Assembly (NCBI GenBank): GCA_002238925.1
Contig: MPNH01000016.1
Coordinates: forward strand, 1-64,000
Source of the DNA: Spirochaetaceae bacterium bin103
Lineage (GTDB): Bacteria > Spirochaetota > Spirochaetia > SZUA-6 > Bin103
Length of the DNA stretch: 64,000 nucleotides
Direction of reading: 5' to 3'
The notes beneath the pieces are model-generated. The model had not been told where the DNA came from and ran no database searches. It saw only the letters and a program-made list of their open reading frames with translations. This document shows, piece after piece, positions 1 through 64,000 of this stretch. Numbering within the stretch: the stretch's first letter is position 1; every line of letters starts with the position of its first letter. Made by a program: the position numbers and the translations under genes.

Positions 1-385
1 GGTAGCCGAGCGGGTTGAGGCCCCAGATCTTGTGCTCCAGCCAGAACGAGGTGTAGACCAGCGGCCAGTAGTGGCCTTCGTTCTTGATGTCGGCGGGCGA
101 CAGCCAGATGCTGCGCAGGCCGTCCGGCGAGTGGATGACCGGTTCCTCGGAGAAGATCACGTCGTCCCAGACGAAGCCGCCCTGCAGCGCCGGGAAGTAG
201 CTCACCACCACCACGATGGCAATCGCGCCGAGCCACTGTGCGTCCCGTGAGGAAACGCCGAAGCGGGCGCCCGCCCACTCGCCCGTCGGGTGTGATGATG
301 CCGGTGCATCACGCGCCGACGCTCCGCCGCCAACCATGGGCTCGGGCGCAGCGGGCTGCGCGTCGCTGGTACTCCCTGTCGCCAT
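1..385 (-). CDS. Membrane glycosyltransferase of PMT/TMTC type, N-terminal part only
   Basis: The minus-strand frame opens at an ATG at 385 and runs off the left edge of the window, so only about 128 residues are visible. A low-complexity, probably cytosolic stretch of about 45 residues is followed by a hydrophobic segment (AIAIVVVVSYFPAL) and then by GGFVWDD, which resembles the first luminal loop of PMT/TMTC-like membrane O-glycosyltransferases that often carry TPR repeats. Trp- and Tyr-rich text (HYWPLVYTSFWLEHKIWG) follows. It lies 28 bases downstream of the GT2/GtrA gene on the same strand, so the two are probably co-transcribed in envelope glycan or glycoprotein synthesis. The family call rests on the short N-terminus. 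The C-terminal domains lie outside the window. Confidence 0.6.
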   Translation of the reverse strand, partial: MATGSTSDAQPAAPEPMVGGGASARDAPASSHPTGEWAGARFGVSSRDAQWLGAIAIVVVVSYFPALQGGFVWDDVIFSEEPVIHSPDGLRSIWLSPADIKNEGHYWPLVYTSFWLEHKIWGLNPLGY

Positions 386-413
386 ACCTGGCGGCTTCAC
401 CTTGGCGGCATGG

Positions 414-1538
414 TCAACCGCGACGGTCGTTCGCGCCGCGGCGGTACACGAAACGGTTCGCGATCAGGAAGTTGACCGCGCCGCCGAGGCAGACCCCGAT
501 CACGAGCGCCAGCAGGCGGTAGCGCGCGAACAGATCGACGAAGCTGGTCAGCAGCGTATAGCTGCCCACGTTGACGGCCAGCCCGAGCACGCTGCTGGCC
601 ACGAACTTCGTCCACTGACGGGCGTGCGGCTGCCGGGGCCGTTCGTCGAAGGTCAGTGCGCGGTTGACCAGCCAGTTCCAGCTCACCGCCGGCCAGAACG
701 AAAGGAACCGGGCCAGGCGGTGTTCGAGGCCCACACCCTGCAGCGACAGGTAGAACAGCACGTCGATCATGAAACCGCTCGCTCCCACGAGTGCGAAGCT
801 GATCAGCCGCGCCGCGTTCCCGTAGCGATGCCGGTACAGGCGGTGCAGGTGGTGCAGGTAGTTGAGCTGCTGCCGCAGGTTCATCTTGCTCTCGCCGCGG
901 TCGCGGTCGCTGAATCCGATCGGCACCTCCCGGACGCGCAGCCGCCCGCGCACCATCAACTCCAGGCCGATCTTGTAGCCGATGGGGCGCAACTGCTCCA
1001 GGTCGGGCAGCCAGCGGCGGTCGGTGGCGAAAAAGCCGGACATCGGATCGGAGCAGCGCACCAGCGGCAGCGCAAGCAAGGTGGCGACGCGGGAGTTGAG
1101 CCTGCGCAACGCTCCCCAGTCGGCGTCGATAGCGCCGCCGGGCACATACCTGCTGCCGACCGCAAAGGTGGCGTCGCCGTCCAAGGCTGCGAGCAGGGCT
1201 CCGATCCGTTCCGGCGGGTGCGACAGGTCCGCATCCATGACCACGAGCCGGTCGTAGCGAGCCATGCGCATGCCGTGGATAACCGACAGCGACAGGTCGC
1301 GCGGCGGGTCGCGCCGTACCTCCATGCGTACCGGCGCGTGCCGCGTCAATTCGCCGACGATCGTCTCGCTGCCATCCTGCGAGTCGTCGTCGACAAAGAG
1401 CAGTTCCCAATCGATTCCCTCGCTCGCCAGAGCGGCCCGCACGCGTTCCACGAGTGGCGCGATGTTGGCGGCTTCCTTGAACGTCGGCACCACGATCGAC
1501 ACCCCACCTACGGTACCGACTGCTTGTCCCTCTCCCAT
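414..1538 (-). CDS. Family 2 glycosyltransferase fused to a GtrA membrane domain
   Basis: 374 residues. The N-terminal half is a GT-A fold polyprenol-phosphate sugar transferase: VSIVVPTFKEAANI starts the nucleotide-binding fold, FVDDDSQDGS and VVMDADLSHPPE carry the metal/nucleotide-binding acidic residues. The C-terminal ~120 residues are a four-helix GtrA-like membrane domain (FALVGASGFMIDVLFY through GGAVNFLIANRFVYRR). This architecture matches dolichyl/undecaprenyl-phosphate mannosyl- or glucosyltransferases that charge a lipid carrier at the inner membrane, with GtrA helping to flip it. The next gene downstream looks like a PMT-type transferase that would use such a lipid-linked sugar, which supports a two-step pathway. 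The sugar specificity cannot be read from sequence. Confidence 0.85.
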   Translation of the reverse strand: MGEGQAVGTVGGVSIVVPTFKEAANIAPLVERVRAALASEGIDWELLFVDDDSQDGSETIVGELTRHAPVRMEVRRDPPRDLSLSVIHGMRMARYDRLVVMDADLSHPPERIGALLAALDGDATFAVGSRYVPGGAIDADWGALRRLNSRVATLLALPLVRCSDPMSGFFATDRRWLPDLEQLRPIGYKIGLELMVRGRLRVREVPIGFSDRDRGESKMNLRQQLNYLHHLHRLYRHRYGNAARLISFALVGASGFMIDVLFYLSLQGVGLEHRLARFLSFWPAVSWNWLVNRALTFDERPRQPHARQWTKFVASSVLGLAVNVGSYTLLTSFVDLFARYRLLALVIGVCLGGAVNFLIANRFVYRRGANDRRG

Positions 1539-1643
1539 TTACTACGCCATGCAACTATAACACGCACCGAAGCGGCAAAGACAGGTTGTTCGTGTGCCGC
1601 GAAATCAGCCGGGCCGGCGCGGATTACGAGGAATGTTCCCCGG

Positions 1644-2390
1644 CTACCAGCGCGGCACGGCTCCGAGCAGGAGTTTCTGCTGCGGGGTGCCTTGCTCGCG
1701 GAGCCTGGTTACGCGCGGCCCGTCGAATGGCTCGCGCGATTTCATCCAGGCGTTCTGGTAGCACATCAGGCACACCCGGCGCGCCCGGTCGGAGCGGTTG
1801 GCCACGCCGCGGTGGTACAGCCAGCCGTTGAACAGCACCGCCTGGCCGGGTTTCGCCAGCACCAGCACCTGGTCGGGAAACTCCGGGTGTCCCTTGGGCG
1901 GCCGGAACGGGGCGCGCTGGCTGCCGGGTACGATGGCGATCGGGCCGTTCTCCGCGGCCAGCTCGTCCAGGTAGTAGCCGCAGTTGATCTGCCCCGGCGT
2001 GCTGCCGATCGGGGTGCCGTCCGGGTCGACCGGCCACGGGCCGTCGCGGTGCCAGTCCTGGTCCGGCTCGCCGGGCCGGGTGACGCGGGCGGTGGCGCTG
2101 TGCAGTTGTACGCAGGTGCCGAGCAGGGCGGTAATGCGGCGCAGCACCGGCGGGTTGTCGAGCAGGAACGCGAAGCGGTCGTCCTCCTCCAGCAACTGGT
2201 GGGTGAACGGCTCGTCGCGGTCACTGACGGTGTTGTCCAGGGCGCCGCGCAGCGACTCCACTTGCTGTTCGGTCACGGCATCTTCCACCACCAGGTAGCC
2301 CCACTTGAGAAAGAAGCCCACCTCCTGTTGCAACTCCGGGGTAAGCGCCGGATTGAGCGCCGTGGGGACGACTGATCGATCGTAGCTCAT
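1644..2390 (-). CDS. Phytanoyl-CoA dioxygenase (PhyH) family protein
   Basis: 248 residues, typical length for bacterial PhyH-like Fe(II)/2-oxoglutarate oxygenases. The iron facial triad is visible as H114-R-D116 (WHRDG) and the distal His193 (LYHRG), with R199 in ANRS as the likely 2-oxoglutarate anchor. A substrate lid region (PGQINCGYYLDEL) lies between them. It follows the zinc-type dehydrogenase by 21 bases on the same strand, so the pair probably forms a small oxidative catabolic or tailoring operon. Members of this family hydroxylate many different small molecules and the substrate here is unknown. All metal ligands are present, so it should be active. Confidence 0.9.
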   Translation of the reverse strand: MSYDRSVVPTALNPALTPELQQEVGFFLKWGYLVVEDAVTEQQVESLRGALDNTVSDRDEPFTHQLLEEDDRFAFLLDNPPVLRRITALLGTCVQLHSATARVTRPGEPDQDWHRDGPWPVDPDGTPIGSTPGQINCGYYLDELAAENGPIAIVPGSQRAPFRPPKGHPEFPDQVLVLAKPGQAVLFNGWLYHRGVANRSDRARRVCLMCYQNAWMKSREPFDGPRVTRLREQGTPQQKLLLGAVPRW

Positions 2391-2411
2391 GGCAGTTTCC
2401 GCCGCACCGGG

Positions 2412-3437
2412 TCAGAACCGCACGCCGAGCTTTACGTTGTGCTCGGGCGCGGTGGCGATCTTCGGGTATTCGGTGAGCAGGTCGTCAAAGGCCACCACCG
2501 GCTGCACCACCGGATCGCAGCACAGGCTGCCGCCGGTGAGCAGCCGCCAGCTCACCTCGAACAGGCGTTCCTCGTCCCAGCCGTACTCCGGGTTGGGCTC
2601 GGAGCAGGCGCGCGAGAACACCAGGGTGGGGCGGTTGAAGTGCGCCTCGGCGCCCAGGTCGAGGCCCGCCGGGTAGGCGCCGGGGAAGGCGCCGGCCACC
2701 ACCGTACCCAGGTAGCGGACGCCGCGCAGCGCCGCCTGCAGGCCGGAGTGGTGGCCGCTGTACTCGATGCACACGTCGGCGCCGCGGCGCGCGGTGGCCA
2801 GCCGGACCTCCTTGCCGGCGTCGCAGGCGGTCGGGTCGAGGGTGAGGTCGGCGCCGACCGCGCGCGCCACCTCGCGGCGCAGCGGGATCGGGTCCACGGC
2901 GATCACCGGGTGCGCCCCCGCCAGCCGGGCGAGCTGCATGGCCATCAGTCCGATCGCCCCCATGCCGAACACCGCCACCGCGTCGCCGATGCGCACGTGG
3001 CCATCGCGCACCGCGCCGAGCGCGAAGTCGGTCGGATCGAGGCACGCCGCCGCTTGCCACGGTACGCCGTCGGGCAGCACGCGCACCCGGTCGGCCGGCC
3101 ACACGTGCTCCTCGCGGAACCCGCTGTGCGCGAACACCCGGTCGCCCGGCTGCACCGAGGTGACCGCGGACCCGGCCTCGACCACCACGCCGGTGCACAT
3201 GTTACCCAGCCGGGTGGGGTAGGGCGCCCGGCCGCCGTCCTCGCCGGTGAAAATGCGCAGGTCATCGTCGTAACCGCCGCGCGGCAGGCCGTAGCCCTTG
3301 AAGAGAGACATCTCGGTGCCGTGCTTGGCGGATCCGAATTCGCTGCGTACCCGGACCTGGTCCGGCGCCAGCGGCTCGCGCTCGTAGTCGCGAAACGCGA
3401 CCTGCTCGCGGGCGGGAGCGATCAGTTCTCGTGGCAT
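2412..3437 (-). CDS. Zinc-type medium-chain dehydrogenase (MDR family)
   Basis: 341 residues. The N-terminal GroES-like fold contains KHGTEMSLFKG and GNMCTGVVVEAG followed by PGDRVFAHSGF. The Rossmann fold has the glycine motif AVFGMGAIGLMAMQLA and an acidic residue at the end of beta-2 (VIAVDP) that favours NAD. The four-Cys structural zinc lobe of classical alcohol dehydrogenases is missing, as in the sugar-alcohol/BchC-like branch of MDR enzymes. It is the upstream member of a two-gene minus-strand unit with the PhyH dioxygenase. It probably oxidises a polyol, sugar or similar alcohol. Assignment to the superfamily is firm, the substrate is not. Confidence 0.88.
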   Translation of the reverse strand: MPRELIAPAREQVAFRDYEREPLAPDQVRVRSEFGSAKHGTEMSLFKGYGLPRGGYDDDLRIFTGEDGGRAPYPTRLGNMCTGVVVEAGSAVTSVQPGDRVFAHSGFREEHVWPADRVRVLPDGVPWQAAACLDPTDFALGAVRDGHVRIGDAVAVFGMGAIGLMAMQLARLAGAHPVIAVDPIPLRREVARAVGADLTLDPTACDAGKEVRLATARRGADVCIEYSGHHSGLQAALRGVRYLGTVVAGAFPGAYPAGLDLGAEAHFNRPTLVFSRACSEPNPEYGWDEERLFEVSWRLLTGGSLCCDPVVQPVVAFDDLLTEYPKIATAPEHNVKLGVRF

Positions 3438-3527
3438 GGCGAAGATTCTATCGCCGCCGGGACCGGATGGTCACGGGTCCACGGCACCAGGGACACGGCG
3501 GCAGCCGCGCCTTGCCGCGGGATTCTG

Positions 3528-4913
3528 TCAGGCGCCCCGGTCCGGGGTTATGTCGGGCAGGGAGAAGCGGTCGCCGGTGGCGGCGATCCAGTCGGCCAGG
3601 AGGCGGTGGCAGCGCTCCTTTTGAGCCTGGAACGCGGCGTCGTAGACGTAGTTGGCCTGCTCGTAGGGATCCTCGGCGGTGTTGAACAGCAGCCAGTCGT
3701 GGCCGAGCGTGCAGGCGTACTTCCAGCCGTCGCGGGTCACCACGGCGCGCCACGGGCGGTTCACGGTGTGGCGCATGAGCTTGGGCGGAATCTGCTGCAG
3801 GTAGGCGCTGTGGGGTTCGCGGTCCGGCTGCGGCGGCCCGCAGTACTCGGGCGCATCGGGGCGTTTGCAGTGCGCCGAGTAGTCGTAACCGACCATTCCG
3901 GCGGGAACCGGGATGCCGCACAGCCCCAGGGTGGTCGGGGCGATGTCGACGTGATTGATCGGGGCGTTGGAGGTTCCGGTGCGCATGCGGTAGGCGCCGC
4001 CGGTGCGATGGACCAGGAACGGGATGCGGATCGATTCTTCCCAGGGAGACGATTTCCCGAACTGGCCGTGGCTGCCCATCATGTCGCCGTGATCCGAAAA
4101 GAAGATCACGTAGGTGTCACGGTCCACGCCCATCTCGGTCAGGGCAAGACGGATGCGGCCGATGTTGTAGTCAAGGTTCTCGACCATGGCGTAGTAGCCG
4201 GCCAGAGCGAGGCGTGCCTTGTCGCGGATCCACGGTACGTCGGGCACGTTGCGCCGCAGTTGCAGCGTCGCCGGGTGCAGGCGCGGAGCGCCGTAGACGG
4301 GGTTGGTGGGGGTGAGGTTGGGTCCGTGCGGCGGCTGCACCGACAGCACGGCGAAGAACGGCTGGTAGTCGGCGCCGCCGACGTGGGTGCGCAGGTGGTC
4401 GATCAGCAGGTCGCTCCAGGCATCGGTCTCGTAGCCTTGCAGCCGCACCGGGGTCTCGCTGTCGGTGCCGAACGCGTAGCACTCGTGCTGGTTGTTGGCG
4501 GCGTCGTTGCCCATCCAGTAGTGAAAGCCGCCGCGCCGTTCGGGTGGCACGTAGTGGTCGCGGTCGTTGGTGCCGTCCAGGTGCCACTTACCGATATAGG
4601 CGGTGTGGTAGCCGGCGCCGGCGAAGGCGTGCGCCACGGTCGGCATCTGCGGCGGCAGCGGGCAGCCGTTGGCCACCACGCCGCTCTGGTGCGGGTAGCG
4701 GCCGGTCAGCAGGGCGCCCCGGAACGGCGTGCACCACGGCGCCCCCGCCACCGCGCCATCGAAGCGCATCCCCTCGCGCGCCAGGTTGTCGATGTTGGGC
4801 GTGAACACGTTGCCGTCGCCGCGATAGCTGGTGGCCTGGGCACGATGCTGGTCACCGAACACCCACACCACGTTGGGCCGCCGCGGCGCGTGCAGGGTCA
4901 GCCGCTCATTCAT
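3528..4913 (-). CDS. Sulfatase (arylsulfatase/alkaline phosphatase superfamily)
   Basis: 461 residues. The type I sulfatase signature C61-T-P-F-R65 followed by GALLTGR marks the cysteine that is converted to formylglycine. Metal-binding residues appear in VVWVFGDQHRAQ near the N-terminus and in FFSDHGDMMGSHGQ, and YIGKWHLDG carries the usual active-site Lys/His. There is no obvious signal peptide, so it may act in the cytoplasm on imported sulfated sugars, although a poorly visible export signal cannot be excluded. No formylglycine-generating enzyme or anSME gene is visible in this window. Its start overlaps by 4 bases the stop of the kinase frame upstream, but that overlap may be an artefact of the frameshift described there. 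Confidence 0.92.
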   Translation of the reverse strand: MNERLTLHAPRRPNVVWVFGDQHRAQATSYRGDGNVFTPNIDNLAREGMRFDGAVAGAPWCTPFRGALLTGRYPHQSGVVANGCPLPPQMPTVAHAFAGAGYHTAYIGKWHLDGTNDRDHYVPPERRGGFHYWMGNDAANNQHECYAFGTDSETPVRLQGYETDAWSDLLIDHLRTHVGGADYQPFFAVLSVQPPHGPNLTPTNPVYGAPRLHPATLQLRRNVPDVPWIRDKARLALAGYYAMVENLDYNIGRIRLALTEMGVDRDTYVIFFSDHGDMMGSHGQFGKSSPWEESIRIPFLVHRTGGAYRMRTGTSNAPINHVDIAPTTLGLCGIPVPAGMVGYDYSAHCKRPDAPEYCGPPQPDREPHSAYLQQIPPKLMRHTVNRPWRAVVTRDGWKYACTLGHDWLLFNTAEDPYEQANYVYDAAFQAQKERCHRLLADWIAATGDRFSLPDITPDRGA

Positions 4914-6091
4914 GTCGCGTTGCCGGCGTAGCCGGGGACCATTTCGAAGGCGGCCTGCCGCAATGCCATGGCAGCTCGGTTGTCGCGCCTACTCGTAGCA
5001 ATGGTGGTCCCGCCTTTGGCGTTCATGTTTCGCGTTCTCCACCGGCCTGAGCTTCCAGCCAGATTCCCGGCCACACGAGCGCCTGGAGTGCGGCGAGCGA
5101 CGTGACGGGGCATGGCTCGGTGGGATTGTCGAACAAATGGGGCATGGGGGTGGGGGCGGGGCTCGTTGGTATCGTCGAACAGCTCGGCGATGGCGTCGGT
5201 GCCGAAGTCGTGCAGCAGCGTCCAGGCGGCGATCCGCTGGCCAAGCCGGGGGTCGGCCGGCAGCGAGGGATCGTAGGCGCCGAGGAGCGCGCGCATCACG
5301 GTGGCGTCGCGGTTGCACAGGCCGAGCCACAGCGGCATCCACTCGTAGTCGGGCACGCCGACGCCGGCATCGCCGAAGTCGATCAGCGCCGACACGGTCC
5401 AGCGTCCGTTGCGTTCTTCGAGCAGCACGTGCTCGGCGTTCAGGTCGCCGTGGACGACCACCCGCGGTGCGGCCTGCGATGCAGCCAGGGCTTCGTTCAT
5501 CAGTTCTTCCAATGCGGGGGCGATGGCCGGCGCGATCAGCCCCCTGTCGATCAGTTCGGGAACGGCTTCGCGGCGCCGGCGGTTGACCAGCGCCTCCCAG
5601 CGCTCACCGTTGTCGATACCGGCCAGCGGCTCCAGGTCCACGGCGTGCAGCCGCTGCAGCAGGCAACCAGTCTGCCCCGCGATCTCCAGCAGAACCCGGT
5701 CCGGAACGGCCGGACGGCGGGCGATGCTTGGCAGCTCATCGAGTGGACATCCGGCGCAGAAGTCCATCGCAAGGAAGCTCCAGTCCCTCCGGTCACGAAA
5801 CACGCCCGCTGCCCGGATGGCCGGCACCGGCACGTCCCCGGTGCACGCCAGCAACTCCATCAACGCGCGCTCGAAGCCGTACTCGGCCCAGAACGGGCTG
5901 TAGATCTTGATCACCACCCGCCGGTCCAGAATGAACACCGCGTTGGTGTTCGACTCGGGAGCCTCGATGCGGTGGTAGCGGATGCCCTTGCGGGCGCAGA
6001 TCGCATCGACCACCGGACGCCATAACCGCACGTCGTTGAACGAGCCTGCCCAAAGCTCCCAGGTGTCGATCGGCGGCAGCAGGTAAGACAA
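4910..6091 (-). CDS. Aminoglycoside-phosphotransferase-fold kinase, apparent 3' frameshift
   Basis: The open frame gives about 393 residues from a TTG at 6091, 8 bases after the stop of the glycosidase gene. No ATG or GTG offers a better start, so the start is uncertain. The ATP-side lysine is in RRVVIKIYSPF, the catalytic loop is VVHGDLNAEHVLL and the DFG-like metal site is LIDFGDAGVG, all APH family. After LFDDTNEPRPH the frame turns into basic, non-protein-like text. In the neighbouring frame a sensible C-terminus appears (MPHLFDNPTEPCPV, then WPGIWLEAQ) and stops at 5023. Dropping one C from the C runs at 5146-5161 joins both parts. The original gene was therefore probably 5023-6091. The substrate, perhaps a sugar or amino alcohol, is unknown. 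Confidence 0.72.
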   Translation of the reverse strand: MSYLLPPIDTWELWAGSFNDVRLWRPVVDAICARKGIRYHRIEAPESNTNAVFILDRRVVIKIYSPFWAEYGFERALMELLACTGDVPVPAIRAAGVFRDRRDWSFLAMDFCAGCPLDELPSIARRPAVPDRVLLEIAGQTGCLLQRLHAVDLEPLAGIDNGERWEALVNRRRREAVPELIDRGLIAPAIAPALEELMNEALAASQAAPRVVVHGDLNAEHVLLEERNGRWTVSALIDFGDAGVGVPDYEWMPLWLGLCNRDATVMRALLGAYDPSLPADPRLGQRIAAWTLLHDFGTDAIAELFDDTNEPRPHPHAPFVRQSHRAMPRHVARRTPGARVAGNLAGSSGRWRTRNMNAKGGTTIATSRRDNRAAMALRQAAFEMVPGYAGNAT

Positions 6092-6099
6092 GCGGAGCC

Positions 6100-7095
6100 C
6101 TAGCGGGGGTGGCCGGCGCCAGGGTTGCCGGGCCAGTGCCAGCGCATCAGGTCGTCGCTCCAGGCGATGCCGATGCTGGCCTCGCCGTGGTGGGCGCGCT
6201 CGCGGCGGCCGCGCGCGGTGGCGCCGTGGAAGGTCAGCAGGTATGTGCCGACGTCCGGGTGGCCGCGCAGGTCCAGGACGTGCCCGGCGGTAATGCGCCC
6301 CTGCGACCACGTCCACTGGCGCTGGCCGAGCGTGTACAGGCACTCGTCGTACCAGTTGACCAGGTCGGTGGAGCGCTTGGTGCCGATGCCGTTGGCCGGG
6401 GAGTGGATCAGCACGTACTCGTTCTCGGCACGGTCGATCAGCACACAGTAGTTCTCTTCGCCGTCGGTCTGGGCGTACGGGGTCCAGTGCTCCAGGTCGC
6501 GGCTGAAGGAGAGCTGCATGCTCTGCAGCAGCAGGTTATCGGGCGGAATGGGAGTGCCGCCGAAGCCGAGGCCGTGGGCGCGGCCGAGCAGGATGCCGCC
6601 GTGCTTGTAGCAGCACCACCAGCGCTCCGGGTCGTCCTTGTCGCGGAACAGGTAGGGGTCGAGGGCGCGTCCGGTATCACGTATCGGTACTGCCGGCCCC
6701 TTGAGTTGCAGGGCGCGCGGCTCCTGCCAGTCGCGCAGGTCGGCGCTGGCCGCGGTCCAGCAGCGCGCGTCGTGAGCGTTGGGCCGCGGATAGCTGCTCA
6801 GGCACAGCAGCCAGCGGCCGGCGTGGCGAATGATGCCGCCCGGCCCGCAGAAGCTGCGCGGGTCGCCGGGATCGGTGACCGGGTGCAGCGGCTCCCATGA
6901 GCACAGGTCGCGGCTCTGCGTCATACCGACGTGGAAGCGGTCGCTGCCGTCCGGCTGCGCCTCCACCACCGAGCAGAACAACCGGAAAGTGCCGTCGTGG
7001 TAGTGGAGCAGCGGGTCTCGGTAGGCGATATGCTCGCCGCCCGCCAGGATGACGGGGCCGGGAATCGCCTGCAGGTCGACGCGCGGCGGGCTCAT
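6100..7095 (-). CDS. GH43/GH32-like beta-propeller glycosidase, copy 2
   Basis: 331 residues from an ATG at 7095 that overlaps the stop of the previous paralogue (ATGA). The repeated blades show the pattern of five-bladed propeller hydrolases: DPLLHYHDGTFRLFCS, TQSRDLCSWEP, PGGIIRHAGRWLLCL, DPYLFRDKDDPERWWC, STDLVNWY and AWSDDLMRWHWP. Such proteins (GH32/43/62/68/117/130 relatives) cleave or phosphorolyse sugar linkages, with acidic residues in the blade-start Asp positions. No signal peptide is visible. It is clearly paralogous to the next upstream gene across the whole length, so the pair arose by tandem duplication. Exact GH family and substrate cannot be fixed by eye. Confidence 0.78.
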   Translation of the reverse strand: MSPPRVDLQAIPGPVILAGGEHIAYRDPLLHYHDGTFRLFCSVVEAQPDGSDRFHVGMTQSRDLCSWEPLHPVTDPGDPRSFCGPGGIIRHAGRWLLCLSSYPRPNAHDARCWTAASADLRDWQEPRALQLKGPAVPIRDTGRALDPYLFRDKDDPERWWCCYKHGGILLGRAHGLGFGGTPIPPDNLLLQSMQLSFSRDLEHWTPYAQTDGEENYCVLIDRAENEYVLIHSPANGIGTKRSTDLVNWYDECLYTLGQRQWTWSQGRITAGHVLDLRGHPDVGTYLLTFHGATARGRRERAHHGEASIGIAWSDDLMRWHWPGNPGAGHPR

Positions 7096-8096
7096 TCCGG
7101 CCAGTACCAGTTGGCCAGGTCGTCGCTCCATGCCAGGCCCAGGCTGGCGGCGCCGTGCACGTTGCTGGCGATCTTGCCCGCCACGGTGCAGCCGTGGAAC
7201 ACCATCACGTACTTGCCCACCTCGGGGACGTGGCGCAGGTCGATCACCTGCCCGCCGCTGAGCCGCCCCTGCGCCCACGGCCAGCGCCGCTGTCCCAGCG
7301 TGTACAGGCCGATCTGGTGCCAGTGCACGAGGTCCGGCGACAGCTTCACCCCGACGCCGTTGTCCGGCGAGTCGATCAGCACATAGCCGTCCTCCTCGGT
7401 CAGCACGCAGTAACTCTCCTCGCTGTCGAGGCGGGTGAACCAGGTCCAGTGCTCCAGGTCGTAACTCCACGACAGGTTCAGGCTCTGCAGCAGCAGCGAA
7501 CGGCGCGGCGTGTAGGTGCCGCCGAACGCCAGCCCGCGCGCCGGCGCCACCGTAAAGCCGCCCTGCTTGAACGTGCACCACCACTTGTCCGGGTCGTGCC
7601 GGTCGGGGAACAGGCAGGGACAGATACAGCGCCCCATCTGCGCGTCCGGCACCTCCGGCCCCTTCAGCAGCATCAGCTCCGGCTCGCTCCAGCTCTCCAG
7701 GTCGTCGCTGCGCATCAGCCAGCAGCGCGTGGTCTGCAACCCCCCGGACGGGCTGAACGGCGTCCGATAGTTCTCCACCGTCATGATCCACTGACCGCGA
7801 AAGCGCACGATGTTGCCGGGATCGGTCAGGTTCAGGTCGTCGTCCAGCGGTGTGAGCGTGCGCGGCTCGCTCCAATGAACCAGGTCGGTGCTCTTTATCA
7901 CCGCGAGCTGAAACATCACCCGCCCCAGCTCCGGCGGATCCATCAACCGCGCCAGTCCGTAGAACACGCGGAACACCCCGTCGTGGTAGTGGATCGCCGG
8001 ATCGCGATGCGCCACCTCCACCGTCCCCCGCACAATAACCGGACTCCGAATCTCCCCCCACTCGACCCGCGACCGCACCACCTCAACTCCTCTCAT
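7092..8096 (-). CDS. GH43/GH32-like beta-propeller glycosidase, copy 1
   Basis: 334 residues. Blade motifs parallel those of its downstream paralogue: DPAIHYHDGVFRVFYG, KSTDLVHWSEPRTL, DPGNIVRFRGQWIM, CPCLFPDRHDPDKWWC, GYVLIDSPDNGVGVK and AWSDDLANWYWP. It is cytoplasmic by appearance, because no export signal is seen. It shares a 4-base ATGA overlap with the second copy, which implies translational coupling and perhaps complementary specificities or a heterodimer. Phosphotransferase and sulfatase genes lie downstream on the same strand, so the four genes may process a decorated oligosaccharide, desulfating and phosphorylating the products. That pathway is inference from neighbourhood only. 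Confidence 0.8.
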   Translation of the reverse strand: MRGVEVVRSRVEWGEIRSPVIVRGTVEVAHRDPAIHYHDGVFRVFYGLARLMDPPELGRVMFQLAVIKSTDLVHWSEPRTLTPLDDDLNLTDPGNIVRFRGQWIMTVENYRTPFSPSGGLQTTRCWLMRSDDLESWSEPELMLLKGPEVPDAQMGRCICPCLFPDRHDPDKWWCTFKQGGFTVAPARGLAFGGTYTPRRSLLLQSLNLSWSYDLEHWTWFTRLDSEESYCVLTEEDGYVLIDSPDNGVGVKLSPDLVHWHQIGLYTLGQRRWPWAQGRLSGGQVIDLRHVPEVGKYVMVFHGCTVAGKIASNVHGAASLGLAWSDDLANWYWPE

Positions 8097-8142
8097 CGGT
8101 CATTGACCATTCTACCCTACGCCGGCCAACTCATGGCGGGCG

Positions 8143-8571
8143 TCAAAGGTCGTCGTCGATCAGTTCGGGATGCCGGCGCATCCACTGCACGTATGCCACG
8201 CGGATCCGCTCCACGTCCTGCAGGTCGTCTGCGCAGATGCTGAACAGTTCGGCGGTGGTCACCTCGTGGTAGAAGTGCACCATGCGATTCCGATAGCCGG
8301 CAAGCTTAATCAGGAGATCGGCCGCCGCCTTGTCGACCACGCCGTTTTCGCCGAGGCTGCGCCCCACGGCCTCGTACTCGGAGACGCCGATGCCGGCGAG
8401 CTTCGCAACCAGGTGACGGCCCACGTCAAGCAAGGCCTCGAGCGAGCGGCGGAGGCACGACTCGGCGGTCCACACGTTGCGTGAGTCGGACTGGAAGGAC
8501 TCGAGGCTGTCGAGCGGCAACCTGCGAATCTCGGCGAGCGACGCTTCTACACGGCCAAGGCGATCCAGCAC
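8143..8571 (-). CDS. hepT: HepT-like ribonuclease toxin (DUF86)
   Basis: About 142 residues from a GTG at 8571, 20 bases after the stop of the MntA-like gene. The only alternative start in this frame lies far inside mntA. The all-helical HEPN fold is evident, and the RX4-6HXY RNase motif reads R-N-R-M-V-H-F-Y (YRNRMVHFYHEV), which is the catalytic site of HepT toxins. The preceding text (EYEAVGRSLGENGVVDK and LLIKLAGYRNR) is very typical of DUF86 proteins. In characterised pairs MntA adds AMP to the HepT tyrosine in this motif and silences it. Gene order antitoxin then toxin matches the usual arrangement. The start codon remains the main uncertainty. Confidence 0.85.
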   Translation of the reverse strand: MLDRLGRVEASLAEIRRLPLDSLESFQSDSRNVWTAESCLRRSLEALLDVGRHLVAKLAGIGVSEYEAVGRSLGENGVVDKAAADLLIKLAGYRNRMVHFYHEVTTAELFSICADDLQDVERIRVAYVQWMRRHPELIDDDL

Positions 8572-8590
8572 TAGTCGGCGGGCGACTTTC

Positions 8591-9037
8591 TCAGGACTCG
8601 TTGTTGCCTCCAGCCAGTACGGTCGATTCGATGTGGGCCAAGCGCTCTCGTTCGAAAGGCGCGAGATCGCCGGCCCGCCGCAGTATGTACAGATCGAGTT
8701 CATCCGCGTACAAACGGTCCGCGCAGTAGAGGCGTTCGCCGCGCACTATGTTGGCGGCGACGAACGGGTCGACTTCCGCCATGTCCGCCAAGTCGACCGC
8801 TTCGAAATCAAACAGGCCCGAGAAAGCGGATGCGACGGCGACTTTCTCTGCGAGCGTGTAGCGCCGATCTAAGCCGCCGGAGACAGCAAGGTCAAGGTCG
8901 TTCGGGCCGTCCGCCAGAGTGCTGCCTCGATGCAGCCAGCAAAGGGCTTGCCGTGCCCGGCTGCCATAGGCATACAGCACGGCGATCCCATGTCTTGCGC
9001 AGAGTTGTTCAAGTCGCCGAACGCGGTCATTCGCCAC
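8591..9037 (-). CDS. mntA: MntA-like minimal nucleotidyltransferase antitoxin
   Basis: 148 residues. The nucleotidyltransferase motif is present as YAYGSRARQ (G25-S26) and DLDL (D47, D49), followed later by a third acidic site in FDFEAVDLADM. The gap between GS and DxD is about 20 residues instead of the usual ~10, because of an insertion that itself contains a second GS (HRGSTLADG), so this family member is slightly extended. It sits directly upstream of hepT on the same strand. By analogy with MntA/HepT pairs it should transfer AMP from ATP to the HepT toxin. Location downstream of the ComB-like gene by 49 bases suggests read-through expression. Confidence 0.85.
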   Translation of the reverse strand: MANDRVRRLEQLCARHGIAVLYAYGSRARQALCWLHRGSTLADGPNDLDLAVSGGLDRRYTLAEKVAVASAFSGLFDFEAVDLADMAEVDPFVAANIVRGERLYCADRLYADELDLYILRRAGDLAPFERERLAHIESTVLAGGNNES

Positions 9038-9086
9038 GGCACCACTGTAGCCGGGGCGGGTCAGTATGCAAATACGCGAGCCGGCC

Positions 9087-9827
9087 TCAACATGCCGAGT
9101 TCATATCAAGGTAGGAATCTCCACGCAGCAGCGGTGCCGACGTGCTGCAGTCCAGGCGGCCCGACAGGTCGACATCCGTGGAGAAGCCGCGCCCGATCAA
9201 CTCCTGGCCGGAGGCACACGCCGCGAGGATGCGCCCGAGGTCGCCGCGGCTACTCTCGAAGACCGCCTCGGCGGCGCGCGCTTCCGGCGACTTGCTGCCG
9301 CCAAGCTGGCTGATGATCGCGCCGGCGCCGATCAGGTCTTCCACGGCGGGTCTCAGGCTGCCGTCCGGCCAGCGCTCGCCGCACGCGATTACCGACACCG
9401 TGCGCCCGATGCGGCCCGCGTATGCCGCGACCGAGCGGCTGTTGCGCAGGCAGCCGGCCAGGGTGGGGGCCGCACCGGTGGCGACGGACAGGGTGGACCC
9501 GTTGGGGGAGGGCAGCACCAGGCGGGTTCGCGCCGGAATGTCGAGCAGGCCGGCGGGTGACAGGGAGTAGCCGCCCCCGGCAGCGCCGCGGGGTCCGGCG
9601 AGCAGCGCGTTGCGCGCGCGGGCGTAGTCGCCGGCGGCATCGCCATGGGAGGCGTACGGGAACACCGCGGCGCCGTTCGCGGTGGCGATGTCGACGCAGG
9701 TGGTGAACGACAACACGTCGACGATCACGATCACGTCACTGATCGGCGCCAGGGTCTGCACGCCGTGCAGGCCCCACTCGCAGCGAATGTCGAATTGGCT
9801 CTGGTTCAGAGGATCAGTGCCATGCAC
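9087..9827 (-). CDS. 2-phosphosulfolactate phosphatase (ComB) family protein
   Basis: 246 residues, family-typical length. Diagnostic ComB segments are VIVDVLSFTTCVDIA near residue 40, LPSPNGSTLS near the middle and SVIACGERWPDGSLRPAVEDLIGAGAI. In methanogens ComB dephosphorylates 2-phosphosulfolactate in coenzyme M synthesis. Bacterial homologues are widespread where no coenzyme M is made, and may act on sulfolactate phosphate or related compounds. No other coenzyme M or sulfolactate genes are visible here. With two sulfatases in the window a role in organosulfonate metabolism is conceivable, but that is only inference. Confidence 0.82.
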   Translation of the reverse strand: MHGTDPLNQSQFDIRCEWGLHGVQTLAPISDVIVIVDVLSFTTCVDIATANGAAVFPYASHGDAAGDYARARNALLAGPRGAAGGGYSLSPAGLLDIPARTRLVLPSPNGSTLSVATGAAPTLAGCLRNSRSVAAYAGRIGRTVSVIACGERWPDGSLRPAVEDLIGAGAIISQLGGSKSPEARAAEAVFESSRGDLGRILAACASGQELIGRGFSTDVDLSGRLDCSTSAPLLRGDSYLDMNSAC

Positions 9828-9881
9828 GGGACGTTGGTCGTACGCCTTCGAGGCATCCGGTCAAGACGCGGGCGACCGGAT

Positions 9882-10039
9882 TCAGCGGTGCGTTGAAGGA
9901 GGGGGTGGCAGGTCGTCGCCGACGCCGAGGTGGGCGCCGCGCTGCTCGACGACGCGGCGTACTTCGAGGGGGTCGATGCCGGCGGCGTCGGTGTTGCCGG
10001 CCACCGCCATGGCTGCGGCGGTGGCGGCGGCCCCGGCCC
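9882..10039 (-). pseudogene. Displaced C-terminus of the FAD oxidoreductase
   Basis: This minus-strand stretch, read in a frame different from the upstream oxidoreductase, gives AGAAATAAAMAV, then GIDPLEVRRVVEQRGAHLG and a Pro-rich end, stopping at 9882. This is the usual C-terminal helix-rich tail of FAD_oxidored proteins (AAG-TAAAMAV followed by VDPREV-type text). The open frame of the main gene ends before it, because of a 50-bp tandem duplication at the junction. It therefore most likely belongs to the same gene and has been pushed out of frame. It has no convincing start of its own. Confidence 0.6.
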
Positions 10040-11242
10040 TCATGGTGCAGGTGGTGGGGACCCGCGCCGGAGGCCGGCGTCCTGCCCCATCATGGAGCAG
10101 GTGGTGGTGACCCGCGCCGAAGACAGGGCGAGCTGCTCGGCCGACAGGCAGCGGCCGGCCATCAGCAGGTTGCGGGCGTCGCGCGGCACCAGGCAGCGGA
10201 ACGGGATCTGGTAGGGCGGCACGTACAGCTCCTCCTTGGGGAGGATGTAGGTGCGCTTGTCGTCGTCCGGCTTGTGGCCGTCCAGGTAGAACACGCCGCG
10301 CGCGATGGCGTCGTCGAATTCGCGCCCGGCGCGCAGGTCGTCGACGGACAGCACGTAGCGTCCGACGATGCGGTAGCCCTCGCGGATGCCGATAATCGGC
10401 GAGCAGTGGTCGAAACGCCAGTCCTTGCCTTCCACCGCCTGGAAGTAGGACAGCACTTCCAGCATGCGGCGGCGCGCCGCGATCTCGGCGGCAGTCATGC
10501 TCTCGGTGTCGGTGGAGTCGAACATCGGCACCTTGAGCTTGATCGCCCGGCCGCGCGGGCCGTTGGGCCAGTTGGGGCTGGTCATCGGCAGATCCTCGCG
10601 GGCACGGACCGGATCGAACCAGCCTTCCGGAAGCTGATCGGCTACCGGCTCGCCCATCTCGCGCACGAAGAACATCAGGCTCATCGGGAGCTGAAGCTGA
10701 TCCTCGGCACGGCCCTTCTCCACGGCGTAGCCGGCCGCCTTGGCCACCAGCCCGTCGCCGGTGCAGTCAATGAACTGGCGGGCGCGCAACGCCTCCGGCC
10801 CCGACGCGCCGGCCACGATCGCCTCGGCGAGCCGTCCGCCGCGCTCGATCACGTCAACGAAGCGCGTATGCAGCAGCAGCTTCACCCCGCGCTTCAGCAA
10901 CACCTCCTGCAGGATCACCGCCAGGATCTCGTGATCGAGCACGCGCGACTGGCAGCCGCCGTAGGCAAACGGCTGGTAGGGCACGATGGCGTCGAACTGT
11001 TCCAGGTGGCCGAGAATCTCGTCGAACACCTCGCCCTGGCCGGCGGTCTCGCCGCAGAAGTTGGCCACGCCGCCCACGGTCATGTTGCCGCCGGTCACGC
11101 CGAACCGCTCCACCAGCACCACCGACGCACCGCTGCGGGCAGCCGCCGCGGCCGCGCTCACGCCCGCGATGCCGCCCCCGATTACCGCTACGTCCGCCTC
11201 GTACCGCACCGGAACGCTGCGCTGCCAGGTTACCTGCTGCAC
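10040..11242 (-). CDS. FAD-dependent oxidoreductase (FAD_oxidored), C-terminus frameshifted
   Basis: 400 residues. The dinucleotide-binding motif VAVIGGGIAGVSAA begins at about residue 18, followed by VVLVERFG and the family segment GGNMTVGGVANFCGETAG. The mid-region FIDCTGDGLVAKAAGY is the second conserved FAD contact, and LMAGRCLSAEQLALSSARV close to the end is the C-terminal FAD block. The frame then ends in GLRRGSPPPAP, which is unlike the family, because a 50-bp duplication shifts the reading frame. The true tail lies at 9882-10039. The missing tail closes the FAD domain, so activity is doubtful if the shift is real. Members often act in sugar-alcohol or aromatic catabolism, and the substrate here is unknown. 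Confidence 0.82.
   Translation of the reverse strand: MQQVTWQRSVPVRYEADVAVIGGGIAGVSAAAAAARSGASVVLVERFGVTGGNMTVGGVANFCGETAGQGEVFDEILGHLEQFDAIVPYQPFAYGGCQSRVLDHEILAVILQEVLLKRGVKLLLHTRFVDVIERGGRLAEAIVAGASGPEALRARQFIDCTGDGLVAKAAGYAVEKGRAEDQLQLPMSLMFFVREMGEPVADQLPEGWFDPVRAREDLPMTSPNWPNGPRGRAIKLKVPMFDSTDTESMTAAEIAARRRMLEVLSYFQAVEGKDWRFDHCSPIIGIREGYRIVGRYVLSVDDLRAGREFDDAIARGVFYLDGHKPDDDKRTYILPKEELYVPPYQIPFRCLVPRDARNLLMAGRCLSAEQLALSSARVTTTCSMMGQDAGLRRGSPPPAP
10041..10118. repeat. Imperfect tandem duplication of about 50 bp
   Basis: The 28-base segments at 10041-10068 and 10091-10118 match at 26 positions and are exactly 50 bases apart. Because 50 is not a multiple of three, the duplication moves the reading frame of the minus-strand FAD oxidoreductase. 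Removing one copy joins the main frame to the displaced C-terminus with only a few altered residues. Mismatches between the copies suggest that the event is not brand new, or that the copies diverged before assembly. Confidence 0.75.
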
Positions 11243-11420
11243 GTGCCGCCGCCCGGCCGGGCTGGTTGCGCCAACATGCGCTCATTTTCGCCGCCAACCG
11301 CGCGAAGTCAAGGCGGTTGCGGCCCGGCGGCGGCCTGGCGGCGCGGTGTCCCCAGCCGCGCCAGCCGCCCGCGGTCACCGCAGCCACCGAGCCCGCAGCG
11401 CGTCCACCCGCCGCGTACGA

Positions 11421-11449
11421 TGTCCAAGCCGCTGGGGATCACCTATACT
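11421..11449 (+). promoter_or_regulatory. Possible sigma-70 promoter for the 2-hydroxyacid dehydrogenase
   Basis: A good -10 hexamer TATACT (11444-11449) lies 16 bases before the ATG at 11466. The -35 position 17 bases upstream (TGTCCA) matches the consensus only in part. It sits in the 223-bp gap between two divergent genes, where a promoter is expected. No clear Shine-Dalgarno sequence precedes the start. Confidence 0.35.
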
Positions 11450-11465
11450 GCCGCCCTACGCAACC

Positions 11466-12476
11466 ATGGGCGAGAAGAAGAAAGTGATCCTGGACATCGC
11501 GTTCCGGCGCCTCGACGAGGTGTTTCATCCCGACGATCTGCAGCACCTGCACGAGATCGCCGACGTGGTGTGGGGGCGCGACGAGCCGATGCCGGAGGCG
11601 GAGTTCGAGGCAGCCAAGGGCGACGCCTTCGCCATCGTCACCGGCCGGTGGCGGCACGGCGACGTGGCCGAGATGCCGAAGCTGCGGGCGATCCTGGAGA
11701 TGGCCGGGCGCCATCCGAGCTCCGAGGTGCTCGATTACCGGGCCTGCTTCGCGCGCAACATCCGTGTGCTCAGCGTGGCGCCGGCATTCGGGCCGATGGT
11801 GGCGGAGGCGGCGCTGGCCATGGCGCTGGCGGCGGCGCGCGACGTGGTGTCCGGGTCGGCGGCGTTTCAGACCGGCACCGAGCAGTATCAGCACCGCGGC
11901 AACGAGCGCAGCTTCACGCTGTACGACGAGACCGTGGGGCTGATCGGCTGTGGCAGCCTGGCGCGCAACCTGATGCCGCTGCTCGCCCCGTTCCGCTGCA
12001 AGCTGCTCGGCTTCGACCCGTGGATTTCCGATCGCTACCTGACCCGCATGGGAGTGCAGCCGGCGGCGATCGAGGCTCTCCTGGAGCAGTCCAGGGTGAT
12101 CTTTGTGCTGGCCATTCCCTCCCGGGAGAACCGTGCCCTGCTCGACCGCTCACGCCTGGAGCTGATCCGGCCCAACGCGGTGCTGGCGCTGATGAGCCGC
12201 GCGCACGTGGTCGACTTCGACGCTCTGACCGAGTTGCTGTACGCGGGCCGCTTCAAGGCCGCCATCGACGTGTTCCCGCAAGAGCCGGTGCCGGCGGACC
12301 ATCCGATCCGCCACGCGCCGGGGGCGGTGCTGGCCGCCCACCGCGCCGGGACGGTGCGCGAGGACATGTGGGAGCTGGGCCGCATCGCCGTGAACGACCT
12401 GGAGGCGTTGTTGCAGGGGCTGCCGCCGCGCGAAATGCAGCCTGCCGACCCGGACATCGTGTTCCGCCTGCGGTAG
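11466..12476 (+). CDS. D-isomer-specific 2-hydroxyacid dehydrogenase family protein
   Basis: 336 residues. The NAD-binding Rossmann motif is GLIGCGSLARNLMPLLAPF, followed by LLGFDPW. Other family features are VIFVLAIPSRENRALLDRSRLELIRPNAVLALMSRAHVVD cut into the usual blocks, the Arg site in LMSRAHVVD and the catalytic His region in VLAAHRAGTVRED. The more common GRG of the catalytic-Arg block is replaced by SRA. It is divergent from the FAD oxidoreductase and may belong to the same oxidative pathway. The enzyme should interconvert a 2-oxo acid and a D-2-hydroxy acid with NAD(P)H. The start is the first ATG with a sensible N-terminus; longer readings upstream are not protein-like. Confidence 0.85.
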   Translation: MGEKKKVILDIAFRRLDEVFHPDDLQHLHEIADVVWGRDEPMPEAEFEAAKGDAFAIVTGRWRHGDVAEMPKLRAILEMAGRHPSSEVLDYRACFARNIRVLSVAPAFGPMVAEAALAMALAAARDVVSGSAAFQTGTEQYQHRGNERSFTLYDETVGLIGCGSLARNLMPLLAPFRCKLLGFDPWISDRYLTRMGVQPAAIEALLEQSRVIFVLAIPSRENRALLDRSRLELIRPNAVLALMSRAHVVDFDALTELLYAGRFKAAIDVFPQEPVPADHPIRHAPGAVLAAHRAGTVREDMWELGRIAVNDLEALLQGLPPREMQPADPDIVFRLR

Positions 12477-12486
12477 CGGAGCGGGT

Positions 12487-13809
12487 GTGGCTCGAATCCG
12501 CACTGCGCAGGCGACCGGCGTGATTCACCGGCGCGGCCGCCGGTGTTGCGCCGCGGCCGCCTTGGGGATGCTGCTGGTGGCCGGTGCGACTGCACTTGCT
12601 GATGACACGCGCATGCCGGGAAACGGGCCGCGGGTCGAGTGGGTGTACGGATACGGCGGTTGGTACACGGAGGAACACCCGCACGCGGCGATCGAGGCCG
12701 CCGACGGCGGCTTCGTGGTGGTCGGCGAATCCACCGGCGCAACCCGCAGCCGCATCTTCGTGGTGCGCACCGACGCGCGCGGGCGCGAGCTGTTCGCGCG
12801 CTCGTATGGCGAGGGCCGCTACAACCTCGGCAACTTCCTTCTGCAGGAGGCCGACGGCGGCTTCCTGGTCGCCGGCTCCTGGGACGCCGGATCCGACGCC
12901 GTGCAGGAGGACCGCGTGCTGCTGCGCCTCGCGCCCGACGGCGAAGTGCGCGCCACGCGCACCTACCCTGCGCCGCGCCGGGACGCGATTGAGGGCGTTA
13001 CCGTGAACGCCGACGGGAGCATTACCGCGGTCGGCTACCGTGATGCCGCGCAGGACGAACTGAACTCATTCATCGTGGACACCGGGCGCGCGTTCGTGAT
13101 GAAACTGACCGGCGATCTCGACGTCGTCTGGGAACGCCATCTCCCGGGCGCGATGTTCCAGGCGTTCCGGGTGCAGCCGCGCACCGATGCGCCGGGCTGG
13201 GCGGTGTTCGGCGCCTGTATCGGCAGCGGCGAGCAGACCAGGTTCTGCCTCAGCTTCACCGACGAGGAGGGCAATGCCGCCGCCCCGATCACCTACGGCA
13301 CGCGCAACTCACACCCGTATGACTTCGATGCCGCGAACGGCGGCGGCTTTATCCTTACCGGGCACGTGTCGATGTGCCCTGACGGCTGTTGGGACGGGTT
13401 GCTGGTGCGGGTCGACGCCACCGGCCGCGAGCTGTGGAGCGTGTCGTTCGGCGAGCCCAACGGCGGCACCCCGGAGCGCATGTTCGAGGAGTGCTACGGC
13501 GTGCGCAGCGTTCCGAGCGGCGGCTACGTGACCGCCTGCGGCAGCGGCGTGGAACCGGACAACGAGGCACACCCCGACGATCCCCTCAACCCCTGGCGCG
13601 CCTACGTGGTACGCGTCACCGAGACCGGAACCATCCAGTGGCAGGCCAGCTACGGCTCCCCTAACACCAACAACGCCGCCGAATTCGTGCTGCCCACGCG
13701 CGACGGCGGCTACGCGGTATTCGCCGACTCCGATGAGCACGGCGCCGGCGAAGGCGCCAACATCGCCATCTACAAGTTGGCCGGTGACCCCGGCGACCCG
13801 CCGCGCTGA
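12487..13809 (+). CDS. Secreted beta-propeller repeat protein of unknown function
   Basis: 440 residues from a GTG start, 10 bases after the dehydrogenase stop. The N-terminus has an Arg-rich n-region, a hydrophobic core (AAAALGMLLVAGATALA) and a cleavage-like ALADD, so it is probably exported. The mature part is built from repeats of the type AAIEAADGGFVVVGE, LLQEADGGFLVAGSW, FDAANGGGFILTGH and LPTRDGGYAVFAD, which resembles propeller repeats of secreted proteins in marine bacteria. Each blade pairs a DGG turn with a hydrophobic strand. Six Cys residues lie in the mature part, so disulfides are possible. No catalytic site is recognised. It may bind a ligand or mediate contact at the cell surface. 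Confidence 0.72.
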   Translation: MARIRTAQATGVIHRRGRRCCAAAALGMLLVAGATALADDTRMPGNGPRVEWVYGYGGWYTEEHPHAAIEAADGGFVVVGESTGATRSRIFVVRTDARGRELFARSYGEGRYNLGNFLLQEADGGFLVAGSWDAGSDAVQEDRVLLRLAPDGEVRATRTYPAPRRDAIEGVTVNADGSITAVGYRDAAQDELNSFIVDTGRAFVMKLTGDLDVVWERHLPGAMFQAFRVQPRTDAPGWAVFGACIGSGEQTRFCLSFTDEEGNAAAPITYGTRNSHPYDFDAANGGGFILTGHVSMCPDGCWDGLLVRVDATGRELWSVSFGEPNGGTPERMFEECYGVRSVPSGGYVTACGSGVEPDNEAHPDDPLNPWRAYVVRVTETGTIQWQASYGSPNTNNAAEFVLPTRDGGYAVFADSDEHGAGEGANIAIYKLAGDPGDPPR

Positions 13810-13830
13810 CGCCGGCGGCCAAGCCGGCGT
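13809..13830 (+). terminator. Stem-loop after the propeller gene
   Basis: Perfect 8-base arms ACGCCGGC and GCCGGCGT enclose a 6-base loop immediately after the stop codon. There is no T-run after it, so a true intrinsic terminator is uncertain. It could instead pause transcription or protect the upstream mRNA end. The next gene starts 15 bases after it with an AGGGG ribosome-binding site. Confidence 0.4.
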
Positions 13831-13844
13831 GGTAAAGTAGGGGA

Positions 13845-14867
13845 ATGGCAGACATTGAGAGAAGCAGCCTGTACGACAAGTGCCTGGGAGCGCTGGTCGG
13901 CGGAGTGATCGGGGACGCGCTCGGGGCGCCGACCGAGGGCAAAAGCCCGGCCGAAATCGACAGCCGGTTCGGCTGGGTGGACGACTTCGAATCGGGCGGT
14001 ACCGACGACACCGTGCTGCGCGACATCCTGGCCCGGACGCTGATCCGCACCTCCGGTTATGCCACCATCGACGACTGGGCCGACGACTGGCTGGCGGGAT
14101 GGGACGAGATCTTCGGCCCCAAGCAGAACCGCTTCTTCCTGTCCGTGCTGCACACGGCGCGCCGGTTGCGCGTGCAGGGCGAACCGCGGCAGGCCGCCCT
14201 CGGCAACATTCCGTGCTCCAGCTCCGCCATGTGCATCGCCCCGGTCGGGCTGGTGAACGCCTGCAACCCGGCGCAGGCGGCCGCCCAGGCCACCCACCTC
14301 GCCTCGCTGATCAACGTCCAGGACGCCGGCTTCTGCCAGGACGGCGCCGCCATCGTCGCCGCTGCCGTGGCTGCCGCCTGCCGCCCCGACGCCACCGTGG
14401 AATCGATCGTGCAGCAGGCGCTCACTCCTGTCCCCGCTACCAGTGGCGCGCGCATGCTCGCCGGCGTGCAACAGGCGCTCGACGCCGCCCGCGGGCGCGA
14501 CTACGCCGCCTTTCGCATCTACGTGCACGAGCACCGGGATCGTTTCTTCCAACCGCGCAAGGCCAACTCCCTGGAAACCGTGCCGCTGACCCTGGCGCTG
14601 TTCTCGCTGGCCGGCGGCGACGTGGAACGGTGCGTGACCTACGCTGCGAACTTGGGCGGCGACACCGACACCATGGCTGCCATGGCCGGCGCGATCGCCG
14701 GCGCCTTCGGCGGCGTGGGCGCCATCCGGCCCGACTGGCTGGACAAGGTGAAGCGCAACGCCGACCAGGACCAGGAGGAACTGGCCCGCGGACGGGCGGC
14801 CGCCGCCGTCACCAAGCTGACCCGCGAACGCGCCTCCGGCGCCGCGCTATCCTCGCTGCTCTCCTGA
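13845..14867 (+). CDS. ADP-ribosylglycohydrolase family protein
   Basis: 340 residues. The family signature begins with CLGALVGGVIGDALGAPTEG, continues with the metal-ligand motif GGTDDT and ends with GGDTDTMAAMAGAIAGA, the second metal cluster typical of DraG/ARH enzymes. These enzymes bind two Mg or Mn ions and remove ADP-ribose from proteins or hydrolyse related glycosidic bonds. There is no dinitrogenase-reductase ADP-ribosyltransferase (draT) or nitrogenase gene nearby, so a role in nucleoside/ADP-ribosyl recycling or protein de-modification is more likely. The ATG at 13845 follows GTAGGGGA, a good ribosome-binding site. It converges with topA over a 56-base gap. Confidence 0.88.
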   Translation: MADIERSSLYDKCLGALVGGVIGDALGAPTEGKSPAEIDSRFGWVDDFESGGTDDTVLRDILARTLIRTSGYATIDDWADDWLAGWDEIFGPKQNRFFLSVLHTARRLRVQGEPRQAALGNIPCSSSAMCIAPVGLVNACNPAQAAAQATHLASLINVQDAGFCQDGAAIVAAAVAAACRPDATVESIVQQALTPVPATSGARMLAGVQQALDAARGRDYAAFRIYVHEHRDRFFQPRKANSLETVPLTLALFSLAGGDVERCVTYAANLGGDTDTMAAMAGAIAGAFGGVGAIRPDWLDKVKRNADQDQEELARGRAAAAVTKLTRERASGAALSSLLS

Positions 14868-14923
14868 TTGGCACGCACGGCAGGACGATGTTTTGACCCT
14901 CCGTGGAACGAGACCCCGTTGGC

Positions 14924-17689
14924 TTACTTGGGGGTGGAGCGGCGGCGGGTTGGGGTGGCACGCTTGGTAGTGCCGGAGCGCTTGGCAGTGGTGCGGCGCT
15001 TGGGGGCCGGGGCGCGCTCGCGGCGCAGTACGAGGAGTTCGGCGGCGCGTTCGGGGGTGATGGTTTCCACCGAGTCGCCGGTGCGCAGGGAGGCATTGGT
15101 TTCGCCGTCGGTGACGTAGGGGCCGAAGCGGCCCTCCTTGATCACCATCGGCCGGTCGGTGGCGGGATCGTTGCCGAGTTCCTTCAGCGGGCCCTTGGCC
15201 GCCTGCGAGCGCCGCCGCTTGGGCTGCGCCAGGATACGCTCGCACTCGTCGAGCGTGATGGTGAACAGCAGGTCCTCCGAGTCCAGGGTGCGGTTGTCGT
15301 TGCCCTTCTTGATGTAGGGGCCGTAGCGGCCGTTCTGGACGGTCACCGCGATGCCATCGGCTGCCGTGCCTACTTCGCGCGGCAGTGACAGCACCTTCAA
15401 CGCGTCGTCCAGAGTCACGGTCTCCAGGCTCATGCTGGCCAGCAGCGACGCCGTCTTGGGTTTCGTCTTGGCCGCACTGTCCGCCTCGCCCATCTGGACG
15501 TAAGGACCGAAGCGGCCCGCGCGGGCAATCACCGGCAGGCCGCTGTCCGGTTCGGCGCCCAGGACCCGGTCTTCGCTGGGTGCCTGGATCAGCTCTAGCG
15601 CACGTTGCAGGGTCAACTCGTCTGGGGCGACCTCGTCCGGGACATTGGCGCGCGCCTCGCCGCGTTGCAGATAGGTGCCGTAGCGGCCAACCCGAACCAC
15701 GATACCGTCGCCGTCGTCACCGGCGTCACTGCCGCCGATCACCACCGAGTTGACGGCGCGGGCATCGATTTCGCCGAGCCGGTCCGACACCATCGCCTTC
15801 AGGCCCGGGTCGCCGTTGCCGTCGGCGCCGAAGTAGAAGCGGCTCAGCCATGGTTCCACCTGTTCGTCGCCGATGGCGATGTTGTCGAGCTCGTCCTCCA
15901 TGCGCGCCGTGAACGCGTAGTCGACCAGGTCGGAAAAGTGCCGCTCCAGCAGGTTGACTACCGAGAACGCGGTGAAGGTGGGGACCAGGGCGGTGCCCTT
16001 CTTCCACACGTAACCGCGATCCTGGATGGTGGTCATGATGGTGGCGTAAGTGGACGGGCGGCCGACGCCCAGGGTCTCCATCTGCCGGACCAGCGATGCC
16101 TCGGTAAACCGTGCCGGCGGCTGGGTGGCGTGGCCGGCGGGTTCGATGGCGCGGGCGTCGACCGCATCGCCGTCGGCAAGCGCGGGCAGCTGCCGCTCGC
16201 TGTCGCTGTCCGGCCGCTTGTCGGCCGCACCGCGGTTGTCGTCGGTGCCCTCCGAGTAGACGCGGCGGAAGCCGTAGTGGGTGATGGTGGTGCCGGCGGC
16301 GGCAAACTCGGTGTCGCGGCCGTCGCCGGCCGTGCCGCCGGCCCGCACGTGTACGGTGCTGCCCACGGTATCGGTCATCTGCGACGCCACGGTGCGCTTC
16401 CAGATCAGGTCGTACAGCGCCGCCTCCTGGCGCGGCAGCGTGCGGCTGACCTCCTCCGGCGGGCGGAAGCGGTCACCGGCGGGGCGAATCGCCTCGTGGG
16501 CTTCCTGGGCGTTCTTGACCCGGCTGGCGTAGCGGCGCGGCGACGCCGGCAGGTACTGGTCGCCGAAGCGCTCGCGAATGGTGTCGCGGGCGGCGCCGAG
16601 GGCGGCGCTCGACAGGGTGGTGCTGTCGGTGCGCATGTAGGTGATGAAGCCTTTTTCGTACAGCGACTGCGCGGTGCGCATCGCCACGGTCGCCGACATG
16701 CGCAGCTTGCGGCTCGCCTCCTGCTGCAGGGTGGAGGTCATGAACGGGGCGGCGGGACGCCGCCGGTAGGGCTTCTTCTCCACCGACCGCACCGTGAACG
16801 ACGTGTCGGCGAGTGCGGCTATCAGGCCGCGTGCGGCGGCCTCGTCCAGGCTGACCGTGGCCTCGTTCTTGAGCCGGCCGGCGCGGTCGAAGCTGGCGCC
16901 GGTGGCGACCGGCCGCCCGTCGACGGCGACCAGGGCGGCTTGGAATTCGCGCGGACCGTCCGCCGCCGCGCCGCCCTCGGTGGCCGAGGTTTCGGTGGCC
17001 GAGGTATCGGTGGCCGAGGTATCGGTAGAAAACGTCGCGGTCAGGCTCCAGTACTCGGCCGCAACGAACGCCATCCGTTCGCGCTCCCGCTCCACGACGA
17101 TGCGGGTGGCGACACTCTGCACGCGCCCGGCGGACAGCCGCGGCTGAATCTTCTTCCACAGCACCGGCGACACTTCGTAACCATACAGACGGTCCAGGAT
17201 GCGCCGCGCCTCCTGTGAGTTGACCAGGCGGCGGTCGACATCGCGCGGACTCTCGATGGCGGCGCGGATCGCGGGCGCGGTGATCTCGTGGAACACCATC
17301 CGCTTCACTTCCATCCGCTTGGGCGGCTTCAGCACTTCCTGCAGGTGCCAGGCGATTGCCTCGCCCTCGCGGTCTTCATCCGTCGCCAGGTAGAGCACCT
17401 CCGCCTGCGCGAGCAGCTTCTTGAGCTTGGTGATCTGCTTGCGCTTGTCGGGCGACACCACGTAAAGCGGCTTGAAGCCATGCTCGACGTCGATCCCGAG
17501 ACGCGCCCACGGCTTGTCCTTGTACGCTTTCGGGACATCGCCAGCGTTCTGCGGCAGGTCTCGGACGTGACCGATCGATGATTCGACCGTGTATTCGGAG
17601 CCCAGGTAGCGGGCGATGGTGTTCGCCTTGGCGGGCGATTCGACGATGACTAGGGCCGCTGGCACGGCAAGAAAATACGACCCGCGCAA
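14924..17689 (-). CDS. topA: DNA topoisomerase I
   Basis: 921 residues. The Toprim domain starts at ALVIVESPAKANTIARYL and has the DxDxE site in LATDEDREGEAIAWHL. The catalytic tyrosine is in GFITYMRTDSTTLS, and RLSAGRVQSVATR is the conserved cleavage-domain block. The C-terminus has four topoisomerase C-terminal repeats (RYGTYLQRGE, RFGPYVQMGE, RYGPYIKKGN, RFGPYVTDGE) instead of Cys zinc ribbons, then a Lys/Arg/Thr-rich tail. A Thr-Ser-Ala-Thr pentapeptide repeat lies near residue 225. The enzyme relaxes negative supercoils during replication and transcription. The start is uncertain by about 8 residues, because a GTG at 17665 is also possible. A recQ gene lies upstream on the same strand. 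Confidence 0.96.
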   Translation of the reverse strand: MRGSYFLAVPAALVIVESPAKANTIARYLGSEYTVESSIGHVRDLPQNAGDVPKAYKDKPWARLGIDVEHGFKPLYVVSPDKRKQITKLKKLLAQAEVLYLATDEDREGEAIAWHLQEVLKPPKRMEVKRMVFHEITAPAIRAAIESPRDVDRRLVNSQEARRILDRLYGYEVSPVLWKKIQPRLSAGRVQSVATRIVVERERERMAFVAAEYWSLTATFSTDTSATDTSATETSATEGGAAADGPREFQAALVAVDGRPVATGASFDRAGRLKNEATVSLDEAAARGLIAALADTSFTVRSVEKKPYRRRPAAPFMTSTLQQEASRKLRMSATVAMRTAQSLYEKGFITYMRTDSTTLSSAALGAARDTIRERFGDQYLPASPRRYASRVKNAQEAHEAIRPAGDRFRPPEEVSRTLPRQEAALYDLIWKRTVASQMTDTVGSTVHVRAGGTAGDGRDTEFAAAGTTITHYGFRRVYSEGTDDNRGAADKRPDSDSERQLPALADGDAVDARAIEPAGHATQPPARFTEASLVRQMETLGVGRPSTYATIMTTIQDRGYVWKKGTALVPTFTAFSVVNLLERHFSDLVDYAFTARMEDELDNIAIGDEQVEPWLSRFYFGADGNGDPGLKAMVSDRLGEIDARAVNSVVIGGSDAGDDGDGIVVRVGRYGTYLQRGEARANVPDEVAPDELTLQRALELIQAPSEDRVLGAEPDSGLPVIARAGRFGPYVQMGEADSAAKTKPKTASLLASMSLETVTLDDALKVLSLPREVGTAADGIAVTVQNGRYGPYIKKGNDNRTLDSEDLLFTITLDECERILAQPKRRRSQAAKGPLKELGNDPATDRPMVIKEGRFGPYVTDGETNASLRTGDSVETITPERAAELLVLRRERAPAPKRRTTAKRSGTTKRATPTRRRSTPK
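16977..17027. repeat. 15-bp tandem repeat inside topA
   Basis: Three units of about 15 bp (TCGGTGGCCGAGGTA, the first with a final T) are followed by a 6-base partial copy. On the minus strand they encode repeated TSATD/TSATE pentapeptides in a variable loop of topoisomerase I, so the reading frame is kept whatever the copy number. Such a repeat can gain or lose units by slippage without inactivating the enzyme. Confidence 0.85.
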
Positions 17690-17754
17690 CCCCGCGTGTC
17701 AATACGTGCCGCGCAAGTCGTACGCAAGTGGTGCAATTGACCGTGCGCGTGCTG

Positions 17755-19870
17755 TCAGGAGTCGTCGTTGGACTGCCGGACGATGTCCAGGATCGCAGCT
17801 CCGTAGCGCTCCACCTTGGCCGGGCCGATGCCGTATGCCAACTCCAGCGCGCCGGGCGTGGCTGGCCGCAGCCGCGCGATGTCGCGCAGCGAGCGGTCGC
17901 TGGCAATCACGTAGGGCGGCACCTTCTGGTTGCGCGCCTCGGCGAGCCGGAACGCGCGCAGCGCCTCGAACAGGTCCAGCCCGCGGGCGTCCAGTTCCAC
18001 GCCGTCGGACGCGGGCGACGGTCCTGCCGCGTGCGGCGGCATGCGCAGGCCGCCTTGAAACGAGGCGCCGGCGGCCACCTCGCCTTGCGCGGCGCGCCCA
18101 CCGGCGGCTGCCCTGGCGTAGCGCAGCAGCGGCGGCAGCAGCAGCCGCGCCGGGCGCCGCCCGTGCATTACCTCGCGGCCCACCGGCGTGATGGCGACCA
18201 CCGGTCGGTCGCCGCCGGAGAAGTCGACCCAACCGGCGGTGACGCAGCGCCGCAGCAGGCGCAGCAGCCACTCCTCGGGGTGTTCGCCGAGGGCGCCGAA
18301 GGTGGGTGTCTGGTGCAGCCCGGCGCGCTGCAGCCGCGGGTCGGCGGCGCCCTTGAGCAGCTTCACCGCCGCTGCCAGACCAAAGCGGGTATGCACGCGC
18401 GCCACCGCGGACAGCGCCTTGCGTACCAGCGTGGTGAGCTGCTGCTCGTCCTGCTCCGGCTCATCGGCCAGCCGCAGGCACACGTCGCAGCGCCCGCAGC
18501 CGGCCAGCGTCTCTTCCTCGTCGCCGAAGTAGCGCAGGATGGCGTCGTGCCGGCAGCTTCCGCCCTCGGCCCAGCGCATCAGCTCCAGGAACAGGTTCCA
18601 CTTGTGGCGCACCAACTCGGCGTCCGCGGCGCCGCCGTTCGCATCGTTTTCAATCAGGCGGCGGCGCAGCGCCATGTCGCCGGGCGACACCAGCAGCAGG
18701 CACACCGCGGGATCGCCGTCGCGGCCGGCGCGCCCCGCCTCCTGGTAGTAGGCCTCCAGTGAGCCGGGCGGCGCCAGGTGGGCCACGCAGCGCACGTCGG
18801 CGCGGTCGATGCCCATGCCGAACGCGTTGGTGGCGACCACCACCTCCAGCTCGCCGGCCATGAAGGCGTTCTGCACCCGGTCGCGCTGCTCCCCGGCCAT
18901 GCCGGCGTGGTACGCCTCTACCGCCCAACCGCGCCGCGCCAGCCGTCCAGCCTCCTCCTCGGTGCCGCGCCGCGTGGGCGCGTACACGATGGCGGTGCCG
19001 GCCTCGGCGCCGGGCGCGCTCAAGGTCTCGACCAGCACCCCGTCCACCAGCCGGTCGCGCTCCCGCTTGGCCATTACCTCGGCGGCGCGCAGCGCCAGGT
19101 TGGGCCGCGCGAAGCCGTGGATGAGCTGCGGAGTGTCGGCGGCAAGGCCGAGCCGTTCCAGGATCTCGTCGCGCACAATCGGCGTGGCGGTGGCGGTGCA
19201 GGCCAGGACGCGGGCTTCGGGCAGCAGGCGCACCAGTCCGTCGAGCTGCAGGTAGTCGGGGCGGAAGTCGTGGCCCCAGGCACTGATGCAATGCGCCTCG
19301 TCTACCGCCACCAGCGGGCACGCCAGACGGGCGAGCGCGGCGCGCAGCCAGTCGCTCGCCAGCCCCCCCGTCCCCCGCCCCCGGGGGGCCCGCCAGCGGG
19401 GCGGCCGCGGCCCCCAGCCAGCCGCCCCCCAGCCGCTCCGGCGCGACGTAGACCAGCTTGAACGCCCCGGCGGCCAGCGCGCGCACCCGCCGCCGCACCT
19501 CGTCCTGGGGCAGGGTGGCCGCCAGGTAGGTGGCCGGTACGCCGCGCTCCTGCAGCGCCGCCACCTGGTCGTGCATCAGGGCGATCAGCGGCGAGATCAC
19601 GATCGTGGTGCCGGGCAGCAGCGCCGCCGGGAGCTGGTAGGTAAGGCTCTTGCCGCCGCCGGTGGGTGCCACCAGCAACAGGCGGCGGGTATCCAGCAGC
19701 GTCTCTATCGCTTCCCGCTGGCCGGGACGAAACGTGCGCAGGCCGAGCCGCCGCAGCCCGCCATCCACGTCCAGGCCATGACCGGGCGCCGCCGGGTTGC
19801 CGATGCCTGCCGCGGCGTCGGCCGCGAACATATCGGGGTGGTGCGGTTGATTCTCTTGCAGGGTACTCAT
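17755..19870 (-). CDS. recQ: ATP-dependent DNA helicase RecQ, frame broken at a 7-C run
   Basis: The N-terminal frame (start 19870) carries FRPGQREAIETLL, Walker A APTGGGKSLTYQLPA, TTIVISPLIALMHDQV and KLVYVAPERL. It then leaves the family in a G/C-rich tract. The next frame down picks up exactly there with RLACPLVAVDEAHCISAWGHDF, VLACTATATP, the helicase C half (VVVATNAFGMGIDRADVR, YYQEAGRAGRDG), the four-Cys zinc site (SCRHDAI, CGRCDVCL), a winged helix and an HRDC domain (KVPPYVIASDRSLRDIA) ending at 17755. Taking one C from the run at 19363-19369 restores one protein of about 700 residues. RecQ unwinds DNA 3' to 5' in recombination and fork repair. Either the gene is inactive or the run is an assembly error. 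Confidence 0.85.
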
Positions 19871-19947
19871 CTCCCATGACAACGGGCGGCCGGCGGTGGC
19901 GCTTTTTGGGCTCGACGCGGCAGCGGGTGGCGCATTACGATGCGCGC

Positions 19948-21075
19948 ATGCCTCTCAACGTTGGCGTAGTAGGATACAACGGAATCGGCAAGCGGCACGC
20001 CGGGTGCCATCACGACGATGAACTGGCCACCCTGGTGGCAGTGTGCGACATGGTCAGCGAGCGCGCGGAACCGGCCCGTGAGCAGTATGGAGCCTCGATC
20101 CACGGCAGCGTCGCCGACATGCTGGCGGCGCACCCGGAGCTGGACATCGTGGACGTGTGCACCGGCGGCGACGAGAACGGCGGCTGGCATTTCGAACCGG
20201 TCATGCAGGCGCTGGACGCCGGCAAGCACGTGCTGGTGGAGAAGCCGCTGTCCAACGACCTGAACGAGGCGCGGCAGATGGTGGCGTTCGCGGCGCAGCG
20301 CGGCCTGTACCTGGGATGCAACCTGAACCACTACTTCAGCGAGCCGGCGGACCGGGCCATGGAGATGATCCGCGACGGCAAGATCGGCGAACAGCTCTAC
20401 TGCCTGATGCGGATGGGTTTCCAGGGCGGCGAGTACACCTACTCGGGGCCCGACAACAGCCCCAACGGGCGCGGCTTTCCCTACTTCCACGTCAAGGCGT
20501 TCCTGTCGCACCCATTGGCCATCATGCGCCACTTCTGCGGCGACATCACCCACGTGCAGGCGTTCATGAACCGCCCCGCGTTCCGGCGCGCTGCGAACGA
20601 CACGATGGTTTCGGTGAACAGCATCCACGTGCGCTTCGCCTCCGACGCGGTCGGTTACCTGTTCAGCCAGCGCGGCGACGCGCGCATGGGCTACGGCGGC
20701 TGGTGGAGCTTCGAACTCGGCGGCACGCGCGGTTCGTTCGCGATCGAGAACTGCGTGGAGAAGCTGATCCACTTCCCGTCGCCGGGCGCGGAGGGAGCGG
20801 CCGATCCGGCCTCCATCAGCCTGGGCAGCGCGCCCGAGCCGACGGTGCTGAATACCGGCGTCACCGACTTCGGCGCCACCTTCCCGCGGCGCATTCACGC
20901 GTTCCTGGAGGACGTCACCGGCGGCGTGCCGGCCAGCCAACTGCGCGCCTCCGGACGCGACGCCCTGGCCACCCTGGAGTACACCTTCGCCGCCATCGAG
21001 TCGTTCGAAACCGGCGGCGAACTGGTGCGCCCGGAGACCCTGCCAGCCGCGTCGCGCGACCCGCGGAAGCAGTAG
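19948..21075 (+). CDS. Gfo/Idh/MocA family oxidoreductase
   Basis: 375 residues. The start at 19948 places the Rossmann motif VGVVGYNGIGKRHA right at the N-terminus as in the family; a longer upstream reading is not protein-like. HVLVEKPLSNDLNEA is the conserved EKP block that contributes the catalytic lysine. The C-terminal half (GGWWSFELGGTRGSFAIEN and FPRRIHAFLEDV) forms the open-faced beta-sheet substrate domain. Such enzymes use NAD(P) to oxidise or reduce sugars, inositols or their derivatives. The gene is divergent from recQ and not in an obvious operon. The substrate is unknown, but it fits the sugar-catabolic content of the window. Confidence 0.88.
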   Translation: MPLNVGVVGYNGIGKRHAGCHHDDELATLVAVCDMVSERAEPAREQYGASIHGSVADMLAAHPELDIVDVCTGGDENGGWHFEPVMQALDAGKHVLVEKPLSNDLNEARQMVAFAAQRGLYLGCNLNHYFSEPADRAMEMIRDGKIGEQLYCLMRMGFQGGEYTYSGPDNSPNGRGFPYFHVKAFLSHPLAIMRHFCGDITHVQAFMNRPAFRRAANDTMVSVNSIHVRFASDAVGYLFSQRGDARMGYGGWWSFELGGTRGSFAIENCVEKLIHFPSPGAEGAADPASISLGSAPEPTVLNTGVTDFGATFPRRIHAFLEDVTGGVPASQLRASGRDALATLEYTFAAIESFETGGELVRPETLPAASRDPRKQ

Positions 21076-21411
21076 CGCGTCGGGCTTACAACCGGCACCA
21101 GTCGAACAGCACGCCGAGAGGCGCCGCATCAGGTGCTGCCGGTCCGCTTAGCCGCGGGCAGCCAACGAGGCAGTTCCGGCGCCGGCGACGTTATGCTCCC
21201 GCGCTACTCCCTCATGCGGCTGGGTCGGCGCTCTACCGTGATGATGTAACCATACTCTCAGCACCGTGACACAGCCGCATCACTTGAAATTGTACATAAT
21301 GCCACAATAGATACTGGACGTACCGTCACTTGCGGTGTAGCGTCCGCGGCATGAACTGGGCCAACCGTACAGGATTCACTGGCGTCATAGCCGCTTGACG
21401 GGCTGCCGATC
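21076..21411. other. Intergenic region with one weak promoter-like element
   Basis: No protein-like frame of family character is seen on either strand in this 336-base gap. The first 170 bases have the local high G+C, and the stretch around 21240-21320 is clearly richer in A+T. The latter holds the promoter-like element listed separately. No RNA-like hairpin is obvious by eye. Confidence 0.5.
21284..21313 (+). promoter_or_regulatory. Possible promoter for the HNH lipoprotein gene
   Basis: TTGAAA (21284-21289) and TAGATA (21308-21313) are separated by 18 bases in the most A+T-rich part of the gap, about 100 bases before the ATG at 21412. The -10 box is a weak match. The call rests on composition and spacing only. 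Confidence 0.3.
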
Positions 21412-21981
21412 ATGAAAGCTCCCCTCCTCCGAGCTGGCGCGGTGTTGGTCGTAGTTGTCCTTGCGACATCCGGTTGTGAGATGGAGACCGACAACAGCGA
21501 GACATGGCGTGGTCTGCAGATGGCATCCGAGGACCGCTGTTCGGCGTACGACCGGGACGACTACCCATACCCCCAAAGCGTTGAGCCGCTGATCGCAGCG
21601 CGGCTTGGCGGCTGGTGGTCGCCCTACGACGGCACGGTGTTCGAGAACCGGAGTCAGTCAGACATCGAACACATCGTCGCAGTAAGCGAGGCCCACGATA
21701 GCGGTGCCTGCCGGTGGGGTTCCCGGCGCCGGAGTGAATTCGCGCGGGATCTCGACAACCTGACGCTCGCCACGCCACGGCTCAATCGCTTCGAAAAGCG
21801 CGCGCACGATGCCGCCGACTGGTTGCCCGAGCACAACCGGTGCTGGTTTGCGGGGCGCGTGCTGGCCGTCCGGCGGGAGTATGACTTGACCATAGACAGG
21901 CGTGAGGCAGCGGCGCTGGACCGTGTGTTGGCCGGTTGTACCGCTGCCCAGATTGCGATGCCTATTCGTCCAGACCCGTAG
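21412..21981 (+). CDS. Secreted HNH-nuclease-like lipoprotein (DUF1524-related)
   Basis: 189 residues. A signal peptide with hydrophobic core VLVVVVLATSGC ends in a lipobox-like ATSGC (Cys22), so the protein is probably a lipoprotein. The mature part carries D84-I-E-H87-I-V with AEAHDSG-like text (VSEAHDSGAC), then FARDLDNLTLATPRLNRFEK and AADWLPEHNRCWFA, the pattern of secreted bacterial HNH endonuclease family proteins related to DUF1524/GmrSD C-termini. His87 is the expected general base and Asn/His residues downstream would hold the metal. It stands alone. A role in extracellular nucleic acid breakdown or in competition is possible. Four Cys residues in the mature part could form disulfides. 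Confidence 0.82.
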   Translation: MKAPLLRAGAVLVVVVLATSGCEMETDNSETWRGLQMASEDRCSAYDRDDYPYPQSVEPLIAARLGGWWSPYDGTVFENRSQSDIEHIVAVSEAHDSGACRWGSRRRSEFARDLDNLTLATPRLNRFEKRAHDAADWLPEHNRCWFAGRVLAVRREYDLTIDRREAAALDRVLAGCTAAQIAMPIRPDP

Positions 21982-22132
21982 CGCGGCGAGTGGTTGGCCG
22001 GCGCCGGCGACGCCGGGCAAGAGGGCCGAATGACAGCACAATTGTGGGTATCAGGATCATGAGTGCGTCTGCTAACCTGATCCCGCGAGCGCTCCGGCCG
22101 TTCGGGCCGGGCAAGCGTGGGAGGTTTCGAGC

Positions 22133-23131
22133 GTGACGTCGATCAACATCGTGTTTACCGGCAAGCAGCAGGCAGAGTTGCGCAACGAGCCGGTTCCGGA
22201 TTTGCCGCTGGACGGCGTGGCTGTGCGCACGCGTGTCAGCCTGATCAGCTCTGGTACCGAAACCATCTGCTACCGAGGCGAGTCTGATCCGGGGTCACAC
22301 TGGCACAACTGGGTGCGCTACCCCTTCTACCCCGGTTACAGCAACGTCGGAGAGATAGCACAGACCGGCAGCAAGGTAACCGGATTCGCGCCCGGCGACC
22401 GCGTATTCACCACCTCCAGCCACCACCAAATCGCCGTGGCAAGCGGCGTACCGGTACCGATTCCGGACGCGGTGTCGGACGAATCGGCGGCGTGGTCGAA
22501 GCTCGCGACTATCGCCCAGACCGGGGTGCGCCGCGCCCAGCTCGCCATGGGCGCTACAGTGGTGATCATTGGCCTCGGACCGCTCGGCCAGCTCCTGAAT
22601 CAGTATGCGCAGGTGATGGGCGCGGAGAGGGTGATCGCGATCGACCCCTTGGCGAGCCGCCTGCGGGTGGCCATCGACCACGGCGCCACGCACCAGTTCG
22701 CCGGGAGCGCTGGCGATGCCTTGCCATTCGTGGAAGAACTCACCGATGGCCTCCGGGCGGACGTGGTGTTCGACGCCACCGGGCATCCCCCCGTGCTGCC
22801 GTTGGCGCTGCCGCTGGCCAAGCAGTTCGGCCTGGTGATGCTGATCGGCGATGCTCCCAACCCCAGCCAGCAGGTGCTGACCAGCGATGTCATCACCCGC
22901 CAGATCTCGATTCGCGGTACGCACAACGAAAATCTGCCCGGCGACCAAGCGTACTGGTCGCCGGCACGCCAGGTGGAGCTGTTCTACACCTACCTCATGC
23001 GCGGCCAGATACGGGTCGACGACCTGATCACGTCCCGCTACGCCCCGGCGGATGCGCCGCAGGTGTACGCGCGGTTGCTGCGCGACCGAGGCGCCTCGCT
23101 CGGTGTGCTGTTCGACTGGGCGCTGTTGTAA
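22133..23131 (+). CDS. Zinc-type MDR dehydrogenase (threonine-dehydrogenase-like)
   Basis: 332 residues from a GTG at 22133 preceded by GGGAGG at good spacing. N-terminal features are VSLISSGTETICYRG and FYPGYSNVGEIAQTGSKVTGFAPGDRVF. The cofactor fold shows VVIIGLGPLGQLLNQYAQ followed by RVIAIDPL, favouring NAD. The structural zinc Cys cluster is missing, as in the other MDR gene of this window at 2412-3437, although the two are not close copies. The C-terminus RLLRDRGASLGVLFDW closes the fold. It probably oxidises a sugar or polyol. It faces the methyltransferase relic and the COG3044 ATPase, which are on the other strand. Confidence 0.87.
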   Translation: MTSINIVFTGKQQAELRNEPVPDLPLDGVAVRTRVSLISSGTETICYRGESDPGSHWHNWVRYPFYPGYSNVGEIAQTGSKVTGFAPGDRVFTTSSHHQIAVASGVPVPIPDAVSDESAAWSKLATIAQTGVRRAQLAMGATVVIIGLGPLGQLLNQYAQVMGAERVIAIDPLASRLRVAIDHGATHQFAGSAGDALPFVEELTDGLRADVVFDATGHPPVLPLALPLAKQFGLVMLIGDAPNPSQQVLTSDVITRQISIRGTHNENLPGDQAYWSPARQVELFYTYLMRGQIRVDDLITSRYAPADAPQVYARLLRDRGASLGVLFDWALL

Positions 23132-23155
23132 CGACTTCCCTCTGATGTGGATGCG

Positions 23156-23242
23156 TCAGCATGGCGCGGAGTCGTCGTACTCCGGAGCGCGTTCACGGTA
23201 ATACGCCACCTGCTCCCTGATCCGGGAGTTGTTGTTGGCCAT
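23156..23242 (-). pseudogene. N-terminal stub of a SAM-dependent methyltransferase
   Basis: An ATG at 23242 overlaps the stop of the ATPase gene (ATGA) and gives 28 residues, including REQVAYYRERAPEYDD, which is the usual start of small class I SAM methyltransferases (Tyr-Tyr-x-x-Arg-Ala-x-x-Tyr-Asp). The frame stops at once and the remaining ~170 residues of a methyltransferase are missing. The convergent dehydrogenase gene ends 24 bases further on. The gene was probably cut off by a deletion or by a rearrangement that brought in the dehydrogenase. Confidence 0.6.
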
Positions 23243-25008
23243 CAGTCGACCGCCGGGCGCGCCACGCGCAGGCTGCGCAGCCGGTTGAGCGCCGCGGCTA
23301 CCTCGAAGCCGCGCGGGCGCGCCCGGTCGCCGAAGCCGGGTGCGGCCAGCGCGTCGAGGCCGTGCTCCCGCAGGTCGGCATCGAGGGCGGCAAGAATCCG
23401 AGGCAGATCGCGGCGGCCGTCGCACAGGCCGCGGGTCAGACCCAGCAGCAGGTCGCCGATCATCCGGCACTGCGCGGCGTCGACGAGCTGGTACAACAGG
23501 CTCACGTCTATCTCCTCGGGTCCGAATTCGATGGCGCGGGTCCTGACCGCCCGCACCCGCTCCGGGCGCCGTCCGCGGCGCGGGTCCAGGCTGTCCGGTA
23601 GCGGGATGCGCGGCGGGGCGTGCGGCCAGCGGCCGGGCGCCCGCGGCGCCGCGTCGCCGAGCGGGTGCGCGTTGGCGATTTCCCGCGCCTGTGCGGTCAC
23701 GTCGCGCGGCTGGTAGGCGTCCATCCGGATTACGCAGTCGGCCACGTCGAGGTAGTCGCCGGCGCCGCCGACCACCAGCACCGACGACACGCCGCGCTCC
23801 TGCCAGAGCTGTCGTACCCGGTCGATGAACGGCGTAATCGGTTCGTCGGTGCCGGGTACCAGGCGGCGCATGCGCGCGTCGCGGATCATGAAGTTGGTGG
23901 CCGCGGTGTCCTCGTCGATCAACAGTCCGGTGGCCCCCGCCTCCAGCGCCTCCACGATGGCGGCGGCCTGGGAGGTGCTGCCGGAGGCGTCGTCGGTGTC
24001 GAAGCAGCCGGTGTCGCGGCCAAGCGGCAGCGCGCCGATGAACGGCGTCAGGCACGCCCCGCGCACGGAGCGGCCATCCTCGGCACGCACGCTCACGAGG
24101 CTGTGCGCCGAAACGCAGCGCTCCCGCCCGTCACCCGGCGAATGGTCGTACACGCCGAGCGCGATGGCCTGCAACAGCGTCGACTTGCCGTGATAGCCGC
24201 CGCCGGCGACCAGCGTCACCCCGGTGCGGATTCCCAGACCGCGCACCGTGCCCGCGTGCGGCGCCGCCAACTCAACCGCCGGCGGGTCCGGCGCCGCCAG
24301 CGGCAGCGCCGCGCCGAGCGGGCGCGGGTCGGCGCCGCTGCGGCGCGGCAGGATGCTGCCGTCGGCCAGGAACGCAACCAGTCCATGTTCGCCGAGCTGT
24401 GCGCGCAGGGCGACCTGGTCCTCGACAACCTGCACGTGGGTGCGCAGCACGTCGAAGTCGAGGCGCTCGGCCACGTGCCGCAGGGCGCCGTCGAGTCGCC
24501 GGGTCAACAATTCGCTGGCGGCGCGGCCGAGGATGCGCCTTCCCGCCGCCGGCAGCCCGGCGCTCAGGCGCACCCGCACGGCCCCGTCGGCGCCGACCAC
24601 GACGCCGGTACGCTCCAGCACTTCCTGACCGGCGGCGGCAATTTCCAGCATGCCGCTACGGCCGCTGCCGGCACCGCCCGCGGCGGCGGCCAGCGCCGGA
24701 CGCATGGCCCGTTGCAGGAAGTCGGCGCACGCGCGTCGCGCGTCGGCCCCGTCCCGCGCCCACGCCGGCAGCCGCAGCAGGCCGGCCGGCAGGTCTACCC
24801 GCAGCCGGCTTGGCGCGGCGAACGGATCGCCCTGGATGTGCTCGAAGGTGAGCGCGCCGCTGTCGAGCGCGTAGCGGCGCCCGCGCAGATCGCGGTAGTG
24901 GCCATACTGGCGGCCGTCGATGCGGTGCAGGTCGGGTGCGAGATCGCCACTCACGCGGGTGAACCCGAGTGACCGTGTGAATGCCTGAGGCATGGATGCC
25001 TGACGCAA
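23242..25008 (-). CDS. Predicted ATPase of the ABC class (COG3044/ABC_ATPase)
   Basis: 588 residues, family-typical length. The P-loop is unusual, GGGYHGKSTLLQA (family form of Walker A), followed by YDHSPGDGRERCVS, SLVSVRAEDGRSV and DASGSTSQAAAIVEALEAGATGLLIDEDTAATNFMIRD, the signature-plus-Walker B stretch of this family. The N-terminus has DGRQYGHYRDLRG. These proteins form a separate branch of ABC-type ATPases with no membrane partner, and a trypanosome member (MRB1590) binds RNA, so an RNA-related role is possible. The bacterial function is not established. A start at the internal Met (24993) is also possible. The truncated methyltransferase overlaps its stop. Confidence 0.88.
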   Translation of the reverse strand: MRQASMPQAFTRSLGFTRVSGDLAPDLHRIDGRQYGHYRDLRGRRYALDSGALTFEHIQGDPFAAPSRLRVDLPAGLLRLPAWARDGADARRACADFLQRAMRPALAAAAGGAGSGRSGMLEIAAAGQEVLERTGVVVGADGAVRVRLSAGLPAAGRRILGRAASELLTRRLDGALRHVAERLDFDVLRTHVQVVEDQVALRAQLGEHGLVAFLADGSILPRRSGADPRPLGAALPLAAPDPPAVELAAPHAGTVRGLGIRTGVTLVAGGGYHGKSTLLQAIALGVYDHSPGDGRERCVSAHSLVSVRAEDGRSVRGACLTPFIGALPLGRDTGCFDTDDASGSTSQAAAIVEALEAGATGLLIDEDTAATNFMIRDARMRRLVPGTDEPITPFIDRVRQLWQERGVSSVLVVGGAGDYLDVADCVIRMDAYQPRDVTAQAREIANAHPLGDAAPRAPGRWPHAPPRIPLPDSLDPRRGRRPERVRAVRTRAIEFGPEEIDVSLLYQLVDAAQCRMIGDLLLGLTRGLCDGRRDLPRILAALDADLREHGLDALAAPGFGDRARPRGFEVAAALNRLRSLRVARPAVD

Positions 25009-25180
25009 AGCTGGCTGGCGGGTAGCATGGCAGCGACCGGCCCAGGGTACCCGTGGCGCGTCCGAGAGTCCAACCGCGGCGGAGTGCGGCAGCGCGGCGG
25101 CGGACCACCGTGGGCCGGCAGCACGCCGGGACGCAACACGGCAGCGGGACAGCCACGGCCGCTGCGCGATTTGGAGGACA

Positions 25181-25975
25181 ATGAACGACGGTGTTCAGGG
25201 ATCGGCGCCCGATCGGCGCGCTCCGTCGGGCACGCACGTAAGGCGAACGGCGGCGGTTCTGTGGTTGGTGCTTGCAGCGGCCACGCCCGGGTCGTTGCAC
25301 GCCGACGAGGTGCGGGTTGCGGCGGCGGCAAACTTTGCGTTCGCAGCGCGGGAGATCGGCGAGCTGTTCGAAGAGGCAAGCGGCCATGAGGCGCTGCTGA
25401 GCTTCGGCTCGAGCGGACAACTGTATGCGCAGATCGCGCAGGGCGCGCCGTTCGACGTGTTTCTTGCCGCCGACCGGAGCTATCCGCGGCGCGCGGTGCG
25501 GGACGGCCTGGCGGTGGCGGACAGCGCGTTTACCTACGCCACGGGGCGGCTGGTGCTGTTCAGCGCCGATCCGGACCTGGTCGACGGGCGCGCGGGCCTG
25601 GAGGAGCGGGAGTTCCGGCGGTTGGCGATCGCCAACCCCGAGTTGGCGCCGTACGGTGCGGCGGCGGTCGAGGTGCTGGAAGCCCTCGGCCTTGCGAACC
25701 GTCTGCAGGCGCGGCTGGTGCGCGGCAACAACGTGGCGCAGACCTACCAGTTCGTGGTAACCGGCAACGCCGAGTTGGGCTTCGTGGCCCTGGCGCAGGT
25801 GATCGGCCACCAGCGCGGCTCGCGCTGGATCGTGCCGAGCGAACTGCATTCTCCGATTGCGCAGGACGCGGTGCTGCTGCGGCGCGGCGCCAGCCGCGAG
25901 GCCGCGTCCGCGTTCCTGGCGTTCTTGCGTTCGGACGCGGCTGCCGCGGTGCTGGTACGGTACGGGTACGAATGA
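25181..25975 (+). CDS. modA: Molybdate ABC transporter, periplasmic binding protein
   Basis: 264 residues; the start at 25181 follows TTGGAGGAC. A long n-region and hydrophobic core ([19 protein letters not shown]) end in an export cleavage site before [18 protein letters not shown]. ModA landmarks are [34 protein letters not shown] and [12 protein letters not shown], where Ser and the backbone amides contact the oxyanion; [24 protein letters not shown] closes the site. It overlaps modB by 4 bases. It delivers molybdate or tungstate to ModBC for molybdenum cofactor enzymes. No ModE regulator or cofactor synthesis gene is seen in the window. Confidence 0.95.
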
Positions 25976-26649
25976 GCGCCGCCCTGTGGCCGCCGATCCT
26001 GCTGACCCTGCAGCTCGCGTCGGTTACCACCGTGATTCTGCTCGCGGTGGGTACGCCGATTGCCTGGTGGCTGGCGCGCTCGCCGCACCGGTGGAAGGAG
26101 GCGGTCGCCGCCGTGGTGGCGCTGCCGCTGGTGCTGCCGCCGACGGTGCTCGGCTTCTACCTGCTGATAGCCCTCGGCCCGAGCGGCCCTGGCGGCTGGC
26201 TCGCGGGCCTGTTTGGCGGACGCTCGCTGGCGTTCACCTTTACCGGCCTGGTGATCGGCTCGGTGTGCTACTCGATGCCGTTCGTGGTACAGCCGATCCG
26301 CGACGCCTTCGAGGCGGTCGGCGATCGCCCGTTCGACGTTGCCGCAACGCTGCGCGCGTCGCCGTGGGACCGGTTCTGGAGTGTGGCGGTGCCGTTGGCG
26401 CGGCCCGGCTTTGTCAGCGGCGCGGTACTGGGGTTCGCCCACACGGTGGGTGAGTTCGGCGTGGTGCTGATGATCGGCGGCAACATTCCCAGCCGCACGC
26501 GCGTGCTGTCGGTGGCGGTGTACGAGTTCGTCGAGACGCTGCAGTGGCGGGAGGCGCACCTGCTCGCCGGCGGCATGCTGCTGTTCGCGTTCCTGGTGAT
26601 CCTGGCGATGCGGCTGCTGGAGCGGCGCAGCGTGCGGTGGCGTCCGTGA
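25972..26649 (+). CDS. modB: Molybdate ABC transporter permease
   Basis: 225 residues with about five membrane segments and the EAA-like coupling loop ([34 protein letters not shown]). The N-terminus ([31 protein letters not shown]) is typical ModB. It overlaps modA and modC by 4 bases each (ATGA and GTGA), so the three genes are translationally coupled. Two copies would form the channel fed by ModA and powered by ModC. Confidence 0.95.
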
Positions 26650-27764
26650 GCGTCCGGCACGCGCCCCGCCCCGCGCCGGACGAGATCGATGCGGTGTTCG
26701 CCGGCACCCTGGGTAGCTTTCGCCTGGACATTGCGTTCCGCATCCCCGGCTCCGGGATCACCGCCGTGTTCGGGCCGTCGGGCAGCGGCAAGACCACGAT
26801 TCTGCGCTGCATCGCCGGCCTGCAGCGGCTCGCCGGGCGTTGTCTGATCGGCAGCGAGACCTGGCAGGACGACGGCAACGGCATGTTTCGCGAACCTCAC
26901 GAGCGGCGCGTCGGCTACGTGTTCCAGGAGGCGAGCCTGTTCCCGCACCTGTCGGTACGCGGCAACCTGCGCTACGCGGCGCGCCGCGCTGGCGTCGCGC
27001 CGGTGCTGGGGTTCGCCGCGGTGGTAGAAATGCTGGGCCTCGGCCTATTGCTGGAGCGGGCGCCGGCGGCGCTGTCGGGCGGCGAGCGGCAACGGGTGGC
27101 GGTGGGCCGGGCGCTGTTGTCGCAGCCGCGCCTGCTGCTGCTGGACGAACCGCTGTCCGCCCTGGACCAGGGGGCGCGGGAGGAGATCATCTCCTACTTC
27201 GAGGTGCTGCACCGCGAGTTGTCGATTCCGATGCTGTACGTCAGTCACGACCTCGCGGAAGTGGCGCGGCTGGCGGATCACCTGGTGGTGATCGCGGGCG
27301 GCGGCAAACTCGCGGACGGACCGGTCGGGGAGATCCTGGAGCGCCTCGACCTGCATCCCACCGCCGAGCGATTCGAGGCCGGTGTGGTGCTGGACGCGCG
27401 CGTGGCGGCGCACGACCCGCGCTATCATCTGAGCCGCCTGCGCCACCACGGCGGGGTTATCACGGTACCCCTGGTCGAGGCGGAGGTGGGCGAGGCGGTG
27501 CGCCTGCGCATCCGCGCCCGCGACGTGGCGCTGGCCACCCGCCGGCCGCGCGCAATCAGCATCCGCAACGTGCTGCCGGGCACGGTGGTGGAGGTCAGCG
27601 AGCAGCCGAACAGCGCCTACGCGGAGGCGCTGGTGGACATCGGCGGCGGGCGGCTGCGCGCCCGCATCACCCGCGAGGCGGCCGCCGACCTGGGGCTGCG
27701 CACGGGCACCCGCGTGTACGCCCTGGTCAAGAGCATCTCCTTCGAGCACGCCGCTCGCCACTGA
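26646..27764 (+). CDS. modC: Molybdate ABC transporter ATP-binding protein
   Basis: 372 residues from a GTG at 26646 that overlaps the modB stop (GTGA). Walker A GPSGSGKT is at residues 43-50, then the Q-loop [13 protein letters not shown], signature [16 protein letters not shown], Walker [13 protein letters not shown] and the switch His in [14 protein letters not shown]. The C-terminal ~75 residues are a molybdate-binding TOBE/Mop domain ([15 protein letters not shown] through YALVKSISF), which senses intracellular oxyanion. Length and domain order match ModC. Longer readings upstream overlap modB and are not protein-like. It converges with the ABC-F gene. Confidence 0.94.
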
Positions 27765-27777
27765 CCGCGACCGGTCA
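27762..27777. terminator. Inverted repeat spanning both convergent stop codons
   Basis: TGACCG (27762-27767) and CGGTCA (27772-27777) pair around a 4-base loop. The left arm begins with the modC stop codon and the right arm contains the stop of the ABC-F gene on the other strand. The stem is short and has no T-run, so it may act only as a weak bidirectional terminator. Confidence 0.3.
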
Positions 27778-29418
27778 CGAGTTGCCGTGGCGGTCGATCA
27801 GCAGGCGGCGCCGGCCCGGGTCCTCCTCACGGATCTGCCAGCGGGTGGCGGCGTAGCGGTCCACGAAGTAGCGGTCGTGGGAGACCACCACCACGGCGCC
27901 GGCGAACTGGTCGAGCGCGGTCTCGAACTGTTCGCGCGAGTCGATGTCGAGGTGGTTGAGCGGTTCGTCGAGCAGCAGCACCGTGGAGCCCCGAGCCACC
28001 AGCAGGGCCAGCGACAGGCGCGCGCGTTCGCCGTAGCTGAGCTGGGCGATGGGGCGCAGCGCGTCGTCGCCGGAGAACAGGAACAGGTGCAGGAACGAGC
28101 GCACCTCCGTCTCCGCCGCCGGCCCCGCCGCGCCGATCGTGGCCACCGCGGTGGAAGCCGGGTCCAGCAGCTCCTGCTCCTGTGCCAGGTAGCCGACCTG
28201 CGCGGACGGCGAGCGCCGCACCGCGCCCGCGAGCGGCGGCAGTGCCCCGGCGAGCGTGCGCAGCAGGGTGGTCTTGCCGCTGCCATTGGCGCCGAGCAGG
28301 GCGACGCGCTCCCGGCCGCCCAGTTCGACGCTGACTTCTTCCAGCAGCGGCGCGGCGGGCGCGTAGCCCAGCGTGGCGTCGTGCAGCACGAGAACCCGGT
28401 CGCTGCCGGCTGCCGCGCCGAACTCCACCTTCATTCGCCAGTTGGTCGTGGGCCGTTCGGCGCGTTCCGCAGCCGTCTCGTAGCGTGCCAGCCTGGTTTC
28501 TCGGGCGCTCGCCTTGCGGGCCACCTTCTTGGCCAGCCGGCGCACGTTGGGCTGGCTCGGCGTTGTGCTGCGCTCGACGCGGCGCGCCTGCTCCTTGGTG
28601 CGTGCGATGTCCTGGCGCATCCTGCGGATCTCCGCCTGCTCGGTCTGATAGCGGCTGCGCTGCCGCTCCAGTTCGGCCGCACGCTGCTCGGCGTAGGCCG
28701 TGTAGTTGCCGGCGTAGCGGACGACCGTGCGGTGACGTGCGTCCACCGCCAGGATCTCGGTGGCGACCTTGTCCAGGAAGGCACGGTCGTGGGACACGAA
28801 CAGGACACCGCCGCGGAACTCGACGAGGGTGTGCGCGAGGACGCGTAGGGCCGCGTCGTCGAGGTGGTTGGTCGGTTCATCGAGGATCAGGAAGTCGGGG
28901 GCGCGGGCGAGTTCCAGGCACAGGCCCAGCTTGAGCTGTTGCCCGCCGCTGAGCTGGTCGACCGGCGTCTCAGGATCGAGCTCCGCCAAGCCCCAGCGGC
29001 GCAGCGCCTCGGGCGAGCAGGCCTCTCCGGCCGCCGTCATTCGGTCCAGGGCGTCGCTGTAGGCGGTGGCCGCCGTCGCGTCATCTGGCGTCTCCGCCAG
29101 CCGTGCGGCAGCCTTTTCCACCTGGCGCTCCAGGTGGCCGGCGACGCCGAGCAGCGCGCCGACCGGGCCGGCAAACACGTCTTCATCCGACTCGTTGCCG
29201 CTCTGGTCGAGGTAGCCGACGGTAAGCTGGGCGGGCGTCCAGTCGACGCTGCCCGCGCGCACCGGATGGTGCCCCTGAATCGCCTCCAGGAGCGTGGACT
29301 TGCCGCTGCCGTTGGCGCCGATCAACGCCACGCGGCTGCCGGCGTTGACCGTGAACGAGACATCGCGCAGCAGATCCTGCGGCCCACGGGATATGGAAAG
29401 ATTGGATACGGTAAGCAC
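27775..29418 (-). CDS. ABC-F family ATPase (ribosome-associated)
   Basis: 547 residues with two ABC domains and no membrane segments. First domain: Walker A GANGSGKSTLL, signature LSGGQQLKLGLCLELA, Walker B LILDEPTNHLDD. A charged Arg/Gln-rich linker (AAELERQRSRYQTEQAEIRRM) follows. Second domain: GANGSGKTTLLR, LSYGERARLSLALL in place of LSGG, and LLLDEPLNHLD. ABC-F proteins bind the ribosomal E site and rescue stalled or drug-blocked ribosomes. The long linker would be the P-site-tRNA interaction motif, and linkers of this kind occur in both housekeeping and antibiotic-resistance members. Which applies here cannot be read from sequence. Confidence 0.92.
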   Translation of the reverse strand: MLTVSNLSISRGPQDLLRDVSFTVNAGSRVALIGANGSGKSTLLEAIQGHHPVRAGSVDWTPAQLTVGYLDQSGNESDEDVFAGPVGALLGVAGHLERQVEKAAARLAETPDDATAATAYSDALDRMTAAGEACSPEALRRWGLAELDPETPVDQLSGGQQLKLGLCLELARAPDFLILDEPTNHLDDAALRVLAHTLVEFRGGVLFVSHDRAFLDKVATEILAVDARHRTVVRYAGNYTAYAEQRAAELERQRSRYQTEQAEIRRMRQDIARTKEQARRVERSTTPSQPNVRRLAKKVARKASARETRLARYETAAERAERPTTNWRMKVEFGAAAGSDRVLVLHDATLGYAPAAPLLEEVSVELGGRERVALLGANGSGKTTLLRTLAGALPPLAGAVRRSPSAQVGYLAQEQELLDPASTAVATIGAAGPAAETEVRSFLHLFLFSGDDALRPIAQLSYGERARLSLALLVARGSTVLLLDEPLNHLDIDSREQFETALDQFAGAVVVVSHDRYFVDRYAATRWQIREEDPGRRRLLIDRHGNS

Positions 29419-29617
29419 GGAGTCCTCCGCAAAGTGAACGAACGAGGAGCGCCTACCCGCGGCGCTCTGCTACCGTATCCAGTCGATCATTCCAGCCTCC
29501 GCAGGCAAGCTTACGTGAGAACGAAGACGACATGCAACGGGAATCCGGCAAGGGCGGGCAGGGCGACGGCACGCGCTCGGCGCCGTTCCTGCTATGCTGC
29601 GTCGCACGAGTGCCGGC

Positions 29618-30319
29618 ATGCCATTCTCGATCGACCATGTGGTCCCGTGGGGGCGTTCCCTGGAGGAGTACCGTGCGATGTTCTCTCTCTCGGAGGGCGA
29701 CGTGGCGCGGCGCATTCTGGGTTGCGGTGATGGTCCGGCGAGCTTCAACGCCGAGTTGTCGGCGCGCGGCGGCAGCGTGGTCTCCGTCGATCCGCTGTAC
29801 CGATTTTCCAAGGCCGCCATCGAACGGCGGGTGAAGCAGGCATTTCCCTCCATGATGGCACAAACCAGCGCCAATCGCGGCGACTTTGTCTGGACCCACG
29901 TGCGGTCGCTCGACGATCTTGGCCGGCGGCGAATGGGTGCGCTGCGCTCATTTCTGGCGGACTTCGAGGCCGGCCAGCGGTCGGGCCGTTATGTCGACGC
30001 CGCGCTGCCGGTGCTCCCGTTTGCGGACGACACCTTCGACCTTGCCCTGTCCTCGCACTTCCTGTTTCTCTACAGCGTTCAGTTCGACCTCGACTTCCAC
30101 GTCGCCGCACTTCGCGAGATGCTGCGCGTGGCGGCCGAGGTGCGCGTGTTTCCGCTGTTGCAGATCGGGGGAGCGCCGTCGCCACATGTGACCGGTGTGC
30201 AGGAGGCGTTCACCACGCCGGACGTCAGCGCCACGGTGGAACCGGTGCCGTACGAGTTCCAGCGCGGCGGCAACCGCATGCTGCGGCTGCGGCGCGGCAC
30301 CGCCTCGGACTCCGCTTGA
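29618..30319 (+). CDS. Class I SAM-dependent methyltransferase-like protein
   Basis: 233 residues when started at the ATG at 29618 (MPFSIDHVVPWGRSL). An upstream ATG at 29594 would add 8 residues with no family character. Motif I is ILGCGDGPASFNAEL with the acidic end of beta-2 in VVSVDPLY. Motif IV-like text is FADDTFDLALSSHFLFLYS, and a long insertion (RRVKQAFPSMMAQ) lies before it. The fold is clear, but the substrate is not. A PhyH dioxygenase follows 47 bases downstream on the same strand, so the two may modify the same small molecule. Confidence 0.8.
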   Translation: MPFSIDHVVPWGRSLEEYRAMFSLSEGDVARRILGCGDGPASFNAELSARGGSVVSVDPLYRFSKAAIERRVKQAFPSMMAQTSANRGDFVWTHVRSLDDLGRRRMGALRSFLADFEAGQRSGRYVDAALPVLPFADDTFDLALSSHFLFLYSVQFDLDFHVAALREMLRVAAEVRVFPLLQIGGAPSPHVTGVQEAFTTPDVSATVEPVPYEFQRGGNRMLRLRRGTASDSA

Positions 30320-30366
30320 CGGCGATTTCGGACTGGTGCAACAGTTTCTGAGCGGAGGAGTTTGCG

Positions 30367-31398
30367 ATGCCGAGCGTGCGCTGGACGGAGTGGAAGACCT
30401 GGGACAACTGGAAGCGGTTGTGCGGCACGGAGATCGACGGGCTCGGGCTCACCGGCAACCTGCGGGAGCTTGAGGAGCGGGGATACACTGTGCTGCTCCC
30501 CGGTCAGTTGGGCGGTCACGGCCTGCTGGAGCGCGCCGTCGAGGCGCTGCTGCGGGTGGCCGAGGAACGCACCGGGGTGCGGCCCGATGTCGCGGCCGGC
30601 GAGTTTGGCCCCACGCTGCACGCGGGCTCGCATCAGCACCAGAGCTGGCTGCAGGGAGGCTTGCTCAGCACGGACGCGGCTTTCGAACAGATCATCCAGC
30701 ATCCCATGACCCTGCCGTTGCTGGAATACTTCCTGGGCCCGGGATTCCTGCTGTCCGCGTTCAACGCCCTGATCAAGCGGCGCGATCCGGCGATCTCACG
30801 GGACAACGGCGTGACCGGCGGCGGTTTCCACACCGACGTGCACCTGTACCCGTTCGAACCATTGCCCGATCCCCCGATGGTGTTCAACACCAACTGGTGC
30901 CTGACCGACTACAGCAAGGACGACGGAGCTCTGGCGGTGGTGCCGGAGTCGCACAAGCTGCGCCGCAACGCGCAGCCCGGCGAGGCGGAGAAGCTGGCGG
31001 TACCGGTGGAGGCGCCGGCCGGTTCGGTGATCGTGTTTCACGGCAACCTGTGGCACGGCTCCTTCCCGCGCGTTACTCCGGGGCTGCGGCTCACGGTCAC
31101 GGCATTCTACAGTGCCCATTACTGCCGCCCGCAGGAGCATTTCCCGGGCCAGGTTACCGACGAGAGCGTGGCCCGCAACGGCGAACGGTTCCGGCAACTG
31201 GTCAACCTGCAGGACATCTGGGGCATCGAGACCGAGGGCGACCACGGGGTACCCCGCTGGGAGCGCGGCACCGGCGCCACGCTGCGCCAGGTCCAGGAGG
31301 GGACGGTCACCCATCACGGGCGCAGGTACCGCATCGAAGACGACGACACCATCACCGAGCACGCGGCCGGCAGACCGCGCTACGTCCCCGTCGACTGA
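30367..31398 (+). CDS. Phytanoyl-CoA dioxygenase (PhyH) family protein
   Basis: 343 residues. The start at 30367 is preceded by GCGGAGGAG. Iron ligands are H155-T-D157 (FHTDVHLYP) and the distal H230 (HGNLWHGSF), with R235 nearby as a 2-oxoglutarate contact candidate. It is longer than the window's other PhyH member and only distantly related to it. The N-terminus (WKTWDNWKRLCG) and C-terminus carry extra domains of unknown role. It should hydroxylate or desaturate a small organic substrate, using Fe(II), O2 and 2-oxoglutarate. It appears to share an operon with the upstream methyltransferase. Confidence 0.9.
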   Translation: MPSVRWTEWKTWDNWKRLCGTEIDGLGLTGNLRELEERGYTVLLPGQLGGHGLLERAVEALLRVAEERTGVRPDVAAGEFGPTLHAGSHQHQSWLQGGLLSTDAAFEQIIQHPMTLPLLEYFLGPGFLLSAFNALIKRRDPAISRDNGVTGGGFHTDVHLYPFEPLPDPPMVFNTNWCLTDYSKDDGALAVVPESHKLRRNAQPGEAEKLAVPVEAPAGSVIVFHGNLWHGSFPRVTPGLRLTVTAFYSAHYCRPQEHFPGQVTDESVARNGERFRQLVNLQDIWGIETEGDHGVPRWERGTGATLRQVQEGTVTHHGRRYRIEDDDTITEHAAGRPRYVPVD

Positions 31399-31399
31399 C

Positions 31400-31500
31400 G
31401 AGCGCCATCTGCATCGCCCTGCGCACGCGGATGTCGTCGAATGGCGTCTTGTCGATGTCCATGGCGAAGCTTGTCGCATTCGAGCGATACGCAGATCGCC
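31400..31500 (-). pseudogene. Relic of a family 5 (Dpp/Opp) substrate-binding protein
   Basis: Read on the minus strand this stretch gives AYRSNATSFAMDIDKTP directly followed by FDDIRVRRAMQMALV. The phrase D-K-x-P-F-D-D-x-R-V-R-x-A-M is the well-conserved hinge block of peptide-binding lipoproteins (SBP_bac_5), with the preceding Ser-x-Phe-x-Met strand. Nothing else of the ~550-residue protein is present, and the piece abuts the stop of the PhyH gene. It has no start, no ribosome-binding site and no frame of its own. It looks like the remains of a deleted ABC operon. Confidence 0.5.
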
Positions 31501-31841
31501 TGCCTGATGACGGCCAAGCGGCACCCATGCGCTGTTGCGGGACGGTATTGGACTGCGCACCCGGGCTACTCGGTAGAAGAGGTGGCGTAACTTATCGATA
31601 TCGAATCACCGCCGTCGTCCCCGCGCCCCCGTCTGTCCGCGGGTCGCCTCCCTGCCCGGTATTTGCAAGTGGTGTTGACACGAACCAACGCCCAGCCGTA
31701 TAGTCGGTAGCGGTGCCAGCATGGGTCGATCAGCTCGGGGTAGACTTCGTTTCGGCGCTATAGTGGTGCCGAAAAAATCAGTATGACGGCACTTGCCGAT
31801 TGGTAGGCGTAATTCGCCGAAGTGATGTTATTGGAAAATAT
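31501..31841. other. Regulatory leader region, A+T-rich towards the 3' end
   Basis: This gap has no family-like frame on either strand. It contains a near-consensus promoter (31675-31704), an inverted repeat GTGCCG...CGGCAC (31766-31771 and 31787-31792, 15-base loop) and a second TATAGT box (31759-31764). From about 31745 to 31870 the sequence is markedly richer in A+T than the rest of the window. The layout suggests a regulated leader of about 130 bases before the small HTH-like gene. Confidence 0.5.
31675..31704 (+). promoter_or_regulatory. Near-consensus sigma-70 promoter
   Basis: TTGACA (31675-31680) matches the -35 consensus exactly, and TATAGT (31699-31704) matches five of six bases of the -10 consensus. 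The spacer is 18 bases. It is the clearest promoter in the window and points to the unknown gene that starts at 31842, leaving a leader of about 130 bases. Confidence 0.6.
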
Positions 31842-32390
31842 ATGTCTGTTTATCAGTTTACTTTGATTGTGGAGGGTCCCGACCTGCAGAGCGACAATGC
31901 AATTGGAGCCCTGTTTGAAGCGGGCTGCGACGATTCTCTCGTTGGTAGCACCGACGGAATACAATACCTTGACTTCGACCGGGAAGCGCCGAATCTGGAG
32001 ACGGCAATCCTGTCCGCGATCGCGGATGTCGAGCGTCTCCCGGGCGTCGAGGTAATCCGGCTCGCTGGCGGCGGTCTTGTTTCCATGGCTGATATCGCCC
32101 ACCACACGGGTCGAACACGGGAGAGCATCCGTTTGCTCATCATGAATGAAAGGGGGCCTGGCGGATTTCCCGCGCCGGTGACTGATCCTCGTACCCGCTA
32201 TCGACTGTGGCGCTGGTCAGAGGTCCGTCGCTGGTTCGAAACCAACTACGCAGGCGGGCCTCTGCAGGGCGACGACTCAGGGTGCGATCAAGTTTCCGAG
32301 GCAATCAACGCAGGCCTTGAACTACGGCACTACTGCCGATACGTCCGACCCGAACAGCGCGCACGACTCAATGCGCTTATTGGCACCTGA
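31842..32390 (+). CDS. Unknown protein with an AlpA/HTH-like C-terminal half
   Basis: 182 residues from the ATG at 31842, preceded by GGAAAA; a longer upstream reading is unlikely. The N-terminal half alternates strands and helices (YQFTLIVEGPDLQSD, ALFEAGCDDSLVGSTDGIQYLDFDREAP, ILSAIADVERLPGVEVIRL). The second half resembles a helix-turn-helix: SMADIAHHTGRTRESIRLLI, then GFPAPV, which recalls the AlpA/excisionase pattern (GFPxP wing), and a basic YRLWRWSEVRRWFETN. It is A+T-richer than its neighbours, stands alone behind a strong promoter and sits beside gene relics. Together these suggest acquired DNA. A regulator or an antitoxin-like DNA-binding protein is possible, but I do not recognise the family. 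Confidence 0.65.
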   Translation: MSVYQFTLIVEGPDLQSDNAIGALFEAGCDDSLVGSTDGIQYLDFDREAPNLETAILSAIADVERLPGVEVIRLAGGGLVSMADIAHHTGRTRESIRLLIMNERGPGGFPAPVTDPRTRYRLWRWSEVRRWFETNYAGGPLQGDDSGCDQVSEAINAGLELRHYCRYVRPEQRARLNALIGT

Positions 32391-32414
32391 GCTCGCCATT
32401 CACGGAGACGCTGG

Positions 32415-34055
32415 ATGACCGGATCACCGTTGTTTCGTAGTGCCGGTGTTTCCGGGGCGGCGCGTGCGGGAGCGGAAGGGGTTGCGCCGTGCACGATGGT
32501 GATATTCGGGGCTTCCGGCGACCTGACGGTGCGCAAGCTGATTCCGGGGTTGTACGAGCTGTACGGCCGCGGGCTGCTGCCCGACCGGTTTGCCGTGCTG
32601 GGCGCCGGGCGCACGGCGATGAGCGACGAGAAATTCCGGGCCACGATGGCGGCGGCTCTGGCGGAAGACACCGGTGATAGGCCGCGTGCGGACCGCGACC
32701 GCTTCCTCGGCGCGTTGTACTACCAACAGCTCGATCCCACGGCCGCGGCGGCGTACGGGACACTGGGCGAGCGGCTGAGCGCGGTGGCGTCCGAAGCCGG
32801 GACCGGCGGCAACGTGCTCTACTACCTGGCAACGCCGCCGAGCAGCTTCGAACCGATTGCCGGCGGGCTGGCCGCAGCGGGCCTGGCGGAGGAGCGCGGC
32901 GGCGCCTGGCGGCGGCTGATCGTGGAAAAGCCGTTCGGTTACGACCTGCAGTCGGCGCGCGCGCTCAACGAGCGGCTGCACGCCTGGTTCGGCGAACGGC
33001 AGATCTACCGCATCGACCACTACCTGGGCAAGGAGACGGTGCAGAACGTGTTGGTGCTGCGCTTCGCCAACGAGGTGTGGGAACCGCTGTGGACGCGCGC
33101 CACCATCGACCGGGTGGAGGTGACCGCCGCCGAGCAGGTGGGGGTGGAGGGCCGCGGCGGCTATTACGACGGGTCGGGTGCGCTGCGCGATATGTTCCAG
33201 AACCACCTGCTGCAGGTGGTGGGCATGATCGCCATGGAGCCGCCGGCGCACTTCCGCCCGAGCGCGGTGCGCAACGAGACGGTGAAGGTGTTCGACTCGC
33301 TGCGTCCGATCTTGCCCGCGCAGGTGGCCGAGGATGTCGTGCGCGGCCAGTACACCGGCTCGCTCACCACCGAGGGCGCCATGGCCGGCTACCGCGAGGA
33401 GCCGGGGGTGCCGGCCGGGTCGCGCACCGAGACCTACGTGGCGCTGCGCTTCCACATCGACAACCGGCGCTGGGCGGGGGTGCCGTTCCTGGTGCGCACC
33501 GGCAAGCGCCTGCCGGCGCGCGTCACCGAGGTGGTAATCCACTTCAAGCAGGTGCCGCACCACCTGTTCGGCATGCCGCCGGCGGACCTGATTTCGGGCG
33601 CCCTCGACACGGGAGCCGCAAGCGGGCACGCGGTGTCGGCGGCGGCGGCGGAGGCGAGCAAGCTGATCATCCGCATTCAGCCGGACGAAGCGATCCAGCT
33701 GCGCTGCAATGTGAAACTGCCGGGCGCCGGCTTCGACGTGCAGCAGGTGGGGATGGACTTCCGCTATGCGGACCTGGCCGACACCTACCTGCCGGACGCC
33801 TACGAGCGCCTGCTGCTGGACGGCATTACCGGCGACGCCACCCTGTACGCGCGCGCCGACGCCATCGAGTCGTGCTGGGAGTTCGTGCAGCCGGTCCTGA
33901 AGGCCTGGCGGGAGCATCCCGGCATCCCGCTGCACGGCTACCCGGCGGGGAGTTGGGGCCCGGCCGCCGCCGCCAGCCTGTTCCGCCGCCCCGGCTACGG
34001 CTGGCGCACCCCGGCGCCGTCGCTGATCGACACCGGTGGCCACGTGGTCATGTAG
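32415..34055 (+). CDS. zwf: Glucose-6-phosphate 1-dehydrogenase
   Basis: 546 residues, slightly longer than usual because of an N-terminal extension. The NADP-binding motif is FGASGDLTVRKL (residues 31-42), the catalytic block RIDHYLGKE is at about 199-207, and the EKPFGYDLQSA motif precedes it. SALRDMFQNHLLQ-type text (GALRDMFQNHLLQ) and VPFLVRTGKRLPARVTEV are the other fixed G6PD blocks. The enzyme makes 6-phosphogluconolactone and NADPH at the head of the oxidative pentose phosphate or Entner-Doudoroff route. No gnd or pgl gene is adjacent. Residues 1-24 have no family match, so an internal start near the Met at position 28 is possible. Confidence 0.96.
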   Translation: MTGSPLFRSAGVSGAARAGAEGVAPCTMVIFGASGDLTVRKLIPGLYELYGRGLLPDRFAVLGAGRTAMSDEKFRATMAAALAEDTGDRPRADRDRFLGALYYQQLDPTAAAAYGTLGERLSAVASEAGTGGNVLYYLATPPSSFEPIAGGLAAAGLAEERGGAWRRLIVEKPFGYDLQSARALNERLHAWFGERQIYRIDHYLGKETVQNVLVLRFANEVWEPLWTRATIDRVEVTAAEQVGVEGRGGYYDGSGALRDMFQNHLLQVVGMIAMEPPAHFRPSAVRNETVKVFDSLRPILPAQVAEDVVRGQYTGSLTTEGAMAGYREEPGVPAGSRTETYVALRFHIDNRRWAGVPFLVRTGKRLPARVTEVVIHFKQVPHHLFGMPPADLISGALDTGAASGHAVSAAAAEASKLIIRIQPDEAIQLRCNVKLPGAGFDVQQVGMDFRYADLADTYLPDAYERLLLDGITGDATLYARADAIESCWEFVQPVLKAWREHPGIPLHGYPAGSWGPAAAASLFRRPGYGWRTPAPSLIDTGGHVVM

Positions 34056-34079
34056 GACGGTTCACCGCGTAAACGCCGG

Positions 34080-36488
34080 TCAGGCGCGCCGCTCGCGAGG
34101 CGGCGCTTCCAGTCGGTCGCGGTCGGCTCGCTGCAGCCGGATCTCGCTGATCTGGGCGCCGCGGCCGGGGCCGCCGCTCTCTTCGTGGTACACCTTCAGG
34201 GTCACCGTGCCGCCCGCGGCGGCGGCGGACGGTAGATCAAAGCTCAGCGGCCCGCGCGGATGCGGCTTGTCGATCCAGCCATGCACCTCGTGTGCGTCGC
34301 CGTCGCCGCCGACCGCGTCCATGCGTACGCGCGGATGCGAGCCGCCCCAGCGCCGTTCGCCGCCATACACGACCACGACGCGCCAGCCGGCTGCGGGATC
34401 GAGACCCTCGTAGCGCAGCAGCAGCGGCCCGTGGCCGATCGACTCGGCCTGGCTGAGCCAGGCGTAGGGAATTGGCTCGGCGGGGTAGGAGATCGAGAAT
34501 CCGCGCAGCGCCGAGTCCAGAAACGACGGGTCGCCGGCAAACCCGGCGCCCGGCACGAGGTGCGGCTGTTGGGCGAAGTCGCCGAGGTTGTCGTAGCGCC
34601 CGCCGGGGCCGGGATCGGTGCGGCGCAGCACGCGTTCGATCGCATCCAGCCGCTCCTGCTCGGTGGCGAGCAGGGCGATTTCGGCGCAGCGTTCGTGCAG
34701 CCACAGGCGGTCGCCAAGGGGGTACTCCAACCCGTCGAGGCTGGCGCCGCGGCGCACCGCCTGGGCGCCGTAGCGCGGCACCGAGAGCTGCACGTGAATG
34801 CTCTGAAACAGCGCCTCGGCGAGGGCGTACAGGCGGCCCCGCAGTTCACCTTGGCGGGCGTCAGCCGCCGCGCCATCCACGATCGCCAGCGCACGGCGGC
34901 ACGCCTCGCGCGCGCCGATGTCGGGCGCACGGCGCAGCTCGCCGAGCGCGCGGCTGTCGGCGGCGGTCTCGGCGAGCAGCCGTGCGCGGATGTAGGCGTC
35001 GGAGTATGCGCGGTACAGCAGTTGCTGGAAGCGCCAGCCCTTCAGCACGCGCGGCGGCGCGGCGCGTTCCAGCGCCTGCATGCGCAGCAGCGTCGTGGTT
35101 ACCGCGCCGTTGGCGAGCAGCGGGCCGCGCCAGTTCTGCTCCAGCCCGACGATCGCTGCCGCCACCCCGTCGGCGAAGTCGGGATGCACGAATGCCCGGC
35201 CATACTGCCGCAAGACCGCCGCAACATCCGCGTCCGGATCCCACAGCAGGGCGCTCCACAGCATCTTGTTGAGGTCGTCGTTGTTGCCTTCGCAGTAGGT
35301 GAGTGCGCCGATGGAGTGCGGCGCGGTGAGCGCGAAGATGTGGGCCTGGTCGGCGGGGCGCGGATTGATTGGCTCGCGGCCCTGGCACGCGGCGAGCGCC
35401 GGGTCCCAGTCCGGCACCGGGTACTGGCACGACCAGCAATGGGTAATGTCCGGGTACAGGCGGATCGGGTAGCGGTCCGGTACGCGGGCGCGGAACGCCT
35501 CCGCGGTCAGGTGGATCCAGGGCCCGAAAATGACGCCGTCGAGCCAGTCGAGTCCGTCCTCCAGGGCCGCAAAAAAGTGCTCCTCGTCGGCGCCGTGAAA
35601 CCCCTGCGGGGCAATCCACACCTGCGCCTCCGGGTGCACCTCGCGGAGAGACGCCTTCTGCCGTTCGGCCAGCGCCAGCAACAGGTGAGCGGGCGTGGAA
35701 CCTGGATCGCCGCCGGGAATGAACACGGCATCGATGCGCGGCATCGCGTCGAACACCGCCCGCCAGTCGGCAAGTGCCCGCTGCACCGTCGCTGCGTCGC
35801 CGTAGTCGGTCTCCAGGGCGGGAAACCAGATCCACAGGTCGACGTCGTAGCGGTCGGCGATGGCGGACACCTCGCGCAGCATGTCGATTTGCGGCAGCGG
35901 GAAGTGGTCGGAGTCGGCCTCGTCGTCGGACACCGGCGGGATCACTTCCACGGCGTTGGCGCCGAATATCGCCAGTTCGCGGATGTACCGCTCCCACTCC
36001 GCCACGGTCCAGCCGACGTAGGAGTTGGTCTTGGGCCGGTAACCGATCTGGTGGCCGCGCAGCGGGTAGTGCGGAGCCGTGCACACCGGTCCTGCCGCCA
36101 GCAACGCGTTCGGCAGCACGACTTCGTTGCGGCGCACCTCCAGGTGGCGCAGCAGCCAGCCCACTCCGTACAATACGCCGCGCGCGTCGTTGCCGGTAAC
36201 GGTGAGCGAGTCGCCGTCCCGCGCGACGCGGAACCCTTCCGGGCGCGCCGCGAACTCGGCGGCGCGAAACGACTGCGCCTCCCCGCCCGACCAGCGTGCG
36301 CCGCCACGCACCGCGGTGCCGGCGTCGCGCAGCCTGATCACGGAGCCGCCCGCGCCGGCCCCGGGCCACACCCGTTGCGCGCGAAGCGCCACCTCTTCGG
36401 CCAACACGTCGCGCGCCTGCCGGCAGCGCGGCGAGCCGTCCGTCTCCAATTCGATGCGTGCCTCGGTCAGGTTCAATGCTTCGCTCAC
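34080..36488 (-). CDS. Large glycoside-hydrolase-like protein (GH20/GH67-type N-terminal domain, TIM barrel)
   Basis: About 802 residues from a GTG at 36488 (VSEALNLTEARIELE). An ATG at 36641 would add 51 low-complexity residues. The N-terminal ~150 residues, ending in LTVTGNDARGVLYGVGWLLRHLEV, resemble the accessory domain 2 of GH20 hexosaminidases and GH67 alpha-glucuronidases. The central barrel contains HYPLRGHQIGYRPKTNSY, YIRELAIFGANAVEVIPP, DAVFIPGGDPGSTP, VWIAPQGFHG and LYPDITHCWSCQYP. The C-terminal ~120 residues form a beta-rich domain (GPLLLRYEGLDPAAGWRVVVVYGG and VTLKVYHEESGG). Acidic residues in the barrel could be catalytic. No signal peptide is seen. GH family and substrate are unknown. 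Perhaps it works on uronic acid or hexosamine glycans. Confidence 0.7.
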   Translation of the reverse strand: MSEALNLTEARIELETDGSPRCRQARDVLAEEVALRAQRVWPGAGAGGSVIRLRDAGTAVRGGARWSGGEAQSFRAAEFAARPEGFRVARDGDSLTVTGNDARGVLYGVGWLLRHLEVRRNEVVLPNALLAAGPVCTAPHYPLRGHQIGYRPKTNSYVGWTVAEWERYIRELAIFGANAVEVIPPVSDDEADSDHFPLPQIDMLREVSAIADRYDVDLWIWFPALETDYGDAATVQRALADWRAVFDAMPRIDAVFIPGGDPGSTPAHLLLALAERQKASLREVHPEAQVWIAPQGFHGADEEHFFAALEDGLDWLDGVIFGPWIHLTAEAFRARVPDRYPIRLYPDITHCWSCQYPVPDWDPALAACQGREPINPRPADQAHIFALTAPHSIGALTYCEGNNDDLNKMLWSALLWDPDADVAAVLRQYGRAFVHPDFADGVAAAIVGLEQNWRGPLLANGAVTTTLLRMQALERAAPPRVLKGWRFQQLLYRAYSDAYIRARLLAETAADSRALGELRRAPDIGAREACRRALAIVDGAAADARQGELRGRLYALAEALFQSIHVQLSVPRYGAQAVRRGASLDGLEYPLGDRLWLHERCAEIALLATEQERLDAIERVLRRTDPGPGGRYDNLGDFAQQPHLVPGAGFAGDPSFLDSALRGFSISYPAEPIPYAWLSQAESIGHGPLLLRYEGLDPAAGWRVVVVYGGERRWGGSHPRVRMDAVGGDGDAHEVHGWIDKPHPRGPLSFDLPSAAAAGGTVTLKVYHEESGGPGRGAQISEIRLQRADRDRLEAPPRERRA

Positions 36489-36681
36489 GCGCACACCAAA
36501 CCACGCCACGCTGCCGCTCGTCGAGCCCCACGCACCGGGCACGGTGGCGGCGCGATCCGCGCCGAGCGGCGGCGGCCGCGACACCGGCCGCTGACGCCGC
36601 GCTGCCGGTGTGCGGGCCCAGCGGCGCGGCACGACCGCCATCGCGGCGGGAAGCCGTGCGCCAGGCGGCGCGGCCCGGTGG

Positions 36682-39567
36682 TTACTCCGCGGTGGCGGAT
36701 TCCTCCGGCAGCAGCACCACGCGCACGTAGCGGTCGCGGCTGAGGTAGCGCGCGGCCGCATCGACCACCTCATTGAGGGTCAACGCTTCGAGCCGGTCGT
36801 CGAATGCCGGGATCACGCTGAAGTCCTCGCCCCGTTCCACCACCGCTTCGATCTGGCCGAGCCAGAAACCGTTGCGGCGCTGCTGCTCCTCGCGTGCGCC
36901 GCTGATCAGTTCCTTGGCCGTGTCCAGGTACTCCTGTTCGCCGCCGCCGACCAGCCAGTCGACGCTGCCGAACACCTCATCGAGCAGCTCGTCGGCGCGT
37001 GCCGGGTCGCTGCCGAAGTCCACGAACACCCGGTACTCGGGGTCGGGCAACAGCGACGCCGACGCGCCCACGTGGATCGAATAGGTGCTGCCCAGGTCCA
37101 ACTCGATGCGCTCGCGCACCTTGGCCTGCAGCATCTCCTTCAACGCCACCAGCGCCATCGCCTCCGGCCGGCTCCAGTCCATCTCCCCGGCAAACACCAG
37201 CCGCGTGCGGCTGCGCGGTTCGATTCCCTTGTACACCGCGAGATCGACCACCTCCGGCGGCGGGTCGATGTTCAGATCCCGCCATTGCTCCTGGCGTCCG
37301 GCGGCCGGCAGCGCGGCCAGGTAGGTGCTCGCCAGGGTACGCAGCTGGTCCCAGTCGAAGGAGCCGACGATGATGAACGTGAAATCGCCGAAGTCCGCGA
37401 ACCGATCTTCGTAGACCGCGATCGAGCGCTCCAGGTCCATCTCTTCCAGCACCTCGACCGTGAACGGCCGCGATCGGAAATGGTCCTGGCTGAGCGCGCT
37501 GCGCAGGGTGTCCGCCCACACCGCGTCCGGCTGCGCGCGCCGATTCTCCAAATGGCTGCGCAGCCGCGACGAGTAGGAGGAGAAGTAGGTGGGATCGAGT
37601 CGTGGAGCGGTGCCGTACAGGGTAACCAATTGAAACAGGGTCTCCAGGTCCTCGGGTGAGGAGCTGCCGGAGAATCCCTCGAACAGCGCGCCGATGAACG
37701 GCTCCGCCGCGGCGGTGTTGCCGGCGAGCAGCTTGTCCAGCGCGACCCGGTCGTGCACGCCAGCGCCGCTGCCCTCGGCGATGGCGGTCGCGGTGATGGC
37801 GGCAATATAGTCGCCGTCCGCCACCAGCGAGGTGCCGCCGGGGCTGGTCGCCTTGAGCAGCACCTGGTCGTTGCGGAAGTCGGTCTGCTTGGCGATCACG
37901 GTGGCCCCGTTCGACAGCGTCCAGCGGACGGCGTCGATTTCCTCGATCGGTTCCTCTGCGGTGATGCTGCCCGGCGCCGGCAGGTCGGCCATCAGCGGGA
38001 CGTCGCTGGCAATGTCCTCATACGGGTCGACTTGCAGGCTGGCGGTTCCCTGCAGCTTGGCGAGCAGTGCCTGCTCCACCTCGGGGCCGGAGGCGACGGC
38101 CTCGGGACCGCTGATCATCGCCACGGTGCTCTCCATGGTGCGCCACGGTTCCGCCAACGTGTTCACCTCCTGCAGGGTGATCTCGGGCAGGAGCTGCTGG
38201 TGCAACTCGTATTCCGCGTCGATCCCGGGCACCGTCTCGCCTTCCATGTAGTGGCGGACGTACTCCTCCACCAGCCCCACCGACGGCCGCTGATCGCGCT
38301 CCAGCCACGCGCTCTCCATGCTGCGCAGCAGGTTGGCCTTCTCGCGTTCCAGCTCGGTCGCCGTGAACCCGTAGCGCAGGATGCGCTGCATCTCTTCCAG
38401 CACGGTGTCCAGCCCGCGCTCGACGCCGTCCTCGTCGACCCGCGCCGAGGCGTACAGCACCGCCGTGTTCGCCAGGAACAACCCCTGCCCGAACCACGCC
38501 CCGATGAATGGCGGGTCGGCCACCTGGGTGCGTTCGAACAGCCGCGCATTGGCCATCATGGCGAACAGCGACTGGGTCAGCAGGTGCCGGTACGTCGCCA
38601 CGCTCTGACCGGTCCTCGGTGGCAGCTTGGAGTAGATGCGTATGGTCGTGGAACTCATCTCGGGGTCGGTTTCCACCGTCACGCGCGGTTCGGCATGCGG
38701 CGGAACGGGGTACTCGGGCCGCACCGTGGGCGCCGCGGGCCGCGCCGCGCGCTCCTGGTATGCCTCGCCCTCAGGCGGCGAGGCAAAGTGGCGGCGGATC
38801 AGCTCCACCATCCGTTCCGCTTCGAAGTCGCCCACAATCGCCACCGCCATCAGATCGGGCCGGTACCAGCGCTCGTAGAAGCCCTGCAGGTCTTCCAGGG
38901 TGGCCGTCTCGATAACCTCCGGCAGGCCGATCGGGAGCCGCTCGGAGTAGCGCGATTCGCCGAACAGCACCGGGTACTGCAGGTCCCGAATGCGCGCGCC
39001 CGCGCCGCGCCGGGTGCGCCACTCCTCCAGCACCACGCCGCGTTCCTGCTCCCCCTCCTCCGGATCCATGACAATCGCAAACGCCCAGTCGCTGAGGATC
39101 TCGAACGCAGTGTCGATAATCTCCGGATCGTCAGTCGGTATCTCGATCTTGTAGACGGTCTCGTCGAACGAGGTGTGGGCGTTGAGGTCGGGGCCGAACT
39201 TGGAGCCGATCGATTCCAGGTACTCGATGATCTCGTGCCCGGAGAAGCGCTCGGTGCCGTTGAACGCCATGTGCTCGAGGTAGTGGGCCAGACCTTGCTC
39301 GTGCTCCTCTTCGAGGATCGAGCCGGCGCGGATGGCCAGCCGGAGCTGAGCGCGGTTGAGCGGTTCGCGGTTTTCCTTGACGTACCAGGTGAGGCCGTTG
39401 CTGAGCACGCCGTGGTGTGCTTCGGGGTCGAACGGAATGTCGCCCTCGGGCGCTTGCGCCCAGGATCCCTGAGCGATGACGGCGAGCGCCACAATCGCGG
39501 CGGCCAGGATGGAGACCGGGCGGATCTTGAGGCATGCGGGGCGGGCCGAATGGGAATGCATGAACAA
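36682..39567 (-). CDS. M16 (insulinase/pitrilysin) family zinc metallopeptidase
   Basis: 961 residues with a signal peptide (hydrophobic core ILAAAIVALAVIAQ, cleavage near SWAQA), so probably periplasmic. The inverted zinc motif HxxEH reads HYLEH in LAHYLEHMAFNG, and the distal Glu lies in ERGVVLEEWRT. The two-domain-pair layout is full length: an active N-terminal half and a second half that repeats the fold (LSNGATVIAKQTDFRNDQV) without zinc ligands. Such proteases cleave small unfolded peptides. It lies 193 bases upstream of the glycosidase-like gene on the same strand, and is separated from the TA pair by about 80 bases. Confidence 0.95.
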   Translation of the reverse strand: MFMHSHSARPACLKIRPVSILAAAIVALAVIAQGSWAQAPEGDIPFDPEAHHGVLSNGLTWYVKENREPLNRAQLRLAIRAGSILEEEHEQGLAHYLEHMAFNGTERFSGHEIIEYLESIGSKFGPDLNAHTSFDETVYKIEIPTDDPEIIDTAFEILSDWAFAIVMDPEEGEQERGVVLEEWRTRRGAGARIRDLQYPVLFGESRYSERLPIGLPEVIETATLEDLQGFYERWYRPDLMAVAIVGDFEAERMVELIRRHFASPPEGEAYQERAARPAAPTVRPEYPVPPHAEPRVTVETDPEMSSTTIRIYSKLPPRTGQSVATYRHLLTQSLFAMMANARLFERTQVADPPFIGAWFGQGLFLANTAVLYASARVDEDGVERGLDTVLEEMQRILRYGFTATELEREKANLLRSMESAWLERDQRPSVGLVEEYVRHYMEGETVPGIDAEYELHQQLLPEITLQEVNTLAEPWRTMESTVAMISGPEAVASGPEVEQALLAKLQGTASLQVDPYEDIASDVPLMADLPAPGSITAEEPIEEIDAVRWTLSNGATVIAKQTDFRNDQVLLKATSPGGTSLVADGDYIAAITATAIAEGSGAGVHDRVALDKLLAGNTAAAEPFIGALFEGFSGSSSPEDLETLFQLVTLYGTAPRLDPTYFSSYSSRLRSHLENRRAQPDAVWADTLRSALSQDHFRSRPFTVEVLEEMDLERSIAVYEDRFADFGDFTFIIVGSFDWDQLRTLASTYLAALPAAGRQEQWRDLNIDPPPEVVDLAVYKGIEPRSRTRLVFAGEMDWSRPEAMALVALKEMLQAKVRERIELDLGSTYSIHVGASASLLPDPEYRVFVDFGSDPARADELLDEVFGSVDWLVGGGEQEYLDTAKELISGAREEQQRRNGFWLGQIEAVVERGEDFSVIPAFDDRLEALTLNEVVDAAARYLSRDRYVRVVLLPEESATAE

Positions 39568-39647
39568 AAAGATACCGGCCGCGCGATGTTAAGGGCACGT
39601 ACGGTTTCTTAATTTCGCGCAACGTACGTGTGCGCAGGCCGGGTGCC

Positions 39648-40109
39648 CTACAGGCGGAGTTCCTCTTCCGTAGGCACCGGGAACAGGTCGATACCGAGCG
39701 ACACGGCGTTGCGGCGTATCGGTTTGGCGAGCGCCACCATGGACAGCTCGGTTACCAGGCTGCGCGCGATCAGCGCCGTGGACAGATGGATCGCGTCGGG
39801 GGTGCGCAGCGGCTCGCGCGGGAACGGCCGGCGCGCCCGGTCCACCACCTGCTGGTCGACGGTGAAGATGGTCCAGTGCTCGGCCACCTGGTTGAGTGCG
39901 TCGCGGGTCTGCGCAACCCGGGACAGACTGAACACGCCGCGCTCCTGGCCGCGATGCAACACGCGGTCACACTCGATCAGCGCCAGGTCGGAGGTAAGTA
40001 CCAACTCGGCTGCCTGCAACCGGTAGCGTATCTCGTCGCCGCTGTCCTCGCCCATCAGCCACGCCAGGATGGCGCTCGACTCGGCGTAAACGTTGGTGGG
40101 GTTGTTCAT
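39648..40109 (-). CDS. PIN-domain toxin (VapC-like RNase)
   Basis: 153 residues. The PIN acidic site reads VYAESSAILAWLMGE (Glu instead of the first Asp), with the further acidic ligands in LIECDRVL and the C-terminal TPDAIHLSTALIA. The A-E-S-S start is a known PIN variant. It overlaps the upstream antitoxin gene by 4 bases (ATGA). In VapC-like pairs the toxin is a Mg-dependent endoribonuclease that is held by the antitoxin. The C-terminus RRNAVSLGIDLFPVPT closes the fold. Confidence 0.82.
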   Translation of the reverse strand: MNNPTNVYAESSAILAWLMGEDSGDEIRYRLQAAELVLTSDLALIECDRVLHRGQERGVFSLSRVAQTRDALNQVAEHWTIFTVDQQVVDRARRPFPREPLRTPDAIHLSTALIARSLVTELSMVALAKPIRRNAVSLGIDLFPVPTEEELRL

Positions 40110-40396
40110 AGCAGACCGCGTTCGTCGTCGAGCAGACGCTGCGTGTTGTCCGGCGTGAGCGAGCGCTGCACGCGCGGGTAGGACACGGCGACGTTGGGCG
40201 CTCCGAGGCGGGCGCGGCCGGCACGGGCATGACGGATCAGCCCGGCATACTCGGCGCCGCGCGGAACCCCGGTCGGCTGCCGCAATTCGGCAACCACCCG
40301 GCCGCGGTCGGTAACCAGGAATTCTTCACCGCGGCGCACGCGGCGAACGTACTCGCTGAGCCGATTTTTCAACTCGCGGATACCAACGGAAGTCAC
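40106..40396 (-). CDS. Phd/YefM-type antitoxin
   Basis: About 96 residues when started at the GTG at 40396 (VTSVGIRELKNRLSEYVRRV). An upstream GTG at 40426 would place the palindromic operator inside the gene, so the inner start is preferred. The N-terminus has the DNA-binding Phd/YefM pattern IRELKNRLSEYVRRVRRGEEFLVTDRGRVVAEL. The C-terminal half would wrap the toxin. It overlaps the PIN toxin by 4 bases. Such pairs repress their own promoter, and the palindrome at 40401-40415 is a good candidate operator. Confidence 0.8.
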   Translation of the reverse strand: MTSVGIRELKNRLSEYVRRVRRGEEFLVTDRGRVVAELRQPTGVPRGAEYAGLIRHARAGRARLGAPNVAVSYPRVQRSLTPDNTQRLLDDERGLL

Positions 40397-40400
40397 GGTG

Positions 40401-40415
40401 GCTACAATCTGTAGC
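40401..40415. promoter_or_regulatory. Palindromic operator candidate upstream of the antitoxin
   Basis: GCTACA and TGTAGC, perfect 6-base arms with a 3-base centre, end 5 bases upstream of the antitoxin GTG at 40396. Position and symmetry fit an autoregulatory antitoxin operator. The same stretch lies about 100 bases before the FGGY kinase, which is transcribed in the opposite direction. Confidence 0.45.
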
Positions 40416-40511
40416 AATGTGGGCACATGTGTCTACCGTTCTGCGAATATTTTTTTTGCCACGCTAGATCTGCTTGCCCGCGCGTCGGAACAGGGTTTAC
40501 AAACTGAGGCG

Positions 40512-42086
40512 ATGGCGGGGCAGTACCTGATCGGTGTCGACCTGGGCACCAGCGTGGTGAAGGCCGGGCTGTACGACGCGGAAGGCGGCCTCGTGGCGCA
40601 GGCGGCGCGCCCGGCGCCGCTGCGCCAACCGGCGGCCGGGATTGCGGAGCAGGACGGCGAGGAGTTTGTCGCGGCCGCGGCGGCCGCGATGCGCGAGGTG
40701 ATGAGCCGGGCGGGGGGCCCGGCGGCGGCGCAGGTGGCCGGCGTCGCGTTCGCCGGTCAGATGGGCGGTGCGATGGCGGTGGACCGGCGGTTCCGGGCGC
40801 TGACGCCTTGGTATCCGTCCGGTCTCGATGGCCGCTACCTGCCGCACCAGCAGGAACTCGCCGAGCGTGCCGGACCGCGGCTCATCGAACTGTGCGGCGA
40901 CCTGCCGATCATGGCGCCGCGCATGCTGTGGTGGCGGCGCGAGTCGCCGGAGCGGTACCGGCGCATCGCCAAGGTGGTGACGCTGGCCGGTTACGTGGCC
41001 GGACGCATGGCCGGGCTGCAGGCGGACCGCGCGTTCGTCGATCCCTCCTACCTGACCTGGGTGGGCCTCGGCGACACGGCGCGCCACCGCTGGTCGGAGG
41101 AGCTGGCCGAGGTGACCGGCCTGGGCGGCGGGGGGCTGGCCAGGATGCCGCGCATCGTGCCGGCCACCGAGGTGGTGGGACACCTGGCGCGAGAGGCCGC
41201 CACGGCCTGCGGCCTGGCGGAAGGGATACCGGTAGCCGCCGGGGCCGGGGACCAGCCGGCCGGTTTCGTCGGCGCCGGCCTGGTCGACGACGGCCAGCTG
41301 ATCGACGTGGCCGGCACCTTCCCGGTGTTTGGGGTCTGCTCCGGGCGCTACTTCGCCGACCACGACTCGCGTATGCTCAAGCCGATCGCCAGCCCGCTCG
41401 GCGCCGGCGCCTGGTACTCGATGATGTACATCAACGGCGGCGGTTTGACCCATCGCTGGTTCGCCGAGCAGTTCGGGTTGCCGGCCAGCGATGCCGATGC
41501 CGCCGCGGGCGGCGCGGCGTTCGCGGAACTGGACGCCGCCGCCGGGCAGGTGGCGCCGGGTTCCGACGGCCTGTTCTGCGTGCCGCACCTTATGGGCCGG
41601 GCGTGCCCCAACGAACCCGAGGTGCGCGGCGCCTGGGTCGGCTTCACCTGGACGCACGGGCAGGCGCATTTCTACCGCGCCCTGCTGGAATCGGTCGCCT
41701 ACGAGTATGCCCTGGCGTGCCGGGCGCTGCGCGCGGCGGCGCCGGAAGCGGTACTGGGCGAGGTTCGGGTCATCGGCGGCGGCGCCGCGAGCGACCTGTG
41801 GAACCGGATCAAGGCCGCCGTGCTAGGCCTGCCCTACGTGCGGCTGGCGCTGCCGGATGCCGCGACTCTCGGCAGCGCCATCGTGGCCGGGCACGCAGCC
41901 GGGCTGATCCCGGACATGGCCGCCGCGGCCCGGCGCGTGGCCCGCCCGGGCGCGCGCTACCTGCCCGACGCAAACGCCCACCGCCGCTATCGCGCCTGCG
42001 TGGACGCCTACTGCGCCGTGCTGCGCGAATTCGGCGGCGCATACGCCGCGCTCGCAGACTTGCGCGCGCACGGCAGCGACTCCTGA
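40512..42086 (+). CDS. FGGY family carbohydrate kinase
   Basis: 524 residues from the ATG at 40512, just before LIGVDLGTSVVKAGLYD, the N-terminal phosphate loop. AFAGQMGGAMAVDRRFRALTPWYPSGLDGRY is the substrate-site block (broken here as GVAFAGQMGG and PWYPSGLDGRY). Near the C-terminus VRVIGGGAASDLWNRIKA is the conserved adenosine-binding glycine motif, and DAATLGSAIVAGHAAG follows. These kinases phosphorylate xylulose, fuculose, rhamnulose, glycerol and similar sugars. The substrate is not evident. It is followed by a sulfatase on the same strand, 73 bases away, so the pair may handle a desulfated sugar. Confidence 0.9.
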   Translation: MAGQYLIGVDLGTSVVKAGLYDAEGGLVAQAARPAPLRQPAAGIAEQDGEEFVAAAAAAMREVMSRAGGPAAAQVAGVAFAGQMGGAMAVDRRFRALTPWYPSGLDGRYLPHQQELAERAGPRLIELCGDLPIMAPRMLWWRRESPERYRRIAKVVTLAGYVAGRMAGLQADRAFVDPSYLTWVGLGDTARHRWSEELAEVTGLGGGGLARMPRIVPATEVVGHLAREAATACGLAEGIPVAAGAGDQPAGFVGAGLVDDGQLIDVAGTFPVFGVCSGRYFADHDSRMLKPIASPLGAGAWYSMMYINGGGLTHRWFAEQFGLPASDADAAAGGAAFAELDAAAGQVAPGSDGLFCVPHLMGRACPNEPEVRGAWVGFTWTHGQAHFYRALLESVAYEYALACRALRAAAPEAVLGEVRVIGGGAASDLWNRIKAAVLGLPYVRLALPDAATLGSAIVAGHAAGLIPDMAAAARRVARPGARYLPDANAHRRYRACVDAYCAVLREFGGAYAALADLRAHGSDS

Positions 42087-42159
42087 CCGGCCCGCGCGCG
42101 GCCCGGCGCGCCTGGCACCCGGCTGACAACGCAGCGCGGCTTGGCGCACACTGCGCGTC

Positions 42160-43557
42160 ATGGACCGACCGAACATCATCCTGTTCCTTACCGACCAGCT
42201 CCGCCAGGACGCGCTCGGCTGTTACGGCAACGCCATCTGCCAGACGCCCAATCTGGACCGCCTGGCACAGCAGGGAACGACCTTCGACTACGCCTACACC
42301 ACCTCGCCGGTGTGCTCGCCGGCGCGTGCGTCCCTGGTCACCGGGATGTACCCCCACAACCACGGCGTCATGGTCAATACCCACATAGCGCCGGCGTGGT
42401 GCCGCGGGCTGTCGACCGACATCCCCACCTTTTCCAGTCTGCTGCGCGGCGCCGGGTACGCGCTCGACTACGCCGGCAAGTGGCACGTGCACGAGGACCG
42501 GGGGCCGGAGGAGTACGGCTTCCACCGGCACGTCACACCGCGGGCGATTCGGCAGGGCAAGCCGGAGACGATGCGGTACATCGACTTTCCGGGCGGGCGG
42601 CAGCCGGTGTGCGGCGTGCTCGACGCGCCCAAGGAGCACTCCCACTCGTGGCGCTGCACCGATCAGGGCATCGCTTTCATCCGCGAGCGAGCGGCCGGCG
42701 CGGAGCCGTTCTTCGTGCGCATCGACTGCACGGCGCCCCATTTCGCCAACATCGTGCCGGAACCGTTCGCTTCCCGGTACGATCCGGCGTCGATACCGCC
42801 GTGGCCGAACTTCGACGAGTCGTTCGCCGGCAAGCCGTCCGGCCACCTGCGCAAGCACCGGGAGTGGCACCTGCAGGACAAGGACTGGCCGTGGTGGCAG
42901 CACGCGGTGGCCAAGTATTATGGCGACGTCACGCTGCTCGACGACTGCCTCGGCCGCGTGGTTGCCGCCGTCGAGGAGAGCGGAATCGCGGACCACACGG
43001 TAATCATCTTTGCCACCGACCACGGCGATTCGATGGGCAGCCACAAGCACTTCGAGAAGGCCGGCACCATGTACGAGGAGGTGTTCCGGGTCCCGCTCAT
43101 CGTCAAGCTTCCGGAGGGCCCGGCGCAGCGCAGCGACCGTTTCGTCCGGCTCATGGACCTGATGCCGACGATTGTCGAGTTGGCTGGCTTGGAGCCGCCG
43201 GACGGAATCGACGCCATGAGCCTGCTGCCTCTGCTGCGCGGCGAGCAGCCGTCAGCGTGGCCGGACAGCGTGTACTGCGAGCACCACGGCGAGGTTTGGG
43301 GCTACCAGACGCAGCGCATGGTCAGAACGCACGGCTGGAAATACGTCTACAATGCTCATGACATCGACGAACTCTACGATGTGCGCACCGACCCCTTCGA
43401 GATGCACAACTTAATCGACCGCACCGACGACCCGGCAGCGCGCGTGGTGCTGCAAGAAATGAAGGGGCGCCTGCTAGGCTGGAACGACGCCACCGGCGAC
43501 CAGTTGCAGTGGAACTGGGTGCGCTGGAACTTCCCGGAGCCGATCCCTCCGCGGTAG
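42160..43557 (+). CDS. Sulfatase (arylsulfatase superfamily)
   Basis: 465 residues. The sulfatase signature is C52-S-P-A-R56 followed by ASLVTGMYPHNHG, with the N-terminal metal motif NIILFLTDQLRQDALGCYG. YAGKWHVHED supplies the active-site Lys and His, and FATDHGDSMGSHKHFEK the remaining metal ligands. No signal peptide is visible, so the protein is probably cytoplasmic. It follows the FGGY kinase gene and is the second sulfatase of the window, only distantly related to the first. Formylglycine maturation needs an FGE or anSME enzyme, which is not encoded here. Confidence 0.93.
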   Translation: MDRPNIILFLTDQLRQDALGCYGNAICQTPNLDRLAQQGTTFDYAYTTSPVCSPARASLVTGMYPHNHGVMVNTHIAPAWCRGLSTDIPTFSSLLRGAGYALDYAGKWHVHEDRGPEEYGFHRHVTPRAIRQGKPETMRYIDFPGGRQPVCGVLDAPKEHSHSWRCTDQGIAFIRERAAGAEPFFVRIDCTAPHFANIVPEPFASRYDPASIPPWPNFDESFAGKPSGHLRKHREWHLQDKDWPWWQHAVAKYYGDVTLLDDCLGRVVAAVEESGIADHTVIIFATDHGDSMGSHKHFEKAGTMYEEVFRVPLIVKLPEGPAQRSDRFVRLMDLMPTIVELAGLEPPDGIDAMSLLPLLRGEQPSAWPDSVYCEHHGEVWGYQTQRMVRTHGWKYVYNAHDIDELYDVRTDPFEMHNLIDRTDDPAARVVLQEMKGRLLGWNDATGDQLQWNWVRWNFPEPIPPR

Positions 43558-43594
43558 TCCCTCGCAGGCGACGGCTTTGAACCTGCGCCGTACG

Positions 43595-43894
43595 CTACTG
43601 CCCCGGCGCGGTCTGCGCCGCCGTGGCGCGACCGAACCGTTGTGCTGAGCGCGCGCGGGCCTTGGCGGCCTCCGCCTCACGGTTGCGCGGCGGAGCACTG
43701 GTGACCATCGCCTCGAGCAGCCGTGCCGTGGCGCCGGCCACCTCGTCCACGGCGCGCCGGAACGCTGCTTCGTTGGATCGCGACGGCTTGCTGGCTCCGG
43801 AAACCTTGCGCACGTACTGCAGCGCGGCGGCGTGTACCTCTTCGGTCGTCGCCGGCGGCGCGAAGTTGTGCAGAGGACGAATGTTACGGCACAT
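43595..43894 (-). CDS. DUF2277 family protein
   Basis: 99 residues from the ATG at 43894. The N-terminus MCRNIRPLHNFAPPATTEEV and the middle AALQYVRKVSGASKPS match the small DUF2277 family, whose function is unknown. The His and Cys at the start (CRNIRPLHNF) are fixed in this family. The C-terminus is Ala/Arg-rich and probably unstructured. A longer reading upstream is basic and not family-like. It converges with the sulfatase 37 bases away and is separated by about 100 bases from the LytTR gene. Confidence 0.82.
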   Translation of the reverse strand: MCRNIRPLHNFAPPATTEEVHAAALQYVRKVSGASKPSRSNEAAFRRAVDEVAGATARLLEAMVTSAPPRNREAEAAKARARSAQRFGRATAAQTAPGQ

Positions 43895-43998
43895 GGTGCG
43901 GCCAGTGTAGGACGAATCGCCCGGTAACGGTAACCACAAGACCGGCAACTGCGGCGGCTGCCAAACGGCGGGCCGGATCGGAGACGGCCGAGCGGCTG

Positions 43999-45015
43999 TC
44001 AGCGCGGTATGGCTGCCTTGACCGCCCTGACGTACGTGCGGCTGACCGGCACCTCGTAGTCGCCGGTCAGCCGCAGAACCATGCGATGGTCGCGGTTTAC
44101 CATTCCCACCACCTGGTTGTGAGCGACCCAATAGGAACGGTGCACCTGCATGCCGAGGTTGGAGAGTTCCGCCACGGCGTCCGCGAACCGCAACAGCAGC
44201 CGGCTGGTGCCGGCCTTGGTGTATACCCTGAGATAGTGTCCCTCGGTCTTGAGATATATGATCTCGTCGCCCAAGTCGGCTGGAAGCCGTTCGACGAAGG
44301 AGCGAACCGGCGGGAGGGTGGGACTTGCAGGTGGTGTCAGGCGGTGCGGCGTTGGGTTCTCGGGCGGCTTGTCATTGGAGCGGTTCGGCGCCGAGTCGCC
44401 GCTCGGTTTGGGTTCCCCGATGGTGGAGTCCCCGATCGTCGAGTCCCGATTCCCGCGGAATCCGGGATAGAGCGGGCCGGCGCCGGCTTCCCGGATATCC
44501 CTTATGCGCTGGAAGATGACGTGGTTGCACAGCAAGCAGGCCGACATCGCCGAGCCGGCCACGGTGACGTACACCGTTGCGACATCCGGTATCTGGTAGC
44601 CGGGGTGGAAAAGCAGCGGATACAGATACGCCATGGCGGTTACCGGGACCGACACGACCGCGGCCATCACCGCCACTGCCACGGCCGAGGCAAGCGGCGG
44701 TTGGAAGCGTGTGCAGTAAAGCGTCACTGTCATCAGGCTGTAGTAGAGCGGGAAGCTGAACGCGGCAACCGACACGAGGTACACGCACCGCTGCAGCTCC
44801 GTAAGGGTATGTGTTCCGATCGGCTTGGCGATGACAAACATCGCCACGACCACCGTAGAGATTGCCGCCGCGATCCTCAGTTTGCGGGGGCTGAGCATCT
44901 CGTGATGCGCGAAGTGCGAGCGCGGAGCCAAGCGCGCCTCCGTACTCGTCTGCGCGCCGTTCATGGGGGGTAGCGGACGTCCGACGTGCGCTACCGTTGC
45001 TGCCGGATCGATCAT
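43999..45015 (-). CDS. Membrane-bound LytTR-family transcriptional regulator
   Basis: About 338 residues from the ATG at 45015; starts at 44964 or 44898 are also possible. The N-terminal half has four or so membrane segments (IAAAISTVVVAMFVIA, VYLVSVAAFSFPLYYSLMTVT, ASAVAVAVMAAVVSVPVT, VYVTVAGSAMSACLLC). A Pro/Ser-rich linker with two TIGDSTIGE copies follows. The C-terminal ~100 residues are LytTR DNA-binding: DEIIYLKTEGHYLRVYT, HRSYWVAHNQVVGM and TGDYEVPVSRTYVRAVKAAI. Membrane LytTR proteins usually regulate in response to an envelope signal. It is divergent from the first oligopeptide operon, a plausible target. No response-regulator receiver is present. Confidence 0.88.
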   Translation of the reverse strand: MIDPAATVAHVGRPLPPMNGAQTSTEARLAPRSHFAHHEMLSPRKLRIAAAISTVVVAMFVIAKPIGTHTLTELQRCVYLVSVAAFSFPLYYSLMTVTLYCTRFQPPLASAVAVAVMAAVVSVPVTAMAYLYPLLFHPGYQIPDVATVYVTVAGSAMSACLLCNHVIFQRIRDIREAGAGPLYPGFRGNRDSTIGDSTIGEPKPSGDSAPNRSNDKPPENPTPHRLTPPASPTLPPVRSFVERLPADLGDEIIYLKTEGHYLRVYTKAGTSRLLLRFADAVAELSNLGMQVHRSYWVAHNQVVGMVNRDHRMVLRLTGDYEVPVSRTYVRAVKAAIPR

Positions 45016-45025
45016 TTCGTGCTCA

Positions 45026-45031
45026 ATTATA
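45026..45031 (-). promoter_or_regulatory. -10 box for the LytTR gene
   Basis: A perfect TATAAT lies 11 bases before the ATG at 45015. Transcription would begin very near that ATG, so either the mRNA is leaderless or translation starts at the later ATG at 44964. No good -35 is visible at 17-18 bases, which leaves room for an activator. Confidence 0.4.
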
Positions 45032-45197
45032 CATGCCGTTCCGGTATTACGCCAGTACGTGCGGTGGTTCGGGCGTTGCGGCCGGCGGTCGTGCCGGGCG
45101 GCCCCGGCGGCGTCCGCAGACATTGGCAATTTGGAGTTGTGCTGCCCGGCGGGAATGCGTTATTGTGCCGGCACATCAATTCTCAAGGAGACTCAAA

Positions 45198-47264
45198 ATG
45201 AGGCAAGCACTGCTGTTCTGTTCCGGTCTTGTGCTGGGCGTCGTACTGGCCGCAGCACCGCTGTTCGCCAGCGGCGAGGAGGAAGGCTCTACCGCCGGCG
45301 GCGCGGCCGCGATGGCCGCGGAAGGCAGCGACATCGTCAAGATCGTCGGCCGCTACACCGTGCGGGAGAGTTGGCTGACGCCGCCGACGGCGTCGCAAGT
45401 GGGCATTACCACGTTCCAGGAGGCGCCGATGCTGGCCGCCATGGTGCAGGCCGGTGAGTTGCCGCCGGTGGAAGACCGGCTGCCGGACGATCCGATGGTG
45501 ATGGAGCCTTATGCGGAGGTTGGCAAGTACGGCGGCGAGCTACGCGTGGCGCGCACCGGTCCCGGCGACTACGGCGACATGCACCGCGGCGCCAAGACAT
45601 TCCTGTTCCGCGCCGACCCGACCTTGAACGAGATCATCCCGCACGGCGCCAAGGGCTACGAGCTGTCCGCCGACCGCACCGTGCTCACCATCCACCTGCG
45701 CGAGGGGATGAAGTGGTCGGACGGCATGCCGTTTACCACCGCCGACTTCATGTGGGTGTACGACAACGTATTCCAGAACCCGGACATTCCGAGTCAGGCA
45801 ATTCGCTGGTCGCTCGGCGGTGAGCTGTCCGAGTGGGAGGCGGTCGACGACTACACGCTGCGCATGACCTACGCGGTGCCGCTGACGCCGACCTTCCTGA
45901 CCCCGCTGTTGAACTTCCACCGCACCCGGCAGGGCAACATATATGCGCCGGTGCACTATATTGAGGAGTTCCACGCCGATTTCAACGACAAGGCCGAGGA
46001 GATGGCCCAGGCGGAAGGATTCGAGAACTGGATTGCTCACCTGGGCGCGCGCCTGTCGACCGCGCCCACGGAGCCCTACCCGCAGCCGAAGCTGGCCGCG
46101 TGGGTAATGGAGAGCCGTGACTCGACCGGCAAGTACAGCGTGCGCAACCCGTACTTCTTCGCCGTCGACGCGGCCGGCAATCAGCTTCCCTACATCGACA
46201 CCCTGCGGGCGATCTTCTTCGCCGACAAGCAGGTGGCGATCCTGAACATGATGCAGGGCAAGGTGGACATCGGCGGGCGCATGATGGACCCGGCCAGCTT
46301 CGCCCTGTACAAGCAGAACGAAGAGGTGGGCGGCTACGGCGTGCGCGAGTGGCAGGACACCAAGACCAGCCGCGTCATCTTCATGCCCAACATGAACAGC
46401 GTGCACCCGGTCAAGGGGCCGGTCCTGTTCGACAAGCGGTTCCGGCAGGCGCTGTCGCTGGCGCTCAACCGCCAGGAGATCAACGAGTTCGTGTTCCTGG
46501 GCTTGGCCACGCCGGCGCAGTACTCGGTCGATCCGGGCGCCGCGTTCTACGATGAGGCCTGGGCGCGCTCCTACGCCGATTACGATCCCGAGGCGGCCAA
46601 GGCCAAGCTGGACGAAATGGGCATGACCGACCGCGACGGAGACGGCTGGCGCGAGGCGCCGGGCGGTGAGGAGTTCATCCTCGACCTGCGCCCGCACACC
46701 AGTTCGGTGCTCGGCACCATGGGCGACAACATCAGCGAGCTGGCGCGCAACTACTGGGAGGAGATCGGCATCCGGATCAACTACAAGCAGATCGCCCAGG
46801 AGTTGCAGTCACAGTTGCTGAATGCCAACGAACTGGATATCGTGATCTTCGTCTCCGAGCATTACATGCCGAGCCGCCTGTCTTCGCCGCCGCCGTTTGG
46901 CGGTGACGTAATCATCCACTCGCTTGAGTGGCGCAACTTCTACCGCCACCAGCGCTGGATTGACGGTGGCCGGCAGGGCGACGAACCGCCCGCGGGCATC
47001 GAACCGCCACCGGAGTGGAAGCAGTGGATCGACGACTGGCACGCCTGGGTGGACGCCCCCGACGCCGAGGAATTCAACCGCATCGGCGCCAAGGTTTGGG
47101 AGTTCCAGGCCGAGAACCTGCCGGTTATCGGCACGGTGGCCAAGGCGGTACGGCCCATCATCATCAACAGCCGTATCCGCAACGTGCCGGACGTGCTGCC
47201 GTTCTCGTTCGAGAGCTTCCTCTGGGTGCAGACTCTGCCGGCCCAGTGGTATATCGACGAGTAG
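45198..47264 (+). CDS. Family 5 extracellular solute-binding protein (oligopeptide/oligosaccharide type), system 1
   Basis: 688 residues from the ATG at 45198, preceded by AAGGAG. An export signal (LLFCSGLVLGVVLAAAPLFA) ends at SGEEEGS, with no lipobox Cys in place, so it seems to be secreted to the periplasm. Mature landmarks are EAPMLAAMVQAGELPPVEDRLP, GKYGGELRVART, the ligand-cleft block LRPHTSSVLG, and LREGMKWSDGMPFTTADFMW, the standard SBP_bac_5 motif. DKRFRQALSLALNRQEIN is the hinge block. It is longer than DppA/OppA (~540), and its N-terminal segment is shared with the second system's protein. It should capture peptides or oligosaccharides for the permeases downstream. Confidence 0.93.
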   Translation: MRQALLFCSGLVLGVVLAAAPLFASGEEEGSTAGGAAAMAAEGSDIVKIVGRYTVRESWLTPPTASQVGITTFQEAPMLAAMVQAGELPPVEDRLPDDPMVMEPYAEVGKYGGELRVARTGPGDYGDMHRGAKTFLFRADPTLNEIIPHGAKGYELSADRTVLTIHLREGMKWSDGMPFTTADFMWVYDNVFQNPDIPSQAIRWSLGGELSEWEAVDDYTLRMTYAVPLTPTFLTPLLNFHRTRQGNIYAPVHYIEEFHADFNDKAEEMAQAEGFENWIAHLGARLSTAPTEPYPQPKLAAWVMESRDSTGKYSVRNPYFFAVDAAGNQLPYIDTLRAIFFADKQVAILNMMQGKVDIGGRMMDPASFALYKQNEEVGGYGVREWQDTKTSRVIFMPNMNSVHPVKGPVLFDKRFRQALSLALNRQEINEFVFLGLATPAQYSVDPGAAFYDEAWARSYADYDPEAAKAKLDEMGMTDRDGDGWREAPGGEEFILDLRPHTSSVLGTMGDNISELARNYWEEIGIRINYKQIAQELQSQLLNANELDIVIFVSEHYMPSRLSSPPPFGGDVIIHSLEWRNFYRHQRWIDGGRQGDEPPAGIEPPPEWKQWIDDWHAWVDAPDAEEFNRIGAKVWEFQAENLPVIGTVAKAVRPIIINSRIRNVPDVLPFSFESFLWVQTLPAQWYIDE

Positions 47265-47295
47265 CAGCGGCGCACTGACGCTGACGCAACCGCAG

Positions 47296-47324
47296 GCCGC
47301 ACCTCCCCGAGCGGGGGGTGCGGC
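47296..47324 (+). promoter_or_regulatory. GC-rich stem-loop between binding-protein and permease genes, system 1
   Basis: GCCGCACCTCCCC pairs with GGGGGGTGCGGC around a short loop, with one mismatch. It lies 31 bases after the binding-protein stop and 16 before the permease ATG, and has no T-run. Such intercistronic hairpins often stabilise the upstream mRNA so that binding protein exceeds permease. A similar one occurs in system 2. Confidence 0.55.
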
Positions 47325-47339
47325 TGGTAAGGGGCCGCG

Positions 47340-48335
47340 ATGGTCGACTATCTGATCCGCCGCTTCATGAACATGCTGCTGGCACTGATCGTGATCTCGT
47401 TCCTGTCGTTCGTGATTATCCAGTTGCCGCCGGGCGACTACCTGACCAGCTACATCACCCGCCTGCGCGCCCAGGGCGAACTGGTGAGCGAGGAGATGGT
47501 GGCGAGCCTTACGCTGCAGTACGGGCTCGACAAGTCGTTCATGGGCCAGTACTGGAAGTGGATCACCAACTTCGTGCAGGGCGACATGGGGCAGTCGTTC
47601 CGCTACCAGACTCCGGTCAACGAGCTGGTGTGGGAACGGATTGGGCTGACCCTGGTGATCTCGACTTCCTCGCTCATTTTCATCTGGGTCGTGGCGTTCC
47701 CGGTGGGCATCTACGTGGCGGTACGGCAGTATTCGCCGGGCGACTACGTGGCCACCTTCTTCAGCTTTATCGGACTGGCCGTTCCGAACTTCATGCTGGC
47801 GCTGGTGCTCATGTACGTCAGTTTCCGCTACCTGCGGATCGACGTGGGCGGCCTGTTCTCGCTGCAGTACCAGGACGCGCCCTGGTCGTTCGGAAAGATG
47901 ATCGACCTGCTCGGCCACCTGTGGATTCCCACCATCGTGCTCGGCTCGGCCGGCACCGCCGGGCTGGTGCGCATCATGCGCGCCAACCTGCTCGACGAAC
48001 TGCGCAAGCTGTACGTGATCACGGCGCGCGCCAAGGGGCTGACGGAAAACCGCATCGTCATGAAGTACCCGGTGCGGGTGGCGCTCAACCCGTTCATCAG
48101 CACGGTGGGGTGGACCTTGCCGCAACTGATCTCGGGCGCCACCATCACTGCGGTGGTGCTCAACCTGCCCACCACCGGGCCGCTGCTGATCGACGCGTTG
48201 CTGGCGCAGGACATGTTCCTGGCCGGCAGCTTCATCATGCTGCTGAGCATTCTCACGGTAATCGGCACCCTGATATCGGACCTGCTGCTGATCGTGATCG
48301 ATCCACGCATCCGGTTCGAGAAGAAGGCGAATTAG
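47340..48335 (+). CDS. ABC transporter permease, OppB/DppB type, system 1
   Basis: 331 residues. The N-terminus MVDYLIRRFMNMLLALIVISFLSFVIIQLPPGDYLTSY carries the first membrane segment and is typical of OppB/YejB-like subunits. About six membrane segments in total are seen. The EAA loop is in YVITARAKGLTENRIVMKYPVRVALNPF, the site that contacts the ATPase. The permease starts 76 bases after the binding-protein stop and 4 bases before the next permease. No ATP-binding subunits follow, so they must be encoded elsewhere or be shared between systems. Confidence 0.93.
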   Translation: MVDYLIRRFMNMLLALIVISFLSFVIIQLPPGDYLTSYITRLRAQGELVSEEMVASLTLQYGLDKSFMGQYWKWITNFVQGDMGQSFRYQTPVNELVWERIGLTLVISTSSLIFIWVVAFPVGIYVAVRQYSPGDYVATFFSFIGLAVPNFMLALVLMYVSFRYLRIDVGGLFSLQYQDAPWSFGKMIDLLGHLWIPTIVLGSAGTAGLVRIMRANLLDELRKLYVITARAKGLTENRIVMKYPVRVALNPFISTVGWTLPQLISGATITAVVLNLPTTGPLLIDALLAQDMFLAGSFIMLLSILTVIGTLISDLLLIVIDPRIRFEKKAN

Positions 48336-48339
48336 CGCG

Positions 48340-49530
48340 ATGGCGGAGGCTGATCGCGAGCACGGCGCCGGCGTCGAAACGCGCGAACTGGTGGTGCCGC
48401 GGGTATCGGAGGCGGAGCGTGCCGCCGCGCTCGACGATCGCGACGACCGCGAGTTCTACGCGTCGCAGTGGCAACTCATGCGGCGCCGCTTCTTCCGCCA
48501 CAAGGTGGCGGTGGGGGCGACCGTCGTACTCGGGATGCTCTATCTCGCGGCGCTGTTCTCGCCGTTCCTGAGTCCGCACGACCCGGTGCTGCGCAGCCTG
48601 GCGTACAAGGAGGCGCCGCCGATGGTGGTGCGCTGGTTCGCGGAGGGGCGCCTGCGGGGGCCGTTCGTATACCCGCTGACGAGTGAGCTGGATCGGGAAA
48701 CCTACGAGAACGTCTACCAGGAGGATCGCGCGCAGCGCTACCCGGTGAAGCTGTTCGTGCGCGGCTTCGAGTACAAGCTGTTGGGGCTGTTTGCGTCCGA
48801 TCTGCACCTGTTCGGCACCGGCGTCGAGGGCGTGCCGGTGCACCTGTTCGGCACCGATGCGCTGGGGCGCGACGTGTTCTCGCGCACCCTGTACGGCGCC
48901 CAGATCTCGCTGTCGGTGGGCCTGGTCGGGGTGGCGATCAGCTTCTTCCTGGGCATCCTGATCGGCGGCGTTGCCGGCTTCTTCGGCGGCACCGTGGACG
49001 AGGTGGTCCAGCGCCTGATCGAGATCATCATCGGCATTCCCAGCCTGCCGCTGTGGATGGGGCTAAGCGCGGCGTTGCCCACCGGCTGGCCGGTGTTGAA
49101 GATGTACTTCGCCATCACCGTGATCGTGTCGCTGATCGGCTGGACCAGCCTGGCGCGCGTGGTGCGCGGCAAGTTCCTGTCCCTGCGCGAGGAGGACTTC
49201 GTGGTGGCCGCCAAGCTGGCCGGGCGGCGCGATCTGCCCACCATCTTCCTGCACATGGTGCCTTCCTTCCTGAGCCACATCATCGCCTCGCTGACGCTCG
49301 CGATCCCGTCCATGATCCTGGCCGAGACCGCGCTCAGCTTCCTGGGCCTGGGCATGCAACCGCCGGCGATGAGCTGGGGCGTGTTGCTCAAGGCGGCCCA
49401 GAACGTGCACTCCATCGCGCTTGCCCCGTGGCTGATGATCCCCGGCCTGTTCGTGATCATCACCGTGCTGGCCTTCAACTTCGTCGGCGACGGCCTCCGC
49501 GACGCCGCCGACCCCTACGCATCCCATTGA
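48340..49530 (+). CDS. ABC transporter permease, OppC/YejE type with large first loop, system 1
   Basis: 396 residues. After a charged N-terminus and a first membrane segment (VAVGATVVLGMLYLAALFSPFLSPHDP), a periplasmic insertion of about 130 residues (EGRLRGPFVYPLTSELDR onward) precedes LFGTDALGRDVFSRTLYGAQISLSVGL, the start of the permease domain. This long first loop is a feature of YejE/microcin-C-type and related permeases. The EAA loop is EEDFVVAAKLAGRRDLPTIFLHMVPSF. The C-terminus GLRDAADPYASH is nearly the same as that of system 2's OppC. No nucleotide-binding proteins follow. Confidence 0.92.
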   Translation: MAEADREHGAGVETRELVVPRVSEAERAAALDDRDDREFYASQWQLMRRRFFRHKVAVGATVVLGMLYLAALFSPFLSPHDPVLRSLAYKEAPPMVVRWFAEGRLRGPFVYPLTSELDRETYENVYQEDRAQRYPVKLFVRGFEYKLLGLFASDLHLFGTGVEGVPVHLFGTDALGRDVFSRTLYGAQISLSVGLVGVAISFFLGILIGGVAGFFGGTVDEVVQRLIEIIIGIPSLPLWMGLSAALPTGWPVLKMYFAITVIVSLIGWTSLARVVRGKFLSLREEDFVVAAKLAGRRDLPTIFLHMVPSFLSHIIASLTLAIPSMILAETALSFLGLGMQPPAMSWGVLLKAAQNVHSIALAPWLMIPGLFVIITVLAFNFVGDGLRDAADPYASH

Positions 49531-49555
49531 TGCGTGACACATCTCATTGATGCGT
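49521..49555. repeat. Duplicated stop-codon region of the system 1 OppC gene
   Basis: ATCCCATTGATGCGT (49521-49535) and ATCTCATTGATGCGT (49541-49555) are direct repeats with a period of 20. The first copy contains the real stop (CAT TGA). The OppC gene of system 2 ends with the related ATCTCATTAATGC at 54458-54470, so the motif seems to be a family of 3' ends rather than a chance match. Confidence 0.5.
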
Positions 49556-49627
49556 CCCGCCTCCCACTGACCACATCGCGGCCCGGAGATGGGTCTCAGT
49601 GGCAGGTCCGGCACCGGGGATTACCGT

Positions 49628-49957
49628 TCAGCGCGCGAGGCGGGCGCTAATCAGGCGATTCAGGCTTACGCCCTCTTCCGCCGCCTTGATTGCAAGTTCC
49701 CGGTGAGTCTCCGGTGGCACCCGCACCACGAAGCGTCCGCTGTAGGTACGTTCTGCAAACGGTTCCGGCGGCGGCTCGTTGTTGGAACGCATGTCGGCCA
49801 CGACCTGTCGGACTAGCTCCTGCATCCCAGCCAGAGCCTCCGCCGGCGTCGGGGACAGCCAACTGAGCGATGGGAACTCGGCACAGAGAGCCACGTGTTC
49901 GGCATCGTCGGCAGACCATGTGATGCGATACGTGTAGCGGTCGCACTTGCTGCTCAC
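49628..49957 (-). CDS. HicB-like antitoxin, no HicA partner seen
   Basis: 109 residues from a GTG at 49957 with a GGGAGG ribosome-binding site 10 bases upstream. The N-terminus (YRITWSADDAEHVALCAEFPSLSWLSPTPAEALAGMQELV split into its usual strands) is the partial RNase H-like fold of HicB antitoxins. The C-terminus (YSGRFVVRVPPETHRELAIKAAEEGVSLNRLISARL) is an Arc/MetJ-type ribbon-helix-helix DNA-binding domain. Such proteins normally pair with a ~60-residue HicA RNase. No HicA-like frame flanks it, so this is an orphan, perhaps still a regulator or a decoy. It sits between two related ABC operons, on the opposite strand. Confidence 0.85.
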   Translation of the reverse strand: MSSKCDRYTYRITWSADDAEHVALCAEFPSLSWLSPTPAEALAGMQELVRQVVADMRSNNEPPPEPFAERTYSGRFVVRVPPETHRELAIKAAEEGVSLNRLISARLAR

Positions 49958-49988
49958 CTGTGTTCCTCCCGTCCTTCGCTGGATCCCG

Positions 49989-49998
49989 TACTATAGTA
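49989..49998. promoter_or_regulatory. Palindrome TACTATAGTA, -10 and operator candidate for hicB
   Basis: This 10-base perfect palindrome contains a TATAGT -10 box in both directions and lies 32 bases upstream of the hicB GTG. On the minus strand two copies of GATACTA lie 12 bases apart just here. The ribbon-helix-helix domain of HicB binds such short repeats, so autoregulation is likely. Confidence 0.45.
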
Positions 49999-50183
49999 TC
50001 AATAGTAGTATCGACCAGGGGGTCTCGCAAGCTGTGTGCAACGAGCATGGCCGTTTCGCCGTTTCGCCGTTTCGGCTCAGGGTTGAGGGGTGGCGGAGGA
50101 ACGGTTAGACTGCGGTCGGCAGCAAGGGGGGTGCGGTGTGTGGAATACGGGCCGCCGGTCCGCTGCCGAGGAGAATACATTCG

Positions 50184-52244
50184 ATGAGACGATTTCGTAT
50201 CGTTACCGGGTTGCTGGTGGCGGTTTTGGGCCTTGCCACGACGGTGACGGCGTTCGCGGGGGGAGAGGACGAGGGCGAAGCGTCCTCCGCGGCGGCAGAG
50301 CCGGCGATGGAGATGGCCAGCGACGCGATTACCGGCTTCGACACCTACAACCTGGACAGCGGCAGGATCACCATCACCTCGTTCGGTGAAGCGCCCATGC
50401 TGGCCGCGATGGTGGCCGAAGGCAGCCTGCCGCCGGTCGAGGAGCGGCTGCCCGACAACCCGCAGGTAATGGAACCGTGGGAGGAGGTCGGCAGCTACGG
50501 CGGCACGCTCAGGACCACCAGTCTGGATCCCACCTGGGACCCGATCATCCGCCACGTGGCCAACGCCGACCTGGTGGAGATGCTGGCAAGTCCCACCGCC
50601 CACCATGCCAACTTGGTGGGCGTGGAAGTGCGCCCCGGGGTGTTCGAGGACTGGTCGATCAGCGACGACGGCACCTCCTGGACGTTCACGCTGCGGCGCG
50701 GCCTGAAGTGGTCGGACGGGGAACGGGTCACCACCGAGGATGTCCGCTTCTTCTTCGAGGACATCATGGAGAACGAGGATCTCTATCCCAACTACCCGGT
50801 GTGGCTGGTGCGCGGGGGTGAGTCCCCCGAGTTCGTTGCGGTCGACGAGCACACCTTCCGCCTCGACTTCGCGGCGCCCTACGGCCTGCTGGAGGTGATT
50901 CTCCATACCCACGGCAGCGGTGGCGTGGGACGGACCATGAAGCCGGCCCACTACCTGAAGCAATTCCATCGCGACTACAACGACATGGACAAGATCCTTC
51001 CGGTCATGAAGGAAAAGGGCTTCGGCGACGACGAGTGGCCGCGCTTCATGCTGGAAACCGGGGCGGGCCTGATGAGCTGGGACGGCACCTACATGATGAG
51101 CGTGATGGAGCCCCTGGAGTTCCCGGTAGTGAACCCGTGGCAGGTGCAGGAGGTTGTCGGCCCCGGCGAATTCCTGTTCGTGCGCAACCCCTACTACTTC
51201 AAGATCGACACCGCCGGCAATCAGCTCCCCTACATCGACTATATCCGCAAGTCCACGGCCGAGGATCCGGAGGTGCTGTCGCTGAAGATTCTGACCGGTG
51301 AGCTGGACGTGGAGGGCGGTTACTTCGTCAAGCTGAGCGACTATCCGCTGTACGTCGAAAACCAGGACAAGGGCAACTTCGACATCCTGCTGACCAAGGA
51401 CTGGCTCGATCACCCGCTGATCTTCTTCTTCAACAACGCGCCGTCCGACCCGGTGCTCAGAGACCTGGTGCAGGACCCGCGTCTCGGCCAGGCGATGTCG
51501 CTGGCGCTCGACCGCCAGGACTTCATCGAGTCGCTGTTCCTGGGCTTTGGCCGTCCCGCGCAGGTGGCGCCGGTTCGCGGCAACCCGATGTTCAGCCAGG
51601 ACCTGGAAGATTCCTACGCGGCCTACGATCCCGACCAAGCCAACGCCTTGCTCGATGCGATGGGCCTGGAGTGGGATGCCAACAACGAATTCCGCCTGCG
51701 TCCCGACGGCGAGCGGTTTACCATCCCGCTGACCTACTACGAGGTGTTCCCGTCGGTCACGCCGGGTTCCGAGCTGGCTTCGCAGTACTGGAAGGCGATC
51801 GGCATCGACGTGCCGACCAAGGTGATGGACGGTGGCGCCTGGTGGACGGCGTTCCAGGCCAACGAGCATGTGCTCACTACCTGGGGTCTGGGCAGTGCCA
51901 GTGTCGTGCCGTCCTGGTTCTTCCAGGGCTTCAGCACCACTACGCCCACCTGGTGGCGCTGGTACCAGACCGGCGGCGCGGAGGGCGTGGAGCCGACCGA
52001 AGCGGGCAAGCGGGTGTACGAGTTGCGCGACATCATCCAGTCCACCCCGTCCGCGGAGGAGCGCCTGGCCGCGAGTCGCGAGGTGTTCGAGATTCAGGCC
52101 GAGCACCTGTGGGTGATCGGCGTGGCGGTGGACGTTCCTTCGCCCCTGGTGCACTCGCGGCGGCTCGGCAACATCGGCATCGCCAAGGACTTCTACAACA
52201 TCACCGTGCTCGACGGCGGCGAACAGTGGTTCTTCAAGAACTGA
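50184..52244 (+). CDS. Family 5 extracellular solute-binding protein, system 2
   Basis: 686 residues from the ATG at 50184, preceded by GAGGAGAA. The signal peptide (IVTGLLVAVLGLATTVTAFA) is followed by GGEDEGE. It shares the N-terminal mature block EAPMLAAMVAEGSLPPVEERLPD with system 1, and has the family blocks LRRGLKWSDGERVTTEDVRF, DPRLGQAMSLALDRQDFIE and YNDMDKILPVM. It is a paralogue of the system 1 binding protein, not a near-copy. It should bind a related but different peptide or oligosaccharide. Two permease genes follow on the same strand. Confidence 0.93.
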   Translation: MRRFRIVTGLLVAVLGLATTVTAFAGGEDEGEASSAAAEPAMEMASDAITGFDTYNLDSGRITITSFGEAPMLAAMVAEGSLPPVEERLPDNPQVMEPWEEVGSYGGTLRTTSLDPTWDPIIRHVANADLVEMLASPTAHHANLVGVEVRPGVFEDWSISDDGTSWTFTLRRGLKWSDGERVTTEDVRFFFEDIMENEDLYPNYPVWLVRGGESPEFVAVDEHTFRLDFAAPYGLLEVILHTHGSGGVGRTMKPAHYLKQFHRDYNDMDKILPVMKEKGFGDDEWPRFMLETGAGLMSWDGTYMMSVMEPLEFPVVNPWQVQEVVGPGEFLFVRNPYYFKIDTAGNQLPYIDYIRKSTAEDPEVLSLKILTGELDVEGGYFVKLSDYPLYVENQDKGNFDILLTKDWLDHPLIFFFNNAPSDPVLRDLVQDPRLGQAMSLALDRQDFIESLFLGFGRPAQVAPVRGNPMFSQDLEDSYAAYDPDQANALLDAMGLEWDANNEFRLRPDGERFTIPLTYYEVFPSVTPGSELASQYWKAIGIDVPTKVMDGGAWWTAFQANEHVLTTWGLGSASVVPSWFFQGFSTTTPTWWRWYQTGGAEGVEPTEAGKRVYELRDIIQSTPSAEERLAASREVFEIQAEHLWVIGVAVDVPSPLVHSRRLGNIGIAKDFYNITVLDGGEQWFFKN

Positions 52245-52287
52245 TGGTTCTTTTGGAACTGACCCGCACCAACTTGACGTGATTGCT

Positions 52288-52319
52288 GCGCCGGCCGCCG
52301 TATCAGCGGCGGCCGGCGC
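52288..52319 (+). promoter_or_regulatory. Perfect 13-bp stem-loop between binding-protein and permease genes, system 2
   Basis: GCGCCGGCCGCCG pairs perfectly with CGGCGGCCGGCGC around the 6-base loop TATCAG. It begins 44 bases after the binding-protein stop and ends 11 before the permease start, without a T-run. Location and form match the hairpin of system 1, though the sequence differs. Confidence 0.6.
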
Positions 52320-52330
52320 CTGCTGATGCC

Positions 52331-53323
52331 GTGCTGTATTACCTCCTGCGCCGTTCGCTCTACATGCTGCTTCTGCTGGTGGTACTGTCAATGGCGGGAT
52401 TCGCCATCATCCAGCTCCCACCCGGCGACTACCTGAACAGCTATATCCAGGCGCTGGCGATGCGCGGCGCCGCCCCCGACGAAGCGGAGCTGGCCGCGTT
52501 GAAACGGCAGTACGGCCTCGACCTGCCGCTGCACCGCCAATACCTGAAGTGGGCCGGACGGGCGCTGGCCGGTGATTTCGGACGCTCCATGGACTGGCGC
52601 AAGCCGGTCTCGGAGCTGATCGCCGACCGCATGCTGCTGACGGTAATCATGAACGCCGCGGCGATGGTATTCATCTACGTGGTGGCGGTTCCGATCGGGA
52701 TCTACGCCGCCACCCACCAGTACTCGGTCGGCGACCACGCGCTGACGGTGGTCAGCCTGACCGGGCTGGCAACGCCGCAGTTCCTGCTGGCGCTGGTGCT
52801 GATGGTATTCATGGTGCGCCAGTTCGGCGCCAGCGTGGGCGGCCTGTTCTCGCCCGAGTACGTCGACGCCGCCTGGAGCGTGGGCCGGGTGATCGACCTT
52901 ATGGCGCACCTGCCGGTGCCGGTGATCATCATTGGTCTGTCCGGGACCGCGGCGCTGATCCGGGTGATGCGCAGCGGCGTGCTCGACGAGTTGAAGAAGC
53001 AGTACGTGGTGACCGCCCGCGCCAAGGGCGCCGCCGAACGCGCCCTGCTGTTCAAGTACCCGGTGCGGGTGGCGATCAACCCGATCATCAGCACCGTCGG
53101 CTGGATGCTGCCGGCCACCATCTCCGGCGGCACCATCACGGCGGTGGTGCTCAGCCTGCCGACGGTGGGCCCGATGCTGCTGCGCGCCCTGCGCAACCAG
53201 GACATGTTCCTCGGCGGCACCATCGTGATGCTGCTCGGCTTCCTGACCGTGATCGGAACCTTCGTCTCCGACATGCTGCTGATGTGGATCGACCCGCGCA
53301 TCCGCTACGAGCGGAGCACCTGA
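52331..53323 (+). CDS. ABC transporter permease, OppB/DppB type, system 2
   Basis: 330 residues from the GTG at 52331 (VLYYLLRRSLYMLLLLVVL), the start that matches its system 1 paralogue; a start at 52283 would run through the hairpin. It has about six membrane segments, the GFAIIQLPPGDYLNSY motif and an EAA loop in YVVTARAKGAAERALLFKYPVRVAINP. It is highly similar to the system 1 OppB over the whole length. It is 4 bases from the following OppC gene. Confidence 0.91.
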   Translation: MLYYLLRRSLYMLLLLVVLSMAGFAIIQLPPGDYLNSYIQALAMRGAAPDEAELAALKRQYGLDLPLHRQYLKWAGRALAGDFGRSMDWRKPVSELIADRMLLTVIMNAAAMVFIYVVAVPIGIYAATHQYSVGDHALTVVSLTGLATPQFLLALVLMVFMVRQFGASVGGLFSPEYVDAAWSVGRVIDLMAHLPVPVIIIGLSGTAALIRVMRSGVLDELKKQYVVTARAKGAAERALLFKYPVRVAINPIISTVGWMLPATISGGTITAVVLSLPTVGPMLLRALRNQDMFLGGTIVMLLGFLTVIGTFVSDMLLMWIDPRIRYERST

Positions 53324-53327
53324 ACCG

Positions 53328-54467
53328 GTGGCGGAGCCGGCTGTCTCGAACGCTGCCGCCACCGCCGAGCAGGCGGAGGAGCGCCTCTATCTCGCGTCGC
53401 AATGGCAGCTCATGTGGCGCCGCCTGGGCCGCCACCGGGTGGCGCTCGCCGGCGGCGCGGTGCTGCTGCTGTTCTACCTCACCATGTGCCTGGGCGCGGA
53501 GTTCTTCGCCACCTACGCCAGGGACACCCGCTTCAAGGAGTTCTCGTTCGCTCCGCCTTCGCGTGTCCGCGTGATCGACGCCGACGGGCGCCTGCGGCTG
53601 CCGTTCGTGTACGGCCTGGAGCCGGGGCGCGACCCGGTGTCGTTCCGCAAGGTGTACACGGAGGACGTGACCGTGCGCTACCCGCTGCGGCTGTTCACGC
53701 GCGGCGAGCGGTATGAGCTGTGGGGGCTGATTCCGGCTGACCGCCACCTGATCGGCGTGGCCGAGCCCGGCCTGCTGCTGCTGTTCGGCAGCGACGAGCT
53801 GGGCCGCGACCTGTTTTCGCGCACCCTGTACGGCGGCCGCATCTCGCTGTCTATCGGCCTGGTCGGGGTGGCGGTGAGCTTCGTGCTCGGCTGTATCCTG
53901 GGCGGAGTGTCCGGGTTCTACGGCGGGGCGATCGACAATACCATTCAGCGCGTTATCGAGTTCCTGCTGTCGATACCCACCATTCCGCTGTGGATGGCGC
54001 TGGCGGCGGCGGTGCCGGTCGACTGGCCGCCGTTGCGCGTGTACTTCGGCATTACCATCATCCTGTCGATCATTGGCTGGACGGCACTGGCGCGGGTGGT
54101 GCGCGGCAAGCTGATCAGCACCCGCGAGGAAGACTTCGTGGTGGCAGCTCAGATCGCCGGCTCCACCGAGCGCAAGATCATCGTACGCCACCTGCTGCCG
54201 TCGTTTCTGAGCTACCTGATCGTCGACCTGACCCTGTCGATCCCGCGCATGATCCTGGGCGAGACCGCGCTCAGCTTCCTGGGCCTGGGGCTGCGCCCGC
54301 CGGTGGTGAGTTGGGGCGTGCTGCTGAACCAGGCGCAGAACGTGAAGGCGGTGGCCCTGCACCCGTGGATGATGATTCCCGCGATCTTCGTGATCGTGTC
54401 GGTGCTGGCCTTCAACCTGCTCGGTGACGGCCTGCGCGACGCCGCCGACCCCTACGCATCTCATTAA
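53328..54467 (+). CDS. ABC transporter permease, OppC/YejE type with large first loop, system 2
   Basis: 379 residues from a GTG at 53328. The layout repeats that of system 1: one membrane segment (VALAGGAVLLLFYLTMCLGAEFF), a long periplasmic loop with FVYGLEPGRDPVSFRKVYTEDVTVRYP, then LFGSDELGRDLFSRTLYGGRISLSIGL and the EAA loop EEDFVVAAQIAGSTERKIIVRHLLPSF. It ends in GLRDAADPYASH. The two loops are related in sequence, so the systems arose by duplication of a whole operon. No ATPase subunits follow. Confidence 0.92.
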   Translation: MAEPAVSNAAATAEQAEERLYLASQWQLMWRRLGRHRVALAGGAVLLLFYLTMCLGAEFFATYARDTRFKEFSFAPPSRVRVIDADGRLRLPFVYGLEPGRDPVSFRKVYTEDVTVRYPLRLFTRGERYELWGLIPADRHLIGVAEPGLLLLFGSDELGRDLFSRTLYGGRISLSIGLVGVAVSFVLGCILGGVSGFYGGAIDNTIQRVIEFLLSIPTIPLWMALAAAVPVDWPPLRVYFGITIILSIIGWTALARVVRGKLISTREEDFVVAAQIAGSTERKIIVRHLLPSFLSYLIVDLTLSIPRMILGETALSFLGLGLRPPVVSWGVLLNQAQNVKAVALHPWMMIPAIFVIVSVLAFNLLGDGLRDAADPYASH

Positions 54468-54492
54468 TGCCTGACGCCTCGCACCCGGCTAC

Positions 54493-54675
54493 GGTGACGA
54501 GCGAGAATCAGATCCCACGATCCCGCCATCGGAACTGCTCATTGCCGCAACCGCGCTGTCCCGAGGCGACGCGATCGTCACCGGAGATGCGCACCACTTC
54601 GACCGCGTCACGGGGCATCGCGGTCCACCACTTCAACGAAGGATCGTGAGTGGTACACGGCGCCGCCACGGGTAG
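54493..54675 (+). pseudogene. C-terminal relic of a PIN-domain (VapC-like) toxin
   Basis: Read in one frame this stretch gives IPPSELLIAATALSRGDAIV and TGDAHHFDRVTGH, matching the PIN C-terminal block (D/E-x-L-I-A-A-T-A-L-x-x-G, then V-T-G-D-x-x-x-F). The N-terminal half with the first acidic ligand is missing, there is no start codon nearby, and the frame runs into unrelated text before a stop at 54675. It therefore looks like a dead piece of a TA locus. The remaining ~190 bases before the P450 gene (54676-54866) show no protein-like frame or clear signal. Confidence 0.55.
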
Positions 54676-54866
54676 TCGGCAAGGTCTCCAATACCAAGCG
54701 TGGCGCCACAACGCCAGCGGCGGAACTTACTTGACCCCACGCTTGACCGGTTCGCCCTTGACTAGCATCCTGTACCGGACATGCTGTCGCACACTCCTCG
54801 CACGTCGGGATCATCGACGGGTGGGGACGGGAGCCGTCTGTTGTCGACTTGGCACGGTTGAGGCTG

Positions 54867-56879
54867 ATGCTGCGGATCGCGGAAGAGATTCTCGTTCTCA
54901 TTATCGATAGCGAAAAGGGCGGCATCCGTGCCTCCCTCTCGGACCATTCCCGTGACGTTGTGATTGCCGGCGCGGTATTGATGGACCTGGCGCTGGAACA
55001 ACGCATCGACACGGATCTTCAGCAACTGTTTCCCGTCGATCCCACGCCGCTCGGAGACGACCTGCTCGATTCCACCCTGGCGGACATCTGCGCGGAAACG
55101 AATTACCGCGACGCCGCCTACGGGGTCACTCGTACCGCGGCGAGAAGTGACCAAATCCGCCAGCGGGCGCTCGACCGACTTGTCGCGCACGGCATACTCG
55201 ACAGCGAAGAAAACGGCATGGTGTTTCTTTCACGGTTGATTTCACGCGTCCGGCGCTATCCTCCCGCCAGCATGAGAGCCACGGAGGATGTCGAGTTCCG
55301 GATCATGCGAGTGATCTTCAGTCAGGACATCCCCGAACCGCGCGACGCCGTGATCATCGGGCTCGCGGCATCGTGCGGCGTGTTCGAGAGCCTGCTCTCC
55401 CCACAGGAGCTCGCGGAGGTCCAGGGACGGATCGATGAGATCGCTCAGCTCGATCTTATCGGAAGAGTGGTCACGGAGGCTCTCCGCGGGATTGATCCTC
55501 CCACACCGCGCGGCATGCCGGCGCGTCTGCCCGAAGAGATACCGCAGGCGCCCGGATGGCCGCTCCTCGGCAATGCATTCGAGATGGCGGGCGATCTGCG
55601 CGCATTCCTCACACGGCAATACCTGCAGCACGGTCCGGTGTTCCGCGTGCGGGCGTTCAATCGCCACTACATCGCACTCGTCGGTCCGGAAGCGAATAAC
55701 TTTGTCACCAACTCGGGACAGAACCATCTTCGCTCGTTCGAAACCTGGCGCGATTTCAACACCGTCAACGGCGGTCTTCATGTCCTGATGAGCATGGACG
55801 GCCCCGAGCACCTGCGCATGCGCAAGGTGCAGGCGGATGGATACTCGCCCAAGCTCATCGAGAGCCGGCTCGACGATGTCGTCGACATCACCCGCCGCGG
55901 GATCGCCGGATGGCCCGAGGGCCAGGCCATGAGCGTCCTCAATGCGTTGCAGCGCATCGTCGCCGAGCAACTCGGCGTGCTGCTTACCGGCGTTCCGCCA
56001 CGAGACTACCTCGACGACGTGGCTGCCTTTCTCGACGTGCTGCTGAAGACGCAGGTGACCCGGCAGTGGCCGGCCCTGTTGGTTCACCTGCCGCGATTTC
56101 AGCGCGCGCGCAAGCGTGCCAACGAACTGTACAAAGAACTGCTCACCGTCCACGAGCGCGAGGCGCACGCAGGCGGCGATGCCGATTACATCGACACCCT
56201 CATCAACCTGCACCGAACCGACCCGCAGTTCTTCCCGGAGACGGACATGATGTTGGCGTTCCTGGGTCCCTATTTTGCCGGACTCGATACCTCGGCTTCC
56301 GTGTGTTCGTTCATGCTCCACGCAATCCTGACTCACCCGGAGTTGCACGCGCAGATGACCGCCGAAGTGGATTCTTGGTTCGACAACGGTGCGCTCACGG
56401 TGCAGTCCTTGCGCAAGCTCGATGTGACCCATAGCATCGCGCTCGAGACGCTGCGCATGTATCCCATCATCCCTGCCATACCACGGGTCGTCACGAACAC
56501 GTTCGAGTTCGGCGGCTATGAGATCCCGGCCGGGTCCCACGTACTGATCGGCAGCACCGTGGCACATCACCTGCCCGAGTGCTTCCCCGATCCGGGGCGC
56601 TTCGACATCGAGCGCTACGGCCGCGAGCGCGCCGAGCATCGACGGGCCGGAGCCTTTGCACCATTAGGCGTCGGACGACATCGTTGTCTGGGTTTCGCGT
56701 TTGCCGAGGTGCAGATTGCGATCACGATGGCGACTATCGTGCGCGAGACCGAATTGGTGCTCGAGCGACCGGACCGCCCGCTCAAGATCAAGCATGCGCC
56801 GCTCCCTCACCCGGCCGGCTCGTTCCGGGTTCGGGTGGTCCGCCGCCGTGGCGGAGAGGCATCGGAGCGGTCCCGGTGA
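54867..56879 (+). CDS. Fusion of a GPP34 (GOLPH3-like) domain and a cytochrome P450
   Basis: 670 residues from the ATG at 54867 (a TTG at 54849 is possible). Residues 1 to ~210 fit the GPP34/GOLPH3 domain: IAEEILVLIIDSEKGGIRAS, AGAVLMDLALEQRIDTD, VDPTPLGDDLLDSTL, ALDRLVAHGILDSEENG and a Leu-rich end. In eukaryotes GPP34 binds phosphatidylinositol-4-phosphate; bacterial roles are unknown. Residues ~215-670 are a P450: I-helix AGLDTSAS (A471, D474, T475), ExxR at E527-R530 (ETLR), and heme loop LGVGRHRCLG with Cys607. The usual Phe seven residues before the Cys is Leu600. The heme site otherwise resembles CYP51-type enzymes. There is no membrane anchor, so GPP34 could tether the enzyme to a membrane or bring it a lipid. 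The next gene overlaps its stop. Confidence 0.85.
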   Translation: MLRIAEEILVLIIDSEKGGIRASLSDHSRDVVIAGAVLMDLALEQRIDTDLQQLFPVDPTPLGDDLLDSTLADICAETNYRDAAYGVTRTAARSDQIRQRALDRLVAHGILDSEENGMVFLSRLISRVRRYPPASMRATEDVEFRIMRVIFSQDIPEPRDAVIIGLAASCGVFESLLSPQELAEVQGRIDEIAQLDLIGRVVTEALRGIDPPTPRGMPARLPEEIPQAPGWPLLGNAFEMAGDLRAFLTRQYLQHGPVFRVRAFNRHYIALVGPEANNFVTNSGQNHLRSFETWRDFNTVNGGLHVLMSMDGPEHLRMRKVQADGYSPKLIESRLDDVVDITRRGIAGWPEGQAMSVLNALQRIVAEQLGVLLTGVPPRDYLDDVAAFLDVLLKTQVTRQWPALLVHLPRFQRARKRANELYKELLTVHEREAHAGGDADYIDTLINLHRTDPQFFPETDMMLAFLGPYFAGLDTSASVCSFMLHAILTHPELHAQMTAEVDSWFDNGALTVQSLRKLDVTHSIALETLRMYPIIPAIPRVVTNTFEFGGYEIPAGSHVLIGSTVAHHLPECFPDPGRFDIERYGRERAEHRRAGAFAPLGVGRHRCLGFAFAEVQIAITMATIVRETELVLERPDRPLKIKHAPLPHPAGSFRVRVVRRRGGEASERSR

Positions 56880-58093
56880 CCGGCCACTCGCTCACCTGCC
56901 GGGACGCGGACGGCATCACAGTGGACTGGATGCGGCGCGCACTTCGTGCGGGCGGCGTCTCCGACCCATCGGAAGTAAAGGAAGTCGTGGTCGAAAACCT
57001 GGGGGCGGCTACGAATGCGTTCGGTAGCCTCTTGCGTTGTCATCTGGTCGCGCAGGACGGCTCTCCCGCGGTGCCACGGAGCGTGATCGTGAAATTTCCC
57101 ACCGACAGCGCGCTGGCGATGAGGTTCGCCAAGTGGCTCGCGATTCACCAGCGGGAGTACGATTTCTATCGCCAAGTGGCGGCCCATGCGCCGATTCGAT
57201 CGCCAGCTTTCCTGTACGGCGAGTTCGACGAAGACAGCCACCGGTTTGTCCTGGTCCTCGAAGATCTCCGCCCGATGGAGGCGACGCCCCAGGCGGTTGG
57301 CGTCAACGCCGAACGCGCACGGATCGCCGTTCGGGAGCTTGCCAACCTGCATGGAATGTTCTGGGAAGCGGTCGACAGGCCCCCGGTAGCCGGCAGCTAC
57401 GACTGTCTCAGCCCGCGTTACGGACGGCGCATGCAGAGTGCCTACCTGCTGTGCCTTCCGCTGGTCCTGGAGCGCTTCAGCGACCACTTCTCGACCGGGA
57501 CGGGACGTTTGGTGGAGGCCTTCGGGACACGGATCGGCGCACACTTCGCAAACGTGGCGACCGGACCCGTTACTTTCATCCACGGGGACTACCGTGGGGA
57601 GAACCTGCTGTTCGACCCGGGTGACGCGGCCAAGCCCGCGGTCGTCGATTGGCAAGGCTGCGGCTTCGGCAGCGGCCTGTACGACGTCGCGTATTTCTTG
57701 GGAACCAGCGTTTCCGTCGACGATCGCCGGCGCATCGAGCGGCAGGTGGTGCAGGAATACCACGACATCGTGTGTCGCCACGGAGCAAAGAGCCTTTCGT
57801 TGGACGATTGCTGGCGCAGCTATCGCCAAAACATGCTCAGCTCGGTCGTTCCCTGCATACTGGGGTGCGGAGGGATGGAGATGGCCGATCCGCGCATGCT
57901 GGATCTGGCCAAGGTGGGCCTGCACCGGATACTGACCGCGGTCGAAGACCTGGACGCCGGGGAATTCCTGCCCACATCCATGGGGTCTCATTTCTCGAGG
58001 CTGTCGTTGTGTGGCTACCAGGCATACAAGCTCGTTCACCGTCTGCGGCGGAACAAGAACCATCCACCCGTGGCGCCCGGCGCACGGCAGTAG
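56876..58093 (+). CDS. CHK/APH-like phosphotransferase
   Basis: 405 residues from a GTG at 56876 that overlaps the P450 stop (GTGA). Kinase landmarks are SVIVKFP (K73), LEDLRPMEATP, the Brenner loop FIHGDYRGENLLF (H236, D238, N243) and the metal Asp in VVDWQGCGFGSGLYDVAYFLG (D258). The sequence pattern, with E-D-L and D-W-Q, is closer to ecdysteroid/choline-kinase-like (CHK) proteins than to classical aminoglycoside kinases. Such bacterial kinases often phosphorylate small hydroxylated molecules. Its translational coupling to the P450 suggests that it phosphorylates the P450 product or substrate, either for activation or for self-protection. Confidence 0.85.
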   Translation: MTGHSLTCRDADGITVDWMRRALRAGGVSDPSEVKEVVVENLGAATNAFGSLLRCHLVAQDGSPAVPRSVIVKFPTDSALAMRFAKWLAIHQREYDFYRQVAAHAPIRSPAFLYGEFDEDSHRFVLVLEDLRPMEATPQAVGVNAERARIAVRELANLHGMFWEAVDRPPVAGSYDCLSPRYGRRMQSAYLLCLPLVLERFSDHFSTGTGRLVEAFGTRIGAHFANVATGPVTFIHGDYRGENLLFDPGDAAKPAVVDWQGCGFGSGLYDVAYFLGTSVSVDDRRRIERQVVQEYHDIVCRHGAKSLSLDDCWRSYRQNMLSSVVPCILGCGGMEMADPRMLDLAKVGLHRILTAVEDLDAGEFLPTSMGSHFSRLSLCGYQAYKLVHRLRRNKNHPPVAPGARQ

Positions 58094-58103
58094 GACCGCG
58101 TGG

Positions 58104-59756
58104 ATGGGCGGTCAACCGGCCAACGCGGCGGCGACTGGAGCGTCTGCCGGCAGGCCGCTGGACGCAGGATTTGTGCCGCTTCCGAGGAAGCAGGTTGCCC
58201 TGGCGATGACCTGCGTGGTGCTGGCGACGTTCCTGGCCGCCCTCAGCCAGACGGTCGTCGCCACGGCGATGCCGCGCATCATCGCGGACATCGGCGGGTT
58301 CGACCGCTACGCTTGGGCGATCACCGCATACCTTGTCTGCGCCACCATCGCGTACCCGATCGTGGGCAGGCTGAGCGACTTGTATGGCCGGCGGCGATTC
58401 CTTCTGCCCGGCATGGCGATCTTCATCGTCGGCTCCGCCCTGGTGGGAGCGAGCGGTTCGATGGCGGAGCTGGTGCTGTTCCGCGCCATACAGGGAATCG
58501 GCGGCGGGATCATCATGACCTGCAGCTACGTGGCGATCGCGGATCTGTTTCCGCCCGAGGAACGAGGCAAGTACCATGGGCTCATAGGCGCGGTGTACGG
58601 CGTGGCCTCCGTCGCCGGACCGATCGCCGGAGGGGTCGTTGCCGAACGTCTGTCCTGGCACTGGATGTTCCTGCTCATCGCCCTGAGCGGCATTCCGGTG
58701 CTGGCCCTCAGCGCACGATTCTTTCCCAAGCTGCGCCCTCCGTCCGGAGGAAACAGAATGGACTATGCCGGGATGTTGGCGTTGATCCTTGCCTTGCTGC
58801 CGCTGCTTGTTGGACTGTCGGCGGTCGGTGTCCAGCAGGAGTGGACCACGCCGCGAATCGTCGGCTTGCTGGCGTTCGGACTGGCGATGACCGCAGTATT
58901 CATCGTGATCGAGTCTCGAGCCGAGCAACCGATCATGCCTCTGCAGGTGTTCTCAAGCCGCGTGATGTCCATCTCCGTGCTCATGACGTTGTTGTCCAGT
59001 TTCGCTTTGTATGGCGGTGTGATTTTCCTGCCATTGTTCTTTCAGATCTCGATGGGCATTTCGGCGGCCGGCAGCGGCAACCTGCTGGCGCCGATGTTGC
59101 TCGGCATAGTGTTCGGCGGCGTGCTGTCCGGCCAACTGCTGTCGAGGGCCGGCGGACACTACCGGTTGCAGGCACTGGTCGGCACCGGGTTCATGTCGGC
59201 GGGGATGTGCCTGGTCTCCACCTTGCATGCCGGCACGAGCGTCGTTCTGAGCGAGATCTATATCGTGGCGGCAGGATTCGGGTTTGGTGGAATCGTGGCG
59301 ACGCTCTCGGTCGCCGTGCAGAATGCCGTTCCACACCGGCTGGTAGGTGTCGCGACATCTGCGCTGCAGTTCTACCGGTCCCTCGGCGGTATGCTGGGCA
59401 TTGCGGTGCTGGGCGTCGTGCTGACCCGGCGCTTCTCGTCGCGGCTTGAGGCCGCGGTCAGCGGCGAATCAAGGGCAGCGCTGCCCGAGGGTCGCTTCGA
59501 ACTGTTGCGGCGTGATCCCGAGGCGCTGCTCGACTCTTCCATGGCAGAGTCGCTGCGGGCGGACCTGGCCGGGACGGGCCCGGATGGCTCGGCAACGGCG
59601 GACCTGTTGCTGGACGGAATGCGCGCAGCTCTGGCCGGAGCGGTGGACGATGTGTTCACGGCGCTGGCCGTGGCCGCGGTGTTGGCCTTCTGTGCCGCTC
59701 TGTTGTTCCGTGTGCCGCCGCAAGCGGCAAGCCCGGCGGAACCCGCCGAGGACTAG
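58104..59756 (+). CDS. MFS drug/metabolite exporter, DHA2 (EmrB/QacA) type
   Basis: 550 residues from the ATG at 58104, 10 bases after the kinase stop. About fourteen membrane segments are seen. The MFS motifs are FLAALSQTVVATAMPRI (motif D1), GRLSDLYGRRRFLLPG (motif A), FRAIQGIGGGIIMT (motif B) and IAGPIAGG-like text in AGPIAGGVVAERLSWHWMF (motif C of drug antiporters). The C-terminal ~100 residues before the last helix are a soluble insertion (ALPEGRFELLRRDPEALLD). DHA2 proteins export lipophilic compounds with protons. In this operon it could export the product of the P450/kinase pair or a toxic compound. Confidence 0.9.
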   Translation: MGGQPANAAATGASAGRPLDAGFVPLPRKQVALAMTCVVLATFLAALSQTVVATAMPRIIADIGGFDRYAWAITAYLVCATIAYPIVGRLSDLYGRRRFLLPGMAIFIVGSALVGASGSMAELVLFRAIQGIGGGIIMTCSYVAIADLFPPEERGKYHGLIGAVYGVASVAGPIAGGVVAERLSWHWMFLLIALSGIPVLALSARFFPKLRPPSGGNRMDYAGMLALILALLPLLVGLSAVGVQQEWTTPRIVGLLAFGLAMTAVFIVIESRAEQPIMPLQVFSSRVMSISVLMTLLSSFALYGGVIFLPLFFQISMGISAAGSGNLLAPMLLGIVFGGVLSGQLLSRAGGHYRLQALVGTGFMSAGMCLVSTLHAGTSVVLSEIYIVAAGFGFGGIVATLSVAVQNAVPHRLVGVATSALQFYRSLGGMLGIAVLGVVLTRRFSSRLEAAVSGESRAALPEGRFELLRRDPEALLDSSMAESLRADLAGTGPDGSATADLLLDGMRAALAGAVDDVFTALAVAAVLAFCAALLFRVPPQAASPAEPAED

Positions 59757-59820
59757 TATCTGCCACGTTTCGGTTCGCAGCGTGGTGCGGTCTTCGGCGG
59801 CGGCAGGGTAGGATGGCGGC

Positions 59821-60828
59821 GTGGCGGAGCAGGGGTCAGGGGGCAGCACATTCAAGGGGTACGTAATCAGGAGGTTGGCGCTGTCGCTGGTGACCATCCT
59901 GGTGGCCAGCTTCCTGGTGTTCATGCTGCAGCGCCTCACGCCTGGGACGATTGTCGACGCGATGGTCGGCCAGTACATGGGGATGAACCCCGACGAGATC
60001 GACATTGTGGCGGCGCGCGCCGAGATCGAACAGGCGCTGGGGCTGGAGCGGCCGCTGTTCGAGCAGTACGCGAGTTGGCTAAGCGGCATCGTGCTGCGCG
60101 GCGACCTCGGCGCCTCGCTGTGGCGGCGCACGCCGGTGCTGGAGGAGATCGCCGCGCGCTGGCCGGTCACGGTTGAGTTGGGCCTGCTTGGGTTCATTTT
60201 CAGCCAGATCATTGCGCTGCCGATCGGCATCTACTCGGCGGTGCGCCAGGACACGCTCGGCGACTATGCGGGGCGCAGTTTCGCCATCTTCTGGGTGGCC
60301 GTGCCGGGCTTCTGGATAGCCACGATGGTGATTGTCTATCCGTCGATCTGGTGGGGCTACGCGCCGCCGTTCCGGTACGTCGGTTTTTTCGAGGATCCGG
60401 TCGAGAACCTGAAGATTCTGCTGATCCCGGCGCTGGTGCTCGGCATGGGGATGGCGGGCGGGACGATGCGCATCGCCCGCACCATGATGCTGGAAGTGCT
60501 GCGCCAGGACTACATCCGCACCTCCTGGGCGAAGGGGCTGCGCGAGCGGGTAATCCTGGTCCGGCACGCGCTGAAGAACGCGATGATCCCGGTGGTGACG
60601 TCGATCGGCCCGCAACTCCTGCTGATGGTGGGCGGATCGGTAATCGTGGAGCAGATCTTCAACCTGCCGGGCATGGGCCGCCTCACGCTGCAGGCGATTC
60701 AGGCGCGCGATTACACGGTGGTGAGCGGGGTGCTGTTGATCTTCTCGGTGGCGATCGTGCTGATCAACCTGCTGATCGACCTGAGTTACGGCTACCTGGA
60801 TCCCCGTATCCGGCACGAACGAAAGTGA
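59821..60828 (+). CDS. ABC transporter permease, OppB/DppB type, system 3
   Basis: 335 residues from a GTG at 59821. Typical DppB-like start YVIRRLALSLVTILVASFLVFMLQRLTPG, then GDLGASLWRRTPVLEEIAARWPVTVELGL, six membrane segments and the EAA loop YIRTSWAKGLRERVILVRHALKNAMIP. NLPGMGRLTLQAIQARDY precedes the last segment. It is closer to the standard Dpp/Opp family than to the permeases of systems 1 and 2. The gene order here is permease, permease, binding protein. Confidence 0.94.
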   Translation: MAEQGSGGSTFKGYVIRRLALSLVTILVASFLVFMLQRLTPGTIVDAMVGQYMGMNPDEIDIVAARAEIEQALGLERPLFEQYASWLSGIVLRGDLGASLWRRTPVLEEIAARWPVTVELGLLGFIFSQIIALPIGIYSAVRQDTLGDYAGRSFAIFWVAVPGFWIATMVIVYPSIWWGYAPPFRYVGFFEDPVENLKILLIPALVLGMGMAGGTMRIARTMMLEVLRQDYIRTSWAKGLRERVILVRHALKNAMIPVVTSIGPQLLLMVGGSVIVEQIFNLPGMGRLTLQAIQARDYTVVSGVLLIFSVAIVLINLLIDLSYGYLDPRIRHERK

Positions 60829-60865
60829 TGCAGTCCCGACTTCTGGTGCGGATTGGGGGCCACCG

Positions 60866-61780
60866 GTGACCGGGGCCAAGAGGCGTTCCAGGCTGACCGG
60901 TTTCCTGGTGCGCCTGATAAGGGAGAAGCCGCTGGGGGCGGTGGGGCTGCTCATCACCCTGCTGCTGCTGTTCGCCGGCATATTCGCCGAATTCCTGGCG
61001 CCGTATGGCATGAACGACATGCATGACGAGCGGCTGGCGCCGCCGTCGGCGCGGTTCCTGCTGGGTACCGACAACCTGGGCCGCGACCTGCTGAGCCGGG
61101 TGATCTTCGGGGCGCGGGTATCGATGGTGGTCGGCCTCGCGAGCAGTGCCGTAGCCACGGTGATCTCGGTCGGCATCGGCATGCTGAGCGGCTACATCGG
61201 GGGCAAGTTCGACCTCATCGTGCAGCGATTCGTGGACGCGGTAATGTCGCTGCCGCTGATCATCATCGTGGCGGTGATCATGTCGATGGCAGGGCAGGGC
61301 ATGCTGCCGCTGATCATCGTCATGGGGGTGGGCGGCGGCATCAGCGGCTCGCGCCACTCGCGCGGCTTCACCATCAGCGTGGTCGGCAACGCCTACGTGC
61401 AGGCGGCGGCCGCGATCGGCGCCCCGACCAGCCGCATCCTGCTGCACCACATCCTGCCCAACATCGCCCCGCTCATCATCGTCGGATTCTCGGTGCTGCT
61501 GCCGGGGATCATCCTCACCGAGGCGTCGCTGAGTTTCCTCGGCTACGGCATTCCGCCGCCGGCGCCAAGCTGGGGGGCGATGCTGAGCGGCGCCAACCGC
61601 AGCTACATGTTCCTGGCGCCCTGGATGGTATTGTGGCCCGGGCTCGCCCTGAGTGTGGTAGTGTATGGTACGCACATGTTCGGCGACGCGCTGCGCGACA
61701 TCCTTGATCCGCGCATGCGCGGCGGGGCGGGGCGCTACGGGGTCCGGCAGAAGCGGCGTGTGGCGCGAAGGGAGAAGTGA
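60866..61780 (+). CDS. ABC transporter permease, DppC/OppC type, system 3
   Basis: 304 residues from a GTG at 60866. The OppC N-terminal domain (FLVRLIREKPLGAVGLLITLLLLFAGIFAEFLAPYG) is followed by LLGTDNLGRDLLSRVIFGARVSMVVGL, the domain start. There is no large periplasmic loop, unlike in systems 1 and 2. The EAA loop is YVQAAAAIGAPTSRILLHHILPNIAP. It ends in ALRDILDPRMRG. No ATPase genes follow, again implying shared or distant energising subunits. Confidence 0.94.
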   Translation: MTGAKRRSRLTGFLVRLIREKPLGAVGLLITLLLLFAGIFAEFLAPYGMNDMHDERLAPPSARFLLGTDNLGRDLLSRVIFGARVSMVVGLASSAVATVISVGIGMLSGYIGGKFDLIVQRFVDAVMSLPLIIIVAVIMSMAGQGMLPLIIVMGVGGGISGSRHSRGFTISVVGNAYVQAAAAIGAPTSRILLHHILPNIAPLIIVGFSVLLPGIILTEASLSFLGYGIPPPAPSWGAMLSGANRSYMFLAPWMVLWPGLALSVVVYGTHMFGDALRDILDPRMRGGAGRYGVRQKRRVARREK

Positions 61781-61870
61781 CGACAGCAAATCGGTGACCG
61801 GCACCAGTGAAGACTGAACTGCGGTTCCGAGTAGAACAGACGCAACGCTACCAAACAGGAGGAGAAAGCG

Positions 61871-63595
61871 ATGCAGAACAAATGGTTGGCCCTGTTGACC
61901 GGGGCCCTGGTATTGATCGGCGTATCCGCATGGGGCTCGCCGGCAGGCGAGGAGGGCGCCGCCGCCGAAGACTCCATGTACGGCGGTACGGCGGCCCTGT
62001 ATTTCTGGGGTCAGGACGTGCCGAGCGCGGACACCAACCTCAATCAGTGGGTTACGCGCATGTACATCAGCCCGGTGATGCAGCGCCTGGTGGAGGCGGA
62101 CTTCGTACAGTACGGCCCGCGCGGCACCGGTGAGTTCACCAACTTCACCAGCGACAACATTTCGCCGGCCTACTCGCGCGGAGCGCTCGCGGAGAGCTGG
62201 GAAGTTACCGCCGACCGCATGGTATTCAACATACGCGACGGGATCATGTGGGCCGCCGACGGCAAGGAACACATCATGGAGTCGCGCCCGTATACCGCCG
62301 AGGACTGCGCGTACGCGCTGAACCGGGTCGCCGACCGCGGCAATGCCGGCTGGCGCACCGAGAACGGCGGCTTCATCGACTCGATCCACGCGGAAGGCAA
62401 CGCCTGCATCGTCGAGACCAGCTCGTTCAACCCGGGCGGCTTCGCCAACATCGCGCAACATTCAGGGTCCGTGCACTACCCGCGCGAGGTGGTGGAGGCC
62501 GATCCCGGCAACTGGGACAACCTGGTCGGCACCGGGCCGTTCCTGCTCAAGGAGGCGGTGGTAGGCTCGCACATCTCGTTTGCGCGCAACCCGCAGTACT
62601 GGCGCACCACGACCATCGACGGCACCGAGTATCAACTGCCGTTCATCGACGAGATGATCATGCCCAACCTGCCGGACGAGACCACCCAGATCGCGTCGTT
62701 GCGCACCGGGCAACTCGACATAATGGGTACCGTGAGCGTGAAGTACCGGGACACGCTGGCCGACACCTCGCCCGACCTGCAGAGCCAGGGCTGGGTGGAG
62801 ATCTGGCCGGTGGTGGTGGCGCTGAACCACAACAACGAATACCTGGCCAACCGGCAGGTGCGGCGGGCGCTGATGATGGCAGTCGACCAGGCGGCGATCA
62901 TCGATGCGGTGTGGGGGTATGGCGCGCTGTACAACTACCCGGTCGACTGGCGCGACGGGTCCAGCATTCTGGGTGATTTCAGCCAGCTTCCGGACGAGAT
63001 CACCGAGTTGTACACCTACAATCCGGACAAGGCGCGGCAGATGATCGTGGACGCCGGCTACCCGGACGGCTTCAAACTGGAAATTGCCTTCACGCCGGCG
63101 GCCACCGCGGGTACGCATGGCGACATCGCCACCATGATGTCCGGGTTCTTCGAGGACGTGGGGGTGGATCTGGAGTTGAAGTCGCACGAGCACACCGCGC
63201 TGTCCGCGCTGATGTCGTCGCGCACCGGCTATGACCTGTTCGCCACCAACTCGGCGTCCAACAATCCGCTCGGCATAATCGGGTCGCTGGCATCGACGGA
63301 CGAGTCCAACCCCTGGAACACACCCAACTACGCCAACCCCGAACTCGCCGCGCTCACCGACAAGGCGCGCATGACGGTAGATGCCGCCGAGCGTGATGCC
63401 GTCCTCAAGGAGATGGCGCTGATGGTGATGGGCGACGTGGCCTACATCCCGATCGGCGCCAGCGGTCGGTTCGTGTACTGGTGGCCGTGGGTCAAGAACT
63501 ACCACGGCGAGGCGATGAGCGGCGGCACCAGCATCGGCCCCTACATGGAGCACCTGTGGCTCGACCAGTCGCTGAAGTCGGAGATGGGATACTGA
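61871..63595 (+). CDS. Family 5 extracellular solute-binding protein, system 3
   Basis: 574 residues from the ATG at 61871, preceded by AGGAGGAGAAAG. A signal peptide (LALLTGALVLIGVSAW) ends before GSPAGEEGAAAED. It has the family blocks GALAESWEVTADRMVFNIRDGIMW (broken here), NLVGTGPFLLKE, FARNPQYWRTTTIDG and NRQVRRALMMAVDQAAII. It lacks the N-terminal EAPMLAA block of systems 1 and 2 and has standard DppA length. It would deliver peptides or a small glycoside to the two upstream permeases. Confidence 0.93.
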   Translation: MQNKWLALLTGALVLIGVSAWGSPAGEEGAAAEDSMYGGTAALYFWGQDVPSADTNLNQWVTRMYISPVMQRLVEADFVQYGPRGTGEFTNFTSDNISPAYSRGALAESWEVTADRMVFNIRDGIMWAADGKEHIMESRPYTAEDCAYALNRVADRGNAGWRTENGGFIDSIHAEGNACIVETSSFNPGGFANIAQHSGSVHYPREVVEADPGNWDNLVGTGPFLLKEAVVGSHISFARNPQYWRTTTIDGTEYQLPFIDEMIMPNLPDETTQIASLRTGQLDIMGTVSVKYRDTLADTSPDLQSQGWVEIWPVVVALNHNNEYLANRQVRRALMMAVDQAAIIDAVWGYGALYNYPVDWRDGSSILGDFSQLPDEITELYTYNPDKARQMIVDAGYPDGFKLEIAFTPAATAGTHGDIATMMSGFFEDVGVDLELKSHEHTALSALMSSRTGYDLFATNSASNNPLGIIGSLASTDESNPWNTPNYANPELAALTDKARMTVDAAERDAVLKEMALMVMGDVAYIPIGASGRFVYWWPWVKNYHGEAMSGGTSIGPYMEHLWLDQSLKSEMGY

Positions 63596-63602
63596 CCCTC
63601 CC

Positions 63603-64000
63603 ATGAGCCGGGTCTTGATGATCGGCGGGCCGGGGAACATCTCCGGCGGCTGCGCGGAGGAACTGATTGCCGGCAGACATCCGCTGGCGATCCTGAAGCG
63701 CAGCGACCCTGCCGATGATAATGCCGATCCGAAGTTCGCGGAGGCGGTGCGCTTCTACCGCGGCGACCGCGGCCGCCCGTCCGACCTGAAGGCGGCAATC
63801 GACGACTTCAGGCCGGACGCGGTGGTCGACTTCGTGTGCTTCGAGCCGGAGCGGGTGGAGGAACTGGTGCCGCTGCTGCCGGAGGGCGTGCACTACGTGC
63901 TGGTGAGCACGGTGGACACCTACGGGTATCCGCTGGCGCGCATCCCGATGCGCGAGGAGGACCCGCTCGCGCCGACCCGCAACCCGTACGGCGCCGCCAA
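63603..64000 (+). CDS. NAD-dependent epimerase/dehydratase, N-terminal part
   Basis: The ATG at 63603 lies 7 bases after the binding-protein stop, and the frame runs off the right end of the window, so about 132 residues are visible. The nucleotide motif is variant: VLMIGGPGNISGGCAEELI for the usual GxxGxxG. VVDFVCFEPERVEELVPLL and YVLVSTVDTYGYP follow, and YGAAK at the very end is the catalytic Tyr-x-x-x-Lys of extended SDR sugar epimerases. It is probably in one operon with ABC system 3 and may transform the imported sugar. Confidence 0.82.
   Translation, partial: MSRVLMIGGPGNISGGCAEELIAGRHPLAILKRSDPADDNADPKFAEAVRFYRGDRGRPSDLKAAIDDFRPDAVVDFVCFEPERVEELVPLLPEGVHYVLVSTVDTYGYPLARIPMREEDPLAPTRNPYGAA

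Follow-up and report, generated by a model that had tools for sequence, protein, structure and literature searches.

A conserved bacterial fusion of a GPP34 (GOLPH3-like) domain with a cytochrome P450 and its sterol-gene neighbourhood in Chloroflexota

GPP34–P450, in which a GPP34 (GOLPH3-like) domain is joined in frame to a cytochrome P450, is a genuine architecture that has been conserved. Elsewhere the fusion occurs in about 30 genomes, where it mostly adjoins genes for sterol synthesis or transport, and this sterol link of the larger, Chloroflexota branch is unexpected and strong. The copy described here lies in the window, that is, the whole stretch of 64,000 nucleotides analysed (contig MPNH01000016.1 of Spirochaetaceae bacterium bin103), and is a divergent branch of GPP34–P450. 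The reading that we favour, with a probability of about 0.5, is that GPP34–P450 would act on steroid or triterpenoid lipids as a peripheral-membrane P450, for which GPP34 would serve as tether or docking domain. The architecture is undescribed as far as the literature searched shows: searches for GPP34 or GOLPH3 with P450 returned no such protein, in agreement with the first-pass annotation of this DNA, which knew of none.

Architecture of the fusion protein

The first-pass annotation described an in-frame GPP34–P450 fusion in this domain order, with intact I-helix, ExxR and heme-Cys motifs and a Pro-rich junction free of frame breaks, and this description is borne out in each part by the following features.

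54849..56879, + strand: GPP34–P450 fusion gene; start TTG at 54849 or ATG at 54867, stop TGA at 56877-56879
54876..55487, + strand: GPP34 (GOLPH3-like) domain, residues 4-207 (PF05719, 1.6e-31)
55488..55541, + strand: Pro-rich interdomain linker, about residues 208-225 (from sequence and relaxed dN/dS)
55542..56795, + strand: cytochrome P450 domain, residues 226-643 (PF00067, 5.1e-53)
56277..56291, + strand: I-helix AGLDT with the acid-alcohol pair, residues 471-475 (GQHTS of CYP51 absent)
56445..56456, + strand: ExxR motif (ETLR), residues 527-530 (from sequence)
56661..56693, + strand: heme-binding loop PLGVGRHRCLG with Cys607 (from sequence)

Translation of 54867-56879 on the + strand yields 670 residues without interruption by a stop codon, and the linker lies within this single open frame. 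The profile search proposed with the annotation places both domains above their Pfam cut-offs, PF05719 scoring 110 bits against a gathering cut-off of 29.1 and PF00067 lying far above its own. The P450 hallmarks are complete (the Cys607 loop, ETLR and the AGLDT pair), although the usual Phe of the heme loop is replaced by Leu in the window protein; it is Phe in the homologue L001. The solved structures nearest to the P450 domain are of the CYP51 and CYP120 types. No transmembrane-like segment is found in the fusion protein, whose most hydrophobic 19-residue stretch (mean hydropathy 1.79) begins at residue 607 and belongs to the heme region of the P450. Between 54400 and 60000, no sigma-70-like promoter site was found, and the repeats are short and chance-like.

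Selection on the fusion and its distribution

The closest homologue of the window fusion is L001, with 80% identity, which served as the reference for dN/dS (NG86). The ratio is about 0.23 for GPP34, 0.18 and 0.17 for the two parts of the P450 and 0.70 for the linker, so that two constrained domains are joined by a looser linker. When a profile built from four fusions was run over 294 relatives of G453 (the Chloroflexota MAG holding L001), full-length fusions with the same two-domain order were found in 31 of these genomes, several of which carry two copies. Together with the fusion of G002, a congener of the window genome (40% identity), this answers the genome search for the same domain order that had been called for. 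Purifying selection on both halves and recurrence in independent assemblies indicate that the fusion is real and not an artefact, and on the same two grounds a chimera in the DNA is ruled out. That the gene is an artefact or makes two separate proteins, either as an assembly chimera or by production of the P450 alone from an internal start, is extremely improbable: Met at 217 could serve as such a start, but codon 217 has no clear Shine-Dalgarno sequence upstream and is Arg in L001, both halves are under purifying selection, and more than 30 independently assembled genomes hold the same fusion.

The frame of L001 is broken once within the P450, at about 2040-2050, either by an assembly error or in reality. 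Its 4.8-kb contig belongs to a Chloroflexota bin and yet is 80% identical to the window, which suggests mis-binning or transfer. In G003, from the family of the window genome, GPP34 and a related P450 are both stand-alone proteins. Among 393 genomes scanned across the phylum of the window, GPP34 occurs only in the window's genome and is therefore rare in this phylum; that genome also encodes two stand-alone GPP34 paralogues (53% and 42% identity). No relative was found among viral contigs. The organism was placed from two of its proteins, as its assembly yielded no 16S: the RpoB frame, at about 1191 residues, is shorter than expected of the usual proteobacterial form, and ribosomal S3 has its best match in 8fmw, the Borrelia ribosome, so that the lineage is probably spirochaete-like.

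Two types of fused P450

In the P450 tree, all fused P450s and three stand-alone P450s group together, with CYP51 and other P450s outside (99% SH-aLRT). Within this clade, the window protein and L001 group with the stand-alone P450s, and the 38 sequences from Chloroflexota make up a clade of their own. Stand-alone P450s fall among fused ones in this tree, which carries long-branch warnings, and the fused GPP34 domains all lie on one side of a weakly supported branch (49/91); the fusion may have arisen a single time or repeatedly.

The acid-alcohol pair is kept (AGLDT, AALDT and kin) in the window protein, L001, G002 and the stand-alone relatives. In the Chloroflexota fusions (38/38; for example L033:9816-11891), the I-helix reads ASxYLGD or close to it instead of AGxDT, and the pair is displaced or lost; all 38 keep ExxR, and a pattern match finds the heme Cys loop in nearly all of them. 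I-helix changes of this kind are seen among P450s of non-standard chemistry, for example peroxygenases and isomerases. The two P450 types may therefore catalyse different steps, and the Chloroflexota fusions may not be ordinary monooxygenases.

The fused P450 was also considered as a CYP51, and this identification was rejected: the GxHT signature is absent (AGLDT in the window), GQHTS is found only in separate P450s of L047 and L107, and CYP51 has a gene of its own.

Among plasmid-borne P450s, the best relative of the fused one is the named, stand-alone P450 L031 on Planktothrix agardhii plasmid p2, in a terpenoid-looking cluster with several P450s, a squalene/phytoene synthase-type gene, a gene for a squalene-cyclase-repeat protein and Rieske genes. 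The window genome encodes a second P450 of an unrelated clade, L006 (G000:C16:21644-22999), with a TAA in the matched stretch; L018 in G002 is a close homologue without this flag.

Sterol genes around the Chloroflexota fusions

Neighbourhoods were counted over 41 fusion loci; some of these come from closely related genomes, so that the counts do not represent independent events. At 32 of the 41, a homologue of the MMPL transporter of G453 is present, usually 3-60 or about 1100 bases from the fusion. This neighbour matches MMPL, sterol-sensing and Patched models, and its best named kin are the HAE3, HpnN and BstA models, all below their cut-offs; the BstA protein from Methylococcus has been reported to be a sterol transporter of the RND type (PMC10942540). 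A sterol C24-methyltransferase (SMT) is encoded at 14/41 loci, an FAD amine-oxidase-like protein at 22/41, and 3bHSD/SdmB, ERG24, Rieske/SdmA and CYP51 each at a few. The amine-oxidase-like neighbour (for example L033:7142-8848, − strand) matches only the protoporphyrinogen oxidase and HpnE models, and these weakly.

Full sterol sets are found at two fusion loci. At G467:C3, the order is ERG24, CYP51 (GQHTS), SE-OSC, SMT (opposite strand), SdmB, GPP34–P450 and MMPL (opposite strand), with the fusion 54 bases past SdmB; SE-OSC matches TIGR03463 at 2.8e-224 and SdmB its model at 4.2e-90. G453:C58 has the same kinds of genes and SdmA in addition (5.6e-118), the SdmA and SdmB matches being strong, yet below the curated equivalog cut-offs. 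A de novo sterol gene set (SE, OSC, SMT or ERG24) is present in the Chloroflexota genomes G453 and G467, the former of which holds four SMTs. SMT and sdm genes are known from symbiont clusters (PMC10070321).

Squalene epoxidase and 2,3-oxidosqualene cyclase share one open frame of about 1160-1255 aa at L047:14754-18245 (− strand) and L107:2466-6230 (+ strand). Frames of similar length at the squalene epoxidase match in G455, G463, G458 and G689 suggest the same one-frame SE-OSC.

The operon in the window

Two genes follow the fusion in the window.

56876..58093, + strand: EcKL/APH-type small-molecule kinase (PF02958, 1.6e-16; PF01636, 3.3e-15)
58011..59756, + strand: MFS exporter (PF07690, 6.2e-52); the frame starts at 58011 and the true start is probably later

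The GTG start of the kinase overlaps the fusion stop by 4 bases. EcKL (ecdysteroid-kinase-like) is a fold name that also covers aminoglycoside-type kinases. A kinase of this type likewise follows the fusion gene in G002 (36% identity) and L001 (82%), and an MFS gene occupies the same position in G002 (46% identity), so that the order GPP34–P450, EcKL/APH kinase, MFS is common to the window and G002. In G002, a sulfotransferase gene lies upstream of the fusion, and divergent genes nearby resemble CysD and CysN at their sequence starts. On both sides of the operon in the window (48340-54467 and 59821-63595), there are several ABC permeases and binding proteins of the dipeptide/oligopeptide type.

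No matches to SMT, ERG4/24, squalene epoxidase or squalene/oxidosqualene cyclase (PF08498, PF01222, PF08491, PF13243) were found in G000, the window's genome, or G002, whose assemblies are 94-95% complete. No sterol genes adjoin the window's own fusion copy, and no redox partner gene was identified near the fusion.

The GPP34 domain and its PI4P residues

A single-sequence PDB search with the GPP34 part of the window protein gave no match; a profile of 11 such domains matches GOLPH3 (3kn1) at 1.6e-14 and Vps74 at 5.4e-12. The residues of GOLPH3 that bind PI4P are W81, R90, R171 and R174 (PMC13408441, PMC4414131). At these positions the window protein has S, A and D in place of W81, R90 and R171, and keeps R174. 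Among 40 aligned fusions, W81, R90 and R171 are present in none and R174 in two (window and L001), so that all four are missing in 38/40. The first-pass annotation had noted that eukaryotic GPP34 reads PI4P, and for the fusions this property is not supported. It is very unlikely that the fused domain recognises PI4P or another phosphoinositide in the manner of the eukaryotic members; the homology to the GOLPH3/Vps74 domain and the R174 of the window and L001 would favour it, but three of the residues are absent throughout, and R90L by itself largely abolishes the Golgi localization of human GOLPH3 (PMC13408441). At the putative membrane-inserting or dimerising beta-hairpin, the basic-aromatic stretch reads RRYP in the window and is degenerate in the Chloroflexota type.

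A model for the function of GPP34–P450

In the scheme that we infer for membrane tethering, substrate class, reaction and order of steps, a soluble P450 would be held by its N-terminal GPP34 at the site of hydrophobic substrates, either on a membrane or on a membrane partner. Such tethering would be a covalent version of the service that GOLPH3 gives in trans to Golgi enzymes, and tethering to a membrane or a protein is our best guess by analogy with that enzyme-holding role. That the P450 works on a lipid surface though it has no transmembrane anchor, as first proposed for this protein, is plausible and would fit the sterol context. The substrates would most likely be steroids or related triterpenoid lipids. 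The fused P450 of Chloroflexota, whose gene has an RND/MMPL lipid exporter and often SMT as neighbours, may tailor sterols or act late in their de novo synthesis, and is not the CYP51 of the pathway. In the window organism, without the genes looked for in sterol and hopanoid synthesis, steroid or terpenoid lipids from the host or its community may be imported and then oxidised by the canonical (AGLDT) P450. The hydroxyl so formed would be conjugated by the EcKL-type kinase, and in the congener also by a sulfotransferase, and the conjugate would leave through the MFS pump.

The points for the steroid reading are the fusion with its motifs, the homologues in 31/294 genomes and G002, MMPL at 32/41 loci and SMT at 14, the two full sterol loci, the terpenoid-type cluster of Planktothrix, the EcKL and MFS genes after the fusion in the window and G002, the sulfotransferase of G002 and the GOLPH3/Vps74 homology. 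The absence of sterol genes beside the window copy, the breadth of the EcKL fold and the lack of an identified redox partner gene in the vicinity count against it. Since the PI4P residues of GOLPH3 are mostly missing, membrane binding is proposed by analogy, and since the I-helix pair is displaced or lost in 38/38 Chloroflexota fusions, the function there possibly does not transfer to the canonical type of the window. More tentatively, GPP34–P450 may be an undescribed family of sterol-pathway enzymes whose GOLPH3-type domain brings the P450 either to the membrane or to an RND exporter of sterols. The Chloroflexota type, without the acid-alcohol pair, would then perform an unusual sterol step, and the canonical sister type of spirochaete-like symbionts would hydroxylate steroids for phosphorylation and export.

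A different role of GPP34, possible though somewhat doubtful, is that of a protein-docking or oligomerisation module instead of a lipid tether, which would dimerise the P450 or gather it with the kinase, the RND transporter or a redox partner, much as the beta-hairpin and client-tail groove of GOLPH3 do. The loss of the PI4P residues, the variable hairpin stretch, the conserved MMPL neighbour and the acidic groove of GOLPH3, which also binds enzyme tails (PMC13408441), speak for docking, but docking is compatible with membrane contact as well. The substrate, too, could be of another kind. The gene order of P450, APH/EcKL-type kinase and drug-type MFS, the lack of the sterol synthesis genes sought in the window genome and an I-helix that is canonical, unlike that of the sterol-cluster type, would also suit a xenobiotic or antibiotic defence cassette in which the P450 oxidises, the kinase phosphorylates and the MFS exports, with no steroid involved. 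This is unlikely, since the window P450 falls in the same clade as the sterol-cluster fusions (99% SH-aLRT), another relative sits in the terpenoid-type cluster of Planktothrix, and a sulfotransferase is added in G002.

For bacterial GPP34, a little-understood domain, the fusion is strong evidence of the partner enzyme, linking GPP34 with a lipid exporter and with the chemistry of sterol or triterpenoid lipids. With the fusion, one can also ask directly if GPP34 ancestrally held enzymes at membranes without phosphoinositides. Complete sterol pathways are indicated in Chloroflexota MAGs, at least one of which is probably sponge-derived, as judged from its RHO bin name and the literature; this is relevant to the debated question of whether bacteria are a source of the sterol biomarkers of sponges.

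Comparison with known systems

CYP51 sterol 14-demethylase is among the best solved-structure matches to the fused P450, but it has the GQHTS I-helix, and the same clusters encode their own CYP51 separately. Three stand-alone P450s belong to the same P450 clade as the fusion but are without GPP34: L002 from a Rhodospirillales MAG (47%), L036 from G003 (35%) and the P450 of the Planktothrix plasmid (35%). Conversely, SCO4440 of Streptomyces coelicolor is a stand-alone GPP34 protein of the same Pfam family without a P450, and its reported phenotype concerns peptidoglycan and wall-deficient cells (PMC12402492). GOLPH3 and Vps74 (3kn1, 2zih) share a homologous domain with the fusion over about 190 residues, and these eukaryotic members hold Golgi enzymes at membranes; the fusion differs in that it is bacterial, lacks the PI4P residues and has the enzyme attached. 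No GPP34–P450 was found in the searched parts of PMC10070321 and PMC10942540, but the bacterial sterol clusters with SMT, SdmA and SdmB in the former and the BstA-type transporters in the latter are of the same kinds as the genes that surround the Chloroflexota fusions.
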